A stretch of 64,000 bases of DNA from an uncultured Bacillota bacterium (GTDB taxonomy: Bacteria > Bacillota_I > Bacilli_A > RFN20 > CAG-826): the NCBI GenBank assembly GCA_949289845.1, contig CASEPN010000001.1:1-64000 (forward strand), given 5' to 3'. The notes beneath the pieces were generated by a model, which worked only from the letters and a program-made list of their open reading frames with translations, searched no databases and had not been told where the DNA came from. Within the stretch, counting starts at the first letter, position 1, and each line of letters begins with the position of its first letter. Positions 1 through 64,000 of the stretch are shown here, piece by piece. A program made the translations under genes and the position numbers.

Positions 1-236
1 AGGGCCCCGCCCAGAAGGGGCCGACCGAGGTCAGCCTCATCCTCAAGGGCATCGGCACCGGCAGCAAGGTCGCCGTCATCAAGGCCGTCCAGGCCATCAC
101 CGGCCTTGGCCTCATGGATGCCAAGAAGCTCGTCGACGGCGCGCCGGTCGCGATCAAGGAGAAGCTCTCCCCGGTCGAGGCCGAGGCCCACAAGAAGACG
201 CTCGCCGACACGGGCGCCGAAGTCGAGATCAAGTAG
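1..236 (+). CDS. rplL: Ribosomal protein bL12 (L7/L12), C-terminal part
   Basis: The reading frame is open from base 3 to a TAG at 234-236. It encodes the C-terminal domain of L7/L12, the flexible stalk protein of the 50S subunit that recruits translation GTPases. The stretch KVAVIKAVQAITGLGL followed by DAKKLVDGAP is the conserved helix that contacts EF-Tu and EF-G. The N-terminal dimerisation domain lies left of the window. Its position upstream of an RsmC-like gene and rpoB is the usual Bacillota order. Confidence 0.97.
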   Translation, partial: GPAQKGPTEVSLILKGIGTGSKVAVIKAVQAITGLGLMDAKKLVDGAPVAIKEKLSPVEAEAHKKTLADTGAEVEIK

Positions 237-258
237 TCTCGCAACCTTTCACCGACCG

Positions 259-297
259 CCCTGCCCCGGGATACCGTCCTCCCGGGACAGGGATTTT
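259..297 (+). terminator. Hairpin after rplL, possible attenuator
   Basis: A 13-bp near-perfect inverted repeat (259-271 with 280-292, one mismatch, 8-nt loop) is followed by ATTTTG. It lies between rplL and the rRNA methyltransferase/rpoB genes. With only a short T run, it is more likely a partial terminator or attenuator that lowers rpoB relative to rplL than a full stop. The role is inferred. Confidence 0.55.
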
Positions 298-321
298 GCC
301 GCCTAAGGGGGGTTCCTCCCG

Positions 322-929
322 ATGAGCCATTACTTCGTGAACGACGAGAGCCTCCCGCATCGAGAGATCGACGCGGGTTTCACTCTCTTCGGGAGGGAAT
401 GGCCCTTCCTAGGCGACAACGGGGTGTTCTCCAAGCATGGGCTCGACAAGGGCACGCGGCTTCTTCTAGAGACCGCCGCCCCCCTGCCCCTGGGGAAGAG
501 CATCCTCGACGTCGGGTGCGGCGCGGGAGCGATCGGACTGCTCCTTGCCGCCCTGGACCCGTCGCGGCGCGTCACGCTCTCCGACGTGAACCCGCGGGCC
601 CTCGCCCTTGCGAAGAAGAACGCCGAGAGGATCGGCGTCTCCTCGCAGGCGACGTTCGTCGAAAGCGACGCGTTCACCGCCATCTCCGACCACTTCGACA
701 CCATCCTGACGAACCCGCCGATCCGCGCGGGGAAGAAGACCTGCCAGGCCATCTACCAAGGGGCCCTGGCGCATCTTCTTCCCGGAGGAAGGCTTCTCGT
801 CGTGATCCGCAAGGAGCAGGGCGCCCTGAGCGCCCTCCGCCATCTCGAGGAGCTCTTCGGGAAGGCGGAAAGGATCGCCCGCGAGAAGGGCTACTGGGTG
901 ATCGAAGCAACCAGAACGAAGGAGCAGCA

Positions 930-933
<4 letters not shown>
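322..933 (+). CDS. rsmC: RsmC/YbxB-like class I methyltransferase
   Basis: A 203-residue SAM-dependent methyltransferase. Motif I is LDVGCGAGAIGL (near residue 62) and the catalytic-type loop is TNPPIRAGK (near residue 130), as in RsmC-type 16S rRNA guanine-N2 methyltransferases. The family member in B. subtilis, YbxB, occupies the same place between rplL and rpoB. The protein matches the single-domain form rather than the two-domain E. coli RsmC. The gene overlaps rpoB by 4 nt (ATGA). A G-rich Shine-Dalgarno-like run lies at 304-311. The exact rRNA target is not shown by sequence. Confidence 0.9.
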
Positions 934-4685
<3,752 letters not shown>

Positions 4686-4699
4686 TGAAGGGAGAGCGT

Positions 4700-8683
<3,984 letters not shown>

Positions 8684-8700
8684 TCCGGAATTCTTCTCCA

Positions 8701-8728
8701 AAGGCTCCGAAAGGGGCCTTTTCTTTTG
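8701..8728 (+). terminator. rpoBC terminator
   Basis: AAGGCTCC-GAAA-GGGGCCTT followed by TTCTTTT forms a rho-independent terminator 17 nt after the rpoC stop. Confidence 0.85.
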
Positions 8729-8796
8729 ATTATGCATGCGACGGGGTTATTCGGAATCCGTCTTCTCCAAGGACCGGGAGTGTTTCAGCCAGGGAA

Positions 8797-8823
8797 TTGA
8801 GAACGTCTCCTTTGCCTTATAAT
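8797..8823 (+). promoter_or_regulatory. Promoter of bile salt hydrolase gene, leaderless
   Basis: TTGAGA (8797-8802), a 15-nt spacer and TATAAT (8818-8823). Only six bases separate the -10 from the ATG at 8830, so transcription should start at or within a base or two of the start codon. Confidence 0.65.
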
Positions 8824-8829
8824 CTGGGC

Positions 8830-9747
8830 ATGTGCACGGCAGTCCATAGGAAAGGCGACCATGTTCTTTTCGGGAGGAATCTCGATGTCTCGACGAGGTT
8901 CGGAGAAGCGGTCGTCCTTTCCCCGAGGAACCATCCTCTCCCTACCCGTCATCTAGGGGTTCTTGAGAGCCATTTCGCGATCTTGGGGGCGGCTCTCCCC
9001 ATGGGAGGCTACCCCCTCTATTTCGACGCGCTGAACGAGAAGGGGCTCGCCCTTGCGGGACTGAACTACCCGGGCCTGGCCTTCTATCCCGAGAAGGCTC
9101 CCGGTGGGAAGAAGGCGCTTGCTCCTTACGAGCTCTTCACCTATGTCCTTGGCAAGTTCTCCAAGGCGGAGGAGGCTGTCTCTTTCCTAAAGGAGTGCTC
9201 CCTCGTGAACGAGCCTTTCTCCGAGAAGCTACCGCTAGCTCCTCTCCACCATATGATCGCGGATAGAGATCGTTCCTACGTCATTGAAAGCGACAGGGAC
9301 GGTCTCCACATATACGAGAACCCTGTCGGAGTGCTGACGAACAGCCCTTCCTTCCCCGTGCAGTTGGAGATGCTCCGTCGTCTTAGAGGAATCGGCCCTG
9401 AGGACGTGGAGGACCGGATGGGCCTTGGCATGGACGCCCTAGGGGTAGGGGGAGGGACGTACGGGCTCCCGGGCGACTGGACGGCGCCTTCCCGCTTCCA
9501 GAAGGCCGCCTATTTGAACCATTTCCTCGAGGGAGAGGACGAGAGGGCGTTTTGGAAGATTCTTGATTCCGTAAGCTTCCCGAGAGGGGTCGTGAAGGAC
9601 GGGGAAGGAAGGGACGAGGTCACCCTCTACCAGTCCATGATGGATCTTGAGGAAGGGGTGTACGCCATCCGGAGGGAGGAGGGGGAGGAGGAACGCTTCT
9701 CCTTCCGCTCCTTGGCCCTCGAGGGGAAGGAACTTGTCCTTCCCTGA
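8830..9747 (+). CDS. bsh: Choloylglycine hydrolase (bile salt hydrolase type)
   Basis: A 305-residue Ntn-hydrolase of the bile salt hydrolase/penicillin V acylase family, which cleaves the amide bond of conjugated bile acids or related amides. The start is fixed by the family mechanism: Met1 must be followed by the nucleophile Cys2, and ATG-TGC occurs at 8830. An upstream in-frame ATG at 8797 would bury the Cys. All usual active-site residues are visible: Cys2, Arg16, Asp19, Asn79, Asn171 and Arg222. The motifs ALGVGGGTYGLPGDWT and PSRFQ match bile salt hydrolases closely. No signal peptide is seen, so it is cytoplasmic. It has its own leaderless-type promoter. Substrate preference cannot be read from sequence alone. 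Confidence 0.92.
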   Translation: MCTAVHRKGDHVLFGRNLDVSTRFGEAVVLSPRNHPLPTRHLGVLESHFAILGAALPMGGYPLYFDALNEKGLALAGLNYPGLAFYPEKAPGGKKALAPYELFTYVLGKFSKAEEAVSFLKECSLVNEPFSEKLPLAPLHHMIADRDRSYVIESDRDGLHIYENPVGVLTNSPSFPVQLEMLRRLRGIGPEDVEDRMGLGMDALGVGGGTYGLPGDWTAPSRFQKAAYLNHFLEGEDERAFWKILDSVSFPRGVVKDGEGRDEVTLYQSMMDLEEGVYAIRREEGEEERFSFRSLALEGKELVLP

Positions 9748-9750
9748 CGC

Positions 9751-9779
9751 TTGGTGCGATTTCCCTGCGGTGGTTTAAT
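9751..9779 (+). promoter_or_regulatory. Promoter of YbjN-like pair
   Basis: TTGGTG (9751-9756), 17-nt spacer, TTTAAT (9774-9779). Unlike the leaderless promoters, it leaves room for a strong ribosome-binding site (AGGAGGAG, 9791-9798). Confidence 0.6.
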
Positions 9780-9803
9780 TCCCTTGAAGAAGGAGGAGCG
9801 GCA

Positions 9804-10310
9804 GTGAGCAAGTTCCAGGAACTTAAGAACGAAGGCATCGCGGCCTTAGCCAAATGCGCCGGGCGCTGCGGATTTGAGTTCCGCCAGGGCCCGGGGGGCA
9901 TCTGCATCCCCATGAAGAGCGGGGGCGGCAAAGTGGTCGACATCATCCTTTCGGGGGAGACTTCCCACCGGAGCGATACCCAGGACTTCATCCGTCTCCA
10001 TTTCACCGTAAAGGACCTGCCCCTTGGAGAGCAGAACGACCTCCCTCTTTTCCTCGAGGCGCTGAACCTCGTGAACCTTTCCCTCGTCATGGGCTCGGTC
10101 AGGGTCGAGGAGGACGAGGACGAGGGGGACATGCTGATCTTCGACATTAGCTTCTACTACAGGGGCGGTGAGATTTCCGACGACCTGATGCGCGCCTATG
10201 TCGACATGAGCGCGAGCGCCGCGTTCGACTACTTCCCGTACCTGAGGAAGGCCCTCTCGGGGGGCTACAAGAACCTCGAGGAATTCCGCGACGATGCATT
10301 CGGAGGCTAG
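9804..10310 (+). CDS. Hypothetical protein, possibly YbjN-like
   Basis: A 168-residue soluble protein starting with GTG at 9804 behind AGGAGGAG. I cannot name it firmly. The pattern of an alpha/beta N-terminal half, then LFLEALNLVNLSLVMGSV, an acidic stretch and a final helix bundle resembles YbjN/type III chaperone-like folds. The next gene has the same length and the same layout (LLMEALGFANSVSDPCGRYLL), so the two are likely distant paralogues acting together. No catalytic motif, membrane segment or signal peptide is visible. Confidence 0.6.
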   Translation: MSKFQELKNEGIAALAKCAGRCGFEFRQGPGGICIPMKSGGGKVVDIILSGETSHRSDTQDFIRLHFTVKDLPLGEQNDLPLFLEALNLVNLSLVMGSVRVEEDEDEGDMLIFDISFYYRGGEISDDLMRAYVDMSASAAFDYFPYLRKALSGGYKNLEEFRDDAFGG

Positions 10311-10313
10311 CGT

Positions 10314-10826
10314 ATGTTCGGGAAGATGAATTTCGATTCCTTCGCGTCGAAAAGCGACGAGCGGAGGGCTGCGATCAAGGCCGGGCTCCGTGAGCATGGC
10401 CTGAAGTTCGAGGAGGTCGAAGGACGCATCAAGGTGCCCTATGTCTCGAAGGTTCCCGGGAAGTCCTCCTTCGACGTCTTCGTGGAGCTGCCGGAAGGAG
10501 AGATGAAGAAAGGCGAGCTCACGTGGGCGAACGTCTATTCCGCGATTCCGGTGAAGCCCGTGGACCGGGCCCTTCTCATGGAGGCTCTGGGGTTCGCCAA
10601 CAGCGTCTCCGATCCTTGCGGGCGCTACCTCCTCGACCTGGACGAAAGGATCGTCCGCATCGAGTGCCTCCCCTTCTTCGAGGGGATGGACTGGAAGCAG
10701 CTTGCCTTCGACACGGTGGTGCGCGTCTCCCTCTGGTCCGACACCGAGATGGAGGAGCTACTCCGGGTCGCCGACGGGAGGACGGAGGACTTCGATACTT
10801 TCCAGGAACGCTTCCTGGTTTCCTAG
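10314..10826 (+). CDS. Hypothetical protein, paralogue-like partner of preceding gene
   Basis: A 170-residue soluble protein whose ATG lies 3 nt after the preceding stop, with GGAGG at 10303-10307 inside the upstream gene. The central LLMEALGFANSVSDPCGRYLLDLDE region is typical of YbjN-like domains, aligning by layout with the preceding protein although identity is low. The two genes form a bicistronic unit closed by the hairpin at 10897. Function unknown. Confidence 0.6.
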   Translation: MFGKMNFDSFASKSDERRAAIKAGLREHGLKFEEVEGRIKVPYVSKVPGKSSFDVFVELPEGEMKKGELTWANVYSAIPVKPVDRALLMEALGFANSVSDPCGRYLLDLDERIVRIECLPFFEGMDWKQLAFDTVVRVSLWSDTEMEELLRVADGRTEDFDTFQERFLVS

Positions 10827-10896
10827 AAACCTAATATTTCTTCTATTTCCGCGTCAAAGTTCCGATTTCCTTCTATAACTGCATAGTTATTTGATT

Positions 10897-10920
10897 AGCC
10901 CCTCCTTTCAGGGGCTTTTC
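10897..10920 (+). terminator. Terminator after YbjN-like pair
   Basis: AGCCCCT-CCTTTC-AGGGGCT followed by TTTTC. The 70 bp before it is AT-rich and includes a small palindrome (TAACT-GCAT-AGTTA, 10876-10889). This hairpin argues against starting the next gene at the upstream in-frame ATG at 10891. Confidence 0.8.
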
Positions 10921-10977
10921 CATATCCCTTATGTGATACTTGCGCCCCTCCTTGCTTTTTTGTATCTTCTTGCCGAT

Positions 10978-12084
10978 ATGTCAGATCCTGCTGGTCCCTG
11001 TCGATTGCTACTCCACGTCCTAGACGTCCTTCCGGAACAGACCTTGGATTCCGTCCGTGTCCTCGGCATGCCCATGTGGGGGGCATGGGTGCTTATCGCC
11101 GTGCTCCTTCTCGTGAGCGCGATTTTCTCGGCGAGCGAGAACGCCTTCAGCAACTGCGACCGCTTCGCCTTCAAGGCGGAGGCGGAGAAGGGGAGCAGGA
11201 CCGCCTGGATCGTGACCTACCTGGCTGAGAAGTTCGAAGGAACGCTTGTTTCCGTCCTGGTCGCCAACAACATCGTCCAGACCTTGATGTCCTCCATCTC
11301 GGCGATCATCTTCTACAATATCTGCCAGGCGTACGGGCTCGGGGACGCGGTGGAGGCGATCCTTTCCACCGTGGTCATGGCCTTCCTCGTATACGTCGTG
11401 AGCGACACGGTGCCGAAGATCCTTTCCAAGGCACTTCCCAACCGGATGGCGAGGTTCCTCGCCTGGCCCGACTTCATCGTCTACGTCATCCTTTACCCCA
11501 TCTCATGGGTGTTCCGCCAGCTGCTCCGCCTCGTGCACAAGATCTTCCACATCGGGGAGGAGAACCTCCTCTCCAAGGAGGACATCCTCGAGAAGGCGGA
11601 CGAAGCCGTCCTGGAAAACGAGCTCACCAAGGAAGAAGAGGAACTTCTAGAGCCCGAGGAGGTCGGCATGCTCCGCCAGGCGCTCGCCCTTTCCCACAAG
11701 AAGGCGCGGGACGTGATGACCCCGGTGGAGAAGGCCGTACTCCTCCATGAGGAAGACATGTCGCCCAAGACTCTTCCCCACACCCTCCTTTCCCTGCCCT
11801 ACACAAGGCTTCCCGTCTTCGGGGACAAGGGGAACTGCCTCGGCATCCTTTCCACGAAGGTGTTCTTCCGCGAGTACTTCCAGGACGAGCATCTGGATCC
11901 CCGGAGCGTCCTTCTCGACGTCGTCGAGGTAAAGGACGGGGACGACCTTCTTTCCGCGTTCAACGTCCTCACGGAGGAGAAGATCCACCTCGCCCTCGTG
12001 AAGGACGAGCAAGGCGCCCTCAAGGGCATCATCACGCTGGACGATGTGCTCGACGAGCTCATCCCGGCCGGGAGGGGCGAGTGA
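10978..12084 (+). CDS. CNNM/CBS membrane protein (CorC/HlyC family), short form
   Basis: A multi-pass membrane protein of the CNNM (DUF21) family, linked in other bacteria to Mg/Co efflux or resistance. The transmembrane domain carries the family signature SAIFSASENAF, followed by tandem CBS domains (MTPVEKAVLL onward). It stops just after the second CBS domain and lacks the C-terminal CorC_HlyC transporter-associated domain that the next gene keeps. The start is uncertain: 10978 has TATCTT 9 nt upstream and no Shine-Dalgarno, while an ATG at 11068 would begin directly at the first helix. It is co-transcribed with the next gene. Confidence 0.85.
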   Translation: MSDPAGPCRLLLHVLDVLPEQTLDSVRVLGMPMWGAWVLIAVLLLVSAIFSASENAFSNCDRFAFKAEAEKGSRTAWIVTYLAEKFEGTLVSVLVANNIVQTLMSSISAIIFYNICQAYGLGDAVEAILSTVVMAFLVYVVSDTVPKILSKALPNRMARFLAWPDFIVYVILYPISWVFRQLLRLVHKIFHIGEENLLSKEDILEKADEAVLENELTKEEEELLEPEEVGMLRQALALSHKKARDVMTPVEKAVLLHEEDMSPKTLPHTLLSLPYTRLPVFGDKGNCLGILSTKVFFREYFQDEHLDPRSVLLDVVEVKDGDDLLSAFNVLTEEKIHLALVKDEQGALKGIITLDDVLDELIPAGRGE

Positions 12085-13394
12085 TGGAACTCATCGTCGG
12101 CTACGCCATCGCCCTCTTCTTCCTGCTATGCGGGTCGCTCTTCTTCTCCAGCGCTGACATGGCCTACGGCTCCCTTTCCCTCGGGAAGATCGAGAGGGAG
12201 GTGGAGGTCCGCCCGGACAAGACGGGGAGGCGCGCCCTTTCCCTTGCCAAGGGCTATGACAGGACAATCTCGACGATCCTCCTCTGGAATGATGCGATCA
12301 ACGCAGGCCTCGATAGCGTATCCACCCTCCTTGGGATCGCCGTTGCAGGCTACTGCTTCTCGATCACCGACCCGGATGTCCTTGAGAACTACGGCCTCAT
12401 CTTCTCGATGTCCTTCCTCGTATTGAAGATCATCTTCGGCGAGATCATCGCCAAGAGCATGGGAAAGCTCCGGAACCTGCAGCTGGCGAAGGCCTATAGC
12501 TACCCTCTCACCGCCTGCTACTTCCTGACCTTCCCCATCACCTATCTCGTCGGAGGGCTCGGGCACCTCGTCTCCTGGCCGTTCCTGAAGCTCTTGCCTG
12601 AGTCGAAGCCTTCCGAGGAAGGGCTCGAGGCGATGATCGAGGAAAGCGAGGAGAAGGGCACTCTCCGCGAGGAGGAGGCCGAGTTCCTGCGCGGGACGTT
12701 CGACTTCGCGACGGCGAAGGCATACGAGATCATGACCCCGAGGGTCAAGGTGTACGCGGTCCCTGCGGGGACGAAGGCGTCCGCCATCCTTGCCGACGAG
12801 TCCGCCTTCGCCCATACGAGGATCCCCGTCTACGGGAAGACGATCGACGATCTGCTCGGCTACCTCGCCCTGAAGGACGTGGTCCGGCTTCATCTGGAAG
12901 GGAATTCCGAGGACATTTCCTCGATCATCCGCCCTCTCCTCTTCTTCCCCCGGAGCGAGGAGGCGAGCGTCATCTACGACTCTTTCCGCAAGGGCGAGGG
13001 CGAGCTCGCGGCGATCCTCGACGAGTACGGCGGCTTCGAAGGGGTGCTTACGAAAGAGGACATCGTCGAGGAGGTCGTCGGCGAGATCTGGGACGAGACC
13101 GACCACGCGGAGGAACCTCTCGTGGAGCAGGAGAACGGGGACTTCGTCGCCGACGGGGCGCTCACCCTTGAGGAGCTCTTCGAGGCGCTTGGCCTCGACA
13201 TCGAGGAAAGCGGCTCCGAGTCGGACACCCTCGGAGGCTTCCTCATCGAGCTCCTGACCCTGAAGAACGTCCGCATCGGGGCGGAAGTGACCTATGAAGG
13301 CTACCGCTTCCGCATCGTCGCCCTCGGGGCGAGGAAGGCCATCCGGCGGGTGCTCATCCAGCCTCTGAAGAAGAAAGAGGAGGACGAGGAGTAG
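12084..13394 (+). CDS. CNNM/CBS/CorC_HlyC membrane protein, full length
   Basis: A 436-residue paralogue of the preceding gene with the full architecture: CNNM transmembrane domain (about residues 1-190), paired CBS domains starting at MTPRVKVYAVPA, and a C-terminal CorC_HlyC domain. The link LAAILDEYGGFEGVLTKEDI is highly characteristic. The ATG at 12084 shares one base with the previous TGA (TGATG), so translation is coupled; a GTG at 12081 is the alternative. A heterodimer or paired function with the short upstream protein is an inference from gene order. Confidence 0.9.
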   Translation: MELIVGYAIALFFLLCGSLFFSSADMAYGSLSLGKIEREVEVRPDKTGRRALSLAKGYDRTISTILLWNDAINAGLDSVSTLLGIAVAGYCFSITDPDVLENYGLIFSMSFLVLKIIFGEIIAKSMGKLRNLQLAKAYSYPLTACYFLTFPITYLVGGLGHLVSWPFLKLLPESKPSEEGLEAMIEESEEKGTLREEEAEFLRGTFDFATAKAYEIMTPRVKVYAVPAGTKASAILADESAFAHTRIPVYGKTIDDLLGYLALKDVVRLHLEGNSEDISSIIRPLLFFPRSEEASVIYDSFRKGEGELAAILDEYGGFEGVLTKEDIVEEVVGEIWDETDHAEEPLVEQENGDFVADGALTLEELFEALGLDIEESGSESDTLGGFLIELLTLKNVRIGAEVTYEGYRFRIVALGARKAIRRVLIQPLKKKEEDEE

Positions 13395-13397
13395 CGC

Positions 13398-16300
13398 TTA
13401 CCTCCTCTTTTTCCAGTAGTCCCTGTCCCGGACGAGAAACTTCGAGAAATACTCGCGGCACCTGTCTTCCGTGGGCTCGGCTCTCCCTAGGGCGAGGCGC
13501 CTTTCCTTTCCTGGGATTTCCATCCTGGCGAGGAAGCCGAAGTTGAGCGCCATCTGGAGGACGCGCTGGATGTCCTCGAAATTCTCTTTATAGAGGTATC
13601 CGTAAGCCTTGCTTCTCGTAAGGCCGTTCTTTTTCCAGGAGGACCTAGGGAGTCCTTTCAGGAATCCTGCGGCTTCCTTGAGGGTAGCCGGGACACGTGC
13701 CTTCCCTAAGGCCGCCACCGCGTAGCGGAGGAGCCCGATCAGCTTTCTTACGGGGAGGCCCAGAAGGATGAGGCTTTCCAGAGGGAGCTTGGTCTTCTCG
13801 TAGGTTCTTTCGTCCCGGGAAATCTTCTCCAGGGCGTCGAGCCTCGGATCGACGATCATGAAGTTGCAGCCCGTCCCGTCGTCCTTGTGGTTCGAGCAGC
13901 CGAGGACCCGCTGGTCGCTCGTCCGGGACTTCTTCACGAGAAGGTAGCCGGACTCGCAGGCGGGGCACTTCTGGATCTCAAGGAGTCCTCCGAGGGGATC
14001 GTTCGTCACGAAGCCGCATCTCTCCGGGTCGTTGGAGCAGACGTAGATCGAGCGAAGCCTCGTCCCTTCCATCCCCTTCCGTGGCTTTCTCCTTTGGAGG
14101 GGGAAGCCGCATCTGGGGCACTTGAGCGAGAGGGTCGCCTCTCCCTCGGGGGAGAGCCGCTCTCCCTTGAAGACGATGTTCGTGCACTGCTCCCTGAGCT
14201 CGAGGACGAACTTGGAGGGGTGGTGGGTGGGGACGACGATATACACCCGGTTCTTCGTCCTAGTGAGGGCGACGTAGAAGAGGCGCCTCTCCTCGCCATA
14301 CTCGATCTCGGGCGTCTCCTTCCGGACGAGCCTGATGATGGGGTCGTCCTCGATCTTGGAGGGGAAGCCGAGGGTGTCGTCCTTCCCGTTGATGAGGATG
14401 ACGTCGTCATAGCCAAGCCCCTTGCTCGCATGCGCGGTCATGAAGTCGATCTCCATGTCCGGGTAGCGGACCGACTTGACCTTGCCGTCCTGGAAGGAGA
14501 AGAGGTCGCTCAGCCTCCCGAGCTTCGCCCCGTCGAAGTTGTAGCGCCCGATGAGGAGAGTCTTGCCCGCGTCCCCTCTCCTCTCGTGGATTTCCGTAAG
14601 AGCCCGTTCCACGGCGAGCCCGAGGCGGTGGTAGGGCGTCTCCTCCTTCGAATAGCTGTCGTCGTAGGAAAGGAGGATGACGGGATCGACGACGCGCTTC
14701 TTCGAGACGAGGCTCTTCTGGTACTGGACGGGGTTTCTCATGACGAAGTCCCCGGCGATGTCGATGAGCTCCTGGGAGTTCCTGTGGGTGTTCCTCAGGT
14801 AGAGGACGTCGCCATCGCCGACCCTTCTCTTGAAGTCCACGAAGAGAGAAAGGTCGCTTCCTGCGAAGCGGAAGATGGACTGCCAGTCGTCCCCGACGGC
14901 GAGGAACTTCGCGTGGCTGACCTTGCGGAGCCCTTCGATGAGGTTGAAGCGCTGGAGGGAGATGTCCTGGTACTCGTCGACGAGCACCCAGTCGTAGGGG
15001 ATGTCCTCCCCGTTCTTTTCCATCGTCTTGAGCCGTTCCGTGGCGAGGTTGATCATGTCCTCGAAGTCGATCGCCCCTTCCTGGCGGAGGCGGGACTCGT
15101 AGGCGTAGTGGCACTGCTGGGCGATGTCGAGGAACAGGAGGGTGCGCTCGTCCTTGTTCTTCCTGGCGCTGGCCTTGAGGTCCCCGTACCTTTCCATCGG
15201 CCAGCCGTTCCTCTTGAAGTGGAGGATGAAGTCCCCGAGGAGGACGGCGAGGCGGATGAAGTAGCGGTCCTCGGCGATCGAGGCGATCTGGCGGTAGATC
15301 TCCACGGAATTTCTGGGTTCTAGGCGGATGTCTGCCTTGCGGAGCTCTTCCTTAAGGTGCGTGATGAGGCTCCGGCCGTCCTTATAGGCGCTCCAGGTGT
15401 AGATGAGCTTCGTCCCGTGCTGACGGTGGAGCATGATCTTGTCGATGACGTTCCGGCGGTAGATCTCTAGCTCCTCCGGGGTATAAAGGCCGCTCGTCCC
15501 GTCCTCTCCTATCCCGAAGTGCTCGAGCCACACTTCCTTCCCGTCCTGCTTGATGCGGAAGTCGGGGCAGTAGGGCTTGTTCGACCCGATGAAGCGGAAG
15601 GGATAGGTCGCCTCGTACTCATAGTCCACCCCATGGATGTATAGGAAGTTCGCAATCGAGCATTCCTGGTTGGAACGGACTCGCTCCGCCTGGAGGGTGA
15701 TCCTCTTTTTCTCAAGAGAAGCCGAGTATTTTTCCAGATATCGCTCGAGCGAGGACTTCATGGTGATCTGCCCGCCCTCGGCGAGCATCTTCTCGTAGTG
15801 TTCCTTCTCCTTCCCTGGGTCGAAGGGTACATCGAGGTAGGAGGCGAAGAAGACGGAGATCTTATGGATCAAGGACTCGTCGTGGAGGTCGTCCCGCATG
15901 AACTTCATGATCGAGTCGGTCAAGTAGCCCCTAGTGACGACCTTCATCGGACGTTTGTCCGCTGAGTGGATGAGATTGATGCCGAGCGAATGGAACGTGG
16001 TGATCCTCGACTGGATCCCCATCTTTCTGAAGCGGGCGCGGAGCTCCTCCGTCGCCTTCCTTGTGAAGGAAAGGACGAGGATCCGATTGGGGTCGACGCC
16101 TCTTTTGTCGATGAGGTAGCGGCACTTCGCCTCGAGCATCGTCGTCTTGCCGGCGCCTGCCCCCGCGATGACTAGCGTCTGGTCCTCTTCCCTGAGGACC
16201 GCTTTCCTTTGGTCCTCGTCGAGGAGGATGTTCGGGTCGTCCGGCCTGAGGACCTGGTCCAGGTAGTCCTTTTCCTCTTCCAGCGATCGCTTGACGAACT

Positions 16301-16595
16301 CCTCGTTATGGCGGTCCACCTCTTCCTTGGCCCGCTCGAGCAAGGCCACGTTCTCCCGAAGGGCTTCAGGATTGCTCCTTGTGTTCTTGCACCAGGCGGG
16401 GAGGACCCCGTTCCTCTCCATGGTGCGGATCTCCTCGCGCTCCTTCTTCGTCGTCTCTACTAGAGGGAGATACTCGTGGAGGGCGATGAACCGGCGTTCC
16501 TTCAGCAAGGAACGGAGCGAGCCAGCCTTCCCCTCGATCTTGAGGAAGGTCTCGTTGTCGTTCCTGTACCTCGGGCCGAATAAACTAAGTGCCAT
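13398..16595 (-). CDS. UvrD/HelD-type helicase with inserted nuclease-like domain and zinc ribbons
   Basis: A 1065-residue superfamily 1A helicase. Walker A is AGAGAGKTT (near residue 145), Walker B DEYQD (near 540), and the late motifs AHASKGL and FYVALTRTKNRV are intact. Between motifs Ia and II there is an insert with YCPDFRI and WLEHFGI (near 340-360), which resembles PD-(D/E)XK nuclease inserts in HelD-like proteins. After the motor come topoisomerase-type C4 zinc ribbons (CPRCGF...C, CPAC...C, about 825-910) and a helical C-terminus that may be a winged helix. The -10 TATACT (16613-16618) leaves only a roughly 10-nt leader. A DNA repair or recombination role is likely; a defence role is possible. 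Confidence 0.85.
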   Translation of the reverse strand: MALSLFGPRYRNDNETFLKIEGKAGSLRSLLKERRFIALHEYLPLVETTKKEREEIRTMERNGVLPAWCKNTRSNPEALRENVALLERAKEEVDRHNEEFVKRSLEEEKDYLDQVLRPDDPNILLDEDQRKAVLREEDQTLVIAGAGAGKTTMLEAKCRYLIDKRGVDPNRILVLSFTRKATEELRARFRKMGIQSRITTFHSLGINLIHSADKRPMKVVTRGYLTDSIMKFMRDDLHDESLIHKISVFFASYLDVPFDPGKEKEHYEKMLAEGGQITMKSSLERYLEKYSASLEKKRITLQAERVRSNQECSIANFLYIHGVDYEYEATYPFRFIGSNKPYCPDFRIKQDGKEVWLEHFGIGEDGTSGLYTPEELEIYRRNVIDKIMLHRQHGTKLIYTWSAYKDGRSLITHLKEELRKADIRLEPRNSVEIYRQIASIAEDRYFIRLAVLLGDFILHFKRNGWPMERYGDLKASARKNKDERTLLFLDIAQQCHYAYESRLRQEGAIDFEDMINLATERLKTMEKNGEDIPYDWVLVDEYQDISLQRFNLIEGLRKVSHAKFLAVGDDWQSIFRFAGSDLSLFVDFKRRVGDGDVLYLRNTHRNSQELIDIAGDFVMRNPVQYQKSLVSKKRVVDPVILLSYDDSYSKEETPYHRLGLAVERALTEIHERRGDAGKTLLIGRYNFDGAKLGRLSDLFSFQDGKVKSVRYPDMEIDFMTAHASKGLGYDDVILINGKDDTLGFPSKIEDDPIIRLVRKETPEIEYGEERRLFYVALTRTKNRVYIVVPTHHPSKFVLELREQCTNIVFKGERLSPEGEATLSLKCPRCGFPLQRRKPRKGMEGTRLRSIYVCSNDPERCGFVTNDPLGGLLEIQKCPACESGYLLVKKSRTSDQRVLGCSNHKDDGTGCNFMIVDPRLDALEKISRDERTYEKTKLPLESLILLGLPVRKLIGLLRYAVAALGKARVPATLKEAAGFLKGLPRSSWKKNGLTRSKAYGYLYKENFEDIQRVLQMALNFGFLARMEIPGKERRLALGRAEPTEDRCREYFSKFLVRDRDYWKKRR

Positions 16596-16679
16596 AAGTC
16601 GGTCTTGGCGAAAGTATAGAATATTTGGCGCCTCGCAAACTATGTCGTCGGTATCAGTCCTGAAAGAGGAGGTTGTCGT

Positions 16680-17263
16680 ATGAAGAAAGCGGTCTTCCTC
16701 GGGCTCCTGCCCTTCCTTCTTGTTTCCTGCGGGCTTGAGGAGGCTTCGTCGAGCGTTTCCTCTCCTCCGGTTTCGTCAGAGCCCTCTTCCTCTTCCTCCT
16801 CATCCGTTTCTTCCGCCCCCTCTTCTTCCTTAAGTTCCTCCTCCTCATCCTCCAGGGGAAAGGGAAGCGACCTCCATAACCTCAGGGTATCCTGCGCGGT
16901 CATGAACAACAGGCACGGGAACGACGCCTATGACGAGGAAGGGGTGCCTGGCATGTGGTATCCGAACGTCATTTCCGACGGAAGCCCTGCGCACCGCTAC
17001 GAGGGTGACCACCGGGCGATGCGGCGAGGATCCTCTTCTACATGGCTCTCCGCTACCCGGAGCTCTCGCTTGTTGAAGGAACCACTCTCACTGGATGCGA
17101 GATGGGGAACCTCGACTCCCTCCTTCGCTGGAATGAGGAAGATCCAGTGGACGAGTTCGAAATGCAGAGGAACGGAAGAATCTACGAGTACCAAGGGAAC
17201 CGGAACCCGTTCGTGGACCATCCGGAGCTAGCGAAGACATTTTATGGGGAGGGACGGGCATGA
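16680..17263 (+). pseudogene. Decayed lipoprotein endonuclease I (EndA/Bsn family)
   Basis: The gene starts as a lipoprotein: MKKAVFLGLLPFLLVSC with a lipobox Cys near residue 17, then a Ser-rich linker. It then jumps straight into the second half of an endonuclease I domain (SDLHNLRVS, NNRHGNDAY). The first half, including the catalytic REHVWP-type motif of the family, is missing. Around 17019-17020 the frame shifts by one base: GDHRAM in the first frame continues as AARILFYMALRYPEL from 17021 in another, running to NRNPFVDHPEL and a stop at 17261-17263. AGAGGAGG at 16665-16672 is still a good ribosome-binding site. Both lesions together make a nuclease product unlikely. Confidence 0.8.
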
Positions 17264-19236
17264 TCCATGAGAAAGAGGGCAGGCTCATCTATGAGCGCGG
17301 GAGCGAGAGGGTCGTCTTAAGCGCCTACGGCATGGACGGCATTCGGGTAGAGGCCACGAACGGAAGCGATTATTTGAAAAATGAATGGCTTTTCGAGGGG
17401 ATATCTCCCTCCGTAGTCCGCACTTGGAAGGATGAGGATGACAAGAGATGGATTGAGAACGGACGAATTTGCGCGAGCATTACGGAGCTTGGCCAGATCC
17501 GTTTCTATAAGGGGGACAAGGTAGTTCTCGAGGAGATGTACCGTTCCTTCGACTTCGACCAGCCACGGGCATATGCGCTAAGGAAGGTCGCCCGCGAGTG
17601 GAAGGGAGAAAGGGGAGGCCTCTTCCGCCTCGTCGCAAGGTTCGAGGCGAGGGCGGAGGAGCGAATCTACGGGATGGGCCAGCATCAGACGGAGTTCCTT
17701 AATCTCAAGGGCGCCACCTTGGAGCTGGCGCAGAGGAATTCCCAGATCAGCGTTCCCTTCTATCTCTCCAATCTCGGCTATGGCTTCCTTTGGAACAACC
17801 CAGGGATCGGGGAGGTGTCCTTCGCGAAGAACGGTACTTCCTGGAGGATGGAAGGGACGAGGAAGCTGGACTACTGGGTCACCGTGGGAGACACCCCTCT
17901 GGAGATCCATGGGAACTTCATGGACCTCGTCGGGAGGCCTCCCGCCTTCCCGGAGGATCTGACAGGCTTCTGGCAGAGCAAGCTTCGCTATAGGACTGAG
18001 GAGGAAGTGCTTGAGGTCGCAAGGGAATACCATCGGAGGGAGATTCCCCTCTCTTGTATCGTCATCGACTTCTTCCATTGGCCGCGGCAAGGAGAATGGA
18101 AGTTCGACCCGGTCTACTGGCCTGACCCTAAGGGCATGGCGGAGGAACTGGAGTCTCTCGGGGTGCGCCCGATGGTGTCCATCTGGCCGACCGTGGACAA
18201 GAAGAGCGAGAACTTCGCCCTTATGGCAGAGCAGGGGATGCTGATCTCCCTCGATCGCGGCTCCCAGGCCTACGACTACCAGGGCGATTGCATGATCGCC
18301 GACTTCACGAGCGAGCGGACCAAGGGGTTCGTCTTCTCCAAGGCCAAGGGTGGATACTGGGACAAGGGGATCCGTCTCTTCTGGCTCGACCAGGCGGAAC
18401 CTGAGTTCACTTGCTATGACTTCGATAACTACCGCGGGAGCCTTGGCTCCTGGCTGGAATGCGGGAACGTCTATCCTGTTCATTACCTGAAGGCTTTTTA
18501 TGAGGGGTCTAAGAAGAACGGGTTGGACAAGCCCGTGTCCCTGATTCGTTCCGCCTGGCTTGGGAGCCAGAGGTACGGCGGCCTCGTCTGGAGCGGGGAC
18601 ACCGCGGGGACGTTCGCCTCGATGAAAGACCAGCTTGCCGGAGGGCTTTCGATGGGAATCGCAGGAATCCCCTGGTGGACCGCCGACATAGGAGGCTTTT
18701 CCGGCTATCCCGAGGATCCCTTGTGGAGGGAGCTCCTGGTCCGTTGGTTCGAGTGGGCGGTCTTCTCTCCTGTCCTTCGCCTTCATGGGGACCGCCAGCC
18801 TTCCTCCATCCCTCCCTTGGACGAGCGAAACTGGGGAGGCGGTTTCTGCAGGACAGGGCTTCCTAACGAAATCTGGAGTTTCGGCGAGGAAACATATGGG
18901 GTTTTGAAAGACCTTATCTTCTTAAGGGAGAAGATCCGTCCTTACGTTTCCTCCCTCTTCGAAGAAAGCGAAAGGACCGGGATTCCCTTGATGAGGCCCT
19001 TGTTCCTCCATTACCCAGATGATCCTGAGTGCTGGGAAAGGGAGGACGAGTATCTCTTCGGCAGGAAGTACCTGGTCGCGCCTATCCTTGAGGCTGGGGC
19101 TAGGAAGAGGGAGGTGTACCTTCCCTCAGGCCGCTGGAGGGATATCAGGGACGGCTCCATCCACGAGGGGGCTTCCCGGATCGAGGCGGACGCGCCTCTC
19201 TCCTCTATACCTGTCTACGAGCTCCTCGAGGACTAG
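17260..19236 (+). CDS. Glycoside hydrolase family 31 alpha-glycosidase
   Basis: A 658-residue cytoplasmic GH31 enzyme, which releases alpha-linked glucose or xylose from oligosaccharides by a retaining mechanism. The nucleophile is Asp377 in WLDQAEPEF and the acid/base is Asp447 in WSGDTAGTF. The N-terminal beta-sandwich carries YGMGQHQTEFLNLKG, and RLHGDRQP follows the barrel. Length and motifs fit a complete enzyme. Its ATG overlaps the stop of the decayed endonuclease gene (ATGA), so it now sits behind a broken gene. Alpha-glucosidase and alpha-xylosidase activity cannot be told apart here. Confidence 0.9.
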   Translation: MIHEKEGRLIYERGSERVVLSAYGMDGIRVEATNGSDYLKNEWLFEGISPSVVRTWKDEDDKRWIENGRICASITELGQIRFYKGDKVVLEEMYRSFDFDQPRAYALRKVAREWKGERGGLFRLVARFEARAEERIYGMGQHQTEFLNLKGATLELAQRNSQISVPFYLSNLGYGFLWNNPGIGEVSFAKNGTSWRMEGTRKLDYWVTVGDTPLEIHGNFMDLVGRPPAFPEDLTGFWQSKLRYRTEEEVLEVAREYHRREIPLSCIVIDFFHWPRQGEWKFDPVYWPDPKGMAEELESLGVRPMVSIWPTVDKKSENFALMAEQGMLISLDRGSQAYDYQGDCMIADFTSERTKGFVFSKAKGGYWDKGIRLFWLDQAEPEFTCYDFDNYRGSLGSWLECGNVYPVHYLKAFYEGSKKNGLDKPVSLIRSAWLGSQRYGGLVWSGDTAGTFASMKDQLAGGLSMGIAGIPWWTADIGGFSGYPEDPLWRELLVRWFEWAVFSPVLRLHGDRQPSSIPPLDERNWGGGFCRTGLPNEIWSFGEETYGVLKDLIFLREKIRPYVSSLFEESERTGIPLMRPLFLHYPDDPECWEREDEYLFGRKYLVAPILEAGARKREVYLPSGRWRDIRDGSIHEGASRIEADAPLSSIPVYELLED

Positions 19237-19242
19237 GCCTCG

Positions 19243-20004
19243 CTAGATGAACAAGGGGCAAGGAGAGCTTTCCTCCACCTCGCCCTTCTTGTAGCGCCTT
19301 CCCTTCAGCGCCTCGGCAAGCCCCTTCTTCCGGAAGGAGTCCTGGAGAGGGCGGAGGATTTCCGCCTCGCTCCTCATGATTTCCTCTCCAAGGGAGATGA
19401 GGAAGCCGTCGTAGTCCCCTCCGATCGCTGCGAGGAAGGCGCGGTAGGCCCTGCAAAGGATCCGGGAGCCAAGGGCGAGGAGGTCGTCCTGGAGCGAAAG
19501 GTAGCTGTAGCGGATCGCGACCACAGGCGAGAGTACCGCCTGCTCCCCGAGATAGCCTCCCTCTCCGCTTACCCCGGGAATTTGCTCGCCCGTCTCTTCG
19601 CGAAGGATTCTCCTTATTGATTCCGAGGCAATTTCCATGAACAAGGAGCCGCATGCCTTCCCGATTCGCCTGGCGAGCATGCATCCCTCCTGGACCAAGG
19701 AAAGGTGGATTCTGTCCTTTCCAGGGGCGAAGGATGCCGCCAGGGCAAGGCCGTGTCCGGGGAGAGGGAAGAGGTTCTTGTCTCTGGCTAAAAGGAGGGG
19801 AGATGGCAGAAAGGTGGTCCTCCCGAGGTAGAGCCTCGCGCTGAACCTCTCTCCGAGAACTTCCTTGAACGCGGGCGGGAGCGCGCTTTCCATCTCTCCC
19901 GGGAAGGCGTCGCCGTTCCTGTCGATGGCATGGTTCCGGCGGCTCGGGTACTCGAGCATGAGTCGGCGGAGCAGTCCGGCGAGCTCTGTGTATGAAGTTT
20001 TCAT
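19243..20004 (-). CDS. Hypothetical protein, 253 aa
   Basis: I do not recognise a family with confidence. The protein is soluble, begins with a helical segment (MKTSYTELAGLLRRLM), and has a beta-rich core ending in DRIHLSLVQEG that faintly resembles the N-terminal domain of McrB-like proteins, followed by an alpha-helical half and a charged tail. It is monocistronic and convergent with the GH31 gene (6-bp gap). Its upstream region is the AT-rich 20005-20276 segment with several TTTC...GAAA palindromes, which may regulate it. Confidence 0.65.
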   Translation of the reverse strand: MKTSYTELAGLLRRLMLEYPSRRNHAIDRNGDAFPGEMESALPPAFKEVLGERFSARLYLGRTTFLPSPLLLARDKNLFPLPGHGLALAASFAPGKDRIHLSLVQEGCMLARRIGKACGSLFMEIASESIRRILREETGEQIPGVSGEGGYLGEQAVLSPVVAIRYSYLSLQDDLLALGSRILCRAYRAFLAAIGGDYDGFLISLGEEIMRSEAEILRPLQDSFRKKGLAEALKGRRYKKGEVEESSPCPLFI

Positions 20005-20132
20005 GTCGGGATTCTTTCAGCATGTCCCACTTACTTCTCTCATTGTTTCAGCGGGGATTCGATGTAAGGGGATTCATGCACGTCTTAGCCAATTGGTGTC
20101 TTACAAACCTATTGCGGTAAGGAAGGGGAATC

Positions 20133-20215
20133 TTTCGAAAACATTCGAAACTTACAGGACCTTTATAAAACTTTCATGTGAAAGTAACGTAAATTCGAGA
20201 CGTTGTTTCATGAAA
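20133..20215. promoter_or_regulatory. Cluster of TTTC/GAAA palindromes in AT-rich intergenic region
   Basis: The 272-bp gap 20005-20276 is clearly AT-richer than its surroundings. It holds TTTCGAA-AACA-TTCGAAA (20133-20150), CTTTCATGTGAAAG (20171-20184) and TTTCATGAAA (20206-20215). All are perfect inverted repeats built on TTTC...GAAA. They look like operators for one regulator acting on the divergent genes at 20004 and 20277. The regulator is unknown. Confidence 0.5.
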
Positions 20216-20263
20216 ATGTAATTTCCATTGATGTGCGCAAGTTCTTCCGGGTCATCTGATCCC

Positions 20264-20269
20264 TATAAT
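20264..20269 (+). promoter_or_regulatory. -10 box of leaderless Nudix gene
   Basis: TATAAT ends 7 nt before the ATG at 20277, with no ribosome-binding site. The 16-mer TATAATTCCGTCGATG recurs exactly at the ispD start on the other strand. Confidence 0.65.
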
Positions 20270-20276
20270 TCCGTCG

Positions 20277-20672
20277 ATGAAAGCAATTCAAGTCGTGTGT
20301 GCAGTTCTCCGCATGGGGGACAAGGTGCTCGCTGTTGAGAGGGGCTATGGCGAGTTCAAGGGAGGCTGGGAGTTCCCAGGGGGCAAGATCGAGCAAGGGG
20401 AGACTCCGGAGGTTGCGATCAAAAGAGAAATCGACGAGGAACTTGGCATAAAGATTGAGATCGAGAGGAGGCTTGGCCGTATCGAGCACGACTATCCTTC
20501 CTTCCACCTTTCGATGGACTGCTTCCTCGCCCGGCCTCTAGGCGATCCAACGTATCGGGAGGCTGAGGACCACCGCTTCCTGAGAGTCGATGAGTTTGAC
20601 TCGGTGAACTTCCTTCCCGCGGACAGGAAGGTTCTTCCATTGATTGCGTCCGCCCTGAGGGAGGGCGCATAG
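20277..20672 (+). CDS. mutT: MutT-like Nudix hydrolase
   Basis: A 131-residue Nudix protein. The Nudix box runs from GGKIEQGE to REIDEELGI (about residues 36-58), with the metal-binding Glu residues in place. Size, the GEFKGGWEFPGG lead-in and the C-terminal DHRFLRVDEF segment match MutT-type 8-oxo-dGTP diphosphatases, which clean the nucleotide pool. The start follows a -10 box by 7 nt, predicting a leaderless message. It ends at a bidirectional hairpin shared with the tRNA operon. Confidence 0.88.
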   Translation: MKAIQVVCAVLRMGDKVLAVERGYGEFKGGWEFPGGKIEQGETPEVAIKREIDEELGIKIEIERRLGRIEHDYPSFHLSMDCFLARPLGDPTYREAEDHRFLRVDEFDSVNFLPADRKVLPLIASALREGA

Positions 20673-20677
20673 GAAAA

Positions 20678-20700
20678 GGGCCGCCGAAGCGGCCCTTCTG
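20678..20700. terminator. Bidirectional terminator between Nudix gene and tRNA operon
   Basis: GGGCCGC and GCGGCCC arms (20678-20684, 20689-20695) pair around a short loop. On the minus strand the stem is followed by TTTTCC, so it best terminates the tRNA operon; on the plus strand the tail is TTCTGCTT. Confidence 0.75.
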
Positions 20701-20705
20701 CTTCC

Positions 20706-20788
20706 TGGTGCCCGGGGCCGGGCTCGAACCGGCACGGTCGCCCGGGGGATTTTAAGTCCCCTGCGTCTACCTGTTCCGCCACCCGGGC
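20706..20788 (-). tRNA. tRNA-Leu(UAA)
   Basis: Minus-strand tRNA with GCCCGGG acceptor arm, long variable arm, anticodon TAA and encoded CCA. Last gene of the five-tRNA operon. Confidence 0.95.
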
Positions 20789-20833
20789 GAGCGGGGGAAT
20801 GATAGCGCGCCTCGCCTTTCGGAGAAAGAAAAC

Positions 20834-20851
20834 GCCGGCCCTCGGGCCGGC
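20834..20851 (-). terminator. Hairpin between tRNA-Lys and tRNA-Leu
   Basis: GCCGGCC and GGCCGGC arms with a GTTTTCTTT tail on the minus strand. This may partly terminate the operon before the last tRNA, or act as a processing element. Confidence 0.6.
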
Positions 20852-20863
20852 TTCGATTCAAGA

Positions 20864-20939
20864 TGGTCCCCCGTGACGGTTTCGAACCGTCGACCCCTTG
20901 ATTAAAAGTCAAGTGCTCTACCGCTGAGCTAACGGAGGA
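20864..20939 (-). tRNA. tRNA-Lys(UUU)
   Basis: Cloverleaf with anticodon TTT in ACTTTTAAT, T-loop GGTTCGAAA and encoded CCA. Confidence 0.95.
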
Positions 20940-20940
20940 T

Positions 20941-21015
20941 TGGCTGGGGTGGCTGGAATCGGACCAGCGCATCAGGGAGTCAAAGTCCCTTGCCTTACCT
21001 CTTGGCTACACCCCA
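20941..21015 (-). tRNA. tRNA-Gln(UUG)
   Basis: Begins TGGGGTGTAGCCAAG; anticodon TTG in ACTTTGACT; T-loop GGTCCGATTCC; CCA encoded. Confidence 0.95.
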
Positions 21016-21021
21016 AGGGGG

Positions 21022-21107
21022 TGGTGGGCGAAGATGGATTTGAACCACCGAACCCGAAGGAGCTGATTTACAGTCAGCCGCGTTTGGCCACTTCGCTATT
21101 CGCCCAC
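21022..21107 (-). tRNA. tRNA-Tyr(GUA)
   Basis: Class II tRNA with long variable arm, anticodon GTA in ACTGTAAAT, acceptor GTGGGCG/CGCCCAC and encoded CCA. Confidence 0.95.
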
Positions 21108-21131
21108 TTGTGCCGCACGTCGTCCGCTAGG

Positions 21132-21206
21132 TGGTGGATGCTGTGGGTTTCGAACCCACGACCCCCGCCTTGTAAGGGCGATGCTCTCCCGCTGAGCTAA
21201 GCATCC
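21132..21206 (-). tRNA. tRNA-Val(UAC)
   Basis: Begins GGATGCTTAGCTCAG; anticodon TAC in CTTACAAG; CCA encoded. First gene of the five-tRNA operon. Confidence 0.95.
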
Positions 21207-21237
21207 GTCGAGAGTGCCCCGCCAGACGTGCGGCGTG

Positions 21238-21266
21238 AATATAGCACCGGGACAAGGATGGGTCAA
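21238..21266 (-). promoter_or_regulatory. Promoter of the Val-Tyr-Gln-Lys-Leu tRNA operon
   Basis: On the minus strand: TTGACC (21261-21266), 17-nt spacer, TATATT (21238-21243). This is a close match to the housekeeping sigma consensus, about 30 bp upstream of tRNA-Val. Confidence 0.8.
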
Positions 21267-21280
21267 CGCGGATTTCCATA

Positions 21281-21304
21281 AGGAAAGCGGGCCGGGCGGC
21301 CCGC
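21281..21304 (-). terminator. pgi terminator
   Basis: GCGGGCC-GCCC-GGCCCGC followed by TTTCCTTA on the minus strand, just after the pgi stop. Confidence 0.8.
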
Positions 21305-21307
21305 TTA

Positions 21308-22594
21308 TCAGAACCCCGGCTTCCCGAGGAGGCGGAACATGTTCCTCTTGTACACCTCGACCCCGGGCTGGTCGAACGGGTTGACCCCGTTCAGATAGGC
21401 GCTCATCGCGCAGGCTTTCTCAAAGAAGTAGAAGAGGTAGCCGAGCGAGTAGGCGTCCATCCTCTCCATCTCGAGAACGATGTTGGGGATGCCGGCTCCT
21501 TCCGCATGGGCCTCGAGGACGCCCCGAAAGGCGCGCTCCTGGACGAAGGAGAGGGGCTTCCCTGCAAGGTAGTTGAGACCGTCGAGGTCGTCCTTGTCCC
21601 CGGGGATCGGGAGGTCTTCCTCCGGCTTTTCAAGGTGAAGGATCGTCTCGAAGAAGATCTGGGAGCCTTCCTGGATGAACTGCCCGAGGGAGTGGAGGTC
21701 GGTGGAGAAGCAGGCGGAGGCGGGGAAGAGGGACTTCCCTTCCTTGCCCTCGCTTTCGCCGAAGAGCTGCTTCCACCACTCGGTGAGCTGGACGAGGGTC
21801 GGGAGATAGGTGCAGAAGAGCTCGACCTTCTTGCCCTTCTCATAGAGGTGGTGGCGGCAGACGGCGTACTTATAGGCCTCGTTCTTCGTGACGTCGGGCT
21901 CGCGATATTCTTTGGCGGCGTCCTTGCTTCCGTTGAGAAGGGCCATCACATCGATTCCCATGGCGGCCATCGGGAGGAGCCCTACCGCGGTCTGGACGGA
22001 ATAGCGCCCGCCGATGTCCCCGGGGAGGACGAAGGTCTCGTAGCCTTCCTGCCTGCTGAGGGTGAGGAGGGCGCCTTTCTTCCCGTCCGTGGTGGCGACG
22101 ATCGCCTTTCTCGCCGCTTCCTTCCCGTCCCGTTCCTCGAGGAGGTTCCTGAGGAGGCGGAAGGAAAGCGCGGTCTCTGTGGTTGTGCCGGACTTGGAGA
22201 TGACGTTCACGCAGAACTTCTTGTCCTTGAGGTAGGCCAGCGCCCTGCTGATGTAGGTCGGGTCGAAGGTCTCGCCGAGCCAGAGGACGTCGATCCCTTT
22301 CTTCGGGAGGGTCCCGGTCAAGGCCTCGATCGCCGCGCGAGCCCCGAGGTAGGAGCCGCCGATGCCGCAGACGACGAGGACCTCGTAGTTCTCCCTCAGG
22401 CGCTTCCCGGTCTCGATGAGGCGGGGGAGCTCCTCGCTTTTCAGATACTCATCGGCCTGGTCGACCCAGCCGAGGAAGTCGGACCCCTTCCCGGTCCTTT
22501 CCTTGATGGAGCGGTCGATCCTCGCGACCTCCTCCTTGTAGGAGGCGAAGTCAATCGCCTCGCCGATATGTTCGAGATTCGTGCGGATCATCAT
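21308..22594 (-). CDS. pgi: Glucose-6-phosphate isomerase
   Basis: A 428-residue phosphoglucose isomerase that interconverts glucose-6-phosphate and fructose-6-phosphate in glycolysis. The sugar-isomerase signatures GIGGSYLGARAAIEAL (near residue 80) and GDIGGRYSVQTAVGLLP (near 195) are present, along with the catalytic-region SKSGTTTE. The length fits the compact Bacillota/Mollicutes form, not the 550-residue proteobacterial type. AAAGGAGG lies 6-10 nt upstream of the double ATG. Monocistronic with its own terminator. Confidence 0.97.
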   Translation of the reverse strand: MMIRTNLEHIGEAIDFASYKEEVARIDRSIKERTGKGSDFLGWVDQADEYLKSEELPRLIETGKRLRENYEVLVVCGIGGSYLGARAAIEALTGTLPKKGIDVLWLGETFDPTYISRALAYLKDKKFCVNVISKSGTTTETALSFRLLRNLLEERDGKEAARKAIVATTDGKKGALLTLSRQEGYETFVLPGDIGGRYSVQTAVGLLPMAAMGIDVMALLNGSKDAAKEYREPDVTKNEAYKYAVCRHHLYEKGKKVELFCTYLPTLVQLTEWWKQLFGESEGKEGKSLFPASACFSTDLHSLGQFIQEGSQIFFETILHLEKPEEDLPIPGDKDDLDGLNYLAGKPLSFVQERAFRGVLEAHAEGAGIPNIVLEMERMDAYSLGYLFYFFEKACAMSAYLNGVNPFDQPGVEVYKRNMFRLLGKPGF

Positions 22595-22637
22595 GCCGAA
22601 GTCCTCCTTTAGGGCCTTGCCTTGGAAAGATTACCCC

Positions 22638-22988
22638 TTATCGCTCCTCTCCGCACCAACGGCGAAGAGCGTTCTCGAGGCCGTCGAAGGAGATGTCCCT
22701 TTCCTTAGGAAGGGAGCGGGGGAGGGGAGTCCTCCTTTCCTCCTGGGTGAGCGCCCTCATGGAGACGCGGAGGCCGCCCTTCTCCTCGTCCTTCTCGATG
22801 ACCTTCGCCTTGTAGAGGGCGCCGATCTGGATGAAGTCGTGGAAGGGACGGCGCTCGTGCCTCGGCATCTCCTTCCGGTGGAGGAGCCCGGTGACCCCGT
22901 CCTCGAAAAGGAGGAGCGCGTAGGTTTCTTTCTTCTTGATGGCGGTGCCGACGAGGATGTCGCCGACCTTGATGTCCGAGAAGCTCAT
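22638..22988 (-). CDS. S1-domain RNA-binding protein (CvfD/GSP13-like)
   Basis: A 116-residue protein with one S1 OB-fold near the N-terminus: KVGDILVGTA, VTGLLHRKEM and VIEKDEEKGGLRVSMRAL. Such small S1 proteins (B. subtilis YugI, pneumococcal CvfD) bind ribosomes or mRNA and affect stress responses. The start at 22988 overlaps the ispD stop by 4 nt (ATGA), so the two are translationally coupled. The C-terminal 35 residues are charged and not family-specific. Confidence 0.85.
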   Translation of the reverse strand: MSFSDIKVGDILVGTAIKKKETYALLLFEDGVTGLLHRKEMPRHERRPFHDFIQIGALYKAKVIEKDEEKGGLRVSMRALTQEERRTPLPRSLPKERDISFDGLENALRRWCGEER

Positions 22989-23641
22989 CGGATGTCCTCC
23001 TTCCTCGTGATCTTGCGGTGGAGGGGGCTTCCTTCCACGATTCCTAGCTTCCCATGCTCCTTCAGGAACAGGGAGCCTTCGTCCGTAAGTCGGGTCCTTC
23101 GGAGGCCGGCCCTTGCTTCCGCCTGGAAGAGGAGGCGGGACTTGAAGCATTGGGGGGTCTGGACGATGCGGACTCTTTGACGATCGAGGTAGCCGGAGAC
23201 TTCCCCTCCTTCTCCTAGCAGAAGGGCGCTTTCCTCAAGAGGGAGCACGGGCACGGCCCCTCCTTTTTCCTTGGTCTCCTCAAGGAGCCGGTCGAGGACG
23301 GATAAGTCTTCCAAAGGCCTTGCCGCGTCATGGAGGAGGATCATCCCTTCCGGGTCTTCCCGGTAGGCCTCCTGGACCGCGTTCCAGGCGCTTTCCGCGC
23401 GGACGGGCCCTCCTTCAAGAATCGTGATGGAAACGGGGAGGGAAGAGGTCTCCTCCTTCACCCTTTCCTTGTCCTCCGAGGGGATGACGAGCAGGAAGGA
23501 GGCGCACTTTCCCCAACGGATAGCGGCCTTCAGCGAATGGAGGTAAAGAGGCTCCCCTCCATAGGGGGCGAACTGCTTCTTCCCGCCGAAACGGCGTCCT
23601 TCTCCGCCCATGAGGAGGGCGAAAGCTACCCGCGCTTCCAT
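22985..23641 (-). CDS. ispD: 2-C-methyl-D-erythritol 4-phosphate cytidylyltransferase
   Basis: A 218-residue nucleotidyltransferase. LLMGGEGRRFGGKKQFAP is the nucleotide-binding loop, and LLHDAARP plus QRVRIVQTPQCF are IspD family motifs. IspD converts MEP and CTP to CDP-ME in the non-mevalonate isoprenoid pathway; distant TarI-type cytidylyltransferases share this fold, so a ribitol- or glycerol-phosphate role is possible. The ATG at 23641 has TATAAT (23649-23654) 7 nt upstream and no Shine-Dalgarno, so the message is probably leaderless. The same 16-mer start region occurs at the Nudix gene. Confidence 0.85.
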   Translation of the reverse strand: MEARVAFALLMGGEGRRFGGKKQFAPYGGEPLYLHSLKAAIRWGKCASFLLVIPSEDKERVKEETSSLPVSITILEGGPVRAESAWNAVQEAYREDPEGMILLHDAARPLEDLSVLDRLLEETKEKGGAVPVLPLEESALLLGEGGEVSGYLDRQRVRIVQTPQCFKSRLLFQAEARAGLRRTRLTDEGSLFLKEHGKLGIVEGSPLHRKITRKEDIR

Positions 23642-23657
23642 CGACGGAATTATAGAC

Positions 23658-24482
23658 CTATATCCGGCCTTCGCCTGTCCCGAGCCTCTCGGCGATCGCG
23701 ACCCCCTGGATGATGAGCTGGACGGCCTTCTCCATCCGGCTTCCCTTCGTGTAGTCGGCAAGGAAGGCGTAGTTCACCCTTCCGTCGTGGACGAGGGAGG
23801 CGACCTTGTCCTCGCGTCCCTGCGGGTAGACGGCGATCGACTTCCCTCCGTTGTTCTTTGCGAGAATCATCGCCGGTATGTCGGTCATCCCGTCCCCGAT
23901 GTAGATGATGTTCGAGTAGGGAATCCTCCTCTCCAGGGTCTTCTCGTTCACCCCGACGTCGTCGTTCGCGTCATAGACGCCCTTGGAGATGCGGAAGAAG
24001 TACTGCGTCTTCTGGGTGAAGTTGACGACCTGCTTTGGCCAGAGGGGAAGTCCCGTCATAGGGTCGAAGAGGAACTCGCAGGCGTAGATTTCCTTGAACT
24101 GGCCGGCGATCTTCGTGCCCGCGACGATCTCGGCGTTCCCGGAGGAGACGAGGTAGTGCTCCACCTTGATGCCGTTTTCCTGGCCGAAGGCGTTGATGCG
24201 GTCGAACCACGTGAGGACGCCGGGAAAGAACTCGACCTCCTTCCCCATGTCGCCTAGCCACTCGCGGGTCATGGGGATGCCCTTCTCCTCGCACTTCTTC
24301 TTCATCATGAAGAGATAGGAAAGGGTCCGTTCGATGCCGTGCTTCTGGGAGAAGTCGGTCGTCTCCTTCCAGAATTCCGCGGGGGTCATCCCGAGGGCAG
24401 GGATGAACCCGAAGTTCTGCATGTCGCTTCGGGCGAGGGTACTGTCGAAGTCGTAGAGCAGCGCGACGATTGGCTTCTTCAT
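23658..24482 (-). CDS. HAD-superfamily phosphatase
   Basis: A 274-residue haloacid dehalogenase-type hydrolase with motif I DFDSTL, motif II VSSG and motif IV GDGMTDIP, so all catalytic elements are present. The layout with a helical cap between motifs I and II resembles phosphoserine-phosphatase-like HADs. Substrate unknown. TATAAT at 24489-24494 ends 6 nt before the ATG, predicting a leaderless transcript. The 3' end carries the ispD promoter. Confidence 0.85.
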   Translation of the reverse strand: MKKPIVALLYDFDSTLARSDMQNFGFIPALGMTPAEFWKETTDFSQKHGIERTLSYLFMMKKKCEEKGIPMTREWLGDMGKEVEFFPGVLTWFDRINAFGQENGIKVEHYLVSSGNAEIVAGTKIAGQFKEIYACEFLFDPMTGLPLWPKQVVNFTQKTQYFFRISKGVYDANDDVGVNEKTLERRIPYSNIIYIGDGMTDIPAMILAKNNGGKSIAVYPQGREDKVASLVHDGRVNYAFLADYTKGSRMEKAVQLIIQGVAIAERLGTGEGRI

Positions 24483-24597
24483 GATCCGATTATAGGGAAG
24501 TAATCGCTCGCCCGCATTGCAGAAACAAATGCCTTCCTGTGTTTTCGGTATTTAAAGAGGGTTCTGCGGGATTTCCGTTTTCTTTCCTTATGCGGGA

Positions 24598-24607
24598 CTT
24601 TCGAAAG
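24598..24607. promoter_or_regulatory. CTTTCGAAAG palindrome
   Basis: A perfect 10-bp palindrome in the AT-rich gap between the HAD gene and the next gene. It shares the TTTCGAAA core with the site at 20133, suggesting one regulator. Apart from this and the -10 boxes, I see nothing else in 24495-24666. Confidence 0.35.
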
Positions 24608-24681
24608 AATATTTCTCTTTCCTAAAGAAAATGGCTCTTGGCCATGGAAGTCAGGCCGAACTCGTCTATAGTGCCCTCGGT

Positions 24682-25209
24682 ATGGACGGACTGACGATAT
24701 TCCTGCTTTGCCTTCTCTGCCTGGCGTTCGTCTACGTCGTGATGCTTTGCGTATGCTTCGCCTGCCTATTCACCTTCCGGGCGCGGCTGGAGAAGAGGCT
24801 GGTCGCGATGAGCGTCGTCTATAGCGAGATGCGGGACGTCCTTCTTTCCTGGAAGGAGCTCCTCGAGAGGGAGGGCTGCCGCTGGGACGAGAAGATGACC
24901 AACGCGGGGGCCCAGATCGCTTCCCTCCGGACGGAGCTGAAAAGCGAGCACGAGTCGCTTTCCACCTATGAGCTTCTGTCCGGCTACGAAAAGGAGCTGA
25001 AGCGGCTGAGTCGCGGATTCCCCTCTGTTCTGAAGGACGAGGACTACCTCGCCTACTCGGATACGTTCGGAGACCTAGACGCCTCCCACCGGAGGATCGT
25101 CGCCCTTTATAACGGCGACCAGAACGGCTACGAGTACTGGAGGAAGTCGATCCCCTTCCGTCCCTTCACCTTGCTCGCGGGCTTCCGGAAGAGAGAAAGG
25201 CTTTCCTAG
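24682..25209 (+). CDS. Membrane-anchored hypothetical, LemA-like
   Basis: About 175 residues: one hydrophobic N-terminal segment (LTIFLLCLLCLAFVYVVMLCVC), a long helical region, then a C-terminal stretch ALYNGDQNGYEYWRKSIP with FTLLAGFRKRERL that recalls the LemA family. The start at 24682 is preferred because TATAGT (24667-24672) lies 9 nt upstream; an in-frame ATG at 24631 would place that promoter inside the gene. Role unknown. It ends immediately next to the convergent ABC-F gene (adjacent stop codons). Confidence 0.65.
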   Translation: MDGLTIFLLCLLCLAFVYVVMLCVCFACLFTFRARLEKRLVAMSVVYSEMRDVLLSWKELLEREGCRWDEKMTNAGAQIASLRTELKSEHESLSTYELLSGYEKELKRLSRGFPSVLKDEDYLAYSDTFGDLDASHRRIVALYNGDQNGYEYWRKSIPFRPFTLLAGFRKRERLS

Positions 25210-26742
25210 CTAGAAGTCGAGCTCGTAGTCGACGAGCCCGTCGTAGAAGTCCCTTTCATGGGAGACAAGGATCAAGGCCCCGGGGTATTCCTCGATCGCT
25301 TCGAACAAGGCGTCCTTCGCCATCTTATCCAGGTGGTTCGTGGGCTCGTCGAGGACCAGGAAGTTGCTTTCCTCGAGGGTCATTGCAGCGAAGCGGGCCT
25401 TCGTCTTCTCTCCTCCGGAAAGCTCCCGGAAGGGACGCATAGCGAGCTCGCTTCGGACACCGACGGAGCCAAGGATCGTCCTTAGCTCGGTGTTCGTCTT
25501 CTCCGGGTGGAGGGAACGGAGGTATTCGAAGGGGGACATGGACTCCGGGAGGTCGTCCTCCTGCTCGTAGGAAGAGACGATCGTCCCGTCCAGCCAGTGG
25601 TACTCGCCTCTGATGGGACGGAGCGTTCCCAGTATCGTCCTGAGGAACGTCGTCTTGCCTACTCCGTTCTTCCCGATGACGGCGATCTTCTCCCCTTTCT
25701 TGAGGATAAAGCTTACAGGGGGCAGGAGAGGGACGCCTCCGTAGCCGAACTCGAGGTTCTCGACGATGAGGGGCTTCTCCCCGACGTCATGGGTGAAGGG
25801 GAAGCGGAAGCGGACTTTGGGCTCGTCCTTTCCAGGCTCCTCCATCCTCTCAAGGTGAGCGAGCCTCGCCCTATGGGACTTCGCAGCCCTTGCGCTCGTG
25901 GCCCGGACGATATGGGCGGCGATGAAAGCCTCTTCTTTCTTGATGTATCGCTGTTGGGCCTTGTAGTTCCTCTCGTATTGCTCCTTGTCGAGCTCATGGG
26001 CCTCGAGGAAATGCTCGTACGTTCCCTTGTAACGGACGATCTTCTGGTTCTCGAGGAGGAGGACGACGTCCGCGACCTTCGCGAGGAAGCCCTCGTCGTG
26101 GCTGATGGCGATGAAGGCGCCCTTGTATTCCTGAAGGTAGCCTGCCAGCCATTCGACCTGGCTAGCGTCGAGGAAGTTCGTGGGCTCGTCAAGGAGGAGG
26201 ACGTCCTTCTTCTCAAGAAGCATCCTCGCGAGCATCGCCTTCTCCTTCTGCCCGCCGGAGAGAATCGAGATGTCCTTCCCGAGCATGTCCTTGGCGATAT
26301 GGAGCCCGTCCACGAGCCTCCCTACCTCCTCCTGGAGGGCATAGAAGTTCGCGGCGTCCAGCTCTTCCCGGATGTGCTCCGCCTTGTTGAGGATAGCTTC
26401 GAAGTCGGGGGAGAGGGCGGCCTCCTGGTAGAGCTCCTCCATCCTCCTCTCTTTCTCGTAAAGAGGGGCGTACACCCCGTAGAGATAGTCGAGCACCGTC
26501 ATCCCGGAAGGGATCTTCAGCTGCTGGTCGAGATAGCTCCAGGTGACGCTCTTCTCCCAGACGACCTTGCCCTTGTCAGGGACGAGGTCTCCCATGATGA
26601 GACGGAGAAGCGTCGTCTTGCCCGTGCCGTTGGCGCCGACGAGGACCGCGTGCTCCCCGGGATTCACCTTGAAGGAGGCCTTGCGGTAGAGCTCCTTGTC
26701 CCCATAGCTGAACTCGATGTCGATTCCTTCGATGAGCGCCAT
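25210..26742 (-). CDS. ABC-F family ATPase
   Basis: A 510-residue soluble protein with two ABC modules. Walker A GANGTGKTT and GKNGVGKTT, signatures LSGGQKEKAM and LSGGEKTKARF, and Walker B LLLDEPTNFLD and LVLDEPTNHLD are intact, and a charged inter-domain linker of about 80 residues is present. ABC-F proteins act on the ribosome as translation factors or antibiotic-resistance proteins and do not transport. Similarity in layout is to the YbiT/Ettalike housekeeping branch, not firmly to a resistance subgroup. TACACT (26751-26756) lies 8 nt upstream of the start without a Shine-Dalgarno. Confidence 0.92.
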   Translation of the reverse strand: MALIEGIDIEFSYGDKELYRKASFKVNPGEHAVLVGANGTGKTTLLRLIMGDLVPDKGKVVWEKSVTWSYLDQQLKIPSGMTVLDYLYGVYAPLYEKERRMEELYQEAALSPDFEAILNKAEHIREELDAANFYALQEEVGRLVDGLHIAKDMLGKDISILSGGQKEKAMLARMLLEKKDVLLLDEPTNFLDASQVEWLAGYLQEYKGAFIAISHDEGFLAKVADVVLLLENQKIVRYKGTYEHFLEAHELDKEQYERNYKAQQRYIKKEEAFIAAHIVRATSARAAKSHRARLAHLERMEEPGKDEPKVRFRFPFTHDVGEKPLIVENLEFGYGGVPLLPPVSFILKKGEKIAVIGKNGVGKTTFLRTILGTLRPIRGEYHWLDGTIVSSYEQEDDLPESMSPFEYLRSLHPEKTNTELRTILGSVGVRSELAMRPFRELSGGEKTKARFAAMTLEESNFLVLDEPTNHLDKMAKDALFEAIEEYPGALILVSHERDFYDGLVDYELDF

Positions 26743-26772
26743 ACCGCGCTAGTGTAGCAAAAATGCAGGAAA

Positions 26773-26795
26773 GGGGAGGGCGCCTGACCCTCCCC
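26773..26795 (-). terminator. feo operon terminator
   Basis: GGGGAGGG and CCCTCCCC arms around a 7-nt loop, followed by TTTCC on the minus strand, just after the last feo-operon gene. Confidence 0.75.
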
Positions 26796-26815
26796 TCGCT
26801 TAGCCAAATTCTTGC

Positions 26816-27013
26816 CTAATCCTGCGATTCCGCCTTTTTGGGGCCGTATTTGCGACGGTATTGCTGGATGAGCCTCTCCTTCCGCCCGTGGCAGGAGGAG
26901 CATTCCCCGGTGGGAATCCCCTTGGCCTTCTTCCTCAGGTAGTTCCCGAGGAGGAAGAGGAGGTAGAGCCCGACGGCAAATCCGAGGACGATGCCGATCG
27001 CCGCGCCTGTCAT
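26816..27013 (-). CDS. FeoB-associated Cys-rich membrane protein
   Basis: A 65-residue protein with one N-terminal transmembrane segment (AAIGIVLGFAVGLYLLFLLG) and a short cytoplasmic tail holding CSSCHG. Small proteins of this kind follow feoB in many Bacillota and probably help FeoB, perhaps by Fe(II) binding. The start overlaps the feoB stop by 4 nt (ATGA). It is the last gene of the operon. Confidence 0.85.
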   Translation of the reverse strand: MTGAAIGIVLGFAVGLYLLFLLGNYLRKKAKGIPTGECSSCHGRKERLIQQYRRKYGPKKAESQD

Positions 27014-29310
27014 GCCCGCCTCCAGGGGAGCGTCCTTTTCCCGTCGCGGATCTGGTTCACGTACCAGATGCCTAGGATGAGGAGCGCGATTAGGAAGAGG
27101 AAGATGAAGAGGGTCCACCACCAGGAGAGGACGAGGTAGATCATCGAGGAGATGAGGTAGCTGCTGGCGAGCCAGAAGAGGATCGTCCAGCGGAACTTGC
27201 CCTTGGGAAGCTCCGCCTTGGCGGTCGCGCAGGCCGCGAAACAGGGGATCGTCAGCATGTTGAAAGTGATGTAGGCGATGATTCCGGGCCAGAGGATCTC
27301 GGTGGACTGCACCATCGCGACGACCGACTCGACCTCGCCGTAGTCATCGGCGGCGCCCCCAAGGAGCATCGCGGCAAGGACCGCGAACGTTCCGAGAACG
27401 TTCTCCTTGGCGATGAGGCCTGTGATGGCCCCGACGGCGAACACCCATCCGAGGGACCCGATCTGCGAGCCGAAGCCAAGAGGGGTGAATAGGGGCTGGA
27501 TGAGCTGGCCCAGCGAGGCAAGAATGGAGCTTCCGGTCTCCTCTACTCCGATGTAGGTCCAGTTCCAGGAGAAACTCTGGAGGAACCAGATGAGCACGGT
27601 CGAGGCGAAGATGATGGTGAAGGCCTTCTTCACGTAGTGCTTCGTCTTGTCCCAGAGATGGATCATCAGCGACTTGAACTGAGGGAGATGGTAGGCGGGG
27701 AGCTCCATGATGAAGGGGGCGGCCTCCCCTCTCATGGTCGTGTGGCGCATGAGGAGGAGCATGAGGATCGCTGCGACCACCCCAATGATGTACATCGAGA
27801 CGGTGATGAGGTCGACGTAGGGGAAGCCGAAGGACTGGGCGATCGCCCCGGCGCACCCAGTGAGGATCGGGAGCTTGGCGCCGCAGGAGAAGAAGGGAAT
27901 GACTCGGATTGTCGCGGTTTTCTCGCGTTCCGTGGCGAGGGTTCTCGTGTTGATCATCGCCGGCACGGAGCAGCCGAAGCCCATGATCATGGGCATGAAG
28001 GCGCGCCCTGTTATGCCGAACCTCCGGAAGATGCGGTCGAGGATGAAGGCAACGCGGGCCATGTAGCCGGTGTCCTCGAGGATGGAGAAGGCAAGGAAGA
28101 GGCAGAGGATTTCGGGGAGGAAGCCAAGGACGGCGAATATGCCTCCGAGGATCCCGTCGCATATGAGGCTCTGCGCCCAAGGGTCGACCTGCGCGGCGGA
28201 CATCGCCTCGCTGATGTTCCCGAGTATCAGGTTGTTGAGGATGATGTCGACGAAGTTATGGAGGATGACTCCGGGGGAGTTGATGCCGAAGTCGACGAAG
28301 AGGCCTTCCCAGATTGTGCCGGCCAGGGGGTCGGCGAGGCCTTCCGCTCCGAAGGCGCCCATCGCGCCGAGGTAGAGGAGGTCTGTCCCGAAGATGAGGT
28401 GGAAGAGGACGAAAAGGATGGCGATGAAGATAGGGATGCCCGCCCAGCGGTTGGTGAGCACCTTGTCGATGCGGTCGCTCAGGGAGAGCTTCTTGGCGCC
28501 CTCCTTACTGCCCTCCTTTCTCCGGTAGGCAGGGCTGAAGTCCCTTGCGATAGCCTTGTAGCGGCAATCCGCGACATAGGCTTCGAAGTCATCCCCGAAG
28601 GTGGGGTCGCGGAAGGTCTCGCGGAACTCCTCGACCATGGGGAGTAGGTCCTTGTGCATCTCGCATTCGATCTCATCCCCTTCGACGAGCTTGATCGCAT
28701 GGAAGAGGGAGTGCTCGACCCCCTTCTCGCGGAGGGTGATCTCAAGGCTCGCAATCAGCTTGTCGATCTTCGATTCCTTAAGAACGGAGGTGCCTTTGCG
28801 AGGTTTTTCGCATTCGGAGGCCACGACTTCCATGAGGTGGGCGAGGTTTTCCCCGCGGAGGGCGCTGATCTCTACGACAGGGACTCCGATCTTTTCCTGG
28901 AGGGCCTTCGCATCGATCGCGTCTCCTTGCTTTCGGACGAGGTCGCTCATGTTGAGGGCGATGACGACGGGGACGTTCATCTCGAGAAGCTGGGTGGTCA
29001 GGTAAAGGTTTCTTTCGAGGTTCGTCGCATCGACGACGTTGATGAGGCAGTCGGGAGCCTCCTCGAGGATGTAGTTCCTGGAGATGACCTCTTCCGAGGT
29101 GTAGGGACTCAGGGAGTAGATGCCCGGGAGGTCGATTATCTCGATCCTCTCGCCGGTCTTCCTGTTCTTGTAGGTTCCCGAACGCTTCTCGACGGTGACC
29201 CCAGGCCAGTTGCCGACATGCGCGGTGGAGCCTGTCAGGTTGTTGAAAAGGGTCGTCTTCCCGGAGTTGGGGTTGCCTGCGAGGGCTATCTTCCTATTTT
29301 TCGCTTCCAT
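27010..29310 (-). CDS. feoB: Ferrous iron transporter FeoB
   Basis: A 766-residue polytopic membrane GTPase for Fe(II) uptake. The N-terminal G domain has GNPNSGKTTL (G1), the switch region HVGNWPGVTVE, DLPGIYSL (G3) and NMSD (G4). The membrane part carries FFSCGAKLPI and the Gate motif GFGCSVPA, and a second Gate-type repeat follows. GGAGG lies 7-11 nt before the ATG. The start overlaps feoA by 17 nt, and a small Cys protein overlaps the end. Confidence 0.97.
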   Translation of the reverse strand: MEAKNRKIALAGNPNSGKTTLFNNLTGSTAHVGNWPGVTVEKRSGTYKNRKTGERIEIIDLPGIYSLSPYTSEEVISRNYILEEAPDCLINVVDATNLERNLYLTTQLLEMNVPVVIALNMSDLVRKQGDAIDAKALQEKIGVPVVEISALRGENLAHLMEVVASECEKPRKGTSVLKESKIDKLIASLEITLREKGVEHSLFHAIKLVEGDEIECEMHKDLLPMVEEFRETFRDPTFGDDFEAYVADCRYKAIARDFSPAYRRKEGSKEGAKKLSLSDRIDKVLTNRWAGIPIFIAILFVLFHLIFGTDLLYLGAMGAFGAEGLADPLAGTIWEGLFVDFGINSPGVILHNFVDIILNNLILGNISEAMSAAQVDPWAQSLICDGILGGIFAVLGFLPEILCLFLAFSILEDTGYMARVAFILDRIFRRFGITGRAFMPMIMGFGCSVPAMINTRTLATEREKTATIRVIPFFSCGAKLPILTGCAGAIAQSFGFPYVDLITVSMYIIGVVAAILMLLLMRHTTMRGEAAPFIMELPAYHLPQFKSLMIHLWDKTKHYVKKAFTIIFASTVLIWFLQSFSWNWTYIGVEETGSSILASLGQLIQPLFTPLGFGSQIGSLGWVFAVGAITGLIAKENVLGTFAVLAAMLLGGAADDYGEVESVVAMVQSTEILWPGIIAYITFNMLTIPCFAACATAKAELPKGKFRWTILFWLASSYLISSMIYLVLSWWWTLFIFLFLIALLILGIWYVNQIRDGKRTLPWRRA

Positions 29311-29548
29311 GGGACGTTACCTCCACGAGGACGGCCTCCGCCTCGTTCTTTCTTAAGGTGAGCTCGTAGTTTCGGATTGTGATTTCGACGGGGTCCCCGA
29401 GGGGTGCCGTCTTCCGGACGAAGATTTCCGCTCCGGGGGTTACCCCCATGTCGAAGAGCCTTCGGCGGATCTGTCTGTCCTTCCCTTCCACGAGAAGGAC
29501 TCGGCAGGATTCCCCGGGGCGTAGCGAACTGAGTCTTTGCTGGTCCAT
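29294..29548 (-). CDS. feoA: FeoA domain protein (second)
   Basis: An 84-residue SH3-like FeoA protein: CRVLLVEG, RRRLFDMGVTPGAEIFVRKTAPLGDPVEI is split into the usual beta strands. FeoA is a cytoplasmic partner of FeoB. It overlaps feoB by 17 nt and lies 12 nt after another FeoA-domain gene, so the operon encodes two separate FeoA proteins. Confidence 0.93.
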   Translation of the reverse strand: MDQQRLSSLRPGESCRVLLVEGKDRQIRRRLFDMGVTPGAEIFVRKTAPLGDPVEITIRNYELTLRKNEAEAVLVEVTSHGSEK

Positions 29549-29560
29549 GTTCCTTCCTCC

Positions 29561-29779
29561 TTATAGGACCCTTACGAAGATGCGGGAGGCGATGTCCCGG
29601 TCGAGCGCGAGCCTCGTCCCTTTGAGAAGAAGGACGACCCCTTCCTTCCCGCTTGAAATGACTGAAAGCTCGCTATCGACCACGAGGCCGAGAGAGGCGA
29701 GCCGCTTCTTGCTTTTCTCGTCCATCGAGAGCCGCGCGACTTTGAGCGGCGTTTGTTCCGGCGCTACTAGGATTGGCAT
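29561..29779 (-). CDS. feoA: FeoA domain protein (first)
   Basis: A 72-residue FeoA-like protein (PLKVARL, KKRLASLGLVVDSELSVIS, GTRLALDRDIASRIFV). First gene of the feo operon; GGAGGT lies close before the ATG. It is more divergent than the second FeoA copy but keeps the full beta-barrel length. Confidence 0.88.
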   Translation of the reverse strand: MPILVAPEQTPLKVARLSMDEKSKKRLASLGLVVDSELSVISSGKEGVVLLLKGTRLALDRDIASRIFVRVL

Positions 29780-29791
29780 TTTTACCTCCGA

Positions 29792-29807
29792 GTTAGTTAT
29801 GACTAAC
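29792..29807. promoter_or_regulatory. DtxR/MntR-type operator 1 (feo side)
   Basis: GTTAGT-TATG-ACTAAC, a perfect inverted repeat just downstream of the feo -10 box, where a bound repressor would block transcription. Confidence 0.7.
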
Positions 29808-29815
29808 CATGGCGG

Positions 29816-29844
29816 AATATAGTGCTCCTCCTAAGTCCCGTCAA
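29816..29844 (-). promoter_or_regulatory. feo operon promoter
   Basis: On the minus strand: TTGACG (29839-29844), 17-nt spacer, TATATT (29816-29821). It is flanked on both sides by the GTTAGT palindromes. Confidence 0.8.
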
Positions 29845-29850
29845 CACAAA

Positions 29851-29868
29851 AGTTAGTTGGAACTAACT
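29851..29868. promoter_or_regulatory. DtxR/MntR-type operator 2 (regulator side)
   Basis: AGTTAGTTGGAACTAACT, 8-bp perfect arms around GG. It lies just upstream of the feo -35 and about 20 bp upstream of the -10 of the regulator gene, so one protein could control both directions. Confidence 0.72.
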
Positions 29869-29898
29869 AGAAGTTGGGAAGACCATTAAAATCAAGGT

Positions 29899-30294
29899 AT
29901 GAACGAAAGAGGAATCACGAGCTTCCACGAGTCGCAGGAAGACTACGTCGAGAGGATCCTCATGCTAGGGCAGGGGAAGGAAGGCGTCCGTTCCGTCGAT
30001 CTCGCCCGGAGCTTCTCCTATTCCAAGGCCAGCGTCTCCGTCGCGGTCAGAAAGATGGAGGACAAGGGCCTCATCCGTCTCGACGAGCACGGGCTCATCT
30101 ACCTGACGGAGCAGGGGATGGCAATCGCCGGGCGCGTCTACGAGCGCCACCAGGTCCTCGAGAAGGCCCTTCTTTCCTTAGGAGTGGACGAGGAGAACGC
30201 GAGAAGGGACGCCTGCCTCATCGAGCATGACCTTTCCGAGGAAAGCTTCCAGGCGATCAAGGCCCACATGGAGCGCTTCCTGGACAAGCGTTGA
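29899..30294 (+). CDS. DtxR/MntR family metal-dependent regulator
   Basis: A 131-residue iron- or manganese-dependent repressor. The N-terminal winged helix is SQEDYVERILML to SKASVSVAVRKMEDKGLI, followed by the metal-binding/dimer domain with ERHQVLEKALLSLGV, CLIEHDLSEE. No SH3 domain, so it is the short MntR-like form. It is divergent from feo with two operators between, so it likely represses feo and itself. TAAAAT (29887-29892) ends 6 nt before the ATG with no Shine-Dalgarno, predicting a leaderless message. Confidence 0.92.
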   Translation: MNERGITSFHESQEDYVERILMLGQGKEGVRSVDLARSFSYSKASVSVAVRKMEDKGLIRLDEHGLIYLTEQGMAIAGRVYERHQVLEKALLSLGVDEENARRDACLIEHDLSEESFQAIKAHMERFLDKR

Positions 30295-30298
30295 AAAA

Positions 30299-30325
30299 GG
30301 CTCCGGATTGCTCCGGAGCCTCTTG
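30299..30325. terminator. Bidirectional terminator between regulator and tRNA-Leu
   Basis: GGCTCCGG and CCGGAGCC arms; TTTTT follows on the minus strand (tRNA end) and TCTTG on the plus strand. Confidence 0.8.
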
Positions 30326-30330
30326 TTGCC

Positions 30331-30415
30331 TGGTGCGGGAAACCAGAATCGAACTGGCATGGATTGCTCCATACGCCCCTCAAACGTACGCGTCTACCAA
30401 TTCCGCCATTCCCGC
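30331..30415 (-). tRNA. tRNA-Leu(GAG)
   Basis: Acceptor GCGGGAA/TTCCCGC, long variable arm, anticodon GAG, CCA encoded. Confidence 0.93.
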
Positions 30416-30425
30416 GGCGAGCGCT

Positions 30426-30454
30426 ACTATAGGACCCAAGCCACTGGCTTGCAA
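30426..30454 (-). promoter_or_regulatory. tRNA-Leu(GAG) promoter
   Basis: Minus strand TTGCAA (30449-30454), 17-nt spacer, TATAGT (30426-30431). The rest of the gap up to 30566 shows no gene or clear element. Confidence 0.7.
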
Positions 30455-30566
30455 ACTCTTTTTGTCCGATGGGGTGAATTTGGTTGACCACTATTTTCTG
30501 ATTCGCGTCACCTACGAAGCCATCGATCGACGTTATTTTAACTTTAGATGGACTTCTGCAGGCAAA

Positions 30567-32063
30567 TCAGAGGAAAGCGAGGATTAGGGCCTCCGCCACG
30601 CCGAAGTAGACGAGAAGGCCGATGATGTCGACGATCGTGGTGAGAAGCGGCTGCCCGACGATCGCCGGGTCCTTTTTCAGGGCCGCAGGAAGCATCGTCA
30701 AGGTGACCGCGATGAGCTTGCTGAGCACGATCACGGCGAAGAGAGTCAGCGCCAGGACCCCCGAAACGCGGAAGGCGTTCTCGGCGAATTCCCAAGTCCA
30801 GCAAAGACCGTTCCAAACGCTGGCGCTTTCCTCCGCATCCAGGGCGACGATGCCGAGGTATTGCTCCAGGGTGAACCAGACAAGCCCGAAGAGGGAGACG
30901 GCAAGCCCGATGATGAGGGCGCTCCTCAGCTCCTGCCAGAGGAGCTTCAGGTAGTCCCGGGGACGGAATTCCTTGAGGGCAAGGCCGCGGATCATGAGCG
31001 CGATCGTCTGGCCGCCGGCGTTCCCGCCCGTGTCCGTCACGACGGGGACGAACGCCGCGAGGACCGGGAGGACGGCAATCGAGGCCTGGAAGCTGGAAAG
31101 AACCATTGAGCTGAAGGTGCCGAGGATGATGAGGACGATGATCCAAGGGACGCATTTCCTCGCCATCTTGAAGGGGTGGGTCTCCAGGTAGCTGTCCTCG
31201 AGGTGCCCGACCTGGTTCATGTGCTCGATGTCCTCGTTCGTTTCCTCGGTCATGACGTCGACGGCATCGTCGCCCGTCACTATTCCCACGAGGCAGCCGT
31301 CGCCGTTGACGACCGCCATCGCGTTCAGCTTGTAGCGGCGGAACAAGTTCGCGACATCCTCCTGATCGGTGTCCACCGTGCAGCAGGGGGCGTCCCCGTT
31401 CATGATGGAGAGGAGGCTTTCTTCGGGGTCGGCGAAGATGAGGTCGTCGAGGTCGACGGTGCCGACGAACTTCCGCTTCCCGTCCCGGAGGAAGAGGGTG
31501 TAGACGGTCTCTGCGTCCTTCCCCCTCTCACGGATGATGCGGATAGCTTCCTTCACCTTTTCCTGGTCTCGGAACTCAAGGTATTCCGTCGTCATGATGG
31601 CCCCGGCGGTCTCTTCCTTATATCCGAGGAGGCGGTTGACGTCCCTCCTCATGTCGGGGGAGGCGCTGTCAAGGACCTTCTTAACGAGATTGGCGGGCAC
31701 TCCGTCGATGGCGTCCGCCACGTCGTCCGCGGACTGCTCCTCGAGGAGGGAGGAGATTTCCTTCCCCGTCATCGCCTTCAGGAGGCTTTCCTGGGCGTCG
31801 GGGTCGAGGTCGTCGAAAAGAGGGGCGGCCACTTCGTTGGGCAGGAGGCGGAAGAGCTGGATGATCAAGGAGGGGTCGAGCTCGGAAAGGGCGGCGCCCA
31901 CGTCAACCTCGCTCACTTGCTCGAGGATCTGCTCCAGCTGGTCCTTGTCCTTCTTCCGGATCGCTTCCTCAAGTTCTTCAGGGGATATGGATCTGACATA
32001 GACTCCTTCCTCTCCTGCTTCCGGGAGATAGGGGATGCCTTCGCTGCGTTCCTTCTCGTCCAT
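30567..32063 (-). CDS. mgtE: Magnesium transporter MgtE
   Basis: A 498-residue Mg2+ channel. The N-terminal superhelical domain (DPSLIIQLFRLLP) is followed by two CBS domains (YTLFLRDGKRKFVGTVDLDDL; NAMAVVNGDGCLVGIVTGDDA), the connecting helix and five transmembrane helices containing TDTGGNAGGQT, the family's pore signature. AAAGGAGG lies 4 nt before the ATG. The short leader leaves no room for a magnesium (M-box) riboswitch, so gating by the CBS domains is the visible control. Confidence 0.96.
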   Translation of the reverse strand: MDEKERSEGIPYLPEAGEEGVYVRSISPEELEEAIRKKDKDQLEQILEQVSEVDVGAALSELDPSLIIQLFRLLPNEVAAPLFDDLDPDAQESLLKAMTGKEISSLLEEQSADDVADAIDGVPANLVKKVLDSASPDMRRDVNRLLGYKEETAGAIMTTEYLEFRDQEKVKEAIRIIRERGKDAETVYTLFLRDGKRKFVGTVDLDDLIFADPEESLLSIMNGDAPCCTVDTDQEDVANLFRRYKLNAMAVVNGDGCLVGIVTGDDAVDVMTEETNEDIEHMNQVGHLEDSYLETHPFKMARKCVPWIIVLIILGTFSSMVLSSFQASIAVLPVLAAFVPVVTDTGGNAGGQTIALMIRGLALKEFRPRDYLKLLWQELRSALIIGLAVSLFGLVWFTLEQYLGIVALDAEESASVWNGLCWTWEFAENAFRVSGVLALTLFAVIVLSKLIAVTLTMLPAALKKDPAIVGQPLLTTIVDIIGLLVYFGVAEALILAFL

Positions 32064-32111
32064 AGGGCCTCCTTTCTTGTCACATGCGGGGCGCTTCCGC
32101 CCTCGCGGTCG

Positions 32112-32117
32112 TATAAT
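32112..32117 (+). promoter_or_regulatory. -10 box of pduL-TSCPD unit
   Basis: TATAAT, giving a leader of about 28 nt before the ATG at 32152. No strong -35 is visible. Confidence 0.5.
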
Positions 32118-32151
32118 CCACCCTTAGGAAAGGAATTGCATAGGCTTAGAT

Positions 32152-32766
32152 ATGTCCAAGAAGATTCTTGTCGAGACCAGCGCCCGCCACATCCACTTGA
32201 CGCAGGAGTCGCTCGACTACCTGATGGGGATGGAGGGCGACGAGCATTTCGTCCTCGAGGAGAGGAAGGCGCTCAGCCAGCCCGGCCAGTACGTCACCAA
32301 CACGAGGCTCGACCTCGTCGGCCCGGTCAACCCGAAGACGGGGAAGGAGAGGAAGATCGCCGGCGTCTCCATCCTCGGGCCCGTGCGGAAGGGCGACCAG
32401 ATCGAGGTGAGCGCGACCGACGCGAGGACCCTCGGGGCGAAGGCCCCCGTCCGCGAGAGCGGCGATACGGCGGGGAGCGCCCCAATCGCCATCGTGAACC
32501 CCCTGAACGGCAGGAGGCTCGACCTCAAGGAAGGCCTCATCATCGCCAAGCGCCACATCCACATGACTCCGGAGGATGCCGAGGAGTTCGGCGTGAAGAA
32601 CGGGGACATCGTCAAGGTCTTCGTCCCGGGCGAGGGAAGGAAGACGATCTTCGACGACGTCGTGGTCCGCGTGAGCGAGAAGTTCGCTCTTGCCATGCAC
32701 ATCGACACCGACGAGAGCAATGCCAGCAACGCCGTCGGGGAGATCTACGGGGAGATCGTCCGGTGA
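32152..32766 (+). CDS. pduL: Phosphotransacetylase, PduL type
   Basis: A 204-residue PduL-family phosphotransacylase that swaps phosphate for CoA on acyl groups. The duplicated beta-barrel motifs are visible: SARHIHLT near residue 12, KRHIHMTPEDA near 138 and HIDTDESNA near the end, supplying the zinc-binding His residues. No N-terminal encapsulation peptide is present, so it is cytoplasmic rather than microcompartment-bound. In many Mollicutes-like genomes PduL replaces Pta for acetate/ATP formation; that role is inferred here. It overlaps the next gene by 4 nt. Confidence 0.93.
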   Translation: MSKKILVETSARHIHLTQESLDYLMGMEGDEHFVLEERKALSQPGQYVTNTRLDLVGPVNPKTGKERKIAGVSILGPVRKGDQIEVSATDARTLGAKAPVRESGDTAGSAPIAIVNPLNGRRLDLKEGLIIAKRHIHMTPEDAEEFGVKNGDIVKVFVPGEGRKTIFDDVVVRVSEKFALAMHIDTDESNASNAVGEIYGEIVR

Positions 32767-33035
32767 AGGCCGGCACCTACGAGTTCCAGCCCAAGGACGT
32801 CTGCTCGAGGAAGATGATCCTCTCGGTCGACGGGGAGGGGAAGGTCCTCTCCTTCGAGGTCGAGGGCGGCTGCCAGGGAAACCTCCGCGGGATCGGGAGG
32901 CTCCTCAAGGGAAGGGACGTCCGCGAGGTCGCCGACGTCCTTGCCGGAGTGGAATGCCGCGGCTCGAGGACGAAGGTCACGAGCTGCCCCGACCAGCTGA
33001 GCAGGGCGATCCGCAAGGAAATCCTCGGCGAGTGA
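32763..33035 (+). CDS. TSCPD domain protein (TIGR03905 type)
   Basis: A 90-residue protein starting with GTG at 32763 that overlaps the pduL stop (GTGA). It carries VCSRKMILSVDGEGKV, GGCQGNLRGIGRLLKG, GVECRGSRTKVTSCPDQLSRAI, matching the small TSCPD family closely, with four conserved Cys that could bind metal. The family has no proven function; the motif resembles the C-terminal domain of some ribonucleotide reductases. It is hidden inside a longer spurious reading frame. Confidence 0.88.
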   Translation: MKAGTYEFQPKDVCSRKMILSVDGEGKVLSFEVEGGCQGNLRGIGRLLKGRDVREVADVLAGVECRGSRTKVTSCPDQLSRAIRKEILGE

Positions 33036-33039
33036 GAAG

Positions 33040-33067
33040 GCGGTCCCGCAAGGGATCGCTTTTCTTG
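33040..33067 (+). terminator. pduL-TSCPD terminator
   Basis: GCGGTCCC-GCAA-GGGATCGC followed by TTTTCTT. Confidence 0.85.
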
Positions 33068-33090
33068 TTCCTTCCGGCATGCTCTCCCGC

Positions 33091-33096
33091 TATACT
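33091..33096 (+). promoter_or_regulatory. -10 box of metK riboswitch transcript
   Basis: TATACT, about 10 nt before the 5' strand of riboswitch helix P1. The -35 is weak (TTGTTC 20 nt upstream or TTCCGG nearer). Confidence 0.5.
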
Positions 33097-33111
33097 CCCG
33101 CATACGAAGAA

Positions 33112-33206
33112 CGGCATCCAGAAGGCGGTCCCGGGCGAATGGCCGCCTAGCAACTCCTCCAGGAGGTAAGTGCTCCGCCCAGCCGGCCCCCGCCGGAACG
33201 ATGCCC
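33112..33206 (+). promoter_or_regulatory. SAM-I type (S-box) riboswitch of metK
   Basis: The metK leader has the S-box layout. P1 is formed by GGCATC (33113-33118) and GATGCC (33200-33205). The 5' side continues CCAGAAGGCGG as in the kink-turn segment, then a P2 stem (GGCGGTCC/GGCCGCC), TAGCAAC at the GGCAACC position, P3 (TCCTCC/AGGAGG), AAGTGCTCC in place of the usual GGUGCUAAUUCC, and P4 (CCGGC/GCCGG) before AACGATGCC. This is a compact, GC-rich variant read by eye, without covariance scoring. Confidence 0.75.
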
Positions 33207-33240
33207 GAGGGAATGTTCCCTCCGCCGGGGCGGCGTCTTT
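33207..33240 (+). terminator. Expression platform of the metK riboswitch
   Basis: GAGGGAA-TG-TTCCCTC (33207-33222) is followed directly by CGCCG-GGG-CGGCG and TCTTT (33223-33240). The second hairpin looks like an intrinsic terminator, so SAM binding may end transcription before metK. I could not define the antiterminator by eye. Confidence 0.6.
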
Positions 33241-33256
33241 GCCCGAAGGAGGAAGC

Positions 33257-34435
33257 ATGGAAAGAATGATTCGCTATAACACGCTCACGAGCGAGGCCGT
33301 GAGCGAGGGGCACCCGGACAAGGTGTGCGACCAGATCGCGGACGCGCTTCTCGACGAGGCGCTCCGCCAGGACCACGAGGCCCACGTCGCCTACGAGGTT
33401 TTCGCGACGACCGAGTACGTCCTCATCGGCGGCGAGATGAGCGGGAAGAACGTCCACGTCGACTATGAGAGGGTGGCGCGGGATGTCCTCCGCAGGATCG
33501 GCTACCTCTCCCCGGAGCTCGGGATCGGCTGCGACAGCTGTGAGATCGCCGTCCGGGTCAAGGAGCAGTCGGCAGACATCGCCCTCGGTGTGGAGCGCGA
33601 GCGTCCCGAGGACATGGGCGCGGGCGACCAGGGCATCATGTTCGGCTACGCGACGAACGAGACGGAAGGCTACATGCCCCTCCCCCATTCGATCGCCCAG
33701 AAGCTCGTGAGGCGCGCGAGCGAGATGCGGAAGGAAGGGCTCTTCCCCCATGCCCGCCCCGACATGAAGAGCCAGGTCACCGTCGACTACCAGGATCCCT
33801 CTCATCCCAGGGTCAGCAAGGTGCTTATGTCCTGCCAGCACGACCCTGAAGCGGACATCGACGAGTTCCGTTCCTTCGTGCACGAGAAGATCATGGTACC
33901 CGTCCTTGCTTCCTTTGGCGCGAGCGGGGACTTCCAGTGGTTCGTGAACCCCACGGGCCGCTTTGTCACGGGCGGTCCTGCGGGGGACACGGGACTCACC
34001 GGCAGGAAGCTCATCGTCGATACCTACGGGGGAGCCTCCCGGCACGGAGGTGGCGCTTTCTCGGGGAAGGATCCGAGCAAGGTCGACAGGAGTGCCTCCT
34101 ACTACGCGCGCTACATCGCCAAGAACCTTGTCGCTGCCGGAGCCGCCGAACGGCTTGAGGTGCAGCTCAGCTACGCGATCGGTATGAGCGAGCCCATGGG
34201 GATCGGCATCTCCACGTTCGGGACCGCGCACGTGTCGGACGAGAAGATCCTCTCCGCCATCTCCCGTTTCTTCGACTGCAGGCCGGGAATGATCATTGAT
34301 TCCCTGGGTCTTAGGAAAGGGGTCCTCTATCGCCCGACGAGCGTCTACGGCGCCTTTGGGAGACCCGATCTCGACCTTCCCTGGGAGCGTCTGGACAAGG
34401 TCGAAGGCCTCAAGGAGTTCTTCCGGAAGGCTTAA
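33257..34435 (+). CDS. metK: S-adenosylmethionine synthetase
   Basis: A 392-residue methionine adenosyltransferase that makes SAM from methionine and ATP. Motifs: EGHPDKVCDQIADA near residue 15, GAGDQGIMFGYATNE near 115, GGAASRHGGGAFSGKD in variant form (GGASRHGGGAFSGKD). The ATG at 33257 has AAGGAGGA (33246-33253); the longer frame upstream is leader RNA. Expression is likely controlled by the SAM-I riboswitch just upstream. Confidence 0.97.
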   Translation: MERMIRYNTLTSEAVSEGHPDKVCDQIADALLDEALRQDHEAHVAYEVFATTEYVLIGGEMSGKNVHVDYERVARDVLRRIGYLSPELGIGCDSCEIAVRVKEQSADIALGVERERPEDMGAGDQGIMFGYATNETEGYMPLPHSIAQKLVRRASEMRKEGLFPHARPDMKSQVTVDYQDPSHPRVSKVLMSCQHDPEADIDEFRSFVHEKIMVPVLASFGASGDFQWFVNPTGRFVTGGPAGDTGLTGRKLIVDTYGGASRHGGGAFSGKDPSKVDRSASYYARYIAKNLVAAGAAERLEVQLSYAIGMSEPMGIGISTFGTAHVSDEKILSAISRFFDCRPGMIIDSLGLRKGVLYRPTSVYGAFGRPDLDLPWERLDKVEGLKEFFRKA

Positions 34436-34449
34436 TCCAGGGAAGGAAT

Positions 34450-34463
34450 TGTAAGCGCTTACC
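34450..34463. promoter_or_regulatory. Candidate cre (CcpA) site upstream of hpf
   Basis: TGTAAGCGCTTACC contains the perfect palindrome GTAAGCGCTTAC and fits the catabolite-responsive element consensus. No ccpA gene is in the window, so the regulator is inferred. Confidence 0.5.
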
Positions 34464-34539
34464 CCACGCCCTTCCATTCCTGCCGACTTGCCCTAAAATA
34501 TAAACACAAAGAGGGGGAATTCCCCCGGGGAGAACACGC

Positions 34540-35094
34540 ATGAAGTACACGATCATCGGCAAGAACATCGAGGTGACCGATTCCATTTCGGCCTACATCC
34601 AGGACAAGCTGGGCAGGATGGAAAAATACTTCGTGATCAAGGACGACGTCCTTTGCCGGGCGGTCGTCCAGTCCTACAAGGTGGGGGCCAAGGTCGAGAT
34701 CACGATCTTCACCAAGGAGATGGACTTCCGGACCGAGGTGAGGAACAACGACCTCTACGCCGCTGTTGACCTCGCGGTCGACAAGCTCGAGGACCAGATG
34801 AGGCGCCTCAAGACCAGGATGGAGAGGGGCCATAACGGGGCCATCGGCCTCGGGAAGCTCCTCGCCCTCCAGAGCATCGAGGAAGAGGAGGAGAGCGAGG
34901 ACGCGGAGGAAGTCGTCCGCACCAAGAGCATCTACCTCGAGCCGATGACGCTCGACGACGCGATCACCAGGATGGACGCTCTCGGGCACACCTTCTTCGT
35001 CTACCTCGACTCGGACGACGAGCAGATCTCAATCGCCTACAAGCGTCTGGACGGCGGCTACGGCGTCATCCAGGTCCAGAACAGGCTAGCCTAG
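34540..35094 (+). CDS. hpf: Long-form ribosome hibernation promoting factor
   Basis: A 184-residue protein. The N-terminal HPF/YfiA domain (YTIIGKNIEVTDSISAYIQDKLGRMEKYF) binds the 30S decoding site. The C-terminal domain (RTKSIYLEPMTLDDAITRMDALGHTFFVY) dimerises and drives 100S formation, as in Bacillota. It is monocistronic, with a possible cre site upstream and a terminator at 35112, which suits carbon-state control of hibernation. Confidence 0.95.
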   Translation: MKYTIIGKNIEVTDSISAYIQDKLGRMEKYFVIKDDVLCRAVVQSYKVGAKVEITIFTKEMDFRTEVRNNDLYAAVDLAVDKLEDQMRRLKTRMERGHNGAIGLGKLLALQSIEEEEESEDAEEVVRTKSIYLEPMTLDDAITRMDALGHTFFVYLDSDDEQISIAYKRLDGGYGVIQVQNRLA

Positions 35095-35111
35095 CCCCTA
35101 GCAATTGAAGA

Positions 35112-35133
35112 GGCACCGCATGGTGCCTTTTCT
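35112..35133 (+). terminator. hpf terminator
   Basis: GGCACC-GCAT-GGTGCC followed by TTTTCT. Confidence 0.85.
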
Positions 35134-35146
35134 AGTATTCATCGAA

Positions 35147-35175
35147 TAACAACATACCGCCAATGTTGTTATAAT
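35147..35175 (+). promoter_or_regulatory. Operator-promoter of the zeta-like pair
   Basis: TAACAACAT (35147-35155) and ATGTTGTTA (35163-35171) are perfect 9-bp inverted arms with a 7-nt spacer. The right arm overlaps the -10 TATAAT (35170-35175), which ends 6 nt before the ATG at 35182. This is the layout expected for autorepression. Confidence 0.65.
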
Positions 35176-35181
35176 GCAGAC

Positions 35182-35466
35182 ATGGGAAAGACTTTGTCTC
35201 GCAAGACCATCAATGGGCATGACTACTACTACCTTGTCTGGAGGGAGGAAGGAAAGCTGAGGACGGAGTACCTCGGAGGGGAGGATTCCTCTAAGTTCCG
35301 GAACTACCTTTTGGGGATGGCTGGCGAGGAACGGGACGAGATGTTCAAGAGGGCGAGAAGGGAGTGCTTCGAGGCGGGCACTTCAGTCGTATTCGCTGAG
35401 GAGAACTCCATCGTCCGCGAATACCGGAACGGACATCGCGAGAAAGTGGAGAGGAGGGGGATATGA
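35182..35466 (+). CDS. Hypothetical small protein, putative antitoxin partner
   Basis: A 94-residue charged protein: GHDYYYLVWREEGKLRTEYLGG near the N-terminus looks like a small beta hairpin domain, followed by a helical, strongly basic/acidic C-terminus. No family is firmly recognised. It overlaps the next gene by 4 nt (ATGA), is shorter than it and comes first, and its promoter carries a palindrome, as in toxin-antitoxin operons. The antitoxin role is inference from layout only. Confidence 0.55.
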   Translation: MGKTLSRKTINGHDYYYLVWREEGKLRTEYLGGEDSSKFRNYLLGMAGEERDEMFKRARRECFEAGTSVVFAEENSIVREYRNGHREKVERRGI

Positions 35467-35996
35467 GCGCTCCCCGTCTCATCCTTGTCGCAGGAGGGGA
35501 GTGCTCGGGAAGGAGGAGCTTCGCCAGAGCCTACCGGCATTCCTTCTTGCTCGACCTTCCCTTCCGGAAGCTGGGCGAGGGGATTTCCTCCCGGTCTTCA
35601 TTTGCCGCGATCATAAGCTTAGACGAACGTGACGATAGGACGAGGGAACTTCTCCGGAAGGCCAAGGAGCTCGGTTACCGGATCACGATGTACTACCTTT
35701 TCACTGGTTCCTCGCTCGCGCTTCTTCGCGGCCATAGCCTTTCCGTCGTGGAAAGAAAGCCTTTCGACCCCGAAGCGATCAAGGAAAGCTACCGCCATAC
35801 GTACAAGGGCCTGGCTCTCGCCCTTCCGTGCCTTTCCCTCGTCTTTCTCGTCACCAATTTCAAGAAGACGAGGATCCGCGCGGTGCTCGAACCCGGGGAG
35901 ACAAGGGAGGAGGACATGCTGGAGGCGATCGTCTCCCTAAAAAGGGAGGCGGAGGGGCTGGGTCCCCTTCCCTTCTCTCTTGATTTGGTAGAATGA
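35463..35996 (+). CDS. Zeta-toxin-like P-loop protein, degenerate
   Basis: A 177-residue protein. ILVAGGECSGRRSFARAY sits where zeta-type kinases have a Walker A motif, but the lysine is replaced by Arg (GRRS for GKST). RTRELLRKAKELGYRITMYYLFT and ESYRHTYKGLALALPCLSLVFLVTN match the later zeta-fold segments (the GY.V..F and RY..SL elements). It is shorter than typical zeta toxins (over 190 residues). If the relation is right, it may be inactive as a kinase or use an altered site. Overlaps the upstream gene by 4 nt. Confidence 0.5.
   Translation: MSAPRLILVAGGECSGRRSFARAYRHSFLLDLPFRKLGEGISSRSSFAAIISLDERDDRTRELLRKAKELGYRITMYYLFTGSSLALLRGHSLSVVERKPFDPEAIKESYRHTYKGLALALPCLSLVFLVTNFKKTRIRAVLEPGETREEDMLEAIVSLKREAEGLGPLPFSLDLVE
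35989..35994 (+). promoter_or_regulatory. Extended -10 of leaderless HAD gene
   Basis: TGG-TAGAAT ends 6 nt before the ATG at 36001 and lies inside the end of the preceding gene. Confidence 0.55.
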
Positions 35997-36000
35997 GGCG

Positions 36001-36897
36001 ATGGACCAGAGCCGACGCGTGATTGCCTGCGACTTGGACGGGACGCTCTTCTACCCGAAGAAGCGCCTCACCATGCTTCCTCGCGAGAATGAGCGCTTCG
36101 TCGAGCGTTTCCTGGCCGACGGCGGGCATTTCCTCCTCGTAACGGGACGGACGAGGCTTTACGCCGAGAAGCTCGGAAGGAAGCTCGGGAGAGAGCTCGA
36201 CTGCGTCGGCTGCAACGGCGCCTTCGTTGTCGCCGGGGGCCGCCTTCTCCAGGACCTGACGCTTCCTCCTGCCGCCTTCCGGAAGATGTATGAGGAGGTG
36301 CGGAAGGAGTTCCCGGTGAAGATCCCGATGCTTTTCTGTAAGCACCGGAACATGGTAATTCCGAAAAGCTGCGTGAGCGCCTTCAACAGGACCATCTACA
36401 ACGTCTATACGTATACGAACGGCACCTACCGCGAGCCCGTGGTATGGAGCGACGAGGTGTTCGACGAGGAGATCGACACCGGGGACGTCTACAAGGCGAT
36501 GTTCATCTTCGGCGCCTTCGGCAAGGCCGCCGAGGTCGCCAAGGAGGTGAACAAGATCCTCCGCGAGCGCTACCCGGACTTCGAGTTCAGCTGGAGCGAC
36601 CAGGCGATCGAGATCACCGCCAAGGGCGCGAGTAAGCGCGAGGGCATCGCCCTCTACCTCGACCACATCGGCCTTCCCCCGGAGAGCCTCATCGTCGTGG
36701 GCGATTCCGGGAATGACATCTCGATGTTCGAAGCGTATAAAGAACAAAGCTTCTGCATGGCGCATGCGCGCGAGCCCGTGAAGAAGCACGCCCGGCACAT
36801 CATCGCGCGCGTTTCCGACCTTGAGGCCTATGTCTACCCGCCGGCGGAGCAAGGCCCAGGCCACCAAGCCGGAGAAAAAGAAGGGAATCCCGAATGA
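36001..36897 (+). CDS. Cof-type HAD phosphatase
   Basis: A 298-residue HAD hydrolase of the Cof/YidA class, with motif I ACDLDGTLF, motif II VTGR, the C2 cap between, a motif III lysine in KGASKREGI, and motif IV VVGDSGNDISMF. These enzymes dephosphorylate sugar phosphates or cofactor phosphates; the substrate is not evident. The start has a -10 box 6 nt upstream and no Shine-Dalgarno. It overlaps the next gene by 4 nt. Confidence 0.9.
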   Translation: MDQSRRVIACDLDGTLFYPKKRLTMLPRENERFVERFLADGGHFLLVTGRTRLYAEKLGRKLGRELDCVGCNGAFVVAGGRLLQDLTLPPAAFRKMYEEVRKEFPVKIPMLFCKHRNMVIPKSCVSAFNRTIYNVYTYTNGTYREPVVWSDEVFDEEIDTGDVYKAMFIFGAFGKAAEVAKEVNKILRERYPDFEFSWSDQAIEITAKGASKREGIALYLDHIGLPPESLIVVGDSGNDISMFEAYKEQSFCMAHAREPVKKHARHIIARVSDLEAYVYPPAEQGPGHQAGEKEGNPE

Positions 36898-37808
36898 ATC
36901 CTCAGACCGCAGCAATCGTCAACCTCGTCAATTTCAAGAGCGCCGTCCGCGACACGCTCGAGTACGCGCTGAAGCGCGACACCCACAGCGTCCAGGCCTA
37001 CGAGAACAAGAAGAAGATCATCCTCAACGAGTTCAACGCCAGGACCGTCCTCCACAACACCATCGAGAACTCCGGCGAGGCCGGGGAGAAGCTGAAGGAG
37101 ATGATCCAGAAGCTCATCGACGAGATCTATGGGGAGAACTCCACGATCGTGCGTGCCGCCGACGACGGGCTTAGGGTCGACGTCGCTCAGGCGATCGCCA
37201 TCTTCGAGGCCGTCATCCCCGTCCACGAGAACGTTGAGATGATGGTCCAGAGCCTTATCCGCGACTGCCGCGCGAAGAACATCGACGTCTCCGAGGGCAT
37301 CACCCTCGACAAGGCCGAGGAGCGCTTCTACCGCTCCGTCGCGCTCCTTACGCTATCCGACCGCCTCATGGCCCTCTTCAACGACTACAACGCCGCAATG
37401 AACGAGGCCAAGGGGCAGCCGAATCCCTCGGCGAACTTCATCAGCGCCGACATCGGTCATGTCGCCCGCTCACTCCGCACCATCCGCGACATGGGCCGCG
37501 TCACCGACGTGCGCTACAAGGACGTCGAGGACCACGTCTTCCGCGTCCTCGACTACATGACCGGGAAGCGCGATATGCCTGCCGGCTCCAACTGGCGGAC
37601 CGTCATGCAGCAGCTCACCGACTCCCTGAACGCCCTTCTCCGCGAGAGCCAGGATGCCTACGGCGCCGCCTTCCAGCCTGTCTGGAAGGAGTACGTCGAG
37701 GAGGCGCGTCGCCAGCGCGAGGCCGCTGGGAAGCCTGCCGCGGAGCCCGTCGAGACCGAGGGGGAGCCTAGCGAGATCGATCCCGCGACCGGTCTTCCCA
37801 AGGCGTAG
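36894..37808 (+). CDS. Hypothetical helical protein, 304 aa
   Basis: No family recognised. The sequence is soluble and almost entirely alpha-helical (NLVNFKSAVRDTLEYALKRD; TLDKAEERFYRSVALLTLSDRLMALFNDYNAAMNEAKG), with a charged, Pro/Glu-rich C-terminus. No signal peptide, Cys motif or nucleotide-binding motif is visible. It starts in an ATGA overlap with the HAD gene and is followed 11 nt later by a small membrane protein, so these three probably form one transcript. Confidence 0.7.
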   Translation: MNPQTAAIVNLVNFKSAVRDTLEYALKRDTHSVQAYENKKKIILNEFNARTVLHNTIENSGEAGEKLKEMIQKLIDEIYGENSTIVRAADDGLRVDVAQAIAIFEAVIPVHENVEMMVQSLIRDCRAKNIDVSEGITLDKAEERFYRSVALLTLSDRLMALFNDYNAAMNEAKGQPNPSANFISADIGHVARSLRTIRDMGRVTDVRYKDVEDHVFRVLDYMTGKRDMPAGSNWRTVMQQLTDSLNALLRESQDAYGAAFQPVWKEYVEEARRQREAAGKPAAEPVETEGEPSEIDPATGLPKA

Positions 37809-37819
37809 GGGAGCCACAT

Positions 37820-38188
37820 ATGAAGAAGACCGTCTCTAAGTGGGAGATCGTCTGGATCGTCGTCAGCTCGGTAATCGGGCTCACCGGCATCGTCCTCGCG
37901 ATCCTCGGCATCGTCGCCGACTATCTCCCGGTCAAGGCTTCCGAGAACTTCCTCTCCGGGAGCGAGAGCTACTTCGAGGGAATCTTCCATCTCTCCTTCA
38001 CGTGGGCCGGGGCAATTCTCGTGATCGCCGCCGCGGTCATCGCCGCGATGTTCCTCTCCTACTTCGCAAGCAAGGCGGACCGGGAGAAGGAGCGCGACAT
38101 CCGGCGCGAGCAGAGGAAGCGCATCCTCGAGGAGGAGTCCGAGGCCGCTCCGGTCGCGGAAGAGGTCCCCGCCCCGAGCGCGGAATAG
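37820..38188 (+). CDS. Hypothetical two-helix membrane protein
   Basis: A 122-residue protein with two transmembrane segments (IVWIVVSSVIGLTGIVLAIL; TWAGAILVIAAAVIAAMFLS) and a long charged cytoplasmic helix (SKADREKERDIRREQRKRI) ending in an acidic Pro/Ala tail. GGGGAG precedes the ATG. It may anchor the upstream helical protein, but this is only inferred from gene order. Ends at a strong terminator. Confidence 0.7.
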   Translation: MKKTVSKWEIVWIVVSSVIGLTGIVLAILGIVADYLPVKASENFLSGSESYFEGIFHLSFTWAGAILVIAAAVIAAMFLSYFASKADREKERDIRREQRKRILEEESEAAPVAEEVPAPSAE

Positions 38189-38206
38189 CCACAGTCACAT
38201 CCTTCG

Positions 38207-38229
38207 GGCAGGGCTCGTCCCTGCCTTTT
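38207..38229 (+). terminator. Terminator of the 36001-38188 unit
   Basis: GGCAGGG-CTCGT-CCCTGCC followed by TTTTC. Confidence 0.85.
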
Positions 38230-38252
38230 CCTTATCTTAGGGAAAGAGAAAA

Positions 38253-38270
38253 CCCAGCCTTCCGGCTGGG
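38253..38270 (-). terminator. tRNA-Ser(GGA) terminator
   Basis: CCCAGCC-GGAA-GGCTGGG followed by TTTTCTC on the minus strand. Confidence 0.85.
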
Positions 38271-38279
38271 CAATCGTCC

Positions 38280-38370
38280 TGGCGGAGGAAAAGGGATTCG
38301 AACCCTTGCGCCCGGTTAAGAGCCTACGAGCTTTCCAAGCCCGCCCCTTCGGCCTCTTGGGTATTCCTCC
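38280..38370 (-). tRNA. tRNA-Ser(GGA)
   Basis: Class II tRNA with acceptor GGAGGAA, long variable arm, anticodon GGA, CCA encoded. Confidence 0.94.
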
Positions 38371-38383
38371 GTGGGGCACGCGG

Positions 38384-38412
38384 ATTATAGGGCGCGCCTG
38401 CCCTCTCTTCAA
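38384..38412 (-). promoter_or_regulatory. tRNA-Ser(GGA) promoter
   Basis: Minus strand TTGAAG (38407-38412), 17-nt spacer, TATAAT (38384-38389). It is back to back with the leaderless promoter of the pseudouridine synthase (TATACT, 38424-38429). Confidence 0.75.
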
Positions 38413-38435
38413 CCGGGAACGTCTATACTTTCCCT

Positions 38436-39419
38436 ATGCTGGAAGTCGAGGTCCGTCCATCCTCCGAGGGGCAGCGTCTCCTGAAGTTCGTGAAGGCGTA
38501 TCTTCGCGAGGCTCCCCTCTCTTTCATATACAGGCTGTTCCGGAAGAAGGACGTTAAGGTGAACGGCCATTGGGAGAAAGAGGACTACGTCCTATCCGCA
38601 GGGGACAAGGTCCGGCTCTACGTCACCGAGGAGCAGCTTGCCGACTTCAAGAGGAAGAGGGAGGCCATCGAGCCCCGGGAGCTCCCCTATCCGATCGCCT
38701 ACGAGGACGAGAACGTCCTGATCGTGGATAAGCCGAGTGGCCTCCTGGTCATGGGGGATAGCAAGGGCAGTGCGAACACTCTTGCGAAGGCAGTTCTCGC
38801 CCATCTGATGTGGGAAGGGTCCTACAAGGGGGAGGAAGGCTTCACTCCTTCTCCTGCCCATCGCCTGGACAGGAACACTGGGGGACTCATCTGCTTTGGG
38901 AAGACCGACAAGGGACTGAAGGCGCTGACCGCCTTGTTTCAGGAGAAGGGTGAGGTGGAGAAGGTGTATCTCGCCCTGGTAAAGGGAGTTCCCTCTCCCA
39001 AGGAGGGGGAAGTGGATGCTCCTCTTCTGAAGGACGAGAAGCACGGCTTCGTTAAGGTGGCCTCTGTTTCCGAAGGAGCGAAGAATGCGAAGACGATCTA
39101 CCGTGTCATAGAGTCATTTTCCGTAGTTTCGCTCGTGGAATGCAGGATTATCACAGGCCGAACCCATCAGATTCGCGTCCATATGGCCCATATCGGGAAT
39201 CCAATCATCGGAGACGCGAAATACGGGGATTTCGCATTGAACAGGGAGTTCAAGGATTGCTACGGATGGGAGCATCAGTTTCTGCGCGCCCGTTCCCTTA
39301 CCTTCGGGAACGTGGGGGGAGCGCTTGCTCCCCTTAAGGGGAAGACGTTCCTCTCCAAGCTTTCCTTGAAGGAAGAAAGGCTTCTTTCCGCCCTTCGAGA
39401 GGGTGGCAGCCTGAAGTAA
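38436..39419 (+). CDS. RluA-family pseudouridine synthase (RluC/RluD-like)
   Basis: A 327-residue rRNA pseudouridine synthase. An N-terminal S4-like RNA-binding domain (residues 1-80: FIYRLFRKKDVKVNG) precedes the catalytic domain with VDKPSGLLV, HRLDRNTGGL (catalytic Asp), and GRTHQIRVHMAHIG. It isomerises uridines in 23S rRNA, most like RluC. TATACT ends 6 nt before the ATG without a Shine-Dalgarno, so a leaderless start is predicted. Confidence 0.93.
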   Translation: MLEVEVRPSSEGQRLLKFVKAYLREAPLSFIYRLFRKKDVKVNGHWEKEDYVLSAGDKVRLYVTEEQLADFKRKREAIEPRELPYPIAYEDENVLIVDKPSGLLVMGDSKGSANTLAKAVLAHLMWEGSYKGEEGFTPSPAHRLDRNTGGLICFGKTDKGLKALTALFQEKGEVEKVYLALVKGVPSPKEGEVDAPLLKDEKHGFVKVASVSEGAKNAKTIYRVIESFSVVSLVECRIITGRTHQIRVHMAHIGNPIIGDAKYGDFALNREFKDCYGWEHQFLRARSLTFGNVGGALAPLKGKTFLSKLSLKEERLLSALREGGSLK

Positions 39420-39457
39420 GATATGGTCAAAGGTCCCGCAAGGGGACAGGAGGTGCT

Positions 39458-41170
39458 ATGGACAAGGTCCAGAAGAACTACGAGCGCTGGCTCGCATCCG
39501 ACAAAGTTAGCCCGAAGGACAAGGACGTGCTCAAGGCGATGGACGCCAAGGAGCGCGACGACGCCTTCTTCCAGGACATCGAGTTCGGCACGGCCGGGAT
39601 GAGGGGTGTCCTCGGCCCCGGCACCAACCGGATGAACGAGCACACGGTCAGGAAGGCCACCGTCGCCTTCGCCCTCTATCTCCTGGAGAAATTCCCCGAT
39701 GCAAGGGGCAGGGGAGTCGCGATCAGCCACGACAACCGCCACCTTTCCCGGGAATTCACTTTGGAAAGCGCCTCGATCCTCAACGACATGGGGATCAACG
39801 CCTTCATCTTCGATGGCCTCCGTCCAACCCCCGAGCTTTCCTATGCGGTACGCGAGCAAGGCTGCGTCGGCGGCATTATGATCACTGCCTCGCACAACCC
39901 CCGCCAGTACAATGGCTACAAGGTGTACGATGAGACGGGATGCCAGCTCGTCCCGCGCAAGATCAAACGTCTTCTAGAGATCATCTCCGAGCTCCCCGAC
40001 GAGCTTGCCTGCGATGTGAAGAAGGACGCTCACCCCGGGAAGACAGTAACCTTCGGTCCTGAGATGGACGACAAGTACGTCGCCCTTGTCGAAGGGATCC
40101 AGATTCACCCGGAGCTCGACAAGAAGGGCTTCCCTGTCGTCTACACCCCGCAGCACGGCGCCTCCTACGAGAACGCGATGCGCGTCTTTGAGGACCTTGG
40201 CTACGAGATCCTCCCGGTGGTCGCTCAGTGCATCCATGACCCGGACTTCGGGGCGACCTTGAGCCCGAACCCGGAGCTTGAGGAAGCCTACGTGGAGCCC
40301 CTGAAGCTCGCCAAGGAGCACAAGGCCCCGCTCATTGTGATGACCGACCCCGATGGGGACCGCTGCGGCGTCGCCTATCTTGCCTCCGACGGCACCTACC
40401 AGCGTTTTACCGGGAACCAGTCCGCCGCGCTTCTTCTCGACTACATCCTTACGGGCTACGAGGAGAAGGGGACGCTCCCTAAGGAAGGGGTCGTCTATGA
40501 CACGATCGTCTCCTCTTCCCTTGCAAGGAAGGTCGCCGAAAGCCATGGGGTGAAGGTCGAAAGCTTCCTCACCGGCTTCAAGTACATCGGCGACAGGATC
40601 CATCACTACGAGAAGCTGGGAGGCCCGACTTTCCTCTTCGGCTATGAGGAAAGCTACGGCTGCCTCGTGAAGCCCTTCGTCCGGGACAAGGACGGTCTTC
40701 AGGCAATTCTCCTCTACGTCGAGATGGCGCTTTACCACTACCGCAACGGCACTCCCCTCGACATCGCCTATCGCGAGCTTGAGAAGCGCGTCGGCTTCGT
40801 CTCCTCCACTACTGAGAGCGTCTATTTCGAGGGTTCGGAGGGCGCCTCCGCGATGAAGGCCATCATGGACAAACTCCACGAGAACGCCCCTTCGGAGGTT
40901 CTCGGAAGGAAGGTCGTCCGGGTGGAGGACTACCTCAAGGGAGAAATCCTCGACGTTGTGACTGGCGAGAAAAAGCCGACCGGAATGGACAAGAGCGACG
41001 TCGTCCGTCTCCTCCTGGAGGATACCTCCTGGATCGCCGTCCGGCCTTCCGGCACCGAGCCGAAGTGCAAGTTCTACGTCGAGGCCGCCGGCAGGAAGGA
41101 GGAAGGTCTCGACGAAGAGGCCAAGGCCCTCGTCTCCTCCATCAAGAGCATCCTCGGGGTTAAGGCCTAG
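39458..41170 (+). CDS. pgcA: Phosphoglucomutase/phosphomannomutase
   Basis: A 570-residue alpha-D-phosphohexomutase that interconverts hexose-1- and -6-phosphates for glycogen, cell-wall or capsule sugar supply. Motifs: ITASHNPRQYNGYKVY with the phosphoserine, the metal loop DPDGDR, FGYEESYG for sugar binding, and RPSGTEPK for phosphate binding. FGTAGMRG near the N-terminus is typical of the PgcA/PgmB group. AGGAGGTG precedes the ATG. Its stop shares CTAG with the stop of the convergent HAD gene. Confidence 0.95.
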   Translation: MDKVQKNYERWLASDKVSPKDKDVLKAMDAKERDDAFFQDIEFGTAGMRGVLGPGTNRMNEHTVRKATVAFALYLLEKFPDARGRGVAISHDNRHLSREFTLESASILNDMGINAFIFDGLRPTPELSYAVREQGCVGGIMITASHNPRQYNGYKVYDETGCQLVPRKIKRLLEIISELPDELACDVKKDAHPGKTVTFGPEMDDKYVALVEGIQIHPELDKKGFPVVYTPQHGASYENAMRVFEDLGYEILPVVAQCIHDPDFGATLSPNPELEEAYVEPLKLAKEHKAPLIVMTDPDGDRCGVAYLASDGTYQRFTGNQSAALLLDYILTGYEEKGTLPKEGVVYDTIVSSSLARKVAESHGVKVESFLTGFKYIGDRIHHYEKLGGPTFLFGYEESYGCLVKPFVRDKDGLQAILLYVEMALYHYRNGTPLDIAYRELEKRVGFVSSTTESVYFEGSEGASAMKAIMDKLHENAPSEVLGRKVVRVEDYLKGEILDVVTGEKKPTGMDKSDVVRLLLEDTSWIAVRPSGTEPKCKFYVEAAGRKEEGLDEEAKALVSSIKSILGVKA

Positions 41171-41958
41171 AGCCCCAGCCCTGTCAAAAGGTCCAGAAGC
41201 CCGCCATCCCCGTTCCCCTTCCTCGTGAGGGGGAACTTTTTCCTAAGGGACTCGTTCTTGGCGTTCCTCATGAGATAGGGTTCGTCCACAAGACTCAGGA
41301 AGGCTTCATCGTTCGTGGAATCCCCGACCCCGATGATCCTGGAGGGTCTATGGGGGATCCTCTCCATGAGCGCGCGGAACGCGGTGCCCTTGTCCGCGTC
41401 CTTGCGATATATCTCGTGGTAGGGGAGACCGTTCCATGAACGGAGACCTAGGAACGGATAACTGTAATTTTCTAAAAAGGAAGTGATTTCTGCAGGAATA
41501 GACGCATCCGTGGTTGCAAAGAGGAATACCCAAGGATCCTCTTCCGGAATCGTATCTCCCTTACTAAGGAACCTCATCCCTTCCTTTGGGAAGTAAAGTT
41601 CCAAAGGGGCGTCCTCGCCTTCCCTGTAGACCCAGTTCGACCCTTCCATGTGGATGAGGGGCACCCGCCCTCCTAGGCGATAGAGAACTTCCTTCATCAC
41701 GCGGATTGGGAACCGCTTTTCCAATAGAGGATTGTCTTTCCCGTCGAGGATCAGCTGGCCGTTATAGGCGACGTGGGGAGAATGAAGCCCGAGTCTTCTA
41801 AGGATCGGGTCAAGGTTCCGGGGAGGGCGCCCAGTCATTAGGACGACTTCCGCCTTGCCTTTCAGGTCTTGAAGAAATTCAGCGAGTGTTTCTTCCAATA
41901 TTCCTTTCGGATTCAGAAGCGTCCCGTCCACGTCGAGGACGAGCCAGGTCTCATTCAT
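41167..41958 (-). CDS. Cof-type HAD phosphatase
   Basis: A HAD hydrolase of about 263 residues with VLDVDGTLL, MTGRPP, a C2 cap and GVGDSTNDEAFL, so it is catalytically complete. The start at 41958 (MNETWLVLDVDG) fits the family; an upstream ATG at 41976 would add six residues. It overlaps the end of trpS by 8 nt and is probably co-transcribed with it. Substrate unknown. Confidence 0.88.
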   Translation of the reverse strand: MNETWLVLDVDGTLLNPKGILEETLAEFLQDLKGKAEVVLMTGRPPRNLDPILRRLGLHSPHVAYNGQLILDGKDNPLLEKRFPIRVMKEVLYRLGGRVPLIHMEGSNWVYREGEDAPLELYFPKEGMRFLSKGDTIPEEDPWVFLFATTDASIPAEITSFLENYSYPFLGLRSWNGLPYHEIYRKDADKGTAFRALMERIPHRPSRIIGVGDSTNDEAFLSLVDEPYLMRNAKNESLRKKFPLTRKGNGDGGLLDLLTGLGL

Positions 41959-42934
41959 CGAGAAGGCCGACGGCATGTTGCACGCGGGAAAGGACCTTCT
42001 CGGCCTCCCGGGATGCTCTTTCCGCTCCCTTGTGGAGGACTTCGAGGTACTCGCCGGAGGAAAGGATCTGGCGGTAGCGTTCCTGGAAGGGGACGAGCGT
42101 CTCGAGGACGATGTCGGCGACCGCCTTCTTAAAGTCGCCGTACCTGGACCCTTCGAAACGCTTCTCCGCCTCTTCGATGGTGATGTCGGAAAGGGCGGAG
42201 TAGATGGTCAGGAGGTTGCTGATGCCCGGCTTTTCCACTGGATCGAAACGGACTTCGCTTCCCGAATCGGTTTTGGCGGACATGATCTTCTTCCGGATGG
42301 ACACAGGATCGTCCTTGAGGAAGATGTCGCCCTTTGGGTCGGATTTGGACATCTTCTTCGTCGGGTCGCTGAGGGACATGATGCGCTTCCCGACCCGCGT
42401 GACTTCCGCCCGGGGCATCGTCAGGATTTCCCCGTAGCGCGAGTTGAAGCGCCCAACGAGATCCCTGGCGAGCTCGACGTGCTGGGTCTGGTCCTCGCCA
42501 ACGGGGACGATGGTCGCATCATAAAGGACGATGTCGGAGGCCATGAGACTGGGGTAGGCGAAGAGGCCAAGCCCGATCGCGGAGTCCCTCATCTTCTGGG
42601 ACTTGTCCTTGAACTGGGTCATCCTCCGGAGCTCTCCCATGTAGAGGAAGTTCTGGAGGATCGCGTTAAGTTCCGCGTGCTGGGGCACCGCGCTCTGGAG
42701 GAAGATGGTCGTCCTTTCCGGATCAAGGCCAGAGGCGAGATAGAAGGCGGCGATGTCGCGGGAGTTCCCTCTCAAGGTCTCAGGTTCGATCGGCAGGGTC
42801 AGGGCGTGGAGGTCGGCGATGAAGATGAAGACCTCGCCCTTGTCCTGGAAGTCGCGGAAGTGGCGGAGCGCCCCGATGTAGTTCCCAAGGGTCAGCGAGC
42901 CTGTCGGCTTGATGCCGGAAAGAATGCGGTCCAT
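41951..42934 (-). CDS. trpS: Tryptophanyl-tRNA synthetase
   Basis: A 327-residue class I synthetase charging tRNA-Trp. The HIGH-type motif is GIKPTGSLTLGNYIGAL at the N-terminus and the KMSKS loop is KKMSKSDP near residue 190. Length is normal. TATAAT (42944-42949) ends 9 nt before the ATG, giving at most a 2-3 nt leader with no Shine-Dalgarno. It is divergent from spx. Confidence 0.96.
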   Translation of the reverse strand: MDRILSGIKPTGSLTLGNYIGALRHFRDFQDKGEVFIFIADLHALTLPIEPETLRGNSRDIAAFYLASGLDPERTTIFLQSAVPQHAELNAILQNFLYMGELRRMTQFKDKSQKMRDSAIGLGLFAYPSLMASDIVLYDATIVPVGEDQTQHVELARDLVGRFNSRYGEILTMPRAEVTRVGKRIMSLSDPTKKMSKSDPKGDIFLKDDPVSIRKKIMSAKTDSGSEVRFDPVEKPGISNLLTIYSALSDITIEEAEKRFEGSRYGDFKKAVADIVLETLVPFQERYRQILSSGEYLEVLHKGAERASREAEKVLSRVQHAVGLLDE

Positions 42935-42943
42935 AACGCCTGG

Positions 42944-43001
42944 ATTATACTCTTCGCCCCTAAGGGGCGCGCCCCGCTATTCCTTCAATGGGCGTTATAA
43001 T
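42944..43001. promoter_or_regulatory. Divergent trpS/spx promoter region with central palindrome
   Basis: The trpS -10 (TATAAT on the minus strand, 42944-42949) and the spx -10 (TATAAT, 42996-43001) face away from each other. Between them CGCCCC-TAA-GGGGCG (42955-42969) is a perfect inverted repeat that could be an operator. Confidence 0.55.
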
Positions 43002-43007
43002 CTTGCC

Positions 43008-43472
43008 GTGGTCAAGATCTACTATTCCCCAAGCTGCTCTTCCTGCCGGAAGGTCCGGAAATGGTTCGACGAGCAAGGCATCCCCTACAAGGGGGTGGAC
43101 ATTTTCTCGAGCGCCCTCAAGGAGGAGGACCTCCGCGAGATCATCGCCAAGTGCGAGAACGGCACCGAAGACATCATCTCCCCGAGGAGCAAGATCGTGA
43201 TGGAGAAGAACATCGACTTCGACTCCATGAAGCTCTCGGAGCTGATCGCCTTCGTCCTGGAGAACCCTTCCGTCCTCCGGAGGCCCATCATCGTCGACGA
43301 CAGGAGGGTCCAGGTGGGCTACGATCCGGAAGAGATCCGCACCTTCATCCCCCGGGCGCGAAGGATGGCGGAGCTCTGGTGCGACGATTCCTGCCCCGAA
43401 TGGGGGAAGTGCGTCCCGAGCAAGGACCGGATCCTGGAAGCGATCCGAAAGGAAATTAAGAAGTCTTCCTAA
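43008..43472 (+). CDS. spx: Spx/ArsC-family transcription regulator
   Basis: A 154-residue thioredoxin-fold protein that in Bacillota binds the RNA polymerase alpha C-terminal domain and switches on the thiol-stress response. The redox motif CSSC (near residue 9) and RRPIIVDDRRVQVGYDPEEIRTFIPR match Spx closely. Compared with Spx the C-terminus is extended and adds further Cys (CDDSCPEWGKC). The GTG at 43008 follows TATAAT by 6 nt, so the start is leaderless. Confidence 0.92.
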   Translation: MVKIYYSPSCSSCRKVRKWFDEQGIPYKGVDIFSSALKEEDLREIIAKCENGTEDIISPRSKIVMEKNIDFDSMKLSELIAFVLENPSVLRRPIIVDDRRVQVGYDPEEIRTFIPRARRMAELWCDDSCPEWGKCVPSKDRILEAIRKEIKKSS

Positions 43473-43483
43473 GCATGAGAAAA

Positions 43484-43507
43484 GGCCGGAATCCCTTGGT
43501 TCCGGCC
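43484..43507. terminator. Terminator between spx and CYTH gene
   Basis: GGCCGGAA and TTCCGGCC arms with an 8-nt loop. On the minus strand the stem is followed by TTTTCTC, so it can serve both convergent genes. Confidence 0.7.
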
Positions 43508-43521
43508 CATTTTGATGCCTT

Positions 43522-44103
43522 TTACTTCTTCGAGGCCTCGTAGGCGTTCAAGGCCCGCGTCACCTTCGTCTTGGTGCCAGGGGTATAGGTTACCCCGGTG
43601 GTCTCCAGAAGCTCGTGAAGCAGCCGCTCGGCGTCCTTCTCGTTCGAGTACTCGAGCTCGATCTCATAGTCGACGATCCCGGAGTAGTGGTTCTCGTCGA
43701 TGGAGAGCTTCCCGCCCTGGTAGGGGATGTCGACCCTGGTCGTCCTCAGTGAGGTGCGGATCCTGAGGGCGTCCACCGGGATGTCGCACATGGTGAGGAA
43801 GCGCTTGATGTCGCCATCGGGGAAGGGGCCTCCTTCCTCGAAGTCGTGGAACATCCCCGCGTCCCAGGTGCAGTTCTTCTCGAGGAACCCTTGGGAAAGA
43901 GGGGCCTTGAGGGTCATCTCGTAGTTCCCGCCCTTCTCGCGGATGCGGAGCCCGAAGCCCTCCTTCCGAAGGAGGCCGTCCTCCGTGTCGATGTAGTAGT
44001 TGGTCTGGCAGTAGCTGGGGTAGAGCTGGTAGATCCTCCTCAGTTTCTTGTAGCCCTCTTGGTCGAGAAGCGCCTTGGCCTCGATTTCGATCGCGTTGGA
44101 CAT
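43522..44103 (-). CDS. CYTH domain protein (YjbK-like triphosphatase)
   Basis: A 193-residue CYTH protein. The signature EIEAKALL (ExExK) opens the tunnel fold, followed by RIREKGGNYEMTLKAPL, LRTTRVDIPYQGGKLSIDENHYSG, and DYEIELEY. Members hydrolyse inorganic triphosphate or related phosphates. The ATG at 44103 has AGGAGG 8-13 nt upstream. It shares a bidirectional promoter with the EIIB-like gene, but unlike that gene it has a leader and a Shine-Dalgarno. Confidence 0.9.
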   Translation of the reverse strand: MSNAIEIEAKALLDQEGYKKLRRIYQLYPSYCQTNYYIDTEDGLLRKEGFGLRIREKGGNYEMTLKAPLSQGFLEKNCTWDAGMFHDFEEGGPFPDGDIKRFLTMCDIPVDALRIRTSLRTTRVDIPYQGGKLSIDENHYSGIVDYEIELEYSNEKDAERLLHELLETTGVTYTPGTKTKVTRALNAYEASKK

Positions 44104-44129
44104 GGGAATCCTCCTATCCGGCTGTTTGC

Positions 44130-44136
44130 TATTATA
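44130..44136. promoter_or_regulatory. Overlapping bidirectional -10 element TATTATA
   Basis: Read on the plus strand, TATTAT (44130-44135) ends 6 nt before the ATG at 44142. Read on the minus strand, TATAAT (44131-44136) serves the CYTH gene 27 nt away. The two -10 boxes overlap by five bases. Confidence 0.65.
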
Positions 44137-44141
44137 GACGT

Positions 44142-44501
44142 ATGCCAACGATGAATGATTTCCTCATCACGAACCTCTGGTGGATCGTGCTTCTTGCGAT
44201 CGTCGTCCTTGCCGGAGGCGCTTTCCTGATCTATTTCCTCGTCCGTTCCAAGAAAGGGAAGGGCGTTCCCGCGAAGGAGGCCTCCGAGGCCCTCGTCGGG
44301 GCGATCGGCGGGATGGAGAACGTAATCGACCATTCCCTTGCCGGGAGCAGGATCACTTTGCGACTCAAGGACGACGGGAAAGTGGAGGAGCAAAGGCTCC
44401 GTTCTTCGGGCGTAACCGGCTTCATCCGCATGAGCGACCGGCTCGTTCTCGTCATTCCCGAGAAGGCTTCCGAGGTCTACCGCGAGCTTTTCGGGGAATA
44501 G
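44142..44501 (+). CDS. Membrane-anchored EIIB-like protein without the catalytic Cys
   Basis: A 119-residue protein with one N-terminal transmembrane helix (WWIVLLAIVVLAGGAFLIYFLV) and a cytosolic domain ASEALVGAIGGMENVIDHSL, ...SRITLRLKDD, SSGVTGFIRMSDRLVLVI, PEKASEVYREL. This matches the glucose-type PTS EIIB fold, where CATRLRL normally carries the phospho-Cys. The protein has no Cys at all, so it cannot act as a normal PTS phosphocarrier; a sensory or scaffold role is possible. Predicted leaderless. Confidence 0.75.
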   Translation: MPTMNDFLITNLWWIVLLAIVVLAGGAFLIYFLVRSKKGKGVPAKEASEALVGAIGGMENVIDHSLAGSRITLRLKDDGKVEEQRLRSSGVTGFIRMSDRLVLVIPEKASEVYRELFGE

Positions 44502-45058
44502 GGGTCTATCTTCCTTCCGTACACATGGAGGGCGATGTCCTCAACCGGAAGCCCCATCACGTTCGCGAAGCTTCCTTCGACCCTAAGGACAGGGGTGCCT
44601 TCGTCTTGGATCCCGTAGGATCCTGCCTTGTCGAAAGGTTTCGCGTTATCCACGTAGAACTCAATCTCTTTTTCGGATAAATCCTTGAAATAGACCTCCG
44701 AGCAAACGGTTCTGGAGATTTCCTTTGTGGGGGAGAGGTAGGTGTATCCCGTCAGGACCACATGGCGCTTCCCGCTTAAGGAACGGAGCATCCGGCAGGC
44801 ATCCTCCCTATCTTTCGGCTTCCCGAGCGCTTTCCCCTCGTGGACGACCACCGTGTCCGCGGCAAGGACCTCGTCTTGCGGGTATAGGGAGAAGACGCGG
44901 TACGCCTTGACCCGGCTTTCCTCCTGGGGAAGCGTCTCGATCGGCCTTGCCTCCAGGTAAAGCTTTTCCTCGTCCATGGGGACGACGATGACGAAATCCT
45001 CCTTCAGAAGGGAGAGAAGCTCCCTCCTCCGCGGGGAACCGCTCGCCAGGATGAGCAT
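44477..45058 (-). CDS. maf: Maf-like nucleotide pyrophosphatase
   Basis: A 193-residue Maf/YhdE protein: LASGSPRRRELL at the N-terminus, DTVV with the catalytic Asp, GKPKDREDACRMLRSLSGKRH, and KAGSYGIQDEG. Maf enzymes hydrolyse non-canonical or modified NTPs and affect septation in B. subtilis. Its ATG directly follows the RNase J stop with no gap. The 3' end overlaps the convergent EIIB-like gene by 25 nt. Confidence 0.93.
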   Translation of the reverse strand: MLILASGSPRRRELLSLLKEDFVIVVPMDEEKLYLEARPIETLPQEESRVKAYRVFSLYPQDEVLAADTVVVHEGKALGKPKDREDACRMLRSLSGKRHVVLTGYTYLSPTKEISRTVCSEVYFKDLSEKEIEFYVDNAKPFDKAGSYGIQDEGTPVLRVEGSFANVMGLPVEDIALHVYGRKIDPYSPKSSR

Positions 45059-46729
45059 CTAGCGCCCCTCGTTCATGAGGAGAGGGACGACCATCGGGGT
45101 CCTCGCCGTCTTGCGGTAGATATAGCGCTCCACTTCCTGACGAAGGGCGTTCTTGATCTCTTCGTTGGAGGGACGCTTCTTCGCGATCCGATCGAGGGCC
45201 TCCCTCGCGTGGATCTGGGCGTGGCGCATGACGTGGCTGTCCTGGCCAAGCGCGAAGCCCCTGGCGTAAACGAGAGGCGGCACGATGACGGAACGGTCTT
45301 TCCCAAGGCCGACGATGATCGCGACCAGCCCGTCGTTCTTGAGCTCTCCACGCTCCCTCATCACGGTCCCGGAGAGGCCTTCGAGATCGTTCCCGTCAAT
45401 GTAGACGTCCTCTTCGGGGATATGCCCGCCCCTGGTGACCTTGTGGTCGCGCAGGGTGAGGATGTCGCCGTTCTCGCAAAGGAAGATCCTGTCCTTGGGA
45501 AGTCCGCACTGCTCGGCGATCTCCCCATGAAGGCGGAGCATCCGGTATTCCCCGTGTACCGGCATGAAGTAGCGGGGGTTGGCAAGCCTCTGCACGAGGC
45601 GGAGCTCCTGCTTGCTCGGGTGGCCGCTTGAGTGGAGGGAGAAGGCGAGGCCGTTCTGGCGGACGTCCGCGCCCTGCTTCACGATGGAGTTGACGAGGCG
45701 GTCGACGAGCGCCCCATTCCCCGGAATCGGGTTGGAGGAGAAGACGACCGTGTCCATCGGCTGTATATGGACGTGCTTGTGCTCTCCGCGGGCGATACGG
45801 GAAAGGGCGGCCATTTCCTCGCCCTGGCTCCCGGTGCAAAGGATGCACACCTCGCTCCCCCGGTAGTTTCTCAGCTCCTTGTCCTCGATGATGGAATCAT
45901 CGGGAATCTTGATGATCCCGTACTCACGGGCGATCCCGACGACGTTTTCCATCGAGCGGCCGAGGATGCAGATCTTCCTTCCGTTATCGACGGCTTCCTG
46001 GACGACCTGCTGGATACGGTTGATGTTGCTCGAGAAGGTGCTCACGATGATGCGCCCGGGGGCCTTCTCGAATACCTCCCGGAGCCCAGAGCGGACGGCG
46101 GTCTCCGAAGGGGTGTAGCCCTCGATCTCCGCGTTCGTGGAGTCGGCCATGAGGAGGTCGACCCCCTCTGTGCCGAAGCGCGAGAGCGCGGCGATATTGA
46201 AGTTGGGTCCTACCGGGGTGAGATCGACCTTGAAGTCGCCGGTCTCGATGATCCTGCCTTCGGAAGTGTCGATGCAAAGGCCGAAGGAATCGGGGATCGA
46301 GTGGGTGACCTGGAAGAAGGTCACCTTGAAGTCGCCCCCGACGTCGATGGTCTCACCGTCCTTGACCTCGCGGATGACGATGTTGTCCTTGATGCGGTGC
46401 TCCTCGAGCTTGTGGCGGATGAGCGCGGCCGCAAGGCGCGGGGCGTAGATGACAGGGATGTGGATGGTCCTGGCGAGGAAGGGGATGCCCCCGATGTGGT
46501 CCTCGTGCCCGTGCGTGATGAAGAGGGCCTTGAACTTGCCCCTGTTGTTCCTGAGGAAGCTGTAGTCAGGGATGACGTAGTCCACGCCCGGGAGGTTCGC
46601 CTCCGGGAAGCGGACCCCCGCGTCGACGAGGATGATGGAGCGGGAGGACTCGAAGCAGTAGGTGTTCTTGCCTACCTCGCCCAGGCCCCCCAAGGCGAAT
46701 ATATTGATGGAATTGTCGGTCGCGGCCAT
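45059..46729 (-). CDS. rnj: Ribonuclease J
   Basis: A 556-residue metallo-beta-lactamase/beta-CASP ribonuclease with 5'-exo and endo activity in mRNA decay. The zinc motif is THGHEDHIGG (near residue 73), followed by THSIPDS, ETGDFK, the beta-CASP motifs STFSSNINRI and SSGHPSK, and a C-terminal domain. GGGAGG lies near the ATG. RNase J1 and J2 cannot be separated from this sequence; the intact zinc ligands favour an active enzyme. Maf follows with no gap. Confidence 0.95.
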   Translation of the reverse strand: MAATDNSINIFALGGLGEVGKNTYCFESSRSIILVDAGVRFPEANLPGVDYVIPDYSFLRNNRGKFKALFITHGHEDHIGGIPFLARTIHIPVIYAPRLAAALIRHKLEEHRIKDNIVIREVKDGETIDVGGDFKVTFFQVTHSIPDSFGLCIDTSEGRIIETGDFKVDLTPVGPNFNIAALSRFGTEGVDLLMADSTNAEIEGYTPSETAVRSGLREVFEKAPGRIIVSTFSSNINRIQQVVQEAVDNGRKICILGRSMENVVGIAREYGIIKIPDDSIIEDKELRNYRGSEVCILCTGSQGEEMAALSRIARGEHKHVHIQPMDTVVFSSNPIPGNGALVDRLVNSIVKQGADVRQNGLAFSLHSSGHPSKQELRLVQRLANPRYFMPVHGEYRMLRLHGEIAEQCGLPKDRIFLCENGDILTLRDHKVTRGGHIPEEDVYIDGNDLEGLSGTVMRERGELKNDGLVAIIVGLGKDRSVIVPPLVYARGFALGQDSHVMRHAQIHAREALDRIAKKRPSNEEIKNALRQEVERYIYRKTARTPMVVPLLMNEGR

Positions 46730-46783
46730 GCCTAAGGCCTCCCTTCTCAGCGTATAAGCATCCTTCTCGGACTTGTTGCCTGG

Positions 46784-46812
46784 ATTATCGCAAAGCCGAA
46801 AAGGCCTAGCAA
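46784..46812 (-). promoter_or_regulatory. RNase J promoter
   Basis: Minus strand TTGCTA (46807-46812), 17-nt spacer, GATAAT (46784-46789), giving a leader of about 50 nt. Confidence 0.65.
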
Positions 46813-46824
46813 GGAAGGGGCGAG

Positions 46825-46838
46825 GGTAAGCGGTTACC
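46825..46838. promoter_or_regulatory. Candidate cre-like palindrome upstream of RNase J
   Basis: GGTAAGCGGTTACC, a near-perfect palindrome resembling CcpA sites. It overlaps the stop of the membrane protein gene and lies 13 bp upstream of the RNase J -35. Confidence 0.35.
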
Positions 46839-47782
46839 TATTCTTCGTGGCTTTCCGGCTCTTTCTTCCGTAGCTCGCGGAGGTTCGGGACAAGGACCCC
46901 GAGGAACCCGGCGAAGGGGAAGAGCGAGAGGACGACCGGGGCGACGTTCAGCGAGCCTTCGAAGTCGATGGGGAAGTAGGCCTTGCCCGCCAGGACGTAG
47001 AGGTTGGGCTCGTATAGATTCGTCGCGATGAGGAAGACGAGGCCGACCCCGAAGAGGGTCCCGGAGACGAGGATCATCGTCCTTGGAGCCTTTTTCCCAG
47101 TCTTCCCGGCGAGGAGGTTCTCGCGGTAGACGATGAGTAATAGGAAGCAGGAGGTCAGGATCATCATGAGGAAGCTGGGGAACATGAGGGCGAAGCTGCC
47201 AGAGAGCCATCCTCCGAAGTCCACGCCCGAAAGGAGGGCCCCGAGAAGGTAGAGGGCGATCAGGCAGTAAAGGATGAGACCCGCGAACTGGAACCAGAAC
47301 AGCTTGTCTCTTTCCTTCCTCTTCCAGCATGAGAAGTCGCTTCCCGGGAGGAGCGGCTGGACGAGGAGGAAGACTCCCATGATCACGGCGAGGCACCCAT
47401 AGATGATGAGGTCGATGGGGAAGATGTAGTTCACCGTGCCCATGACAGGGGACCAGTAGAAGCCGTTGGCGATGTAGGAAGAGACAAGGACGATGAGGAG
47501 GAGGCCGAGGCTCGCAAGGACGCTCCCATGGATGAGATGGAGTTTCTTCAGGTCGCTCTTCTCGCCCGGGAAGGCCAGCAGGTAGATGAGCGCGAGAAGA
47601 TAGAGGGGGATCACCACGTAGCCAAGGTAAGGCGGCAGAAGGAAGCCGAAGTGGGAAAAGTCGAGAAGATCGCCGATGAAGTGGTAGGACCCGAGGAAGA
47701 CGAGGGGCGACACCAGCACATAAAGGGCGATAAGGGCGTAGGAGAGGGCCTTCTGCCCCTCCTTGTTCCAGAAAGCGCTCAT
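46838..47782 (-). CDS. Hypothetical polytopic membrane protein
   Basis: A 314-residue protein with about eight hydrophobic segments and short charged loops; the C-terminus is cytoplasmic and charged (LRELRKKEPESHEE). No family recognised. It begins in a 4-nt overlap with the metallophosphoesterase gene, so the two are coupled and may act together at the membrane. Confidence 0.7.
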   Translation of the reverse strand: MSAFWNKEGQKALSYALIALYVLVSPLVFLGSYHFIGDLLDFSHFGFLLPPYLGYVVIPLYLLALIYLLAFPGEKSDLKKLHLIHGSVLASLGLLLIVLVSSYIANGFYWSPVMGTVNYIFPIDLIIYGCLAVIMGVFLLVQPLLPGSDFSCWKRKERDKLFWFQFAGLILYCLIALYLLGALLSGVDFGGWLSGSFALMFPSFLMMILTSCFLLLIVYRENLLAGKTGKKAPRTMILVSGTLFGVGLVFLIATNLYEPNLYVLAGKAYFPIDFEGSLNVAPVVLSLFPFAGFLGVLVPNLRELRKKEPESHEE

Positions 47783-48804
47783 CGTGCGACCTCCACGGTG
47801 ATCTCGTTGGTGAACCCCATAGTCGTGTTATCCAAATACATATGGGTGATTTGCAGGGATTCATCTAGGCCTAGCGTATATAGGGCTGCGCCCGTGAGGT
47901 CGTAGCCATCCTTGCTTACGCCATAGTAGAGCTCCCTCCCGCACTTCACTCCGTAGCCAAGGGCGACTCCCTCGTACATGCCGACCCAGTCGTTGCTGTG
48001 GTCGTGGCCGCCGAAGATCCCGCGCATCCCTGCTTCCTTTGCCGCCTCGAAGAACTTGCTATGGACGCTGGAGGGATAGAAGGGGACTTCCCCGACCTCG
48101 TCCACGAGCCCGGGCGTCGCGGAGTCGGACTCCCTCAGCTCCCCGATGATTCCGTTCGGGTTCTCCTTGTAGGAGTAGGCGTATTCCCAGAGGGGGATGT
48201 GGAGGAAGCCGATCGAAGGGACGCCTTCCTGGGCGATAGAACGGAACCAGCTTACCTGGTCGTCATGGATGTAGTCGTACTGGTAGAGGAGTCCGTCGGC
48301 CATGTAGGAGTTGGAGTCGATGCCGATGACCTGCCAGACGGTTTCCTCGCCTTTTTTGATGTTAATCGCCCAGTTCGTCCTTCCGTGGATGTCGTCCTGG
48401 ATGATCTCGAACGCGGCGTTCTCCCGGACGATGTTCCGGTCCATCCAGGCCGAGGACCACATGCCCTGCATGTCGTGGTTCCCGTAGACGACGGCGTAGG
48501 GAATCCCGAGCGAGTCGATGTAGTCGTATAGCATCGTCGCGATGTTCTTGGTGGCGGTGAAGAGGGCGTCCCCGGTGATGACGATGAGGTCGGGGTCGGA
48601 ATGTTCCACGAGGATGTCCATGTAATCCTTCTGGCGCGGGATGTTCGTCGAAAGCGACCAGTGGATGTCCGTGAGCTGGAGGATACGGAAGTCCTCTCGC
48701 TCCATCGCGATGTCATGCATGTAGTCCTCCGCGCTCAGGCCAGTGCAGGAGACGAGCAGGAGGGGTAATAGGGCGAGGGAGGGGATTGCTAGTCTCTTCT
48801 TCAT
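47779..48804 (-). CDS. Metallophosphoesterase lipoprotein
   Basis: A 341-residue lipoprotein: signal peptide MKKRLAIPSLALLPLLLVSC with the lipobox Cys at residue 20, then a calcineurin-like phosphoesterase fold (LTDIHWS, ITGDALF, VYGNHDMQG, LHIPLWEY, GGHDHSND). The metal ligands are all present, so it should be active outside the membrane on phosphate esters. It resembles purple-acid/Icc-type phosphodiesterases. It overlaps def upstream and the membrane protein downstream by 4 nt each. Confidence 0.9.
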   Translation of the reverse strand: MKKRLAIPSLALLPLLLVSCTGLSAEDYMHDIAMEREDFRILQLTDIHWSLSTNIPRQKDYMDILVEHSDPDLIVITGDALFTATKNIATMLYDYIDSLGIPYAVVYGNHDMQGMWSSAWMDRNIVRENAAFEIIQDDIHGRTNWAINIKKGEETVWQVIGIDSNSYMADGLLYQYDYIHDDQVSWFRSIAQEGVPSIGFLHIPLWEYAYSYKENPNGIIGELRESDSATPGLVDEVGEVPFYPSSVHSKFFEAAKEAGMRGIFGGHDHSNDWVGMYEGVALGYGVKCGRELYYGVSKDGYDLTGAALYTLGLDESLQITHMYLDNTTMGFTNEITVEVAR

Positions 48805-49349
48805 AAGGCGACCGCTCCTGGCTTCTTGAGGAAGGGGTCCTTCTTGTCGATGCGGTCATAGAACAGGATGCCGTCGAGGTGGTCGATCTCGTGCTGGAGG
48901 ACGATGGCGTCGAACCCGATCGCCTTGATCAGGACCTTCTGGCCGAGGAGGGCGTCATAGGCCTCCACCTTGATGCGGTAGCTCCTATAGCTGTAGCCGG
49001 GATGCTCCTTGTCGACGGAAAGGCAGCCCTCGCCGCTTTCAAGGTAGCACTCCTTTACGCTTTGGGAGACGATCTTCGGGTTTGCGAGGCAATAGGTCTG
49101 GTAGTTCCCCTCCTCGTCCTTCGGATAGTGGATGACGAGAAGCCTCCGGTTGACCCCCGCTTGGGGGGCGGCAAGCCCGATTCCCTCCCTCACGGTAGGG
49201 TGCTTCTCGCGGAAGGAGGCGTCCTGACTTTCCTTGAGATGCTCCAGCATGTCCGTGAGGAGCTTCCTGTCCCTATCCTCAAGGGGGAGGGGGACTTCCT
49301 TCGAGGGCGCGCGCAAGGAAGGCACGCCGTCCTTGGTAATTCTTAGCAT
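48801..49349 (-). CDS. def: Peptide deformylase
   Basis: A 182-residue type 2 (Gram-positive) deformylase that removes the N-formyl group from nascent proteins. Motif 1 GIGLAAPQAG (variant EGIGLAAPQAGV), motif 2 EGCLSVD with the metal Cys, and motif 3 HEIDHLDG with the zinc His residues are intact. The start at 49349 follows TATCAT by 6 nt and has no Shine-Dalgarno; longer upstream frames would run through the promoter. First gene of an operon with the lipoprotein phosphoesterase and a membrane protein. Confidence 0.95.
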   Translation of the reverse strand: MLRITKDGVPSLRAPSKEVPLPLEDRDRKLLTDMLEHLKESQDASFREKHPTVREGIGLAAPQAGVNRRLLVIHYPKDEEGNYQTYCLANPKIVSQSVKECYLESGEGCLSVDKEHPGYSYRSYRIKVEAYDALLGQKVLIKAIGFDAIVLQHEIDHLDGILFYDRIDKKDPFLKKPGAVAL

Positions 49350-49355
49350 GCGAAA

Positions 49356-49379
49356 ATGATAGCAGGCTTTTGCTAGAAT
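49356..49379. promoter_or_regulatory. Divergent leaderless promoters of def and ylbF
   Basis: In a 37-bp gap, TATCAT on the minus strand (49356-49361) serves def and TGC-TAGAAT on the plus strand (-10 at 49374-49379) serves the YlbF-like gene. Each -10 is 6-7 nt from its start codon. Confidence 0.65.
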
Positions 49380-49386
49380 TCCTTCC

Positions 49387-49716
49387 ATGCAAGAAAAGGC
49401 GCTTCGCGTTCTCTCGCTTCTCAAGGAGGCGCTCCTAAGCCATCCTGACCTTTTGGAACTGGAGGAACGGGAGAGGAGGATGATGGAGGATTCCCTCTTT
49501 CTCCGTCTTGCAAAGGAGAAGGACGAGGCGGGGGAAGCCTACGCGGACGCCCTCCGCCTGAAGACAGGGGAGAAGGAGGCCTCCCTCCGCCTCATTGAGG
49601 CAAGGGAGAAGCTTGCCTCCCTGCCCTCCGTCCTTTCCTATGAGGAGAGCTACCGGAAGGTTCGTTCCCTCTACCACGACCTCGACGAGATCCTCCTGGA
49701 GCCCTATCGGCGATGA
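49387..49716 (+). CDS. ylbF: YlbF/YmcA (RicF/RicA) family protein
   Basis: A 109-residue helical protein: KALRVLSLLKEALLSHPDLLELEERER, then DSLFLRLAKEKDEAGEAYADALRL and SYEESYRKVRSLYHDLDEILLEPYR. The family assists RNase Y in RNA processing in B. subtilis. The assignment rests on both the helical pattern and the order ylbF-rsmD-coaD, as in B. subtilis (ylbF-ylbG-ylbH-ylbI) without ylbG. The stop overlaps rsmD by 4 nt. Confidence 0.8.
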   Translation: MQEKALRVLSLLKEALLSHPDLLELEERERRMMEDSLFLRLAKEKDEAGEAYADALRLKTGEKEASLRLIEAREKLASLPSVLSYEESYRKVRSLYHDLDEILLEPYRR

Positions 49717-50243
49717 TTCGGGTCGGCGGAGGAAAGTACCGGGGAAGGGAGCTCCTCGTCCCTTCCTATCTTGAGGTGCCTACGAAGGAAGTCGTCCGCA
49801 TGGCGATGATGAACTCGGTCCAGTTTCTCCTTCCTGACGCCTCCGTCCTCGATGTCTTCGCTGGCTCGGGCGCCCTGGGAATTGAGGCGATTTCCCGCGG
49901 GGCGAGGGAAGCGACCTTCCTTGAGATGGAACCGGAAGGCGTGTGGGCGATTGAAGAAAATCTCCGCAGGCTCGGCATCAAAGACGGGAAAGTAATCCAA
50001 GGGGACGCCTTGGAGTCCCTCGCCTCCCTCGAAGGAAGCTTTCGTCTTGTCTTTGTGGATCCTCCTTATAAGGAAAGGGGGCTCTATGAGAAAGCCTGCC
50101 GCCTCCTCCTTTCGAGGGGGCTGCTCGAGGATGGGGGGAGAATCCTCCTTGAGTACGAGGGAGATTTCCCCGTCCCTGGCATCTCTCCTCTTCGGGAAAA
50201 GAGGCACGGAAGGACTTCTTTCGCCATAATAGGGAGGATATGA
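49713..50243 (+). CDS. rsmD: 16S rRNA (guanine966-N2)-methyltransferase RsmD
   Basis: A 176-residue methyltransferase. IRVGGGKYRGREL and PTKEVVRMAMMNSV form the RsmD start, VLDVFAGSGALGIEAISRGA is motif I, and FVDPPYKE is the catalytic NPPY-like motif. Overlaps ylbF and coaD by 4 nt each, so the three are translationally coupled. Confidence 0.95.
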   Translation: MIRVGGGKYRGRELLVPSYLEVPTKEVVRMAMMNSVQFLLPDASVLDVFAGSGALGIEAISRGAREATFLEMEPEGVWAIEENLRRLGIKDGKVIQGDALESLASLEGSFRLVFVDPPYKERGLYEKACRLLLSRGLLEDGGRILLEYEGDFPVPGISPLREKRHGRTSFAIIGRI

Positions 50244-50713
50244 AGCGCATCGCCGTCTACCCCGGTTCCTTCGACCCCCCGACGAATGGGCATCTGAGCG
50301 TCCTCCAGAGGGCTGCCGGGCTTTTCGACGAGGTGGTGTTCCTTCTCGCGGTGAATCCCGAGAAGAAGTCGCGCTACAACGTCGAGGAAAGGCTCGAGAT
50401 GATGAGGGAGAGCGCCTCCTTCCTTCCAAACGTGAGGGTCGACTTCACCTCCGGGCTGACGGTGGACTACTGCGAGAGCATCGGGGCCCATCACCTGATC
50501 CGCGGGCTACGTGCGGTGACCGACTACGAGTACGAGTTCCAACTTGCGGCCGCCAACGAGTTCGCAAACCCGTCCGTGGACATGGTCTTCTTTATGGCGA
50601 GGAAGGAGGAGACCTTCATCTCTTCCTCCACCGTGGACGAGCTTTTCCGGAACGGGGTGGACGTCTCCCCCCTCGTCCCTTCCGCCGTTCTCAGGCGGAT
50701 GAGGAAGGAATAG
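50240..50713 (+). CDS. coaD: Phosphopantetheine adenylyltransferase
   Basis: A 157-residue CoaD that transfers AMP to 4'-phosphopantetheine in CoA synthesis. YPGSFDPPTNGHLSV carries the TxGH site, and HLIRGLRAVTDYEYEFQLAAANE and ISSSTVDELF are family motifs. Complete length. CATAAT and GGGAGG also occur just before the ATG inside rsmD. Confidence 0.97.
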   Translation: MKRIAVYPGSFDPPTNGHLSVLQRAAGLFDEVVFLLAVNPEKKSRYNVEERLEMMRESASFLPNVRVDFTSGLTVDYCESIGAHHLIRGLRAVTDYEYEFQLAAANEFANPSVDMVFFMARKEETFISSSTVDELFRNGVDVSPLVPSAVLRRMRKE

Positions 50714-50718
50714 GAAAA

Positions 50719-50738
50719 GGGGAGGATTTCTCCTCCCC
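50719..50738. terminator. Bidirectional terminator after coaD
   Basis: GGGGAGGA and TCCTCCCC arms with a 4-nt loop; TTTTCC follows on the minus strand. Confidence 0.75.
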
Positions 50739-50748
50739 TCGCCCATCG

Positions 50749-51318
50749 CTAGCCCAGGATCTCGACGTGGACCTGGTTCTTTCTTTCGTCTCCGCGGAGC
50801 TCGCTATAGAAGATGGCCTCGCCCTCGAAGGTGTCTAGCCCCGATGGGAGGATGTTCTCGAAGGGGATGCCGATCGCGCGGAGCTCGAGGATGGCTAGGA
50901 CCGGGAGGTCGAGGAAGTCGATTCCCGAGGTCCTCTTCGCGGCGGCCCGGTACCCCATCTCAATGACGTGGAGAAGCTCCTCGCGCTGGACGGGGACATG
51001 GCTGAAGGTGAGGGCCGGCCCGATGTATACCTTGAGCTGGGTCAGGTCGATCCCGTACTTGATCGCGAGCGCCCGGATCTCCTTCTTGGGGAGCTCCTCG
51101 AGAAGCTGTTCCTTCGTATAGGAAAGGAGCGCCGCGCAGCGTCCGTCCGGATCGTAGACGATGAGGGGGACTTCGTCTGCCGCCTCCATGGTGAGGACAT
51201 GCCCGCGCCTTGCGGTCGCCCCGTTCCTCCCGACGTCCTCGCCCTTCAGGCGGATGCTGTTTTTGCCGATGACGCCGTAGCGGACCCTTCCGTCCTCGAA
51301 ATCCAACTTGATGTCCAT
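50749..51318 (-). CDS. Divergent laccase-fold (YfiH/PgeF-like) protein
   Basis: A 189-residue protein. PLIVYDPDGRCAALLSY, YGIDLTQLKVYIGPALTFSHVPV, LPVLAILELRAIGIPFENI and AIFYSELRGDERKNQVHVEIL follow the order of strands in the PgeF/YfiH multicopper-oxidase-like fold. The family's metal Cys (normally DC.P) and His (normally HAG) are absent here: the segments read ADEVP and SYTKE. So any known enzyme activity is doubtful. TACAAT (51325-51330) lies 6 nt before the ATG, so the message is probably leaderless. Confidence 0.55.
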   Translation of the reverse strand: MDIKLDFEDGRVRYGVIGKNSIRLKGEDVGRNGATARRGHVLTMEAADEVPLIVYDPDGRCAALLSYTKEQLLEELPKKEIRALAIKYGIDLTQLKVYIGPALTFSHVPVQREELLHVIEMGYRAAAKRTSGIDFLDLPVLAILELRAIGIPFENILPSGLDTFEGEAIFYSELRGDERKNQVHVEILG

Positions 51319-51353
51319 GGCCCTATTGTAGCGAAAGGCCATCCTAGGAAAAA

Positions 51354-51372
51354 GGAGACCTTGCCGGTCTCC
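51354..51372 (-). terminator. Terminator of the 51393-52250 gene
   Basis: GGAGACC-GGCAA-GGTCTCC followed by TTTTTCC on the minus strand. Confidence 0.8.
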
Positions 51373-51392
51373 TTGGGTTTCCTGCTTCCTTG

Positions 51393-52250
51393 TTAGTCCC
51401 TCAGGGTAAAGAGGTTGTCCTCGCTATAGGGGTCGAGGTGGTTCCACATGTCGATGAGGGTGGAGGCGTTCTCGCGGGCGGTGGACCCGGAAAGGCTGAA
51501 GAGCACCTCGCTCATCCCGAAGCGGCCCGCGTCCCATGCTTCCTCGCTGAAGTCGACGAGGAGGATGGAGGGGGTAGGGAAGCTCTCGATGGGGGTGTCG
51601 GCGTTGTTGAGGGCGAAGTTCACGTAGTTGGTCTCGTCGAGCCCGGCCCTCTCGCGGTAGGGGGCCTCGGCAAGCTCGGGACCGACCTGGTTGAAGAGCT
51701 CGGTGTGGATCCCGAGGTAGCGGCTGAAGGCGGTCGACCCGTTGGTCGTGATCTCGTAGTCCTCGTCGTTGCTCGATTCCTCAGAGGCATAGATCGTGTA
51801 GATGCGGAAGTCGCCCTTGTCGCTCGGGGTGAAGGAGGTGGTGCCCCAGTTGTCGCTCAGCTCGCGGAAGGCTTCCTCAGCGGTCGTGGAGGCGGCGCTA
51901 TTCTCCGCGTTATAGACGAGGTAGAACTTCTCGCCGTAGGAGGCGGTGTCGACCTCCTCGTAGGTCTTCGCGGTGAACATGTTCTTCTCGATGACCCTGG
52001 TGATGCGGTCGGCGGCGGAGTTGGAGGTGTCGATGCTGTCCGTCTCGCCCTCGAGGGACTGGCGGGAGTCGGCGAAGAAGGCGCCCTCGGCGTTCCCGCT
52101 CCACTCGCTCGCCCAGCTGGTGATGTAGGGGATCGAGAAGATGACGGCGAAGATGGCACCCACGATGAGGAGGGGCTGGACCCACGCGGTTTCCTTGATC
52201 CACCGCCAGATCCTCACGAAGAACGCGCCGATTGCTTTAAGAATTACCAT
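51393..52250 (-). CDS. Membrane-anchored hypothetical, thioredoxin-like fold possible
   Basis: A 285-residue protein with one N-terminal transmembrane helix (VQPLLIVGAIFAVIFSIPYITS) and an extracytoplasmic or cytoplasmic domain rich in Ser, Asp and Glu. The segments EKFYLVYNAENSAAS, ...FRIYTIYASEES, and ESFPTPSILLVDF recall a thioredoxin fold without its CxxC; this is weak. GGAGG lies 10 nt before the ATG. A clear promoter (TTGCCA-17-TACAAT) precedes it. Confidence 0.6.
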   Translation of the reverse strand: MVILKAIGAFFVRIWRWIKETAWVQPLLIVGAIFAVIFSIPYITSWASEWSGNAEGAFFADSRQSLEGETDSIDTSNSAADRITRVIEKNMFTAKTYEEVDTASYGEKFYLVYNAENSAASTTAEEAFRELSDNWGTTSFTPSDKGDFRIYTIYASEESSNDEDYEITTNGSTAFSRYLGIHTELFNQVGPELAEAPYRERAGLDETNYVNFALNNADTPIESFPTPSILLVDFSEEAWDAGRFGMSEVLFSLSGSTARENASTLIDMWNHLDPYSEDNLFTLRD

Positions 52251-52296
52251 GTCGTTTGTTCCTCCGATAGGAGGCCGTCGGAAAGACAGCGGGCGT

Positions 52297-52325
52297 ATTG
52301 TAGCACCGGCCACCATAGGTGGCAA
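52297..52325 (-). promoter_or_regulatory. Promoter of the 51393-52250 gene
   Basis: Minus strand TTGCCA (52320-52325), 17-nt spacer, TACAAT (52297-52302). Confidence 0.7.
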
Positions 52326-52351
52326 CGGCGCAGGAAGGCCATCCCGGGGCG

Positions 52352-52379
52352 TTGCGTAGCGGGTCGCCGCCGCTATAAT
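52352..52379 (+). promoter_or_regulatory. Promoter of yitT gene
   Basis: TTGCGT (52352-52357), 16-nt spacer, TATAAT (52374-52379), with an approximately 20-nt leader before the ATG at 52404. Confidence 0.65.
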
Positions 52380-52403
52380 CCATAGGCGACTCACGGGGAT
52401 AGC

Positions 52404-53459
52404 ATGAGCGGGTTGATCGAGCGGGCGAAAGATGCCATCTCCAGGCGGAAGGGACTTCACCAGGTGCTTTCCTATTCGTTCATCTTCCTCGTGTCGACCG
52501 TATCGGCCCTGGTCTTTGCCTTCGGCTTCAACACCTTCATGGCGCCCATGCTTTCTGAAGGCGAGGCGATGCTCGGGAACTCCGCCCAGATCGCCTCTGG
52601 CGGGATGTCGGGCGTGAGCCAGGTAATCACGGCATTCTGCAAGATCCTCGGGTGGCGCGACATCGATGAGAACGCCGCGCATTCGATCCTCTACTTCCTC
52701 CTGAACGTGCCTCTGATGCTTCTCGCCTTCTTCGGTATCGGGAAGCGCTTCGCCATCTTCACGCTGGTGAACGTCATCGAGACCTCCCTCTTCATGCGTT
52801 TCATCTCTCCGAACTACATCCCGTTGCTCGAGGACATCGCCCAGATTATCTCCAAGGAGGGAGGGCTGCTCTCTCGCGCCTTCTTCGGGGGAGTGTGCAC
52901 GGGACTTTCGAGCGCCCTTTGCTTCAAGGTGGAGATATCTACGGGCGGCATCGACATCATCGCCTACTACATCTCGCTCAGGAAACGTACGAACGTCGGG
53001 AAATATAGCGCCCTCTGCAACGGCGTCAGCGTCACCCTCTTCACGCTTCTTGAAGCCCTGGACATCGTCATCTGGGGGATCCCCGAGGGGGTCGCGGACA
53101 CGGCGGGCGCGATCGCCGACCCCGTCGCGAGGCTCTTCTTCTCGATCCTCTATCTCTTCGCCTCCGCGATGGTCGTGGACGCCATCAACGTGAGGAACCG
53201 CAAGATACGCATCGAGGCGGTCACCTCGCTCAGGAACCTCGGTTCCGACCTTGTGAAGCATAACCGCCACGGCGTGACCGTCATCGAGGCCAAGGGCGCC
53301 TACACCGGTCAGGTCCGCTACATCGTCTCGATGGTTGTATCCGCCTACGAGGTGAAGAGCACCATCCGCGCGATCAAGCTTCTCGATGACCAGGCGTTCA
53401 TCCAGACGGAATCTTTGAATCAGGTCTACGGGCGTTTCTACATGAAGCCGATCGAATAG
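52404..53459 (+). CDS. yitT: YitT family membrane protein (DUF161-DUF2179)
   Basis: A 351-residue protein with five to six transmembrane helices, the YitT signature segments IASGGMSGVSQVI and ISTGGIDIIAYYISLRKRTNVGKYSALCN, and a C-terminal DUF2179 domain (HGVTVIEAKGAYTG, AYEVKSTIRAIKLLDDQAFIQTESLNQVYGRF). Function is not settled in any organism. It is monocistronic. Confidence 0.92.
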   Translation: MSGLIERAKDAISRRKGLHQVLSYSFIFLVSTVSALVFAFGFNTFMAPMLSEGEAMLGNSAQIASGGMSGVSQVITAFCKILGWRDIDENAAHSILYFLLNVPLMLLAFFGIGKRFAIFTLVNVIETSLFMRFISPNYIPLLEDIAQIISKEGGLLSRAFFGGVCTGLSSALCFKVEISTGGIDIIAYYISLRKRTNVGKYSALCNGVSVTLFTLLEALDIVIWGIPEGVADTAGAIADPVARLFFSILYLFASAMVVDAINVRNRKIRIEAVTSLRNLGSDLVKHNRHGVTVIEAKGAYTGQVRYIVSMVVSAYEVKSTIRAIKLLDDQAFIQTESLNQVYGRFYMKPIE

Positions 53460-53475
53460 GAAAGCGAAGAAAAAA

Positions 53476-53491
53476 GGCGGCTTCTGCCGCC
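53476..53491 (-). terminator. Terminator of the 53511-54035 gene
   Basis: GGCGGC-AGAA-GCCGCC followed by TTTTTT on the minus strand; it also lies after yitT. Confidence 0.85.
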
Positions 53492-53510
53492 GATCTTCAT
53501 GTTTTTCCAA

Positions 53511-54035
53511 TTAGCTGAGCGCCAATGGGAGAAGCGTCACGACCCCGGCACCCGCCGAGCAGACGGCCGCCGTCATGAACCCTCCCCCAAGGGTCACGGC
53601 CTGGTTGATGAAGTCCACCTGGCTCTCCATGTCGCTCGGGATAGTGGTCTTGGCGAGGAAGAAGGTGATCGCGCTCATCGCGAAGGCGACGATCATGACG
53701 AGGGAGACGAGCCTCGTGACGATCCCGCGGAAGCGGACGAGCTCGAGGACCAGGAGGAGAAGCGCGAGCACTCCTCCGCCAATGAGGGCGTAGAAGGCGA
53801 TCGAAAGGACGGGGATGCCGTTGATCTGGGCGTCGCCGATGCTCCCGTCCGTTCCGAAGATCATCTGGAGCGCCCCTTCCTGGAGCCACCCGTAGTCCTC
53901 GGCGCCAGGGATGGTCTCCCATTCCTCGACCATGCCGAAGCCTTGCCCGGTGCAAAGGGCGATGATGCCGCCGAGGGCGAGCACAAGGACGATCGCCGCG
54001 GCGAGGAAGGACAGGATATTGAACCGTTTCTTCAT
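53511..54035 (-). CDS. Hypothetical four-helix membrane protein
   Basis: A 174-residue protein: N-terminal hydrophobic helix (FLAAAIVLVLALGGIIALC), an external loop of about 55 residues (GFGMVEEWETIPGAEDYGWL), then three helices (VLSIAFYALIGGGVLALLLLVL; LVSLVMIVAFAMSAITFFLA; GGGFMTAAVCSAGAGVVTLL). No family recognised. GGAGG lies upstream of the ATG. Confidence 0.65.
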   Translation of the reverse strand: MKKRFNILSFLAAAIVLVLALGGIIALCTGQGFGMVEEWETIPGAEDYGWLQEGALQMIFGTDGSIGDAQINGIPVLSIAFYALIGGGVLALLLLVLELVRFRGIVTRLVSLVMIVAFAMSAITFFLAKTTIPSDMESQVDFINQAVTLGGGFMTAAVCSAGAGVVTLLPLALS

Positions 54036-54055
54036 GCTTCTTATTTCCTCCGCGT

Positions 54056-54574
54056 CTATATAACCTCGTTTTGCTTCCCTTCGGCAAGCGCATCCATCTC
54101 CTTGAGAGATGAGAGAAAGGCCTCCATCGTCTTTTCCCTAAGCGACTTGGTCCTGAGCTCGCACTCCCAGACGACGAGGACGCGGATGCCCATTTCGTCT
54201 AGCTTTTTATAGTTCCAGCGGTCCCTTTCCTTGTTCCTCTCGAGCTTCATGAGCCAGTAGGGGGACGCCCCGGAGGGAACCTTAGTGCTCTGGCATTCGT
54301 GAAGATGCCAGAAGCAGCCGTTCACGAAGATGGCAAGGCGAAGCCGCGGGACGTAGATGTCCGGGCTCCCCGGGAAGCGCCTGTCGTTGAGCCGGTAGCG
54401 GTAGCCTGCCTCCCTCACCCAGGAACGGACGAGAAGCTCCGGGGAGGTATCCTTGCCCCTGATGCGGGACATGATGTAGGAGCGGGCCTCCTTCCCAAGC
54501 CTCTCCTTCTCCTCGGGGTCCTCGCTCTCCTTCGCCTCGTGGAGAAGCATCGCCGCCTTGCCCGGCTTCTTCAT
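54056..54574 (-). CDS. vsr: Very short patch repair endonuclease (Vsr)
   Basis: A 172-residue Vsr-family protein that nicks next to T:G mismatches left by deamination of 5-methylcytosine. The fold is clear: ARSYIMSRIRGKDTSPELLVRSW, GYRYRLNDRRFPGSPDIYVPRLRLAIFVNGCFWHLHEC, ...KLERNKERDRWNYKKLDEMGIRVLVVWECEL. The N-terminus has about 30 extra residues. Vsr usually sits beside a cytosine methyltransferase; none is present in this window. TAGCAT (extended TGC, 54583-54588) lies 8 nt before the ATG, a leaderless-type start. Confidence 0.93.
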   Translation of the reverse strand: MKKPGKAAMLLHEAKESEDPEEKERLGKEARSYIMSRIRGKDTSPELLVRSWVREAGYRYRLNDRRFPGSPDIYVPRLRLAIFVNGCFWHLHECQSTKVPSGASPYWLMKLERNKERDRWNYKKLDEMGIRVLVVWECELRTKSLREKTMEAFLSSLKEMDALAEGKQNEVI

Positions 54575-54625
54575 GGCTAGGGATGCTAGCACCTCGGAAG
54601 GTGGAAATCCCCTTTCATTTAATTG

Positions 54626-54647
54626 AAAAAAGGCCGCTTCCGCGACC
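54626..54647 (-). terminator. tRNA-Ser(CGA) terminator
   Basis: GGTCGC-GGAA-GCGGCC followed by TTTTTT on the minus strand. Confidence 0.8.
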
Positions 54648-54658
54648 TTCGCTCCTCT

Positions 54659-54749
54659 TGGCGGAGAAGAAGGGATTTGAACCCTTGCTGGGCTTGCACC
54701 CACTATCGGTTTTCGAGACCGACCCCTTCAGCCGCTTGGGTACTTCTCC
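54659..54749 (-). tRNA. tRNA-Ser(CGA)
   Basis: Class II tRNA with acceptor GGAGAAG, long variable arm, anticodon CGA, CCA encoded. A TATATC -10 and TTGATG lie upstream (54764-54790). Confidence 0.93.
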
Positions 54750-54851
54750 GGCTGCCGTCGGATGATATAGCAAAGGGAGGGCACCATCAAGCCAATAGCG
54801 CGCTGTTGCTATATAGTAGTTAGACGCGCGGATGCGCGATTTATCGAACCA

Positions 54852-56627
54852 ATGGTTACCTTCGGCGCCTTTGAGGACTTCTTCCTCTCCCTGGACTGGG
54901 GGATGGTCCTTTTCGTGCTGATGATGTCCTTCCTCGCCCTCGCCCTATTCGCTTCGATCGGGTGGTCCATCCACGCCCTTGTCCGGAGGAAGGAGACGGA
55001 GCGGGGCATCCGCCTCGCGCGCTCGGCGGTCACCATCATCCGCTACGACTATCGGGCGGAGAAGGCGGTGACGATGGTGCTCACCAACCCCTCCTCCCTC
55101 CAGGAAGGGCCCCTCACCTCCGCTTACGTCGGCCTTCCCCTGCCCCAGCAGATGTCCTTCAAGAAGTGGCTGGGCGCCATCCGGGACGGGAAGGAAGTAA
55201 ACCCCTATCTCCAGAGCGCCTCCTACTTCGAGGGGGAGTCCAGGGCCGTCCCTTGCTTCTTCCGTCTCGTGAAGCACGATCCCGAGGCCGGGATCATCCA
55301 CTGCGAGAAGGTTTATATCCACGAGAAAGGCCGCTCCGACTCCAAGAAGCGCCGGCTTTCTTCGAGGGACGAGCTCGCGGAGGCGATCAAGAACAACGGC
55401 TACGAGAGGGGCGCCCTCTTCCTTTTTCGCCTGAACTCCAGGAGGAACGAGCGCGATAGCGCCGGGCGCTTCGTCAACTCCATCTCGCCCGGTGTGGGGA
55501 CGCGCTTCTGCGACCTCCTATATCCCTACGCCCGCGGGAACCAGCTCCTCGTCCAGAGCGACTACGGGGAGGTAGGAATCGCCCACTTCGACATCTTCGA
55601 CAAGGACCAGGCGCTGGACTTCGCCCTCCACGCGATCGAGGGGGTCACCAAGGCGATGCCGAGGAGGCGCGGCTCGAGCGAGACCTCCTACTCCGTGACC
55701 TGCGGGGTCGTCCTCTTCTCCGACCTCCTCGGCGAGGGAAGCGGGGTCCTTCCCGTAGGCCGCCATCTCGCCGAGCTCGCCTACGAGGAGCATTCCCCGG
55801 TCCTCTTCTACGACAGGAGCCGCGAGATCTTTGAGGAAGGGGAGAGCGGATCGAGGAAGGGGGACGTCGAGCGCATCATCAGCGAGCGGCGAATCCAGAT
55901 CCTCTTCCGGCCCATCTATAACGTCCTCGAGGAACGTCTGCTTGGTTACTTGTCAGCGAGCCACCCCGAGGGGACGGCCTACCAGGGGATGGAGGAGCTC
56001 AAGTCCTATGCGGCGAGGGTCCGGGCAGGGAAGACGCTCTTCTCCTACGTAGCGAAGGAAACCTTCTCTACCTTCGAAAACCAGCGGGCCTACCTCTACC
56101 AGCGCCTGTTCTTCCCCGTAATGGCGGTAGAGATCGACCCCGCGATCGCCTACTTCAAGCGCCACAAGAACGCACGGAAGCTCGGGATCGTCCTTCTTTT
56201 CCGGGAAGGGGACGTCTCCGCCGAATGCCTAAAGGGCGACCCGGAGACGATCCGCGAGGGCTTCCGGGTCCTTCGCGGGCTAGGCTGCCAGATCGCCCTC
56301 CTCGCGGAGGGTCAGTCCCTTCTCCTCGATGACTCCTTCCATTCCCTCGCCGACTACTTCTTCGCCGACTTCTCGATCAGCGACGGGGGAGCCCAGCGGG
56401 TGGACACGAAGATCCGGAGCCGCCTCCACGGGCTGGTGGAGAAGCTGCTTCGCTACAAGAAGCCGATCGTCGCCTCCGGCATCGGGAGCTGGAGCGCGAT
56501 GGAACTTCTTGTCCGAAGCGGGATAGACTATGTCTCCGGCGAGCCGATCGGGCCCTGGGGGACGATGGTGAAGCCCTTGCAAGACAAGACGAAGAAGCGG
56601 CTGAAGTCGCTTAGGGAGGATGATTGA
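54852..56627 (+). CDS. Degenerate GGDEF-EAL-like membrane protein
   Basis: A 591-residue protein: one N-terminal transmembrane helix (VLFVLMMSFLALALFASIGW), a sensor-like region, a segment with GGDEF-domain spacing but no GGDEF (GEVGIAHFDIFDKDQALDFALHAIE), and a C-terminal EAL-like domain (RRIQILFRPIYNVLEERLLGYLSAS; ADYFFADFSI; PIVASGIGSWSAMELLVRSG; DYVSGEPIGPW). The EAL residues are replaced (YLS) and metal ligands are missing, so cyclic di-GMP turnover is unlikely. It may bind a ligand or protein instead. It is translationally coupled to proS (TGATG). Confidence 0.7.
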   Translation: MVTFGAFEDFFLSLDWGMVLFVLMMSFLALALFASIGWSIHALVRRKETERGIRLARSAVTIIRYDYRAEKAVTMVLTNPSSLQEGPLTSAYVGLPLPQQMSFKKWLGAIRDGKEVNPYLQSASYFEGESRAVPCFFRLVKHDPEAGIIHCEKVYIHEKGRSDSKKRRLSSRDELAEAIKNNGYERGALFLFRLNSRRNERDSAGRFVNSISPGVGTRFCDLLYPYARGNQLLVQSDYGEVGIAHFDIFDKDQALDFALHAIEGVTKAMPRRRGSSETSYSVTCGVVLFSDLLGEGSGVLPVGRHLAELAYEEHSPVLFYDRSREIFEEGESGSRKGDVERIISERRIQILFRPIYNVLEERLLGYLSASHPEGTAYQGMEELKSYAARVRAGKTLFSYVAKETFSTFENQRAYLYQRLFFPVMAVEIDPAIAYFKRHKNARKLGIVLLFREGDVSAECLKGDPETIREGFRVLRGLGCQIALLAEGQSLLLDDSFHSLADYFFADFSISDGGAQRVDTKIRSRLHGLVEKLLRYKKPIVASGIGSWSAMELLVRSGIDYVSGEPIGPWGTMVKPLQDKTKKRLKSLREDD

Positions 56628-58063
56628 TGAGCGCGATGAAGAACGATGCCATCACCGGGCGGGACGTCGATTTCGCCCAGTGGTACACGGACGTCTGCCG
56701 GAAGGCGGAGCTGATGGATTACGGCTCGGTGAAGGGGTTCATCGACTACCTTCCCTACGGCTATGCGATCTGGGAGGAGATCCAGTCCTACCTGAACCGT
56801 CGCTTCAAGGCGATCGGGACGGAGAACGTATATCTGCCCACCCTCATCCCGAGCTCCCTCTTCAACAAGGAGAAAGAGCACGTGGAAGGCTTCGCCCCGG
56901 AGACGCTCGTCTGCACGATCGGAGGAGGCAAGGAACTTGAGGACCCCCTCATCGTCCGCCCCACCTCCGAGGTCCTCTTCAGCGACATGTACCGCCGGAT
57001 CGTCGGTTCCTACCGCGACCTTCCCAAGATCTACAACCAGTGGTGTTCCGTCGTCCGCTGGGAGAAGACTACGCGTCCCTTCCTGAGGGGCGCCGAGTTC
57101 CTCTGGCAGGAAGGTCACTGCCTCTTCGAGACCGGGGAGGAGGCGAAGAAGAACGTCCAGGACGTGCTTGACATCTACTACGAGCTTGGCCGCGACGCCC
57201 TCGCGATCCCCTTCCTCAAGGGCAGGAAGACGGAAAGGGAGAAGTTCGCCGGGGCGGAGGCCACCTACACCGTCGAGGCACTCATGCACGATGGGAAGGC
57301 CCTCCAGTGCGGGACGAGCCATTACTTTGGGACTGGGTTCTCCGAGGCCTATGGCATCTCCTTCCAGGGAAGGACGAATCGCCTCGAGGCTCCGCACTAC
57401 ACCACCTGGGGCGTCTCCACCCGCCTCATCGGCGCGATCATCATGGTCCACGGGGACGACAACGGCCTCGTGCTTCCTCCCTATGTCGCGCCCATCCAGG
57501 TCGCCATCATCCCCATCCGCCAGAAGACCCCGGGCGTACTCGAGGCCGCGAGGGAGCTGAGGGACGACCTTCTTGCCGAAGGCATCCGCGTGAAGCTCGA
57601 CGAGGACGACTCCAAGACTCCGGGATGGAAGTTCAGCGAGTACGAGATGAAGGGCGTCCCCGTCCGCATCGAGATGGGGCCGCGCGACCTCGAGAAGGGG
57701 GAGTGCACCATCGCCCGCAGGGTGGACGGCGAGAAGAAGACGATGCCGATTACGGATGCAACCTTGCAAATCAAGAGTATTCTTTCGGAAATCCACGAGA
57801 AGATGCTCTCCCTTGCCCTCGAGTCCCGCCTCAGCAGGACGACCGAGGCGAGGAACATCGAGGAGCTGGACGCGGCCCTTTCCAAGGGAGGCTTCTGCAA
57901 GATGGGCTTCTGCGGCAGGGAGGAGTGCGAGCTTCGCATAAAGGAAATCACCAATGGCGGGACAGCCCGCTGCATCGCCGAGGAGGTCCCTCCCGAAGGG
58001 ACGCTCTGCCCCGTCTGCGGGGAGCCTGCGAGGATCGTCTGCTACTTCGCCAAGGCGTATTGA
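56627..58063 (+). CDS. proS: Prolyl-tRNA synthetase, type 3
   Basis: A 478-residue class II synthetase of the archaeal/eukaryotic-like type that also occurs in Mollicutes and some Bacillota. Motifs: RPTSEVLFSDMYRR (motif 2 region near residue 107), VRWEKTTRPFLRGAEFLWQEGH, GRTNRLEAPHYTTWGVSTRLIG, and a C-terminal zinc domain (CKMGFCGREECE; CPVCGEPA). No inserted editing domain, as normal for this type. The ATG at 56627 shares a base with the preceding TGA; GGGAGG lies at 56614-56619. Confidence 0.96.
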   Translation: MSAMKNDAITGRDVDFAQWYTDVCRKAELMDYGSVKGFIDYLPYGYAIWEEIQSYLNRRFKAIGTENVYLPTLIPSSLFNKEKEHVEGFAPETLVCTIGGGKELEDPLIVRPTSEVLFSDMYRRIVGSYRDLPKIYNQWCSVVRWEKTTRPFLRGAEFLWQEGHCLFETGEEAKKNVQDVLDIYYELGRDALAIPFLKGRKTEREKFAGAEATYTVEALMHDGKALQCGTSHYFGTGFSEAYGISFQGRTNRLEAPHYTTWGVSTRLIGAIIMVHGDDNGLVLPPYVAPIQVAIIPIRQKTPGVLEAARELRDDLLAEGIRVKLDEDDSKTPGWKFSEYEMKGVPVRIEMGPRDLEKGECTIARRVDGEKKTMPITDATLQIKSILSEIHEKMLSLALESRLSRTTEARNIEELDAALSKGGFCKMGFCGREECELRIKEITNGGTARCIAEEVPPEGTLCPVCGEPARIVCYFAKAY

Positions 58064-58076
58064 TTCGCTCGCGGCG

Positions 58077-58090
58077 GGTAACCGCTTTCA
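58077..58090. promoter_or_regulatory. Candidate cre-like site after proS
   Basis: TGAAAGCGGTTACC on the minus strand (58077-58090) fits the CcpA-site consensus, but lies between proS and a terminator, an odd place for control. Confidence 0.3.
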
Positions 58091-58141
58091 TGGGGAAAGT
58101 CCCCCTTGACCCGCAATTTCGCCCTTACTACTATTTGCACG

Positions 58142-58188
58142 CCGCCGGTTTCCCTCTGGCCCCTTGAAAGGGAAATTGGCGGTTTTTT
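58142..58188 (+). terminator. proS terminator
   Basis: A 14-bp stem (58142-58155 with 58169-58182, two G-U pairs) followed by TTTTTT. Confidence 0.9.
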
Positions 58189-58242
58189 CGTACCTTCGGG
58201 CGAACTTCTTCCCTGAGGGAAGATGGAGGAAGCCTTCTGCGT

Positions 58243-58248
58243 TAGAAT
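58243..58248 (+). promoter_or_regulatory. -10 box of the giant helicase gene
   Basis: TAGAAT, giving a leader of about 20 nt that contains CGGAGG (58259-58264) before the ATG at 58274. Confidence 0.5.
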
Positions 58249-58273
58249 TTCCCCCAAACGGAGGCTTGGGGAC

Positions 58274-61200
58274 ATGGAACAGGAACTTCTTCGGTTCGAG
58301 ATCGACTGCGGCCCGGACGTCAGCTATCTCTACTATCAGTCGGAATCCTTCGAGAAGAAGATCAACCCAGGACACCAGAACAGCTTCAGCTTCCTTCGCT
58401 CCGTGACGATCCGGAACAACGGGGACGTCGATCTCGAGGACGTCGTGCTTTCCATCTCCTTCAGCGGCCTCGAGGAGCCCCTTATGTCCATCGAGGACAC
58501 CAAGATCCAGGCGGTGCCCGCGCATTCCTCGCTCCTCATCGACTGCTTCGGCATCCGGATGGACGCCCCCGCCCTCTACAAGATCCGGGAGTCGGTCCCG
58601 GGGCAATTGACCTTCCGCCTCCTCTCCAAGGGGGAGGTCGTCCTGACCGAGGTCCGGGACCTTGCCGTCCTGCCTCTCACCAAGTGCTTCCGTCCCGGTT
58701 ACGTGGACGAGATCCTCGCCAGCTACGTAACCCCGAACGACCCACTGGTCATCGAGCTTACCAAGCGGGCCTCCCAGATTCTCGCGGAACGGGGGGAGCT
58801 CTCGGGCCTTTCCGCATACCAGAGGAGGGATGCGAACTACGTCCTCCAGCAGCTTGACGCCCTGTACCTGGCCGCCCAGGGGCTCGGGATCGACTACCTC
58901 GTCAACTCTTTCTCCGGGGAACGCCTCTGGCGTCTCCGCACCCCGCGCCAGGTCATCATGGACAAGGTCGGCTGCTGCATCGACCTCTCTTTCCTCTACG
59001 CGAGCCTTTGCGAGGCCGCGGGGCTGAACGCCCTCCTCGTGAACGTCGACACCCACATGCTCGTCGGCGTCTGGCTTGAGGACGGGGTGTTCGGCGAGGC
59101 AAAGGAAGAGCGCGGCCAGTGGCTCAGGACCGAGGGGGAGAAGGGGTTCAACCGCCTCGTCTTCGTGAACGCGGTCTGCCTCACCAACGGGCGTCACAGC
59201 AACTTCTCGGACGCCGTCGACAGCGGACTCCGCTGCATGAGGGAGTACAAGGTCTTCCACTACGCCCTCGACATCCATGGCTGCCGCATGGGGAGGGTCC
59301 TGCCCCTTCCCTCGCCCGACAAGGAAACCGGCGAGGTCGACTTCCAGGCCCTTGCCACGGACGACCTCGAGTACTTCCTCCCCCATGTCGACCCCTCCGA
59401 GAGGCGCTTCATCGAGGGGAAGGAGCGTCGCCCCGAGAACCGCTTCGACCACTGGGAGAAGAAGCTCCTGGACCTGGACCTCGGGAACCGGCTGATCAAC
59501 CTCCCTTTCAACAAGAGCACCGTGGAGTTCGTCGTCCCCGACGGGGAGAGGCTCCTTTCCTTCATGGCGGAGCAGGGGAGGGAGCGCCTCCTCATGGCCG
59601 CCTCCCCCAAGACGATGGGGCCTGGGGAGGGAAGGCTCACCCGCGAGCACGTCGAGCTCGCCGAGGATGGCTACCGGAGGGGCACCCTCTACTTCGACGA
59701 TTCCCACGAGAAGGGGGACTCCCTCCTCAAGTCCCTGGCGAGGAAGGCGAACACGACGATTGCTGAGACGGGCTGCAATCCCCTCTTCCTCACCCTTGGG
59801 CTCATCCGCTGGTTCCCGAGCGAGGAAGCCGCCGCCCACTCCACCGGCGCCGTCTACTCGCCGATCTTCCTGCTCCCGGTCCGGATGCCCCGCCAGAAGA
59901 GCGGACCCTTCTACTACTTCGACTACTCGATCGACGACATCCAGCTGAATACGACCGCCTTCGAGTACTTCCGCCAGGCCTTCGGACTCGACTTCGGGGC
60001 CCTTTCCTCGACGAGGAAGATTGTGGATTCCGAAGGGAAGGTGGACTTCCGCGCGGTGGTGAGCACGATCCGCAAGATCATCCTCAACATGAAGAACTGG
60101 GCGGTCGTCGAGAACCGCTCGGTCCTCGGTCTCTTCTCCTTCGCCCACTTCGTCATGTGGAGCGACATCCACACCCGCCGGAAGCAGCTGATGGAGCACC
60201 CGATCATCGGCTCCTTCGTGAACGGAGGAAGCCTCCTCTCCCGCCAGGGCGAGGAGATCGGGGAAGCGGAGCTCGACGAGAGGATCCGCCCGACGGAGAT
60301 GGCGATCCCCCTGCCCGCGGACAGCTCCCAGATCAAGGCCATCCACGAGGCCGAGGAAGGGGAGAGCTTCATCCTCGACGGCCCTCCGGGGACCGGGAAG
60401 AGCCAGACCATCGCGAATCTCATCGTCGACCTCATCTACCACGGGAAGAAGGTCCTCTTCGTCGCGGAGAAGGAGGTCGCCCTCAACGTCGTCAAGGACC
60501 GCCTCAAGGAGCTAGGCCTCGGGGACTTCTGCCTCGAGGTGGCCAACCCCAACACCCCCAAGTCCCAGATCCTTCAGCAGATCGGAAGGCTCCTCGAGCT
60601 CGGGCCCAAAGCCGCCGACGGGAGGAAGTTCCAGGAAGTCGCAGACGAGATCCTCGCCGAGAGAAACTCCCTGAACGAGACCCTCCGCACGATCCATGAG
60701 AGAAGGGACTTCTTCCTATCGATCTACGAGGCGATCATCCTCAACCTCTCCCACAAGGACGGCGCGGAAGGAAAACGAATCGAGATTCCCGAGGACTACG
60801 CTCGTTCCCTGACCGAAGAGACCCACAAGGAGGCGCTCCGCCGCCTGATGGAGGTCGTGACCTACGACCATGAGGTGGGCGGCTACCGCCGCTCGCCCTT
60901 CCGGCCCTATCTCCGGAAGGACTACTCCCTGGGCGCCCGCGAGGCCTTGAAGGACCGCCTGCCCGAGCTGGAGAAGCTCCTCAGGGATGCCGCCCTTGCC
61001 ATGGAGAACGTCTGCCGCGCCCACCCCTTCCTTGCGAACCTAAGGGCGAACGCGGAGCTCATCGTCAGCCTCTTCAAGGAGTTCCGTTCAGGGGCCGATT
61101 ACTGCGCGGAATTCGTCGGGAACAAGGTTATCCTTGCAAATCGTGCCGCAATCACCAGGAAATTGGATGAGAAGAAGGCGTATCTCACCGCGATGGAGGC

Positions 61201-64000
61201 AATCCTTGCCAAATGGAAGGAGGAGGCGCTCTCCCTTTCCGGCGGGGATCTGAAGGGGGACTACCTCATCGCCCAGAACCTCCCGCTCTTCCAGCGGATG
61301 GGGGCGATGCGAAGGCTCCGGAAGAAGCTTGCCCCCTACGCCAAGGGAAAGGAATCCCTCACCGACCGCGGTATCTCCGAGCTTTCCGACCAGCTCGTCG
61401 CCTACAGGAGGGCCAAGGAGTACTACGAGAGCACGTCCGAAGGAGGGGGCGAGGCCCTCTTCTTCCTCGCCAAGAGCTTCCCGGACATGAAGAAGGCCGC
61501 GGACGCCGAGCGCGTGCTCACGAAGCTCGCCCGCACCTTCGCCCTTTCCGACCTCATGGCGAGCCTCGTCCCGGCCAAGGACCATGACGAGGAGGAGATC
61601 GCCCGCTTCTTCCGCCAGTTCGGCGAGAAGCCGGAGCTCGCGTTCGACCAGACGGTGGAGAGGCTCTCCGCCGCCCTGTCCGCTCTTTCCGAGTATGGGG
61701 CGACCCTCCTCAAGGAGAACGCCTTCGATTACGAGCGCTACCCGGACGCGGAGGGCTTCTTCCTCGAGGCGGCCGAGCGCACCCACCTTTGCTACGCGAC
61801 GATCGGGAGCCTTTCCTCCTGGTGCCGTCTCCTCCGGAACATCGAGGATGCCAGGGAACTCGTTCCCTCGGAGCTCCTCGATTTATATGAGGAAGGGAAG
61901 ATCGGGCCGGAGGCGCTCCTCCACGTCTACGAGGCGAGCCTCGGCTACAAGATCTACATCCTCGCTTCCGAAGGGACTGAGGTGGGCTCCCTCAACTCCC
62001 GCGACACCGAGCGCGCGATCGCCGAGTACGGGCGCCTCACCAAGGAGTTCGCTCGCCTCACCGTCCTTGAGACCTTCGCCCGCGTCAGCGCTTCTTTCCC
62101 TGACGTCAGCCAGCCCACCGCCCCCTCCACGAAGATCGCGAGCCTCCGCAAGATCTGCGCCTCCGAAGGAAGGAAGTTCACCCTCCGCCGGATCTTCGAC
62201 GACTACGGCGACCTGATCCACACCTACTGCCCCTGCTTCCTGATGTCCCCGGTCGCCGTGGCCCAGTACCTGAACGCGGAGAAGCATAGCTTTGACGTGG
62301 TCGTCTTCGACGAGGCCTCGCAGATCCCGACCTCGGAGGCGATCGGCGCCATCTCCCGCGCGAAGAGCGCTATCATCGCCGGCGACCAGCAGCAGATGCC
62401 TCCGAGCAACTACTTCCAGACCCCCGTCACCATGGCGCTGGACGAGGAGGACGCTCCCTATACGCTCGACGAGGACCTCGAGTCCCTCCTCGACGACGCG
62501 ATCGTCATCGGCTTCCCGCGCCACCGCCTCATCTGGCACTACCGGAGCCGCCACGAGTCCCTCATCGCCTTCAGCAACCGCCGCTTCTATAAGAACGACC
62601 TCCTGACCTTCCCCTCGCCAGGGGAGGAGGGGAGCTCCGTCAGCTTCCGCAAGGTGAACGGGCACTTCCTCCACGGGAGGAGGACGAACCGCGAGGAGGC
62701 CGAGGCAGTGGTCAAGGAGATCGTCCGCCGGCTCAAGGACCCCGTCCTCAGGAACCGCTCGATCGGGGTGGTCACCTTCAACGAGGCCCAGCAGAATCTC
62801 ATCGAGGACCTCCTAGAGAGGGAGTTCGCGAGGAACTCGCTCCTCAATAGCACCCCGGGCGGGGAGACGATCTTCGTGAAGAACCTCGAGAACGTCCAGG
62901 GGGACGAAAGGGACTGCATCCTCTTCTCCGTCACCTACGGGCCTGACAAGGAGAGCGGTTCGATCTCCATCAACTTCGGCCCCCTCAGCAGGGCGAAGGG
63001 CGAGCGGAGGCTGAACGTCGCCGTGAGCCGCGCCCGCGAGGAGATGATTGTCTTCTCCTCCCTCCAGCCGGAGGACATCAGGGCCGAACGAGCGAAGAAC
63101 GCCGGCGCCTCCTATCTCCGCGACTTCCTCCGCTTCGCCAAGGAAGGGGTGCCCTCCCTCCCGCACGTCCTCGGGGAAAGCCTCCGCGCGGAGCGTCCCT
63201 CCGTGGCGAGCTTCCTCGCCGAGGACCTCAGGAAGCTGGGCTTCGGGGCAGACGTGAACGTCGGGGCCTCAACCCTCAAGGTCGACGTCGCCATCCGCGA
63301 CCCTAGGAAGAGCGAGGGCTACATCCTCGGCGTGCTCCTTGATGGGGAGAGCTATCTCTACGCCCCGACCTGCCGCGACAGGAACCTCGTCCAGCCCGGG
63401 ACCCTCCAGGGCCTCGGATGGAACCTCATGCGCCTTTGGTCGGTCGAGTACTTCGACCACCCCAAGGACGCCGTCGCCCTCATCGTCAGCAGGGTGAACG
63501 CGCTTCTCGAGGAGACTCCATCCCGGAGCGAGGAGGAGAAGAAGGAGACCTCGATCCTCGACGAGCTCCTCGACAAGAGGGGGGAGCGGAACCGGAACGC
63601 CGTCCATTACGTGAGGCTCCCCGCGGAGACCGCCCTTTACCAGGACACGGACGCGGAGCGGGAGCGCCTCAGCTCCTATTTCCGCCGCATAATCGTCGCG
63701 GAATATCCGATTTCCGTGGAAACCTTGAAGGAGCGCTTCCGCGAGAGGTACGGCCTCCGCTCAATGAGCGTGGCCCAGCGCGGCCTCTTCCAGCGGGCCC
63801 TGGAGAAAACGGAGTGCCACGTCGAGTTCTGCGGCTCGGACCTCCGCTTCCTCTATCCTTCGCGCGAGGAAAGCTTCTACTACCGCTTCTACCGCCTGCC
63901 CGACCCAGGGGAGTCCCGCGAAGTCACCAGCGTCAGCTACCACGAGCTCGGGAACGCCATGCGCGACATTCTCGAGGATCAGGGGAAGATGACCGCGAGC
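58274..64000 (+). CDS. Giant DUF4011-SF1 helicase-nuclease-DUF3320 protein, 3' end beyond window
   Basis: The frame is open for 1909 codons to the window edge. Domains in order: a beta-sandwich N-terminus; a transglutaminase-like segment (GCCIDLSFLYASLCEAAGL, Cys234/235, then DTHMLVGVWL with His261); a DUF4011 region (KLLDLDLGNRLINLPF); a superfamily 1 helicase with Walker A GPPGTGKS (703-710) and Walker B DEAS (1346-1349), late motifs VQGDERDCILFS and LNVAVSRAREEM; a Vsr/MTES_1575-like nuclease domain (KVDVAIRDP with Asp1671; GVLLDG); and a DUF3320 tail (YPISVETLKERF). The family occurs in putative defence genes. The nuclease Glu position is Leu1688. Confidence 0.85.
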   Translation, partial: MEQELLRFEIDCGPDVSYLYYQSESFEKKINPGHQNSFSFLRSVTIRNNGDVDLEDVVLSISFSGLEEPLMSIEDTKIQAVPAHSSLLIDCFGIRMDAPALYKIRESVPGQLTFRLLSKGEVVLTEVRDLAVLPLTKCFRPGYVDEILASYVTPNDPLVIELTKRASQILAERGELSGLSAYQRRDANYVLQQLDALYLAAQGLGIDYLVNSFSGERLWRLRTPRQVIMDKVGCCIDLSFLYASLCEAAGLNALLVNVDTHMLVGVWLEDGVFGEAKEERGQWLRTEGEKGFNRLVFVNAVCLTNGRHSNFSDAVDSGLRCMREYKVFHYALDIHGCRMGRVLPLPSPDKETGEVDFQALATDDLEYFLPHVDPSERRFIEGKERRPENRFDHWEKKLLDLDLGNRLINLPFNKSTVEFVVPDGERLLSFMAEQGRERLLMAASPKTMGPGEGRLTREHVELAEDGYRRGTLYFDDSHEKGDSLLKSLARKANTTIAETGCNPLFLTLGLIRWFPSEEAAAHSTGAVYSPIFLLPVRMPRQKSGPFYYFDYSIDDIQLNTTAFEYFRQAFGLDFGALSSTRKIVDSEGKVDFRAVVSTIRKIILNMKNWAVVENRSVLGLFSFAHFVMWSDIHTRRKQLMEHPIIGSFVNGGSLLSRQGEEIGEAELDERIRPTEMAIPLPADSSQIKAIHEAEEGESFILDGPPGTGKSQTIANLIVDLIYHGKKVLFVAEKEVALNVVKDRLKELGLGDFCLEVANPNTPKSQILQQIGRLLELGPKAADGRKFQEVADEILAERNSLNETLRTIHERRDFFLSIYEAIILNLSHKDGAEGKRIEIPEDYARSLTEETHKEALRRLMEVVTYDHEVGGYRRSPFRPYLRKDYSLGAREALKDRLPELEKLLRDAALAMENVCRAHPFLANLRANAELIVSLFKEFRSGADYCAEFVGNKVILANRAAITRKLDEKKAYLTAMEAILAKWKEEALSLSGGDLKGDYLIAQNLPLFQRMGAMRRLRKKLAPYAKGKESLTDRGISELSDQLVAYRRAKEYYESTSEGGGEALFFLAKSFPDMKKAADAERVLTKLARTFALSDLMASLVPAKDHDEEEIARFFRQFGEKPELAFDQTVERLSAALSALSEYGATLLKENAFDYERYPDAEGFFLEAAERTHLCYATIGSLSSWCRLLRNIEDARELVPSELLDLYEEGKIGPEALLHVYEASLGYKIYILASEGTEVGSLNSRDTERAIAEYGRLTKEFARLTVLETFARVSASFPDVSQPTAPSTKIASLRKICASEGRKFTLRRIFDDYGDLIHTYCPCFLMSPVAVAQYLNAEKHSFDVVVFDEASQIPTSEAIGAISRAKSAIIAGDQQQMPPSNYFQTPVTMALDEEDAPYTLDEDLESLLDDAIVIGFPRHRLIWHYRSRHESLIAFSNRRFYKNDLLTFPSPGEEGSSVSFRKVNGHFLHGRRTNREEAEAVVKEIVRRLKDPVLRNRSIGVVTFNEAQQNLIEDLLEREFARNSLLNSTPGGETIFVKNLENVQGDERDCILFSVTYGPDKESGSISINFGPLSRAKGERRLNVAVSRAREEMIVFSSLQPEDIRAERAKNAGASYLRDFLRFAKEGVPSLPHVLGESLRAERPSVASFLAEDLRKLGFGADVNVGASTLKVDVAIRDPRKSEGYILGVLLDGESYLYAPTCRDRNLVQPGTLQGLGWNLMRLWSVEYFDHPKDAVALIVSRVNALLEETPSRSEEEKKETSILDELLDKRGERNRNAVHYVRLPAETALYQDTDAERERLSSYFRRIIVAEYPISVETLKERFRERYGLRSMSVAQRGLFQRALEKTECHVEFCGSDLRFLYPSREESFYYRFYRLPDPGESREVTSVSYHELGNAMRDILEDQGKMTAS

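Follow-up and report, generated by a model that had tools for sequence, protein, structure and literature searches.

The window, that is, the whole stretch of DNA that was analysed (64,000 nucleotides; positions 1-64,000 of contig CASEPN010000001.1, assembly GCA_949289845.1), comes from an uncultured Bacillota bacterium (CAG-826) and ends within a very long gene on the forward strand. The open reading frame is uninterrupted from the ATG at 58274 to the stop codon at 64147 (1957 codons), and its end lies 147 nt past the window edge. The start ATG has a GGAGG Shine-Dalgarno sequence, and an alternative upstream ATG at 58223 has a weak one. Comparison with a 96% identical orthologue gave a dN/dS of 0.062, with all domains constrained, so the ORF is a gene under constraint. 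The features of the locus are as follows.

58080-58090, +, conserved box AACCGCTTTCA, just upstream of the promoter-like site
58106..58134, +, promoter-like site TTGACC-17-TACTAT, the sole promoter-like match in the scanned 11.9 kb (0.8 expected by chance)
58141..58189, +, leader hairpin resembling a terminator (stem of 15 bp, loop of 13 nt, T run), located at the presumed start of transcription
58274..64000 (stop 64147, outside the window), +, ProA-like protein, 1957 aa, from matches to NF058533 and PDC-S37
58274..58678, +, N-terminal beta-sandwich, aa 1-135 (AlphaFold2 model; VIA-align matches to Ig-like/beta-sandwich folds, Z about 9)
58691..59308, +, transglutaminase/cysteine-protease-like domain, aa 140-345 (PNGase, TglA and TG2 among the VIA-align matches)
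58976-58978, 59054-59056 and 59168-59170, +, putative triad Cys235, His261 and Asn299, from comparison with relatives
59462..59956, +, DUF4011, aa 397-561 (Pfam PF13195, E 1.6e-22)
60320..63073, +, split SF1 helicase with a large insertion, aa 683-765 and 1284-1600 (Pfam AAA_11, AAA_12)
63206..63508, +, Vsr/MTES_1575-type nuclease fold with a degenerate active site, aa 1645-1745 (VIA-align 3hrl and 3r3p; residue comparison)
63596..64000 (continues to 64144), +, tandem winged-helix C-terminus (DUF3320 region), aa 1775-1957 (AlphaFold2, VIA-align)
64165-64183 (outside the window), +, conserved terminator between the ProA-like stop codon and jetA
64205-69494 (window coordinates, outside the window), +, Wadjet type I JetABC without JetD (PADLOC/Pfam)

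A sequence-only reading of the locus had proposed that the gene has its own leader and forms a terminator-isolated unit, and this was borne out by the promoter-like site and hairpin upstream and by the terminator after the stop codon. TTGACC and the upstream box are conserved in five species. In these species the hairpin is near letter-for-letter identical, with an invariant loop (GGCCCCTTGA), whereas the flanking DNA has diverged and the ProA proteins are down to 49% identical. The hairpin, predicted to fold at -24.6 kcal/mol (z -2.6), is present in one copy per genome, only upstream of the ProA-like gene, in 5 of the 37 genus genomes, and an Rfam search of the leader gave no match. A conserved promoter with a terminator-like hairpin in front of the ProA-like gene in five species is, as judged from sequence conservation, new here. 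Two roles are conceivable for the hairpin, as an attenuator or as an independent RNA about 50 nt long.

Family and domain architecture

The best curated match of the protein was the NCBIfam family NF058533, "anti-phage protein ProA" (1438 bits), in a full-length, co-linear alignment of aa 34-1920 with positions 5-1900 of the 1903 in the model. Because this score is below the curated equivalog cut-off of 1500 bits, we named the protein ProA-like and not ProA. The best PADLOC profile was the candidate family PDC-S37 (PDLC05009), a full-length match (984 bits; aa 388-1949 to 7-1541 of 1550), and PADLOC Hhe trailed it at 433 bits. The sequence-only reading had likened the protein to large DUF4011-helicase-Vsr-type proteins, naming Hhe as one group of them, and had proposed a PADLOC run as a check. 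The protein is not Hhe: NCBIfam Hhe (NF042953) gave 632 bits against a curated cut-off of 2000, with the best alignment limited to the C-terminal half. Its link to the wider DUF4011/Hhe world did hold, since the protein shares DUF4011, the SF1 helicase, the Vsr-like domain and the DUF3320 region with Hhe. Taken together, these comparisons identify the ORF as a real, divergent ProA-like protein.

The domain order, which had been read correctly from the sequence, is DUF4011, SF1 helicase, nuclease fold and a winged-helix/DUF3320 end, as judged by Pfam, AlphaFold2 and VIA-align. Pfam E values were 1.6e-22 for DUF4011, 4e-19 for AAA_12, 4e-16 for AAA_11 and 8e-16 for the MTES_1575 REase; matches to transglutaminases were weak and sub-threshold (E 0.008 and 0.02). 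Structure prediction, also proposed as a check, recovered the transglutaminase-like, Vsr-type nuclease and tandem winged-helix folds. AlphaFold2 on alignments of real relatives reached a mean pLDDT of 87.6 for aa 1-640 and 88.8 for aa 1600-1957. The equivalence of DUF3320 and wHTH is taken from PMC3710099. Among the Foldseek matches of the C-terminal model, JetB chains ranked high, but with E >0.01 and an rmsd of about 14, and VIA-align did not return JetB; therefore, we read this match as generic winged-helix likeness. The helicase Walker A motif (GPPGTGKS) and DEAS box (DEASQ) are essentially invariant across 106 relatives.

The transglutaminase-like segment had been regarded as an extra in front of DUF4011. 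This view could not be kept, because the ProA model spans the segment and Anantharaman et al. (2013; PMC3710099) had described proteins that combine a transglutaminase-like peptidase, an SF1 helicase, a Vsr REase and winged helices; the domain is thus neither added nor a new architecture. The MTES_1575-type giant proteins of that study resemble the window protein in all these parts but differ in that the window protein is without HEPN by Pfam and its nuclease motif is degenerate. From ProA/PDC-S37, with which it shares a co-linear, full-length match including the transglutaminase-like N-terminus and an identical domain order, the window protein differs in its score below 1500 bits, the absence of the nuclease Glu and His, its genus-core instead of patchy presence, and the hairpin leader. 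The nuclease Glu and His are also missing in recognised ProA members, e.g. relative L164 (NF058533, 2125 bits). A search of the open literature for ProA as an anti-phage protein found no paper, including the source paper behind NF058533. The label "anti-phage" for the ProA-like protein is therefore an inherited database name, and a defence role is plausible on this similarity.

The nuclease and transglutaminase-like domains

The sequence-only reading had included a nuclease among the domains. The fold is indeed present in the AlphaFold2 model, in which VIA-align matched the Vsr-type structures 3hrl and I-Bth0305I (3r3p), both with Z 11.1, but the active site is degenerate. We compared the window protein with 106 relatives from genus, family and genome-collection loci. 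An intact nuclease motif was found in 16 of them, with Glu1688 in 16/16, His1695 in 14/16 and Glu1645 in 15/16. The window protein has Ala1645, Leu1688 and Leu1695 at these positions and retains Asp1671, Asp1690, Asp1702 and Arg1703. By our comparison of the motif with E. coli Vsr, His1695 would be at the position of Vsr His69, and Asp1671 at that of Asp51. The degenerate group (n=89) has Glu1688 in 0/89, His1695 in 1/89 and Glu1645 in 18/89, and keeps Asp1671 in 87/89 and Asp1690 in 83/89.

In a tree built from the helicase columns, the presence of Glu1688 needs 2 changes, compared with 15.1 when labels are shuffled, and the 89 degenerate rows, including the window protein, are separated from the rest by a branch with 100% SH-aLRT. 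The nuclease domain is nonetheless under purifying selection (w 0.04-0.10). Degeneracy of the nuclease site in one well-supported clade (89/106 relatives), with the fold still under purifying selection, is a second new result of these sequence comparisons. We infer that the nuclease of the window protein is dead or strongly altered and, since selection on the domain persists, that it would still be useful as a binding domain. FASTKD4 offers an analogy: it is Vsr-like, its His69-equivalent is replaced, and it is reported to be nuclease-inactive and RNA-binding (PMC11879112).

The window also carries a stand-alone Vsr mismatch endonuclease gene at 54056-54703 on the minus strand (TIGR00632, 125 bits; cut-off 97.9). 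Its listed GTG start overlaps a tRNA-Ser (54659-54749), suggesting that the true start is probably further in.

The model of aa 140-342 was compared with transglutaminase/papain-like folds by VIA-align and matched 3esw (PNGase; Z 9.5), TglA (9.2) and TG2 (8.5), with BDI_1141 also among the matches, within Z 8.5-9.5. A PDB sequence search with the N-terminal alignment gave no match. Cys234/235 and His261 are present as the sequence-only reading had named them, and Cys235 is the one conserved among relatives. Among the long members, 72 have both Cys235 and His261, 18 have neither and 4 are mixed, and among 9 independent tree pairs 6-7 show both residues changing together, with opposite changes being very rare. 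Of the 72 relatives with Cys and His, 71 carry Glu, Asp or Asn at position 299 (Asn in the window protein), and w of the domain is about 0.07. Judged from these patterns, Cys235 and His261 behave like a catalytic site that most lineages retain and that some have lost as a pair. The joint retention or loss of the two residues, also new here, makes the transglutaminase-like domain a better candidate than the nuclease for the effector. Both residues are missing in several ProA-like lineages, including one subclade inside the genus (L103-L107), so not every member can depend on Cys-His chemistry.

Two further ideas were rejected. A downstream gene (c6) considered as a new effector in the Cys/His-less subclade has a sequence that reads as a glycosyl hydrolase, with a homologue at 17260-19236 of the window. 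Coupling between gain of the transglutaminase-like domain and loss of the nuclease is not supported, because both are intact in Pseudomonadota and some other relatives (L155, L157, L165, L166, L204, L207), and because some short forms lack the transglutaminase-like domain although their nuclease is degenerate (L154, L171, L178).

Distribution and neighbouring genes

The ProA-like gene was found in 33 of the 37 genus genomes and in all 21 good ones, with orthologue identity down to 32-52%. At 18 of the 22 genus loci examined, it lies beside an EAL-like gene and/or proS. At three others, all from one subclade (L091, L092, L096), it directly follows not proS but an apparent mnmE-mnmG-rsmG-parA-parB cluster; these names were assigned by inspection, and of these only the ParB-like sequence was examined. 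In the wider family the gene is patchy, with a long match in about 22-23 of 116 genomes. Presence in 21/21 good genus genomes, usually by the EAL-like gene and proS, together with patchiness in the family, is likewise new here.

Homologues are carried on 360 plasmid records, 242 of them from Klebsiella, and on one phage-labelled metagenomic record. In the one plasmid record inspected, such as L213 (NZ_CP155712.1), insertion sequences flank a DUF3320 protein, with a YafO-family toxin gene nearby. We also scanned the two nearest genes on each side in about 30 relatives outside the genus. Counted per family, few PADLOC families recur and the Pfam families are mainly housekeeping; apart from the Wadjet genes of one subclade and a few candidates, no defence family recurred in the neighbour scans. 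Conservation as a housekeeping gene in all relatives, unlinked to defence genes, had been set beforehand as a finding that would speak against defence. The genus-wide presence, the usual place beside EAL-like/proS and the neighbour scans point that way, but the patchiness in the family and the plasmid homologues do not, and on the latter grounds a defence role stays plausible.

The sequence-only reading had supposed that partner genes may follow beyond position 64,000. Genes for JetA, JetB and JetC (PADLOC 145, 124 and 629 bits) do follow on the same strand, 57 nt past the ProA-like gene, but behind their own terminator and promoter and in one subclade only. A search for JetD (PF09983) in this assembly, which is 98% complete, gave no match. 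The adjacency is seen in five species, in which ProA is 47-96% identical, and a sixth is consistent with it at a contig break; most ProA-like genes of the genus have no adjacent JetABC. In genome G137 a JetC that is 71% identical lies far from the ProA-like gene, and JetABC was next to 0 of 80 relatives elsewhere. In the species compared, TATAAT (within about 64184-64205 in window coordinates) stands 7-9 nt before the jetA ATG (64205), which suggests that the jetA mRNA is leaderless. Because of the conserved terminator and the TATAAT, the ProA-like gene and JetABC look like separate units, and we treated JetABC as a neighbour, not a partner.

In the family sample of 116 genomes, JetA was found in 36 and a JetD match in only 7-8, so that JetD-less JetABC is common in the lineage. 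No ScpA was found in this sample, in which control searches were positive, and no SMC hinge was found across the 37 genus genomes except one JetC. The lineage thus seems to be without canonical Smc-ScpAB. In some genomes JetABC could take the place of condensin, but a JetC match is absent in 8 of the 21 good genus genomes.

Possible function of the ProA-like protein

The account that we prefer, tentatively and at somewhat less than an even chance, is that of a chromosomal ProA-like surveillance protein, in which the helicase and C-terminus would sense nucleic acid and the N-terminal domain would act as the effector. In the alignment and the predicted structures, the helicase motifs are intact, the C-terminus is of a nucleic-acid-binding type (pseudo-Vsr and tandem winged helices), and the N-terminal Cys-His pair is intact. 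The C-terminal domains might bind foreign or abnormal nucleic acid and leave it uncut; movement of the helicase powered by ATP, or a conformational change, might be the sensing step; and the N-terminal domain might then cleave or modify a protein. The outcome would probably be that phage replication is stopped or the infected cell is halted. The gene would have become a resident core component of the genus, and the hairpin leader may control it in one subclade. The similarity to ProA/PDC-S37, the invariant helicase motifs, the co-retention of Cys and His, the loss of the nuclease site under selection, the FASTKD4 precedent and the plasmid spread all favour surveillance, which is weakened by its basis in a database name, the score below the cut-off, the lineages without Cys and His, and the mostly ordinary neighbours. 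The defence role that the sequence-only reading had called probable is plausible.

A role in maintenance is also compatible with the constant presence of the gene and its conserved surroundings across the genus. Here the protein would be a resident core helicase without anti-phage function in the genus, serving to unwind or remodel nucleic-acid structures in repair, at R-loops or in replication conflicts. We consider this possible but doubtful. Apart from its presence in every good genus genome and the EAL-like gene and/or proS alongside, the gene has an overall dN/dS of 0.089, compared with 0.084 for proS in the same genome pair, and the nearest PDB sequence relatives of the protein are the Upf1/SMUBP-2 helicases. 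Such a role sits poorly with the patchiness in the family and the hundreds of plasmids elsewhere, with orthologue identities that fall so low within the genus, with the full-length likeness to a family named anti-phage, and with a protease-like domain that would be unusual in a repair helicase. Because the gene is mobile elsewhere and fixed in the genus, we give a resident immune gene and a maintenance gene weights that differ little. That the protein is an active helicase-nuclease degrading invading DNA, as the sequence-only reading and the 2013 architecture prediction propose, seems unlikely. The confirmed fold, the remaining Asp1671, Asp1690, Asp1702 and Arg1703 and the purifying selection on the domain are compatible with activity, but Glu1645, Glu1688 and His1695 are replaced by Ala, Leu and Leu, the His at the presumed Vsr His69 place is all but lost from the clade while most intact relatives have it, and FASTKD4 with a comparable loss is inactive. 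Least probable of all, and very improbable in our judgement, is a single system in which ProA replaces the missing JetD nuclease of Wadjet. The close, same-strand JetABC, the lack of JetD and the adjacency in five species, with a contig break in a sixth that is consistent with it, suggested it; we rejected a single operon of this kind as a leading idea on the conserved terminator, the separate jetA promoter and the lack of linkage elsewhere, including most of the genus and G137, and the ProA nuclease also looks dead.

Extending the surveillance reading to the family, we suggest, more as a conjecture than as an expectation, that a large ProA clade of Bacillota and Bacteroidota that includes the window protein consists of non-nucleases: helicase-coupled cysteine proteases/transglutaminases with a nucleic-acid-binding pseudo-nuclease Vsr domain, in which an immune protein has become a fixed core gene in the genus, controlled in one subclade by a hairpin RNA leader of its own. 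If so, a family filed as helicase-nucleases would act via its protease-like domain in most members sampled, and both the residues to mutate and the readout would change, to protein cleavage rather than DNA degradation. A whole genus would also carry a defence-type gene as a fixture, controlled in one subclade by a candidate RNA attenuator. By description, a similar case is the P. aeruginosa DUF4011 gene at core defence hotspot 1, a host-core gene flanking variable cargo, which PMC10250203 treats as a flanking core gene.
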